13,402 nt of DNA, taken from contig LJCR01000023.1 of NCBI GenBank assembly GCA_001399705.1, forward strand, positions 1 through 13,402, given 5' to 3'. Below the pieces are notes generated by a model, which saw only the letters and a program-made list of their open reading frames with translations, ran no database searches and was not told the DNA's origin. Of the stretch, positions 1 to 13,402 are shown one piece after another. Both the position numbers and the translations under genes were made by a program. This DNA is from Kouleothrix aurantiaca. GTDB taxonomy: Bacteria; Chloroflexota; Chloroflexia; Chloroflexales; Roseiflexaceae. How positions within the stretch are numbered: position 1 is the first letter of the stretch; each line of letters begins with the position of its first letter.

Positions 1-1923
1 GCCGAGCATCAGCACCAGTGCGCCTGATTCGAGCATTTGAGCGGCCTGGCGGTTGTGCTGGAAACGGCGGATACAAACTGCCAGCGCCAGCATGTACAGC
101 CCGCCCGGCAGCACAAACCACTGCGGTTCGCGGAAGCCCCAGTCGTAGATCTGGCACAGCCCGGCCAGCACCAGCGCGCCCGCCGCCGCGTAGGCATATT
201 CGCTTCTGCGCTGCTGCGCGGCCGTGGTGGCAAATACCAGTGCCAGCGTTGCCAGCGCGAACGTCAGCGGCGGCAGGCTGCTACGCTCGAACTGGCTACT
301 TGCCAGCGCTGCCGTCAGCAGCACACCCGCCGCCAGCGGGCCATAGCTCAGTGGCGCGCCCCACACTGCCAGGGGCGAGTCGCCTGCCTGCCGGGATCGC
401 ACGAAATCGAGCCCCCAGCCAAGCAGGCAGAGCGCCAGCGCCTCGGCCACGCCCCAGGCCATGCTCCAGCGCGGGTCGAGCCCAAAGAAGCGATGCGCTG
501 CAGCCAGCGCAATTCCCACGAACACGAGCGCGCTCCAGGCTGCAATGTCGTTGCGGCGCAGCGTGGCCCAGAGCGCCAGCAGCGCGGCCAGCCCAAAGCC
601 AGCGATTGCCAGCACGTCGTCGGCGCGCGAGGCAATCATCAGCGCGGCAGTGCCGCTGATAAACGCAACCACGCCGGCCGGCTGGATGCTCTTTATGTCG
701 GGCGCGGCGCGAAATGGTGTGCCGCGCGCGGCCCACAGTGCCAGCAGGCCCTGGAACCATGCCGCGCCCAGCAAAATCAGCGCCGAGCCGGCCGGACGAC
801 CATCGGGCAGCAGCCAGCCTGCGCCGCTGAGCAGCGCCATGTCGAGCGCGAGCAGCGCGGGCAGGGTCGCCCAGCGCCGTCGGTAGAGCCAGCGCGCCAG
901 CGTGTAGAGCGCCAGCATCGCCGCCCAGGTCAGCGTGGCGGCGCGCGCGTCCCTGAAGGTAGGTAAGAACGCGAAGGTCAGCAGCGCGTAGCCCACGATT
1001 TCGTAAGGCGGGGCGTAGCGCGCCGCCACGCGGCGCAGGCCTTGCCCAAGCACCACAAAGCCCAGCGTCAGCGCGCAGATGATCAGGCCGAAGTATTCAG
1101 ATTCGGGCTGCCAGCCGATGAAAAAGCCGCGCTCGGCGGCCAGCAGCGTCGCGACAATCATCAGCGGTAGGAGCCGGCCAGCCAGCGTCACGCAGCTCCG
1201 CCACCAGTCGTAGAGCGCGTTCACCCCAGCGTCACGCCAGCTCACCACAGGAACGGCCAGGTTCACGCCGGCCGGATCGAGGGTCTGCGTGTGCGCGAGG
1301 GCGCGGCTGAGCAGCGGGAGCGCGACGAAGGTCAGCGCGGCGCTGAAAACGATGCGCGCGATCACAACCGGGCGCGGAAACAGCGTCGCGATCGTGGTCA
1401 GGCCGACGATGTTCCACAGCGCGCTGCCCAGGACGATCCCATACGCGGCTTCCGGCGCGCGCGTCCGGCTGCATGCGCCCTCGCTCGTGACCGCCGCGCA
1501 GTTTGCGCAGAGATTAAGCGGCGCGCCAAGCACCGCGCCGAGCAGCACTCCGCCAAAGCCGCGCCGCCCCAGCGCTCGCTCGACCGCGGGCGCCGTCAGC
1601 AGCAGCGAAAGCGCCGCCCCGCCGATTGCGAGGCCAAAGGTCATCCCAAGAAGATTGGCGCGCCAGAAGTTCAGCGCCGTCAAGGCGATCGCCAGGCCGG
1701 CCGGCGCGTCCGGTGCCACCTCCCAGCGATCCGAAAAGCTGATCGGGACGGCCCCCTCCGGTCGCCAGGACGACTGCACCGCGGCGACTTTGGCATACTC
1801 CGCGGGCAGCCGGCTGCCGAGCAGAAACAGCGCGAGCAGAAAGAGCAGCAAACATGCCTTGAGCGCGGCCTGATTTTGTCGGGTGAGGTCACGCCGCAGG
1901 CGCGACAGCGAAGCAACCGTCAT
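1..1923 (-). CDS. Large multi-pass membrane protein with permease-like N-terminal half (3' end outside window)
   Basis: The minus-strand frame stays open from an ATG at 1923 to position 1, giving at least 641 residues with no stop in the window. A G-rich stretch (GGTGGGGG) lies about 6 nt before the ATG. The N-terminus is basic, then a first membrane segment spans about residues 21-36. Further segments surround a conserved-looking LGAPLNLCANCAA motif (CxxC cysteines at about 139 and 142) followed by a second amphipathic repeat (GIVLGSALWNIVGLTT, about 162-177). That arrangement resembles the DUF318/ArsP_1 permease family. From about residue 230 to the edge the protein is a long run of Ala/Leu/Trp-rich segments, ten or more helices, of a kind I cannot assign. 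It may therefore be a permease fused to a large membrane domain. The substrate is unknown. The permease call rests on remembered motif shape, not a search. Confidence 0.8.
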   Translation of the reverse strand, partial: MTVASLSRLRRDLTRQNQAALKACLLLFLLALFLLGSRLPAEYAKVAAVQSSWRPEGAVPISFSDRWEVAPDAPAGLAIALTALNFWRANLLGMTFGLAIGGAALSLLLTAPAVERALGRRGFGGVLLGAVLGAPLNLCANCAAVTSEGACSRTRAPEAAYGIVLGSALWNIVGLTTIATLFPRPVVIARIVFSAALTFVALPLLSRALAHTQTLDPAGVNLAVPVVSWRDAGVNALYDWWRSCVTLAGRLLPLMIVATLLAAERGFFIGWQPESEYFGLIICALTLGFVVLGQGLRRVAARYAPPYEIVGYALLTFAFLPTFRDARAATLTWAAMLALYTLARWLYRRRWATLPALLALDMALLSGAGWLLPDGRPAGSALILLGAAWFQGLLALWAARGTPFRAAPDIKSIQPAGVVAFISGTAALMIASRADDVLAIAGFGLAALLALWATLRRNDIAAWSALVFVGIALAAAHRFFGLDPRWSMAWGVAEALALCLLGWGLDFVRSRQAGDSPLAVWGAPLSYGPLAAGVLLTAALASSQFERSSLPPLTFALATLALVFATTAAQQRRSEYAYAAAGALVLAGLCQIYDWGFREPQWFVLPGGLYMLALAVCIRRFQHNRQAAQMLESGALVLMLG

Positions 1924-2210
1924 ACACACCCCCACCGGTCATAGCGATCGCCACGGCACATATCGTGCGTGGTATGCAGAGTGTACCAGCAGATCGACCC
2001 AGCAAGCGTTGCGGAAGCTCGGCAAAATGAAAACAAGTCACGAGGGCATGCGTCCGATCCTGATCGGACGCATGCCCTTACCGACGATTCGTATGATACA
2101 CCTAACGCTCGTGTTGGCGGCACACGAGACGCGGCGAGGATACGTCCGTGAACAGGCTGCTGCTTCCAGCTTCCGGCTGCTGGCTCGTGGAGCTGCGGGG
2201 CCAGTCGGCG
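1924..2210. other. Intergenic region with a long perfect palindrome
   Basis: No gene is supported here. The stretch separates the membrane gene start at 1923 from the stop of the RHH gene at 2211. Its notable content is the inverted repeat at 2043-2078, listed separately. Short open frames on both strands have no ribosome binding site or recognisable sequence. Confidence 0.6.
2043..2078. repeat. Perfect 17-bp inverted repeat (palindrome)
   Basis: The left arm 2043-2059 (agggcatgcgtccgatc) is the exact reverse complement of 2062-2078, with only CT between. As a hairpin it gives a 16-bp stem with a 4-nt loop. No T-run follows on either strand, so it is not a classic intrinsic terminator. It sits between the RHH gene end and the membrane gene start, both minus strand. 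It could be a rho-independent element lacking a U-tract, a dimeric regulator site or a recombination site. Confidence 0.8.
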
Positions 2211-2591
2211 TCAGGCGACGTCCTGGGGAGGATGCGGCGGCGCACTCGATGGTTCGCCCGCCGGAGAGGCGACCTGATCCAGCGCATCGAGGCGCGCGCG
2301 GAGCACTTCCTCGATAATCGCGCGCACGGTCACCCGCTTTCCACGGCGTGCCTGCTGATCGAGGGCAAAGCCCTTGACTCGCAGCAGCAGATCCGAGTCC
2401 AGGCGTATGACCCGGAGATCCTTAGCCGTCAACGGCTCGCGCGGAATTTCCAGGTCGGGGCGCTCCAAAAACGCGCGCAGCGCATCCTCGATAATGCCGG
2501 CCGGCGCTCCTCGGGCCTGGGCGCGCTGGACTAATGCGCGATCGATGGCGACTGTTCTCGTGTGCCTGGCAGAGGCAGGTTGCGTTTGCAT
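2211..2591 (-). CDS. Two-module ribbon-helix-helix-like DNA-binding protein, paralog A
   Basis: 126 residues from ATG at 2591; a longer upstream frame exists but its extension is low-complexity. Residues about 12-45 (RTVAIDRALVQRAQARGAP, then IIEDALRAFLE) fit an RHH beta-strand plus two helices. A second RHH-like module follows at about 60-103 (RLDSDLLLRVKGFALD, then RAIIEEVLRARLDAL). The last 20 residues are a Pro/Ser-rich tail. RHH proteins usually work as dimers that repress their own operon, often as antitoxins or plasmid regulators; two modules in one chain could act as a built-in pseudodimer. No toxin-like partner is visible. A TATACT -10-like box lies at 2628-2633. The next gene upstream on the same strand, at 2733-3092, is a diverged paralog. 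Fold assignment is by pattern only. Confidence 0.8.
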   Translation of the reverse strand: MQTQPASARHTRTVAIDRALVQRAQARGAPAGIIEDALRAFLERPDLEIPREPLTAKDLRVIRLDSDLLLRVKGFALDQQARRGKRVTVRAIIEEVLRARLDALDQVASPAGEPSSAPPHPPQDVA

Positions 2592-2627
2592 GGTCACCAG
2601 CGGTACTGTGTGCGGTGAAGCTGCTCT

Positions 2628-2633
2628 AGTATA
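2628..2633 (-). promoter_or_regulatory. Candidate -10 box for RHH gene A
   Basis: TATACT on the minus strand, 36 nt upstream of the ATG at 2591. No clear -35 hexamer is visible. The same hexamer occurs at 3118-3123 ahead of the paralogous gene, which supports shared regulation. Confidence 0.4.
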
Positions 2634-2732
2634 CCAAAGAAGCCGGGGCGCGTGTGCGCCCCCGCATCTTGCCGACGCCGCCCGGCCAGCATGCATGCCT
2701 GGCTCCGAATTATGCCTGAGCGCAGCGCGGAT

Positions 2733-3092
2733 CTAACCGCGGGACTCCGCGTCACGCGCGTCCAGGTAGGCGCGGACGATCTCTTCGATAACCGCTCGCT
2801 GTGAAACACGCCTCCCCCGCTCCACCTCTCGATCGAGCGCGAACCACTTTACGGCCATGATGAGTTGCCGATCGACCGAAGTAGTGCCGACGGTTTCTCT
2901 GAGCACCGTACTTCGCGGCACCGCCGTGTCGGGGGCCGCAAAAAAAGCGCGGAGGGCCTGCTCTACCACCTCGGTCTGGCTTCCGTACGGCGCACAGCGC
3001 CTTAGAAGCGCCTGGTCAAGCGCGACGTTGATTCGACGCGTTGGGGCACTCGTCCCAGCACCTGGTTTCTGTTGAGCGAGATCGTCGTTCAT
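2733..3092 (-). CDS. Two-module ribbon-helix-helix-like DNA-binding protein, paralog B
   Basis: 119 residues from ATG at 3092. It shares the layout of the protein at 2211-2591: a variable N-terminus, a first RHH-like module (RINVALDQALLRRCAPYGSQ, then VVEQALRAFFA), a linker with a conserved acidic/Pro segment, and a second module (SVDRQLIMAVKWFALDREVE, then RAVIEEIVRAYLDAR). The two proteins clearly arose by tandem duplication and have diverged strongly. A likely role is DNA binding and autorepression. The upstream region 3118-3316 holds a promoter candidate and repeated TGCGAAAAAT motifs that would suit an RHH operator. The ATG lacks a strong Shine-Dalgarno sequence. Partner genes or a toxin are not seen. 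Confidence 0.8.
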   Translation of the reverse strand: MNDDLAQQKPGAGTSAPTRRINVALDQALLRRCAPYGSQTEVVEQALRAFFAAPDTAVPRSTVLRETVGTTSVDRQLIMAVKWFALDREVERGRRVSQRAVIEEIVRAYLDARDAESRG

Positions 3093-3117
3093 AGCGGATC
3101 GCTTTGTCTGCCACAGC

Positions 3118-3148
3118 AGTATACTACCGCTTGCGCTTCCGATGTAAA
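3118..3148 (-). promoter_or_regulatory. Candidate promoter of RHH gene B
   Basis: On the minus strand TTTACA (3148-3143) and TAGTAT (3126-3121) are 16 nt apart, about 30 nt before the ATG at 3092. An overlapping TATACT lies at 3123-3118. The assignment is by consensus match only. Confidence 0.45.
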
Positions 3149-3168
3149 GATAGAAGGGCGTTTTATAT

Positions 3169-3316
3169 CGCTTGGTGCGAACGGAGGAATCGGGGAGATC
3201 GCGCATCCAAACTGCCTTCTCGCGTTCCCCTCATCGCCACGGCGCAGGCGCTTTGATGCGAAAAATATACCGCTCGGTGCGAAAAATTGCAGAATTATAT
3301 GTTTCATGCGAAAAAT
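3169..3316. repeat. Direct repeats of TGCGAAAAAT upstream of the RHH genes
   Basis: TGCGAAAAAT occurs exactly at 3257-3266, 3278-3287 and 3307-3316. A partial copy (TGCGAA) sits at 3176-3181. Most copies are preceded by a CGCTT-like block, so the unit is about 16-18 bp. They lie directly upstream of the RHH gene starting at 3092. Repeated sites of this size are typical operators for RHH repressors, or iterons. The stretch holds no gene. Confidence 0.65.
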
Positions 3317-3424
3317 CGCGGGCATCAGACTGTCCTCGAACCCTCACCGGCGCGCCGAAACGCTTATACGTTGCGGTCGAGCAGCTTGGCTTTGATCTCA
3401 TCAAGCAGTGTCCAGATCAAAAAG

Positions 3425-3460
3425 AAAGGCCATCTGGGACAATGCCCAGATGGCCTTTTT
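3425..3460 (-). terminator. Intrinsic terminator of rnpB (works in both directions by sequence)
   Basis: An 11-bp perfect stem (3428-3438 with 3445-3455), loop ACAATG, is extended by A/T pairs. On the minus strand it is followed by a T-rich run (TTTCTTTTTG); on the plus strand by TTTTT. It directly follows the 3' end of the RNase P RNA at 3461. Confidence 0.9.
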
Positions 3461-3903
3461 GGTGCTATGGAATGCCCCCGATTCTGTCACGGACCATCAT
3501 CTCTCTGCCCACGGGCGACCCGCGGACGCCGTTCCTAGCTTGCGCGGTGTTACCGCGCCTCGCCGTCGCGGCGGCGGCCGGACCAAACTCTCTGGTGCAA
3601 ACGCCTTGCGGCTCCCAGAGGGCGCCTGGCCCACCGGCCTTGCTGCTCTCACCAGCGCAGTCCCCTAGCCGTCGGCATTGCTGCCGGCGCTGTCGGGCGC
3701 TTACCCCGACTGTTTCAGTCCTGACCTGAGCCCGAGGGCCATCGGCCGGAACGTTCTTTCTGTTGGCGTCTTACGTCGCCGGGCACTCGCGCGCCGGCGC
3801 CCTCCCTTGCTGTTTCAGGAGGTAGTGTTCCAGCTCGTATGAGCTGGGCGAGCAGTCGGGAAGTTCCTCTGGCGCGCTGGCCAGCGATGGTCTACCATGC
3901 ACC
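3461..3903 (-). ncRNA. rnpB: RNase P RNA (M1 RNA), divergent
   Basis: This is the catalytic RNA that removes tRNA 5' leaders. Landmarks in order on the minus strand: a P1 5' strand (GGTGC...TGG from 3903) pairing with CCATAGCACC at 3470-3461; GAGGAAC at 3869-3863 at the place of the conserved P4 5' strand; CAACAGAAAG; CCGATGGCCC; a CAGGT...GGGTAAGCGC block matching the P11/J11-12 region; AGCAAGGCC; and GATGATGGTCC then GACAGAATCGGGGG near the 3' end (3488-3475). The 443-nt length is normal for the bacterial class. The usual GAGGAAAGTCC is changed to GAGGAACTTCC and the usual GACAGAACCCGGCTTA to GACAGAATCGGGGG. CCCGA and TCGGG still pair, so P4 seems to be rebuilt, not lost. It lies 5' to 3' with the tRNA array on the same strand. 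Ends are set from the P1 pairing. Confidence 0.9.
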
Positions 3904-4023
3904 CTGCGCGTTTAACACCGTACTGCGGTGTCGATAGCTGTCGATGGTCGGGCGTCAAGGAGTTGCACCTTGGACTGCGGTTTATAAGACGGCCGTGTTC
4001 CTGTTACACTAACGCCCGAGGTA

Positions 4024-4046
4024 GCTCCCGTCATAGCGGCGGGAGC
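4024..4046 (-). terminator. Possible terminator hairpin overlapping a stop codon
   Basis: Inverted repeat GCTCCCG (4024-4030) with CGGGAGC (4040-4046) and a 9-nt loop that contains the TGA stop of the broken gene at 4031-4341. No T-run follows, so it may only be a weak terminator or a structure protecting the 3' end. Confidence 0.35.
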
Positions 4047-4341
4047 CGGAGGTCGCCGTGGTGCGCGTGGATACGCACCGCAGCTTTGCGCATATTGGCC
4101 TCTGCCCGGTCGAACCGGAGGCCGGCGAGTTGCTCCAGCGCGGTTGCCGCCAGCGGATGGCGCTCAGCAGATCGCTCTTCTGGGGGTCGCGCGCAGCCAC
4201 CGTTTGAGGTACGTGGCTTGCTCCGCGACGATGTCGGCGCCGAACAAGGTATTGGGGAAGGAGGTGGGGGATCTCAGCGAAGCTCAGCGCGGCCATCAAG
4301 CGCTGGTAGGCGGCGTACCCGCTATCGTCGGTCGTGTCCAT
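4031..4341 (-). pseudogene. Small gene of unknown function, broken by two frameshifts in C-runs
   Basis: An ATG at 4341 has GAGG about 7 nt upstream. The frame begins MDTTDDSGYAAYQRLMAALS and runs through EIPHLLP. After the CCCC run near 4250 a second frame continues as NTLFGADIVAEQATYLKRWL. After the CCCCC run near 4192 a third frame continues as EERSAERHPLAATALEQL and ends at a TGA at 4031-4033. Each switch needs one surplus C. Joined, the product would be about 102 residues, largely helical and charged. The family is not recognised. Two single-base changes in C homopolymers could be sequencing errors as easily as true decay. It sits between rnpB and the T-arm repeats on the same strand. 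Confidence 0.6.
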
Positions 4342-4368
4342 CGCGGCCTCACTGGGGTCATCAGGCGG

Positions 4369-4502
4369 TGTCTTGTCCCGTTAAACGAGCGGGGCCATAG
4401 CCCCGCCGGCGGCTCGAACGCCGATCTCCGCAGCGGGAAGTGTCCTATCCAGTTAAACGAGCGGGGCCGCGACCCCGCCGGCGGCTCGAACGCCGATCTC
4501 CT
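4369..4502 (-). repeat. Two tandem 72-bp units with a T-arm mimic and a GC hairpin
   Basis: Copy 1 is 4369-4440 and copy 2 is 4441-4502, nearly identical over 49 bp from TTAAACGAGC onward. On the minus strand each unit reads CGGCG TTCGAGC CGCCG (4423-4407 and 4495-4479), a perfect canonical tRNA T-stem and loop. A hairpin of 6-7 GC pairs follows (GCGGGGC TATG GCCCCGC in copy 1, 4406-4389), then TCGTTTAAC. No D-arm or anticodon arm accompanies them. They lie immediately 3' of tRNA-Val. They may be repeated tRNA 3' fragments, terminators or processing signals. Confidence 0.8.
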
Positions 4503-4507
4503 CCCTG

Positions 4508-4583
4508 TGGTACCGGCGGCCAGACTCGAACTGGCCTCAGACCGCTGTGTAAAAGCGGCGCATGACCTCTCTGCCACGCCGGC
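4508..4583 (-). tRNA. tRNA-Val(TAC)
   Basis: Acceptor GCCGGCG pairs with CGCCGGT, leaving a G1-T72 wobble; A73 and CCA are encoded. Anticodon stem CCGCT/AGCGG, loop TTTACAC, anticodon TAC. The T-loop is canonical TTCGAGT and the D-loop keeps GG. It is the last tRNA of the array in the direction of transcription. Confidence 0.93.
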
Positions 4584-4587
4584 GTGT

Positions 4588-4670
4588 CACCCCGGCCAGA
4601 CTCGAACTGGCACCGATCCGGTGTTCCTGGCGTCCGCCCGGTTATCCAGCGCGCTAGCTCGTCCATGACA
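4588..4670 (-). pseudogene. Decayed tRNA with intact T-arm
   Basis: A T-arm GCCAG TTCGAGT CTGGC (4611-4595) is followed by CGGGGTG and ACAC where acceptor, A73 and CCA should be. A D-loop-like CTGGATAA lies upstream. No matching 5' acceptor strand or proper anticodon arm can be drawn, so I regard it as a remnant. Confidence 0.55.
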
Positions 4671-4964
4671 TCGCGGACGTCGATGCCGCGAGCCGAATGC
4701 TGGGCGCCAGGCCACCAGATCTTTTACTCCGCTCTCCGCGGAGCGCTCTGCCGTTTGCGCTACGAGGTGATGTCGAGCGGCGCCACCGCGGCACCGCCAA
4801 AGAATGCGAGCGATCGAGCTTACACGGTTTTGAATTTTGGCTTCAAATGGCCCTAAACGAGCAAGTTGCATGGGAAAATCGCTTTTCCACTGCCTCCCAC
4901 ATCATGATGAGAAACGGGCTCGGTTCGCGACACGTTTAGAGCCTTATTCCGCGGTACAGTGAGA
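4671..4964. other. Gene-poor stretch with a possible tRNA D-arm remnant and a promoter-like block
   Basis: The minus strand around 4770-4746 reads TAGCGCAAACGGCAGAGCG, a good tRNA D-arm match, but the rest of a tRNA cannot be folded. At 4818-4850 lies a promoter-like block shared with the region ahead of tRNA-Gly(TCC) at 5906. No protein gene is supported. Confidence 0.4.
4818..4850 (-). promoter_or_regulatory. Promoter-like block, copy 1 (shared with 5985-6018)
   Basis: The plus-strand blocks GCTTACACGGTTTT (4818-4831) and GGCTTCAAATGG (4839-4850) recur at 5985-5998 and 6007-6018 with nearly the same spacing. Read on the minus strand, the block ends in CCGTGTAAGC, where TGTAAG could be a -10 element. 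Confidence 0.45.
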
Positions 4965-5030
4965 CCAACAAGTAACTTGAACGGGATCAACAAGTAATTT
5001 GAATTAGGCCAATAAGAAACTTGATCCAGT
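4965..5030. repeat. Repeat cluster A: three 22-bp direct repeats
   Basis: Units start at 4965, 4987 and 5009, exactly 22 bp apart, with the shared core CAAcAAGtAAcTTGA. The cluster lies about 110-175 bp upstream of the plus-strand gene at 5139. Exact two-turn phasing suggests adjacent protein binding sites on one DNA face. Confidence 0.8.
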
Positions 5031-5138
5031 AACCCGCTCAACCTGCTATCCTGTGACTCAGTTGTTTGCTGTTGCGATGCTGCACAGGAGACAGCGGCGT
5101 ATGATATGCTCATACTGACGATCTCTGTGAGGACTGCT

Positions 5139-5693
5139 ATGCAGCGGACAGCATCTATCCCCGTCACACTTCGCGAGGAAACAGAGTACGGGACGCGCAT
5201 CACAATCAGCTCATACTTTGGTGGAATCGAGGTCATGCATCACGAGCGCGGACCCGAGTACGGCTGGTTCTGGCGCATCAACCGCCCGGAGTTGCCCGCC
5301 TACCACCGCGACTGGCACGACCACTCCGCGCTCACCGACACCGTGTGTGAGACCGAGTACGATGCGCTTGCGACCGCGGTGATGTATCTTTTGCGCGTGC
5401 TGGCAGCGCATGATCAGACCGCCGATCTGGTCGCTGCTCTGGAAGAGGCATTGGAGCAGACCGGCGTTCGCCTTCCGCCGATCGACCCGCCGCGCATCCT
5501 CGACCTGAACGAGCGCCTGGAGCGCATCTGCGCCGGCATTGGTACGGCGCGGGCCACTCCGCCCCCTGAGGTCAGCGCTGCGCTAGCGACGCTCGCGACA
5601 CTCGCCGACGATCTGCCGGCACACCTGGCCGCGCGCCAGGTCGCCGCGCTGGAGATCCTGCGCCAGCATCTCGGGGTCGCGCCGGAGCGCTAG
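5139..5693 (+). CDS. Orphan protein of unknown function
   Basis: 184 residues, the only convincing plus-strand gene in the window. I chose ATG 5139 because GAGGA lies 6 nt upstream; an earlier in-frame ATG at 5106 has a poorer context. A TATGAT box at 5099-5104 could be the -10. The N-terminal third is mixed beta-like with aromatic residues (SSYFGGIEVMHHERG, EYGWFWRIN). The middle is His-rich (YHRDWHDHS). The C-terminal two thirds are Ala/Leu-rich helices with possible coiled-coil character. No family is recognised. It runs against the array and its stop overlaps the stop of the convergent fragment at 5690-5878 through a shared CTAG. Repeat cluster A lies upstream and may regulate it. Confidence 0.75.
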   Translation: MQRTASIPVTLREETEYGTRITISSYFGGIEVMHHERGPEYGWFWRINRPELPAYHRDWHDHSALTDTVCETEYDALATAVMYLLRVLAAHDQTADLVAALEEALEQTGVRLPPIDPPRILDLNERLERICAGIGTARATPPPEVSAALATLATLADDLPAHLAARQVAALEILRQHLGVAPER

Positions 5694-5878
5694 CCGCCGC
5701 ATCTTGCCCCGCCGAGCAGCGCGTCTAGCTCTCGCAGCCGCTCGGCGTCTTCAACGCGCGGCAGGAAGCCCAGCCCGAAGTCGCCGACCTGGATCAGCGT
5801 CTCGCCTGGCGCGGTGTGCTGCCTGAGATGCTGCGCCACCGCCTTGAAGCGGCCGTGCAGGTCGCCAATGCAGCGCAT
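5690..5878 (-). pseudogene. Truncated metallophosphoesterase (N-terminal 62 residues)
   Basis: ATG at 5878 with AGGAG about 10 nt upstream. The product starts MRCIGDLHGRFKAVAQHLRQ and contains VGDFG: the GDxHG and GDxx metal-binding motifs of calcineurin-like phosphoesterases. The frame stops after 62 residues, well before the GNHE and distal His motifs of a full domain of about 200 residues. It is therefore a truncated gene or a fragment that cannot be catalytic alone. It ends tail-to-tail with the plus-strand gene at 5139-5693, sharing CTAG. The start lies about 28 nt downstream of tRNA-Gly(TCC), so it could be cotranscribed with it. Confidence 0.75.
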
Positions 5879-5905
5879 AATGAATGGTGCTCCTGGATGT
5901 TCTCT

Positions 5906-5979
5906 TGGTGCCGTCGACCAGGATCGAACTGGTGAAACCTGCTTGGAAAGCAGGCACGTTACCGCTACGTCACGACGGC
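5906..5979 (-). tRNA. tRNA-Gly(TCC), first copy
   Basis: Acceptor GCCGTCG/CGACGGC, A73, CCA encoded. Anticodon stem CCTGC/GCAGG, loop TTTCCAA. T-loop canonical TTCGATC; the short D-loop keeps GG. The second copy of the same anticodon, at 11390-11466, has the altered elbow. A TGTAAG box ends 6 nt before the 5' end. Confidence 0.95.
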
Positions 5980-5984
5980 GAGTT

Positions 5985-6018
5985 GCTTACACGGTTTTCG
6001 TGCGATGGCTTCGCATGG
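5985..6018 (-). promoter_or_regulatory. Promoter-like block ahead of tRNA-Gly(TCC)
   Basis: GCTTACACGGTTTT (5985-5998) and GGCTTCGCATGG (6007-6018) match the block at 4818-4850. On the minus strand TGTAAG ends 6 nt before the tRNA, which would place the transcript start at the tRNA 5' nucleotide. The inner element TGCGAAGCCAT also occurs near 6800. Confidence 0.5.
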
Positions 6019-6107
6019 CTGCGAACGGCCGTGTTCGAGAACAGTCCGGCCACACCCCCGCGCACGTCCGGCCAGAAATGACTGCGTCAGAAGTAAAACG
6101 ATCACCG

Positions 6108-6219
6108 CATTACAATACCTTCCCACGAGTTCACAAAAAAACCTGTACGTATCTTTACAATAAACCTTGCACCAGTTCTCAAATAACTCCGCACCAGTTT
6201 ACAAGAAAACCTGCACCGG
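6108..6219. repeat. Repeat cluster B: four to five direct repeats of about 22 bp
   Basis: Units start at 6130, 6154, 6176 and 6198 (periods 24, 22, 22), with consensus TTTACAAnAAAACCTGCACC; a weaker unit starts at 6108. On the minus strand the core reads GGTGCAGGTTTTCTTGTAAA. It lies 130-240 bp upstream of tRNA-Gly(TCC) in an AT-rich stretch. Confidence 0.75.
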
Positions 6220-6432
6220 ACAGTCAGGGCGATGATGTTCGCTTTTTGTTTGCATCTGGGAAAAGATGTCAACCAAAAGGCTACACCGTTCCGACAAATC
6301 ATCCTTTAACACTTGTCGCTTTGTTACGAACCCCTCGATTCTGTGCAAATAGCGGTAAATAAGCTATTTTAGACCTGACGCAACACAACGGATGTAAATA
6401 TTTGAGCTGTTTATGTCGCACAACAACACATA

Positions 6433-6555
6433 TTTTTACAGAAACTCGTCCAATAGTATTCAGAAATTACTCCCGAACACAGTTGTAGGGCTTCCTGATG
6501 CGCTAGCCGGTATTTTCAGAAAGTAGTTTGTCGATTTTCAGAAAGTAGTTTGTCG
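6433..6555. repeat. Repeat cluster C1: two perfect and two diverged 22-bp repeats
   Basis: ATTTTCAGAAAGTAGTTTGT (first 20 of 22 bp) is repeated exactly at 6512-6533 and 6534-6555. Two diverged 22-bp units lie at 6433-6454 and 6455-6476 (cores TTTACAGAAACT and ATTCAGAAATTACT). Confidence 0.8.
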
Positions 6556-6657
6556 ATATAGATCGCGTCCTGATGATAAAACCCACCCAGTTGCGGCGGG
6601 ACACGGTTGAGTGTCTCGCCCTTGGGAATAGCGCTGCGCCTACCGAAACATCACGAG

Positions 6658-6747
6658 CATAATTGTGAAACAATGCAGCCAAGCCACTAATTCTGAAATA
6701 TTGGTACACAAATTATGCAACAACTCGGGCCACAAATTATGAAACAA
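6658..6747. repeat. Repeat cluster C2: four direct repeats
   Basis: Units begin at 6658, 6685, 6707 and 6731, with the shared core CACaAATTaTGAAACAA. Periods are 27, 22 and 24 bp. The sequence differs from cluster C1 only 100 bp away, though size and AT-richness match. Confidence 0.7.
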
Positions 6748-6955
6748 TCCCCCTGCCCTGACTACGGCGTGGCTTTGCTATGTGATAAAACAACTACGCC
6801 ATGGCTTCGCATTTCGATAATTTGGCAAATCCGCGCCATCCGTCTGATCCGGGGGTCATTTTCGCAACTCGTTATTGGGCTTTCCTATGCCAAGGGGGCA
6901 TTGTAAGCACCGATCGCCGCGATCGTGAGAGATCGTGGCAATCGGCGTTGCTCGG

Positions 6956-7031
6956 CGCCCTGACCAGAATCGAACTGGTAATGAATCTGGTGCGCTTGTA
7001 GGCGGCATTCCCTGTCTCCGTCCGGGTGCTT
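6956..7031 (-). pseudogene. Decayed tRNA, identity unclear
   Basis: A good T-arm ACCAG TTCGATT CTGGT (6979-6963) is followed by CAGGGCG but not by CCA. The anticodon arm can only be drawn as TGCCGC/GCGCA with a bulged C and a six-base loop CTACAA. D-arm and acceptor pairing are poor. Probably a dead tRNA. Confidence 0.45.
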
Positions 7032-7094
7032 ATGGCGGTGATCCATCTAGGTTCCGGTTGCACTCACAATATCGCGCACCAGGGCGGCTTACTC

Positions 7095-7170
7095 TTCCGA
7101 CTCCGGGTCTGGGCCGCTCTCCTCCGTCTTCGTACCGGATGGCGCTCTGCCATTTGTTAGCTACAGGGGC
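7095..7170 (-). pseudogene. Decayed tRNA, possibly Arg(ACG)
   Basis: The 5' part looks good: acceptor GCCCCTG, then TA and a D-arm GCTAACAAATGGCAGAGC. The anticodon region TCCG GTACGAAGA CGGA contains ACG, but in an oversized loop. No proper T-arm, 3' acceptor strand or CCA follows. Confidence 0.45.
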
Positions 7171-7325
7171 ATGTCGATCCCCCGGCGGCTGTGCCGCGAC
7201 CTCCAGGCGTTGTGGTAACCGCGACGGCTACATGCGCCTCGCCGCCGCGGAATCGTCGCCCACCGGTGCGCACCGGCGCGGCGGCGGCTGTCCCGCCCTG
7301 GCGCTCTTGCTGAGCTACGAGGGAA

Positions 7326-7402
7326 TGGTCCCGCGGGCGGGGGTCGAACCCGCTGCCTTGCGATTAAGAGTCGCCTGCTGCATCCAGATGAGCTTCCACG
7401 GG
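7326..7402 (-). tRNA. tRNA-Lys(CTT)
   Basis: Acceptor CCCGTGG/CCGCGGG, A73, CCA encoded. Anticodon stem GCGA/TCGC, loop CTCTTAA. T-loop TTCGACC with D-loop GG, so a canonical elbow. It is separated by 4 nt from tRNA-Lys(TTT), which has the altered elbow. Confidence 0.95.
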
Positions 7403-7406
7403 ATAG

Positions 7407-7483
7407 TGGTGCCGCCAGCACGGATTTGCACCTGCGTCCTCCGGCTTAAAAGGCCGTTGCTCTCCTGCCTGAGCTTTGGCGGC
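7407..7483 (-). tRNA. tRNA-Lys(TTT), altered elbow
   Basis: Acceptor GCCGCCA/TGGCGGC, A73, CCA encoded. Anticodon stem CGGC/GCCG, loop CTTTTAA. The T-loop is TGCAAAT (G55 for T) and the D-loop AGGCAGGA has AG where GG is normal. The T-stem 3' strand has one bulged G. Confidence 0.93.
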
Positions 7484-7490
7484 GTGGTTT

Positions 7491-7578
7491 TGGTACCTCC
7501 GGCGAGATTCGCACTCGCACGAGCCTCGCGGCCCACCGGTGTTTGAGACCGGCATGTCTGCTGTTCCATCACGGAGGC
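7491..7578 (-). tRNA. tRNA-Leu(CAA), altered elbow
   Basis: Type II tRNA with a long variable arm. Acceptor GCCTCCG/CGGAGGT has a G1-T72 wobble; A73, CCA. Anticodon stem CCGGT/ACCGG, loop CTCAAAC. T-stem GCGAG/CTCGC with loop TGCGAAT (G55). D-loop GAACAGCAGA has AG in the GG position. Confidence 0.95.
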
Positions 7579-7581
7579 ATG

Positions 7582-7656
7582 TGGTGCGGCCGAACCAAGT
7601 TGCACGCGCAGGGGCTCTCACCCATGGCGCCCTCAACTGCCGGCTGCCCGACCAGC
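7582..7656 (-). pseudogene. Decayed tRNA with a variant T-loop
   Basis: The 3' end CGGCCGCACCA looks like acceptor plus CCA, and TGCAACT resembles the variant T-loops. T-stem, acceptor and anticodon arms do not pair, though. The anticodon area GGGCGCCATGGGTGAGAGCC gives no seven-base loop. Confidence 0.4.
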
Positions 7657-7683
7657 AAAAGATCGCCATAGCGGCGATCTTTT
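7657..7683. terminator. Bidirectional intrinsic terminator inside the array
   Basis: Perfect 11-bp stem (7657-7667 with 7673-7683), loop ATAGC. The arms begin with AAAA and end with TTTT, so both strands show a GC stem followed by a T-run. It would separate the transcription unit holding tRNA-Arg(TCG) from the Leu-Lys-Lys group downstream. Confidence 0.8.
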
Positions 7684-7711
7684 GGGTTCCCGCTAGGGAT
7701 AAGTATTGAGC

Positions 7712-7787
7712 TGGCGCGGCCGGCAGGAGTCCAACCTGCACTCTTCGGTTCCGAAGACCGCTGCTTTGTGCATTAAGCTACGGCCGC
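7712..7787 (-). tRNA. tRNA-Arg(TCG), swapped elbow pair
   Basis: Acceptor GCGGCCG/CGGCCGC, G73 (usual for Arg here), CCA. Anticodon stem core CGGT/ACCG, loop CTTCG GA, anticodon TCG. The T-loop is TTGGACT (G56 for C) and the D-loop AATGCACA reads GC where GG is normal, so the G19-C56 pair appears reversed to C19-G56. Confidence 0.93.
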
Positions 7788-7849
7788 GCGGTGCGCGACA
7801 TGGCTTCCGCCGCTCCCAATGGATGCCAGCACGCAAGCCTGCCGCGTAA

Positions 7850-7923
7850 TGGTAGCCCTGGACGGTACCGACCCGTCGCTCCCCGCTTGAAAGGCGGGCC
7901 TTCTGCCATTAAAGTACAGGGCC
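7850..7923 (-). tRNA. tRNA-Glu(TTC), G54/G58 T-loop
   Basis: Acceptor GGCCCTG/CAGGGCT with a G1-T72 wobble, A73, CCA. Anticodon stem CCCGC/GCGGG, loop CTTTCAA. T-stem GACGG/CCGTC with loop GTCGGTA: T55 and C56 kept, but G at both 54 and 58. D-loop keeps GG. Confidence 0.94.
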
Positions 7924-7927
7924 ATAC

Positions 7928-8001
7928 TGGTGGAGCTGTCGGGAATCGCGCCCGATCTTCCGCGTTGCGAACGCGGCGTCATCCTAGTAGACCACAGCCC
8001 C
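7928..8001 (-). tRNA. tRNA-Ala(CGC), altered elbow
   Basis: Acceptor GGGGCTG/CAGCTCC contains the G3-T70 wobble that alanyl-tRNA synthetase reads; A73, CCA. Anticodon stem CCGCG/CGCGG, loop TTCGCAA. T-stem TCGGG/CCCGA with loop CGCGATT (C54, G55). D-loop TACTAGGAT has AG at the GG position. Keeping the identity pair argues for function. Confidence 0.94.
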
Positions 8002-8005
8002 AGAT

Positions 8006-8081
8006 TGGAGCCTCAAGCGAGAGTCGAACTCGCGACCTGGCGTTTACGAAACGCCTGCTCGGCCATCTGAGCTTTTGAGGC
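8006..8081 (-). tRNA. tRNA-Thr(CGT)
   Basis: Acceptor GCCTCAA/TTGAGGC, T73, CCA. Anticodon stem GGCGT/ACGCC, loop TTCGTAA. Canonical T-loop TTCGACT and D-loop GG. T73 is shared with tRNA-Thr(GGT), whereas A73 is usual in bacterial Thr tRNAs. Confidence 0.95.
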
Positions 8082-8084
8082 ATG

Positions 8085-8158
8085 TGGTAGCGCTGGCAGG
8101 TGTCGAACCTGCGCCGGCGGCTTATGAGACCGCTGCACTTCCGTTATGCTACAGCGCC
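8085..8158 (-). tRNA. tRNA-Met(CAT), elongator or Ile(CAT)
   Basis: Acceptor GGCGCTG/CAGCGCT with a G1-T72 wobble, A73, CCA. Anticodon stem GCGGT/GCCGC, loop CTCATAA. T-loop canonical TTCGACA, D-loop GG. It lacks initiator features, so it is elongator Met or a lysidine-modified Ile tRNA; sequence alone does not decide. Confidence 0.92.
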
Positions 8159-8597
8159 ATAGAGACATGGCCGGCGCGGCCGGGCGGCATTACCGCCCGC
8201 ATAAAGCGAGGTTACGCGCGCGCTGCGCCAGACGCCCGGGTTTTTCGCCCCGCACGCCCTCGCCGGGCCTGGCCCGGCTCGGTCGCCTCCCGATTCGACT
8301 CCGCGTCATCCTGTCCATCACAGCGCCGGGGCCGACCACCCGGCACGCGGCGGTCGGTCGTCCCAGCCGGGGAACTATCCCTGCACGCCGTTCAGCGAGG
8401 CGCTTTCCGTCGACGACATCCCGGCGATGCACCGGCGCTCGCCGCCTTCCCGCGCACGCGATCCGCATAGGCGCCGGGGGCTGGCAGGTTCGCATCGTGC
8501 CCCCACTCGTTCCCAGACTCACCGCGGCAGTTTCCCCGGTCAGGCGGCGACGCCGCCTGAGAGGCCCCTACGGGAGGGGAGAAACCAGCCATGTCAG
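8159..8597. other. GC-rich stretch without a recognised gene
   Basis: 439 bp between tRNA-Met and tRNA-Glu(CTC). A minus-strand frame of 110 codons (8190-8522) is Arg/Pro-rich, has no good start signal and no recognisable motif, so I do not call it. A T-arm-like GGCAGGTTCGCATCGTGCC near 8480 has no accompanying tRNA. Confidence 0.5.
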
Positions 8598-8671
8598 TGG
8601 TAGCTCCGACCGGTTACGATCCGGTGTTTTCCGGTTGAGAGCCGGATGGTCTGCCATTAACCTACGGAGCC
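8598..8671 (-). tRNA. tRNA-Glu(CTC), A54/T58 T-loop
   Basis: Acceptor GGCTCCG/CGGAGCT with a G1-T72 wobble, A73, CCA. Anticodon stem TCCGG/CCGGA, loop CTCTCAA. T-stem ACCGG/CCGGT with loop ATCGTAA: A54 and T58 replace T54 and A58. D-loop GG and T55-C56 are kept. It lies just downstream of the HNH gene and its hairpin. Confidence 0.94.
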
Positions 8672-8686
8672 ATATCAGTGTCCACG

Positions 8687-8717
8687 GAGGATGCGGGTCT
8701 GCTCGGCCCGCATCCTC
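8687..8717 (-). terminator. Hairpin directly after the HNH stop
   Basis: Perfect 11-bp stem GAGGATGCGGG (8687-8697) with 8707-8717, loop of 9 nt, starting 1 nt after the HNH stop codon. No T-run follows, so it may be an I-shaped terminator or an mRNA 3' end that separates the coding part from tRNA-Glu 15 nt further on. Confidence 0.6.
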
Positions 8718-8718
8718 G

Positions 8719-9237
8719 TCAGATGTTATATGCGTACTTCCGCCAGACCTCATGCCTGTCCAGCTCGCCGATGAGCGCGAAAGCGATCATCTGCGGCTGG
8801 CGCGGCTTCGCCCGGAGGGTCATGTGTGCTTCCTCGGGTGTTCGGTCGCGCTTTGCGTGGTTGCAATCACTGCACGCAGCAACCACGTTGTCCCAGGTGG
8901 TCTGCCCACCTCGGGCCTTCGGCACCACGTGGTCGAGCGTCAGCTTCGCCCGACCTGGCTGAGCACCGCAATACTGGCAGGTCTCGCGGTCGCGGATGAG
9001 CACACCTCGGCGCGAGCACGGCAGGCGCCGCGAGCGCGGGATCGCCACGTAGCGCACCAGGCGGATCACCAGTGGGCACTCCATACTCGTGCCCTGCGCC
9101 CGCAGGCGCTGCTCGGCAGCCTCGACCAGCTCGGCCTTGGACTGGAGCAGCAGGATGACCGCGCGCTTGATGCTCACGACGCGCAGCGGCTCGTACGACG
9201 CATTCAGAACGAGAACTGACGAAACTGACGAACTCAA
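8719..9237 (-). CDS. HNH endonuclease family protein
   Basis: 172 residues from a TTG start at 9237. I prefer this start because GAGAGGGGGTG lies about 8 nt upstream; an in-frame TTG at 9258 is possible and no ATG is available. After the N-terminal VLVLNASYEPLRVVS segment, typical of a widespread stand-alone HNH family, come CQYC and CSDC zinc cysteine pairs and the HNH core: LDHVVPKARGG, WDNVVAAC, CNHAKRD. All catalytic positions (DH, N, H) are present, so the enzyme looks intact. It would cut or nick DNA. It sits among tRNA genes on the same strand, with tRNA-Pro upstream and tRNA-Glu downstream. It may be a homing-type resident of the array or a chromosomal-type housekeeping HNH gene carried along. 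Confidence 0.93.
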   Translation of the reverse strand: MSSSVSSVLVLNASYEPLRVVSIKRAVILLLQSKAELVEAAEQRLRAQGTSMECPLVIRLVRYVAIPRSRRLPCSRRGVLIRDRETCQYCGAQPGRAKLTLDHVVPKARGGQTTWDNVVAACSDCNHAKRDRTPEEAHMTLRAKPRQPQMIAFALIGELDRHEVWRKYAYNI

Positions 9238-9389
9238 GAGACGAACACCCCCTCTCAAGACGATACGACGACGTTGGTCTTGTGCCTCCTGTCTCTTCGC
9301 TCGGCTTCTGGAACCCGATCCGGCTGGCCGAGGCCATCTTCTGGACCGGCATCAGTCGCGGCCCCCTTTGCAGAAACAGTGGAAGGCAA

Positions 9390-9466
9390 TGGTCAGAGTG
9401 GTCGGAGTTGAACCGACGGCCTCCGGCTCCCCGCGCCGGCGCGCTACCAGGCTGCGCTACACCCTG
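9390..9466 (-). tRNA. tRNA-Pro(GGG) with C33
   Basis: Acceptor CAGGGTG/CACTCTG, A73, CCA. D-arm TAGCGCAGCCTGGTAGCGC is typical of Pro. Anticodon stem CCGGC/GCCGG, loop GCGGGGA: the anticodon GGG is preceded by C where T33 is nearly universal. T-loop canonical TTCAACT. Confidence 0.93.
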
Positions 9467-9508
9467 TTTGTTTGCGACATTTCGCGACATTGGCTGTCGC
9501 GAAAAAGC

Positions 9509-9601
9509 TGGCGGGACGAGCAGGCGCTGCCCCTGCAAGACCTCTTTCGCGGCTCGACCGCTTTCCAAGCGGCTGCCGTCACTCACTCGGCTTGCCGTCC
9601 C
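9509..9601 (-). tRNA. tRNA-Ser(GGA), altered elbow
   Basis: Type II tRNA. Acceptor GGGACGG/TCGTCCC, G73, CCA. Anticodon stem GCCGC/GCGGT, loop TTGGAAA. T-stem GCAGG/CCTGC with loop GGCAGCG (G54, G55, G58). Aligned with the neighbouring tRNA-Ser(GCT), the D-loop changes GGGTGAC to GAGTGAC, putting A at position 18. Confidence 0.92.
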
Positions 9602-9629
9602 GTGCTATCGTGCCAATCCCGCCAGCCTT

Positions 9630-9714
9630 TGGCGGAGTAATGTTCAGGGGCGCCGAGCCGGCAGACTACGGGGCCGCTCCCACGGCTTGCCGCCGAACGG
9701 GGAGACCCGACTCC
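9630..9714 (-). pseudogene. Decayed tRNA-Ser-like gene
   Basis: It starts GGAGTCG and ends TTACTCCGCCA, matching the acceptor and GCCA end of the neighbouring Ser tRNAs, with partial acceptor pairing. The anticodon region GCCGTGGGAGCGGC gives only a six-base loop and no T-arm forms. It is probably a dead copy within the Ser block. Confidence 0.5.
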
Positions 9715-9728
9715 GACGCCTCCTTTAC

Positions 9729-9817
9729 TGGCGGAACGTAGACGAATCGAACGTCCGTGACCGGAGGCCACGCCCGGGGGTTCGAGCCCCGTTGCCGACC
9801 ATTCAGCAGTACGCTCC
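9729..9817 (-). tRNA. tRNA-Ser(CGA)
   Basis: Acceptor GGAGCGT/ACGTTCC, G73, CCA. Anticodon stem CGGGG/CCCCG, loop CTCGAAC. Long variable arm. Canonical T-loop TTCGATT; D-loop keeps GG. Confidence 0.95.
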
Positions 9818-9821
9818 ATAT

Positions 9822-9907
9822 TGGCGGAGAGTGGAAGGATCGAACTCCACGGCCTATGCCGTCCCCAGTGTTCAAAGCTGGTTGCCGTCCCCTCGGCGGC
9901 ACTCTCC
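9822..9907 (-). tRNA. tRNA-Ser(TGA)
   Basis: Acceptor GGAGAGT/ACTCTCC, G73, CCA. Anticodon stem CCAGC/ACTGG (last pair mismatched), loop TTTGAAC. Long variable arm, T-loop TTCGATC, D-loop with GG. Spacers of 4 and 3 nt separate it from the flanking Ser tRNAs. Confidence 0.94.
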
Positions 9908-9910
9908 ATT

Positions 9911-9998
9911 TGGCGGAGCGGGCGCGAGTTGAACGCGCAAGGCTGTTACGCTCGACACGTTAGCACCGTGCTGCCGTCACCCTTCGGCTTGCCGCTCC
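9911..9998 (-). tRNA. tRNA-Ser(GCT)
   Basis: Acceptor GGAGCGG/CCGCTCC, G73, CCA. Anticodon stem CACG/CGTG, loop GTGCTAA. T-stem GCGCG/CGCGC with canonical loop TTCAACT; D-loop GG. It completes the four-anticodon Ser block. Confidence 0.95.
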
Positions 9999-10187
9999 AT
10001 AGCGATTGATCGCGCAGCCCCAGCGCGTGGCCGTTCGCCGCCGCGCGTCCCGGGTTATCCGGCCGGGCCCACTCTGGTGGGCTGAGCAGGATCGGCCCGC
10101 GGCCTTTCGGCCTGTGATGCGGACCTGACGGCCACCTGCCCCTCCCCACCCGACGTCGTTTGTACGCCGCCGGAGCTGCGCGATCAC

Positions 10188-10261
10188 TGGAGTCCCCGGC
10201 GGGTACTGACCCCGCTATAGTGGTTTTGCAGACCACTGCCTTACCGTCTGGCTCCAGGGAC
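10188..10261 (-). tRNA. tRNA-Cys(GCA), G54/G58 T-loop
   Basis: Acceptor GTCCCTG/CGGGGAC, T73 (the Cys identity base), CCA. Anticodon stem GTGGT/ACCAC, loop CTGCAAA. T-stem GCGGG/CCCGC with loop GTCAGTA: G54 and G58, with T55-C56 kept. D-loop keeps GG. Confidence 0.95.
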
Positions 10262-10264
10262 ATA

Positions 10265-10341
10265 TGGGGTGCCGAGCCGGATTTGAACCGGCCTTCTCTG
10301 CGTTCACAGCGCAGAATGTTAACCACTACACCATCGGCACC
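10265..10341 (-). tRNA. tRNA-His(GTG)
   Basis: The extra G at position -1 opposite C73 is encoded, the hallmark of tRNA-His. Acceptor GTGCCGA/TCGGCAC. Anticodon stem CTGCG/CGCAG, loop CTGTGAA. T-loop canonical TTCAAAT; D-loop GG. CCA encoded. Confidence 0.97.
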
Positions 10342-10353
10342 ATAATGTAAGAT

Positions 10354-10429
10354 TGGCACCGTCGGAGGGCCTCGAACCCCCACCTTCGTGTTTAGAAGAC
10401 ACGCGCGCTTCCAATTACGCTACGACGGC
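10354..10429 (-). tRNA. tRNA-Arg(TCT)
   Basis: Acceptor GCCGTCG/CGACGGT with a G1-T72 wobble, G73, CCA. Anticodon stem CGTGT/ACACG, loop CTTCTAA. T-stem GGGGG/CCCTC, loop TTCGAGG; D-loop GG. Confidence 0.95.
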
Positions 10430-10432
10430 ATA

Positions 10433-10520
10433 GGTCCCCCGACCGCGACTCGAACGCGGAAGCGGCTCACACCGCACCAATTTTTAAGATTGGCTCGTTT
10501 ACCAGTTCCGGCACCGGGGG
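10433..10520 (-). tRNA. tRNA-Leu(TAA)
   Basis: Acceptor CCCCCGG/TCGGGGG, A73 followed by CCT, so a complete CCA is not encoded here, unlike its neighbours. Anticodon stem CCAAT/ATTGG, loop CTTAAAA. Long variable arm. T-stem CCGCG/CGCGG with canonical TTCGAGT; D-loop GG. Repeat cluster E begins 8 nt upstream of the 5' end. Confidence 0.94.
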
Positions 10521-10527
10521 TAGAGTT

Positions 10528-10569
10528 TGCAGATTTGCCGCGACAATATGCAGATTTGTCGCGATGAGA
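10528..10569. repeat. Repeat cluster E: two 21-bp direct repeats
   Basis: TGCAGATTTG(C/T)CGCGA is repeated at 10528-10548 and 10549-10569 with a period of 21 bp. It abuts the 5' side of tRNA-Leu(TAA), so it overlaps where its promoter would be. Confidence 0.7.
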
Positions 10570-10915
10570 ATACAGCACCCCAAAGCCTTAGCTGATGTCT
10601 TGATCCTCCTTAGTTGCGAAGATTCGATCCCCATGCGGCCGCCCGCTGCGCCGCACGACCATACTTGCACACGTAAGGCTGCTCCTCGATCGCAGCAGCA
10701 AGGGCTAAATCGGCTGGTGATTGGCGTCCTGCGTTTTGCCGATCTACTTACCCCCGGACATCTCGCGTCCTGTGTCCCCGCGCGGCTGGCCTGAGCCGCG
10801 ACCTCGGGTAGGGAGCCCCTCCATCGGCCAGACCCCTTTCTCACCGAGTCGTACGCACCCCGGCGGGCAGGCGGAAGGGTACTATCGCCCACATACCGGC
10901 CAATCCGACCAGCAC
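10570..10915. other. Gene-free spacer, possibly decayed tRNA sequence
   Basis: 346 bp with no supported gene. A T-arm-like GGGGATCGAATCTTC (minus strand, near 10625) and an arm-like CTTACGTGTGCAAG near 10670 hint at degraded tRNAs, but no cloverleaf can be drawn. Confidence 0.4.
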
Positions 10916-10991
10916 TGGCACCAGGGGAAGGGATCGAACCTTCGTAGTCGGTTTCAAAGGCCGACGTCCTACCAAATTAGACGACCCTGGT
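10916..10991 (-). tRNA. tRNA-Gln(TTG)
   Basis: Acceptor ACCAGGG/CCCTGGT with A1-T72, G73, CCA. Anticodon stem TCGGC/ACCGA, loop CTTTGAA. T-stem GAAGG/CCTTC, canonical TTCGATC; D-loop GG. Three nt from tRNA-Arg(CCT). Confidence 0.95.
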
Positions 10992-10994
10992 ATA

Positions 10995-11071
10995 TGGCGC
11001 CGCTGACCCGAGTTGCACGGATACGGACACTGCTTAGGACACAGTCGCGCTATCTGTTACGCTACAGCGGC
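10995..11071 (-). tRNA. tRNA-Arg(CCT), altered elbow
   Basis: Acceptor GCCGCTG/CAGCGGC, G73, CCA. Anticodon stem ACTGT/GCAGT, loop GTCCTAA. T-stem ATCCG/CGGGT with loop TGCAACT (G55). D-loop TAACAGATA carries AG in place of GG. Confidence 0.95.
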
Positions 11072-11389
11072 ATACTTCTCAACCGCGGCCGGTGTTTGGT
11101 CGTGCGCCGTCGCGCAGCGGACCACCGCCGGCCAATGGAACATTGTGACTGTGGCCAGATCCCCCACCTGGCTCCTGAACCGCCCAGCACGTACCGGCAT
11201 GCGCGGGGTGAGACACCTCCCGGCGATCGGCCGGCCGCATGGCTGCGTCCACCGTCTTTCAGCCTCCAGCCGAGCCCACCGGCGCCTCTTCCCGCCACGT
11301 CACGACAACGTCTCCGGCGATCGCTGACCCACAGGGCTTATTCGGCTTTATTGGCGCTCCCGCGCGCTGTCACACGCGCTCACGGTCAC
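11072..11389. other. Gene-free spacer
   Basis: 318 bp of GC-rich sequence without a supported tRNA, protein gene or clear repeat. Short open frames on both strands lack start signals. A CTGTCAC loop between GCGCG-type arms near 11370 resembles an anticodon arm but has no matching D- or T-arm. Confidence 0.4.
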
Positions 11390-11466
11390 TGGTCGGGGAG
11401 ACGCGATTTGCACGCGCGGCCTCCTGGGTGGAAATCAGGCGCTCTCTCTGGCTGAGCTACTCCCCG
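11390..11466 (-). tRNA. tRNA-Gly(TCC), second copy, altered elbow
   Basis: Acceptor CGGGGAG/CTCCCCG, A73, CCA. Anticodon stem CCTGA/CCAGG (last pair mismatched), loop TTTCCAC. T-stem GCGCG/CGCGT with loop TGCAAAT (G55). D-loop AGCCAGAGA carries AG for GG. Same anticodon as 5906-5979, which has the canonical elbow. Confidence 0.92.
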
Positions 11467-11472
11467 AGATAG

Positions 11473-11550
11473 TGGTCAGGGCCCTCGGATCTGCCCCGAG
11501 CACCTCCACGATGTCAACGTGGCGCTCTAATCTCAATGAGCTAGGCCCTG
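11473..11550 (-). tRNA. tRNA-Val(GAC), altered elbow
   Basis: Acceptor CAGGGCC/GGCCCTG, A73, CCA. Anticodon stem CCACG/CGTGG, loop TTGACAT. T-stem CTCGG/CCGAG with loop GGCAGAT (G54, G55, G58). D-loop ATTGAGATTA supplies AG where GG is normal. The other Val tRNA, at 4508, is canonical. Confidence 0.93.
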
Positions 11551-11553
11551 GTC

Positions 11554-11629
11554 TGGTCAGGGTTCGGGGCTTCGCTCCCCGCGCCTCCGGCTTGGGATGC
11601 CGGCACTCTACTGAATGAGCTAAACCCTG
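11554..11629 (-). tRNA. tRNA-Gly(CCC), altered elbow
   Basis: Acceptor CAGGGTT/AACCCTG, A73, CCA. Anticodon stem CCGGC/GCCGG, loop ATCCCAA. T-stem CGGGG/CCCCG with loop AGCGAAG (A54, G55, A58). D-loop ATTCAGTA carries AG for GG. Confidence 0.94.
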
Positions 11630-11818
11630 TTGCGGCCCGCCACCCGGCGAGATTGGGTACTCGCGGCGTGTTTGTCGTGGTGCCAGCCACCAAGGACGCT
11701 GGCCGCCGCCCCCGCGCGCCGCGCTGGCACGCGACGCTTGCGGGCGACAACCGCTTCCCACGAACCCCGGCCTTGCCGGGGCCTCCCTCGAACCGGGACA
11801 CCGGAGAATCGGGCACTC

Positions 11819-11892
11819 TGGTCAGGCAAGAGGGTGACGCTCCCTCGTCTTCGACTTGGCAAGCCGACGCTCTGCTGTTGAGCTACTGCCTG
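11819..11892 (-). tRNA. tRNA-Gly(GCC), altered elbow
   Basis: Acceptor CAGGCAG/TTGCCTG, A73, CCA. Anticodon stem TCGGC/GTCGA, loop TTGCCAA. T-stem GAGGG/CCCTC with loop AGCGTCA, which combines A54/T58 with G55. D-loop AACAGCA carries AG. A perfect TATAAT lies 5 nt before the 5' end. Confidence 0.95.
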
Positions 11893-11897
11893 GTGAA

Positions 11898-11903
11898 ATT
11901 ATA
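11898..11903 (-). promoter_or_regulatory. TATAAT -10 box of tRNA-Gly(GCC)
   Basis: Perfect consensus TATAAT on the minus strand, ending 5 nt before the tRNA. Transcription would start at or next to tRNA nucleotide 1, giving almost no 5' leader. The best -35 match (TTTACA) is 23 nt away, so the -35 is non-standard or an activator is used. Repeat cluster D lies 140-210 bp upstream. Confidence 0.65.
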
Positions 11904-12042
11904 GGGTTTACCGCGTCCCAAAGCCTTGTAAAATAATTCGGAAATTGACCGCCGGCATCCTGCTGCCGCCTCACACGACCAGATCGGCTGCATGATCTAC
12001 CCCATCTGCGACGCTACCGCATCTCGATGCGATGCTGGAGCA

Positions 12043-12108
12043 GATACCTGCACTCATTTCCTCCGATACCCACACTAATTTCCACCGATACCTGCACTGA
12101 TTTTTCTG
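12043..12108. repeat. Repeat cluster D: three 22-bp direct repeats
   Basis: Units start at 12043, 12065 and 12087, exactly 22 bp apart, with core GATACCtgCACTnATTTcC. The minus-strand core GTGCAGGT is shared with cluster B. It lies upstream of the promoter of tRNA-Gly(GCC) and just downstream of the Glu-like tRNA. Confidence 0.8.
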
Positions 12109-12115
12109 TGCTTCA

Positions 12116-12185
12116 TGGTGGTCTGCCGGGGTGACGATCCCCGCTTCCTCGCGTGAGAGGCGAGAGTCCTTAGCCAACATAGACG
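12116..12185 (-). tRNA. Degenerate tRNA-Glu(CTC)-like gene
   Basis: Anticodon stem CTCGC/GCGAG with loop CTCTCAC and T-stem CGGGG/CCCCG with loop ATCGTCA (A54/T58) are perfect; A73 and CCA follow. The acceptor only partly pairs (GTCT with AGAC) and the D-arm is short (GTTGGCTAAGGAC). Possibly inactive; a second Glu(CTC) lies at 8598. Confidence 0.6.
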
Positions 12186-12196
12186 AGCAGACCAGG

Positions 12197-12272
12197 TGGT
12201 GCCGTCGTCAGGTAACGATCCTGAACCCCTCGCGTTTCAGGCGAGTGCGCAGACCTTCTACGCCACAACGGC
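12197..12272 (-). tRNA. tRNA-Phe(GAA), A54/T58 T-loop
   Basis: Acceptor GCCGTTG/CGACGGC, A73, CCA. Anticodon stem CTCGC/GCGAG, loop CTGAAAC. T-stem TCAGG/CCTGA with loop ATCGTTA: A54 and T58 with T55-C56 kept. D-loop keeps GG. Confidence 0.95.
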
Positions 12273-12275
12273 AGA

Positions 12276-12352
12276 TGGAGCCACAGGAGCGAGTTGCACG
12301 CTCGACCTCGTCTGTACCAGAGACGCGCTCTGACTGGCTGAGCTACTGCGGC
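12276..12352 (-). tRNA. tRNA-Thr(GGT), altered elbow
   Basis: Acceptor GCCGCAG/CTGTGGC, T73, CCA. Anticodon stem CGTCT/AGACG, loop CTGGTAC. T-stem GAGCG/CGCTC with loop TGCAACT (G55). D-loop AGCCAGTCA reads AG where AGCTGGTCA would be typical. The 5' end overlaps the last codons of the small gene at 12343-12546 by 10 nt. Confidence 0.95.
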
Positions 12353-12546
12353 GAGTTGTGCTGCGCGGCCAGGTCGCGCAGCTCGCGATAGATCTCCTTC
12401 CGGCCCGCCTGGCGGGCGCTGGTCTTGCGCGGCTGCTGGGCGCGGCGGCGAGCGCGGGCGCGGGTGCAGCCGTAGCGATCCGGCGGATACTTGTCGTGGC
12501 CGGGGCAGCAGCCCCGATCGCGCCGGCGGACGCCGTAGGGCTTCAT
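12343..12546 (-). CDS. Small basic Cys/His protein of unknown function
   Basis: 67 residues. A strong Shine-Dalgarno AGGAGAA lies 6 nt before the ATG at 12546; a GTG one codon earlier is an alternative. The N-terminus MKPYGVRRRDRGCCPGHDKY contains CCPGHDKYP, a possible metal-binding or structural knot. It is followed by a very basic RARARRRAQ stretch and a C-terminal helix (KEIYRELRDLAAQ). The charge suggests nucleic-acid binding. It resembles small basic proteins I associate with phage genomes, but that is memory only. The last 10 nt overlap the 5' end of tRNA-Thr(GGT), so cleavage at the tRNA would remove the stop codon from the mRNA. Confidence 0.75.
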   Translation of the reverse strand: MKPYGVRRRDRGCCPGHDKYPPDRYGCTRARARRRAQQPRKTSARQAGRKEIYRELRDLAAQHNSPQ

Positions 12547-12562
12547 CACGTTCTCCTGTTAA

Positions 12563-12649
12563 TGGTGCTGGTGATGAGAGTTGAACTCATACGGTCTCTC
12601 GACCACAGGTGTCTAAAACCTGCGCGCCTTCCTGTTACGCCACACCAGC
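12563..12649 (-). tRNA. tRNA-Leu(TAG)
   Basis: Acceptor GCTGGTG/CACCAGC, A73, CCA. Anticodon stem CAGGT/ACCTG, loop TTTAGAC. Long variable arm. T-loop canonical TTCAACT; D-loop AACAGGAAG keeps GG. It lies just upstream of the small gene at 12546. Confidence 0.95.
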
Positions 12650-12656
12650 AAAGAAA

Positions 12657-12750
12657 TGGTCTCGGTAGCGGGGGTCGAACCCGCAAGAGCGGTTGTTGCC
12701 GCTCACTACGCCCTCAACGTAGCGCGTCTGCCAGATTTCGCCATACCGAG
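12657..12750 (-). tRNA. tRNA-Leu(GAG)
   Basis: Acceptor CTCGGTA/TACCGAG, A73, CCA. Anticodon stem CTACG/CGTAG, loop TTGAGGG. Long variable arm GAGCGGCAACAACCGCTC. T-stem GCGGG/CCCGC, canonical TTCGACC; D-loop GG. Confidence 0.96.
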
Positions 12751-12755
12751 GCATA

Positions 12756-12844
12756 TGGTGCCGAAGGCGGGAGTCGAACCCACAAGAGAGTTGCCCCTCA
12801 CAGCGTTCTGAGCGCTGCGCGTCTGCCTATTTCGCCACTTCGGC
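12756..12844 (-). tRNA. tRNA-Leu(CAG)
   Basis: Acceptor GCCGAAG/CTTCGGC, A73, CCA. Anticodon stem CAGCG/CGCTG, loop CTCAGAA. Long variable arm. Canonical T-loop TTCGACT; D-loop GG. With the CAA, TAA, TAG and GAG genes this gives a complete set of five Leu anticodons. Confidence 0.96.
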
Positions 12845-13087
12845 ATGGCCCAGCATTGCGCGGTATCCTGTCGTTGGACGATCCGGGCGCCGAAGCACCC
12901 GGCCAGGAATTAAACCTATTTCTCCGCGCTCTGCTGGCAACCACAACTTTTTGCTGCCCTCCGCCTGGCGTGGTCGCATCGTCACCCCCGAGCCGGTGGA
13001 AAACCCGGCCCGGCGGCGCTGCTGCCAAACAGCGCCGGTTTCCAGGCTGATGACGACGTGGCACCGGCCACGCCCTGCGTCAGGCGA

Positions 13088-13163
13088 TGGTAGCGGGAGT
13101 GGGACTTGCACCACACGACCTCCGAGTTATGAGCCCGGCGAGCTGCTGCTGCTCTATCCCGCG
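13088..13163 (-). tRNA. Initiator tRNA-fMet(CAT), altered elbow
   Basis: Starts CGCGGGA, pairing with TCCCGCT so that C1 faces T72, the unpaired 1-72 that marks bacterial initiators. The anticodon stem CCGGG/CTCGG carries the G-rich run above loop CTCATAA. The D-loop AGCAGCA is short and has AG for GG. The T-loop TGCAAGT has G55, and the T-stem needs one bulge. A73, CCA. Confidence 0.92.
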
Positions 13164-13373
13164 TCGATGAGATTGTGGCCCTGCTTCCGCCGCCGCCCGC
13201 CAGCGGGCGACCACCGCCAACCCCGGCAGGCATCGGCGCTGATCACGCAGGAGGGGCGCTCCTACGCTCCCAGCACATTTGCCGGCCGGCCGTGCCGCGA
13301 GTCAGACGGCCCGGTTTCCAACAGTCGGCGTGCGACTCGTCGCCTTGGCCGGCGACGGCTTCCACAGGGCTCA

Positions 13374-13402
13374 TGGTGGCGGAGCCCGGGATTGCACCGG
13401 CG
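13374..13402 (-). tRNA. 3' end of a tRNA cut by the window edge, altered T-loop
   Basis: CCA (13374-13376), A73, acceptor strand CTCCGCC, then T-stem CCGG/CCGG around loop TGCAATC with G55. Anticodon and D-arm lie outside the window. The expected 5' acceptor strand is GGCGGAG. Confidence 0.8.

Follow-up and report, generated by a model that had tools for sequence, protein, structure and literature searches.

A tRNA gene array from Kouleothrix aurantiaca in which A18-G55 replaces G18-U55 in the elbow of many tRNAs

Introduction

The tRNA array units described from mycobacteria and from their phages and plasmids are redundant with the tRNA genes of the host, span 19 to 20 amino acids with a dense gene set (in M. 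avium, 26 to 27 tRNAs), and contain a gene encoding an HNH endonuclease (PMC5966550, PMC12803027). The trn operon of Anabaena, with 26 tRNAs on a megaplasmid, has a ribbon-helix-helix protein as its repressor and is switched on by translational stress (PMC10272220). The canonical tRNA elbow, consisting of G18-pseudouridine 55 and G19-C56, is presented as conserved (PMC4810234, PMC7912444), and the staphylococcal wall tRNA-Gly provides an example of natural tRNAs with changed elements that are specialized away from ordinary translation (PMC9976931, PMC4810233). The first-pass annotation had named this tRNA-Gly as its closest precedent, describing its D/T loops as altered.

The window analyzed here, i.e., the whole stretch of 13,402 nucleotides, holds part of a large tRNA array with many members carrying A18-G55 in place of G18-U55. 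Like the mycobacterial units it holds a dense, host-redundant set of tRNAs with an internal HNH gene, whereas the single mycobacterial array that we read, on an M. intracellulare plasmid, has the normal T55-C56 in 27 of 27 tRNAs. An extra set of tRNAs is likewise shared with the Anabaena operon; a ribbon-helix-helix-like gene with a weak Pfam match lies upstream in the window and is at most a putative regulator. The docking positions of D-loop and T-loop are those of the canonical elbow, but A18-G55 replaces G18-pseudouridine 55, G19-C56 is sometimes exchanged for C-G, A-U or U-A, and U54-A58 for G-G or A-U. The staphylococcal case concerns tRNA-Gly and cell-wall synthesis only, in contrast to an array with tRNAs for all 20 amino acids. 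Our search of the CC-licensed PMC literature found no paper describing the A18-G55 pair; several of the papers listed contain both A18 and G55, though their titles point to different topics.

Materials and Methods

Array statistics combine the window with the sister contig L001. Depending on the analysis, rows were removed at a parser score below 46 and more than one stem mismatch, below 44 and more than one mismatch, or below 42; the second of these cut-offs defines the 43-tRNA and pooled counts, and the third the 46-tRNA set. Lys(TTT), fMet and Ser(GGA) fall under the parser threshold and are excluded from all statistics. Identical duplicates were removed, the 43-tRNA analysis omits L334-L343 because of their overlap with L391-L396 or their repetition of the window, and L344-L373 were unused. 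In longer D-loops, positions 18-19 were assigned in a set order of priority (GG first, AG second, any other last), blind to the T-loop.

Results and Discussion

Array layout and gene content

By our own count the array holds 31 complete tRNAs in 6.1 kb, a density in keeping with a tRNA array unit, and 23 matches in the window exceed the RF00005 gathering cut-off (Table 1). One G55 member, Gly(TCC), scores 55.8 bits against a cut-off of 29, and Ser(GGA) is absent among the 23. The 46 array tRNAs of the window and L001 cover all 20 amino acids with 41 anticodons, and 45 of the 46 genes encode CCA.

An HNH gene inside the array is a common feature of array units, and tRNAs were present in five of eight inspected neighborhoods of its relatives in plasmids and phages. 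Among the eight window proteins scanned we found no mobile-element hallmark gene. Contig L001 contains a CoiA-type gene, and related arrays lie in some cases near a Replic_Relax or integrase core gene and in others in chromosomal-looking surroundings. A PUCC gene in a genome of the same family would fit a phototrophic relative within Chloroflexota. We found no overlap of 15 bases joining the window to L001 at their ends, and the adjacency of the two is thus a candidate only.

Table 1. Location of the array, its HNH gene and the tRNAs with an altered elbow in the window
Feature	Coordinates	Strand	Observations
tRNA gene array	7326..13402	-	31 complete tRNAs and one cut at right end; ARAGORN, Rfam RF00005, own parser, eye
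HNH endonuclease gene, within array	8719..9258	-	Pfam HNH_5 1.6e-15; PHROG 16726 1.2e-36
tRNA-Ile(TAT)	3948..4018	-	A18-G55; D-loop AACAGGA, T-loop TGCAACT; AGG, placement arguable; outside the interval of the first-pass annotation
tRNA-Lys(TTT)	7410..7483	-	A18-G55; one-base bulge in T stem; GG at 18-19 in Rfam alignment
tRNA-Leu(CAA)	7494..7578	-	A18-G55
tRNA-Arg(TCG)	7715..7787	-	G18-T55 retained; 19-56 now C19-G56
tRNA-Ala(CGC)	7931..8001	-	A18-G55, C54; G3-T70 retained; GG at 18-19 in Rfam alignment
tRNA-Ser(GGA)	9512..9601	-	T-loop GGCAGCG (G54, G55, G58), AG in D-loop; by eye
tRNA-Arg(CCT)	10998..11071	-	A18-G55
tRNA-Gly(TCC)	11393..11466	-	A18-G55
tRNA-Val(GAC)	11476..11550	-	A18-G55 and G54-G58
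tRNA-Gly(CCC)	11557..11629	-	A18-G55 and A54-A58
tRNA-Gly(GCC)	11822..11892	-	A18-G55 and A54-T58
tRNA-Thr(GGT)	12279..12352	-	A18-G55
Initiator-like tRNA-Met (C1 opposite T72)	13091..13163	-	A18-G55; one-base bulge in T stem; by eye
3' part of tRNA cut by contig end	13374..13402	-	T-loop TGCAATC (G55); D-loop outside contig

Paired changes at positions 18 and 55

The first-pass annotation had listed eleven tRNAs with G55 and with AG where GG is expected in the D-loop. Our reading agrees on G55 in all eleven (Ser(GGA) and fMet by eye), and direct reading gives AG in all eleven as well, with the Rfam alignment reading GG in two. It had missed Ile(TAT), the end-cut G55 tRNA, the 19-56 swap in Arg(TCG) and the swaps at 54-58. 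In Rfam covariance-model alignments of the 11 G55 tRNAs displayed from the window and L001, A occupies consensus position 18 in eight; for Ala(CGC) and Lys(TTT) the model omits position 20 and so reads GG, and the L001 tRNA Ala(GGC) aligns poorly. Where a loop reads AGG, as it also does in Ile(TAT), the placement of 18-19 is arguable, and Ala(GGC) entered our counts as A18 through such a placement. The annotation's statement that all eleven fold well is correct only in part, since Lys(TTT) and fMet have a bulged T stem and, like Ser(GGA), score under the parser threshold; the G3-T70 identity element of Ala(CGC) survives as it had described.

Among the 43 filtered, de-duplicated array tRNAs, 15 are A18-G55 and 28 are G18-T55, with no A18 lacking G55 and no G55 lacking A18 (Fisher p = 6.6e-12, or p = 1.8e-10 minus three arguable placements). 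These 15 depart from the G18-G19, T55-C56 elbow of RF00005, which is a consensus and not a strict criterion. Restricting the count to 7-nt D-loops, in which there is no placement freedom, gives 6/0/0/10 (p = 1.2e-4), and a placement-free test on the 46 tRNAs finds a D-loop without GG in 12 of 15 G55 tRNAs vs 2 of 31 T55 tRNAs (p = 9e-7), the two T55 exceptions being Arg tRNAs with an altered position 56. All 29 tRNAs with T55-C56 in the 46 keep GG, as had been noted. Stem mismatches per 17 pairs are 0.20 in the 15 G55 tRNAs vs 0.13 in the 31 T55 tRNAs, and identity to the closest host tRNA for the same amino acid averages 62% for G55 (10 of 15 had one) vs 65% for T55 (25 of 31). Elsewhere in the genome, on its other contigs, 22 of 22 tRNAs read are G18-G19/T55-C56.

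The same pattern is present outside the array's own genome. The annotation had proposed that finding G55 freely combined with G18 in related arrays would count against a paired change; the G55 tRNAs of related genomes show 3 G18 vs 56 A18. Among 1064 pooled tRNAs not matching the search pattern, from which identical copies were removed and relatives were kept, 260 are A18-G55, 778 G18-T55, 2 A18-T55, 7 G18-G55, 2 C18-G55 and 15 other, i.e., A18 occurs without G55 in 2 and G55 without A18 in 9. The rarity of these single-change intermediates argues that the 18-55 pair is constrained. Position 19-56 covaries too, with C19-G56 and A19-U56 both found: 33 of the 56 pooled tRNAs lacking G19-C56 carry another Watson-Crick pair there, vs a mean of 0.67 and a maximum of 5 in 2000 shuffles. 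At 54-58 the 1064 tRNAs have T-A in 923, G-G in 67 and A-T in 40. The 15-48 pairs show odd combinations without a clear rule.

Because changes at 18 and 55 are paired, few are unpaired and 19-56 covaries as well, the A18-G55 elbow is a structure-preserving rewrite and not decay, which agrees with the first-pass view that matched changes across unrelated isoacceptors mark a rebuilt elbow. Bulges in a few members, GG in the Rfam alignment of 2 of 11 G55 tRNAs and a third that is misplaced are what decaying pseudogenes or an alignment artefact could leave behind, but the matched changes, preserved stems and agreement of the 7-nt loops make this explanation scarcely credible.

Association with the absence of TruB

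TruB is the pseudouridine-55 synthase. That it cannot act at G55, as the annotation had pointed out, follows from chemistry, and the A18-G55 elbow would thus be independent of TruB and could spread where TruB is lost. In cross-tables compiled by eye, marker matches in the order of the Pelagibacteraceae genome G101 occur in 73 of 118 genomes without detected TruB vs 2 of 30 with TruB (p = 1.9e-8), and in a patescibacterial sample (the phylum of G112) in 11 of 68 vs 1 of 124 (p = 5e-5, or p = 3.6e-4 after removing two genomes with a previously known match); these p-values overstate the number of independent events, since the genomes are related, especially in the Pelagibacteraceae order, where one tRNA type is involved. 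In that order the marker tRNA is tRNA-Phe in all 73 TruB-less genomes with a match and tRNA-His in both TruB-bearing ones. The marker pattern detects only a subset of A18-G55 tRNAs. The control enzyme PF00849, scored in the patescibacterial sample only, is present in 12 of 12 marker genomes and in 182 of 192 overall, which makes incomplete assembly an unlikely cause in patescibacteria. TruA (PF01416), tried as a control, was found in 0 of 192 and was useless; PF00849 was taken instead. TruB is present in the four array-bearing genomes tested (the array's own and three relatives), in both Endomicrobium genomes and in 4 of 12 patescibacteria chosen by the marker, and loss of TruB is therefore not required.

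In genome G101, where 31 of 33 tRNAs were read, A18-G55 is present in the only tRNA-Phe(GAA) and the only tRNA-Val(GAC) among them. The annotation had suggested that the altered elbow serves to escape enzymes or nucleases that read the normal one. Such an escape from a host factor, be it a tRNA nuclease or another defence, has parallels in accounts of phage tRNAs proposed to evade nucleases via anticodon-loop changes (PMC10264068) and of tRNA arrays as putative antidefence (PMC12803027). We found no support for it here: the pair is carried by single tRNAs of Pelagibacteraceae genomes, and escape explains nothing where the pair tracks the absence of TruB and serves an apparent sole tRNA-Phe. 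In addition, 28 of 43 tRNAs in the array itself lack the pair and other arrays have a normal elbow (for example, 26 of 28 tRNAs in phage S-CBWM1), and we regard this explanation as improbable.

Interpretation of the A18-G55 elbow

In our reading, A18-G55 would be an elbow lock that does not need pseudouridine. The G19-C56 lid is kept or exchanged for another Watson-Crick pair, and we propose that A18 slots between T-loop bases 57 and 58 and touches G55, so that the L shape would be retained. The array tRNAs would be charged and used in translation, and such an elbow would be of use to mobile tRNAs that have to function independently of host modification enzymes. Judged from sequence, we consider an array with a pseudouridine-independent A18-G55 elbow more likely than not as an explanation of the whole; against it stand the 28 unaltered tRNAs of the array, the normal elbow of other arrays and the rarity of the pair in viral contigs selected without regard to the elbow. 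The broader proposal, that this is a second natural elbow solution, a pseudouridine-free lock which evolved many times, became fixed in essential tRNAs where TruB had been lost and was adopted by some arrays to fold without host enzymes, has in our estimate a little under an even chance of being correct.

Near-neutral compensatory drift would account for the same pair as merely another acceptable geometry under relaxed selection, in redundant mobile arrays and streamlined genomes, with no pseudouridine-free benefit. The array duplicates host isoacceptors, most of its tRNAs are unchanged at 18-55, and the accompanying variants at 19-56 and 54-58, with odd pairs at 15-48, are as expected of drift under a shape constraint. 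The link to missing TruB in two groups that are distant from each other, and the reuse of A18-G55 (260 of 1064) when G18-C55 (12) and others are rare, tell against drift, which we consider rather unlikely.

If the pseudouridine-independent reading is right, a natural, repeatedly evolved replacement would offer a direct route to asking what pseudouridine 55 is for, with lineages that have or lack TruB, and have or lack A18-G55, as a ready comparison. The Steinberg group has reportedly selected suppressor tRNAs in the laboratory whose D/T-loop contacts are altered. For tRNA finding, A18-G55 tRNAs score lower in standard models and may pass for degraded genes; A18 with G55 and a Watson-Crick 19-56 pair could serve as a rule for recognizing intact altered tRNAs.

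Occurrence outside the array

A18-G55 also occurs in viral contigs and bacterial genomes; the search of these with pattern P1 provided listed matches, from which no frequencies were derived. The HNH protein used as a bait recovered viral contigs encoding a generic HNH family, and these contigs, which had been selected without regard to the elbow, have A18-G55 in 2 of 270 tRNAs, i.e., the pair is rare there. On a Streptomyces contig, a tRNA-Gly(TCC)-like gene with A18-G55 and a poor T stem is present in four tandem copies, as might be expected of non-translational tRNAs, like the wall-specific tRNA-Gly, that are kept off the ribosome by the altered elbow and weak binding to EF-Tu. For the array this is a very improbable explanation, given its coverage of all 20 amino acids, largely intact stems and encoded CCA, and the pair's presence in the only tRNA-Phe read of G101. 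Two Nostoc arrays have a tRNA-Ile-like gene with A18-G55 that is weakly folded, and most of the tRNAs read in them have the usual elbow.

The elbow pair 18-55 in the tRNA array

The window comprises contig C1446 in full. The source genome spans 7.8 Mb in 3843 contigs (completeness 83.5%, contamination 7.5%), and ARAGORN, Rfam and our own parser, which leaves positions 18, 19, 54 and 55 unscored, identify tightly packed tRNA genes in the window, with a second dense tRNA stretch on contig C1247. At a parser score of at least 42, the two contigs together hold 46 array tRNAs that represent all 20 amino acids and 41 anticodons, 45 of them with an encoded CCA. All 22 tRNAs read on the other contigs of this genome have the canonical elbow.

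The first-pass annotation listed eleven tRNAs in which G55 is matched by AG in place of GG in the D loop. We find G55 in all 11, and every one of their D loops reads A18-G19, but the AGG loops are arguable, and in Ala(CGC) and Lys(TTT) Rfam favours a GG placement; across both contigs, Rfam alignments place A at position 18 in 8 of the 11 G55 tRNAs shown. That tRNAs with T55-C56 keep GG was confirmed for 29 of 29 among the 46. Within the 43 array tRNAs that remained after de-duplication and filtering, 15 have both A18 and G55, and none has one of the two alone (p = 6.6e-12). This association persists when the three arguable placements are removed (p = 1.8e-10) and when only 7-nt D loops are considered, where A18-G55 occurs in 6 of 16, again never apart (p = 1.2e-4).

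Only two T55 tRNAs of the 46 lack GG, namely Arg(TCG), with the lid pair C19-G56, and Arg(CCG) of C1247, which has A19-T56 by our placement and a different placement in Rfam. Arg(GCG) of C1247 combines A18-G55 with C19-G56. C19-G56 is seen again in Arg tRNAs (TCG, TCT) of the related arrays L395 and L393, so arginine tRNAs show this lid swap repeatedly. Unusual 15-48 combinations (T-G, C-A) in several tRNAs of this array and its relatives suggest that this tertiary pair varies as well.

Occurrence beyond the array

We defined pattern P1 as a tRNA with A18-G19 plus G55-C56, for which the window contains 3 matches against 0 in 200 shuffles. Viral contigs supply at least 120 matching stretches and genome contigs at least 117, and 6 of the 100 genomes searched contain a match, i.e., this genome and 5 of 99 relatives. 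With P1 matches removed, the tRNAs pooled from fetched stretches (n = 1064) comprise 260 with A18-G55, 778 with G18-T55, and few in other states (A18-T55, 2; G18-G55, 7; C18-G55, 2; others, 15); as these stretches were mostly picked for holding one A18-G55 tRNA, 260 of 1064 is no natural frequency, and it is the association that counts. In viral contigs fetched by HNH, a sample not selected by elbow, A18-G55 is rare (2 of 270 tRNAs). The pool including P1 matches carries the pair on 45 anticodons and 19 amino acids, which implies that it would have arisen many times. Among the 1064, 56 tRNAs have a 19-56 combination other than G-C, and 33 of these still form a Watson-Crick pair, against an average of 0.67 and at most 5 in shuffles; 54-58 alternates among T-A, G-G and A-T.

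In the canonical elbow, as described in one review, residue 18 is inserted between 57 and 58 and touches psi55, and 19-56 forms an exposed Watson-Crick lid (PMC4810234). Only very few tRNAs have just one of the two changes, which argues that A18 would contact G55 and that the elbow dock would be kept. Searches of the openly licensed literature turned up no paper on the A18-G55 pair, and G18-psi55 is treated as conserved in reviews (PMC4810234, PMC7912444).

Association with TruB and possible function

TruB, the pseudouridine-55 synthase (PF01509), was not found in G101 (Pelagibacteraceae) or G103, and is present in the array's own genome and in all three tested of the five array-bearing relatives. 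From the order of G101 we drew 148 genomes (30 with TruB, 118 without), and P1 matches occur in 73 of the 118 without TruB versus 2 of the 30 with it (p = 1.9e-8, a value inflated, like those that follow, by genome relatedness); by anticodon loop, the 73 are tRNA-Phe and the 2 are tRNA-His. In a patescibacterial phylum sample of 192 genomes, 124 of them with TruB, matches occur in 11 of 68 genomes without TruB versus 1 of 124 with it (p = 5e-5), or in 9 of 66 without it when two genomes with a previously known match are set aside (p = 3.6e-4). Patchy assembly is an unlikely cause of TruB absence in this sample, because the control enzyme PF00849 is present in all 12 of its P1-match genomes; this control covers the patescibacterial sample only. 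The presence of TruB in both Endomicrobium genomes and in 4 of 12 patescibacteria picked for the marker counts against the link.

Because G55 cannot be pseudouridylated, A18-G55 would make an elbow independent of modification, and the link with TruB is explained most simply in this way. TruB is present in the tested hosts of the array; for the array itself we conjecture that the pair might free tRNAs from host enzymes during transfer or expression bursts; the main rival is drift under shape constraint. Escape from nucleases is an improbable explanation; nothing in the present data points that way.

Locus L278, by title from a Pelagibacteraceae isolate, belongs to G101, where we read 31 of 33 Rfam tRNAs. 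The only tRNA-Phe(GAA) and the only tRNA-Val(GAC) among these 31 both have A18-G55 (the two further Rfam tRNAs or unassembled parts could hold more copies), which suggests, short of proof, that A18-G55 tRNAs serve translation. Separately, the TruA domain PF01416 occurs in 0 of the 192 patescibacterial genomes versus 12 of 14 control genomes.

HNH gene and other tRNA arrays

An HNH endonuclease gene lies inside the window array, and such genes are likewise reported with mycobacterial tRNA array units (PMC5966550, PMC12803027). Of eight named plasmids and phages with HNH relatives, five have tRNAs within 6 kb at the parser threshold. T55-C56 is present in 27 of 27 tRNAs of an M. intracellulare plasmid, 26 of 28 in phage S-CBWM1 (the remaining two combine T56 with a D-loop GA), 11 of 12 in Tunturi_5, 4 of 4 in Mimi, and 18 of 19 in Nostoc pTCL26-01_A, which has one weak G55 tRNA-Ile. 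Since these HNH-neighbouring tRNAs are mostly T55-C56, A18-G55 is no property of tRNA arrays as such. Of the A18-G55-rich arrays in related genomes, L394 lies near plasmid-type genes (Replic_Relax), L392 near an integrase core gene, and L396 and L391 in chromosomal-looking surroundings. The Nostoc arrays L390 and L407 are of the kind examined experimentally in Anabaena. The repressor of the Anabaena tRNA operon is a ribbon-helix-helix (RHH) protein, a type that the window protein at 2733-3206 weakly resembles.

Coordinates of the array and of individual features in the window and in other stretches
Feature	Location	Strand	Observation
tRNA array	window 7326 to right end	minus	
Small ORF within array	window 12343-12549	minus	PHROG 5428 match, 5.9e-9 (unknown function)
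Two adjoining small proteins	window 2211-2696, 2733-3206	minus	second weakly ribbon-helix-helix-like
tRNA-Val call (ARAGORN)	window 272-351		within ArsP-like permease reading frame; poor structure; absent from Rfam and parser results; probably false
tRNA-Thr(GGT), G101	L375:4988-5059		T loop TTAGATT; D loop TAGTGTTA; lid read as T19-A56 (U19-A56)
tRNA-Ile(GAT), two Nostoc arrays	L390:1842-1913, L407:9061		shared; weakly folded; A18-G55 with G54-G58
Four tandem tRNA-Gly(TCC)-like copies, Streptomyces sp. I05A-00742	L226:5458-5849		A18-G55; T stem poorly paired; spacing 113-115 bp; adjoin canonical tRNA-Gly(GCC); look like wall-type tRNA-Gly
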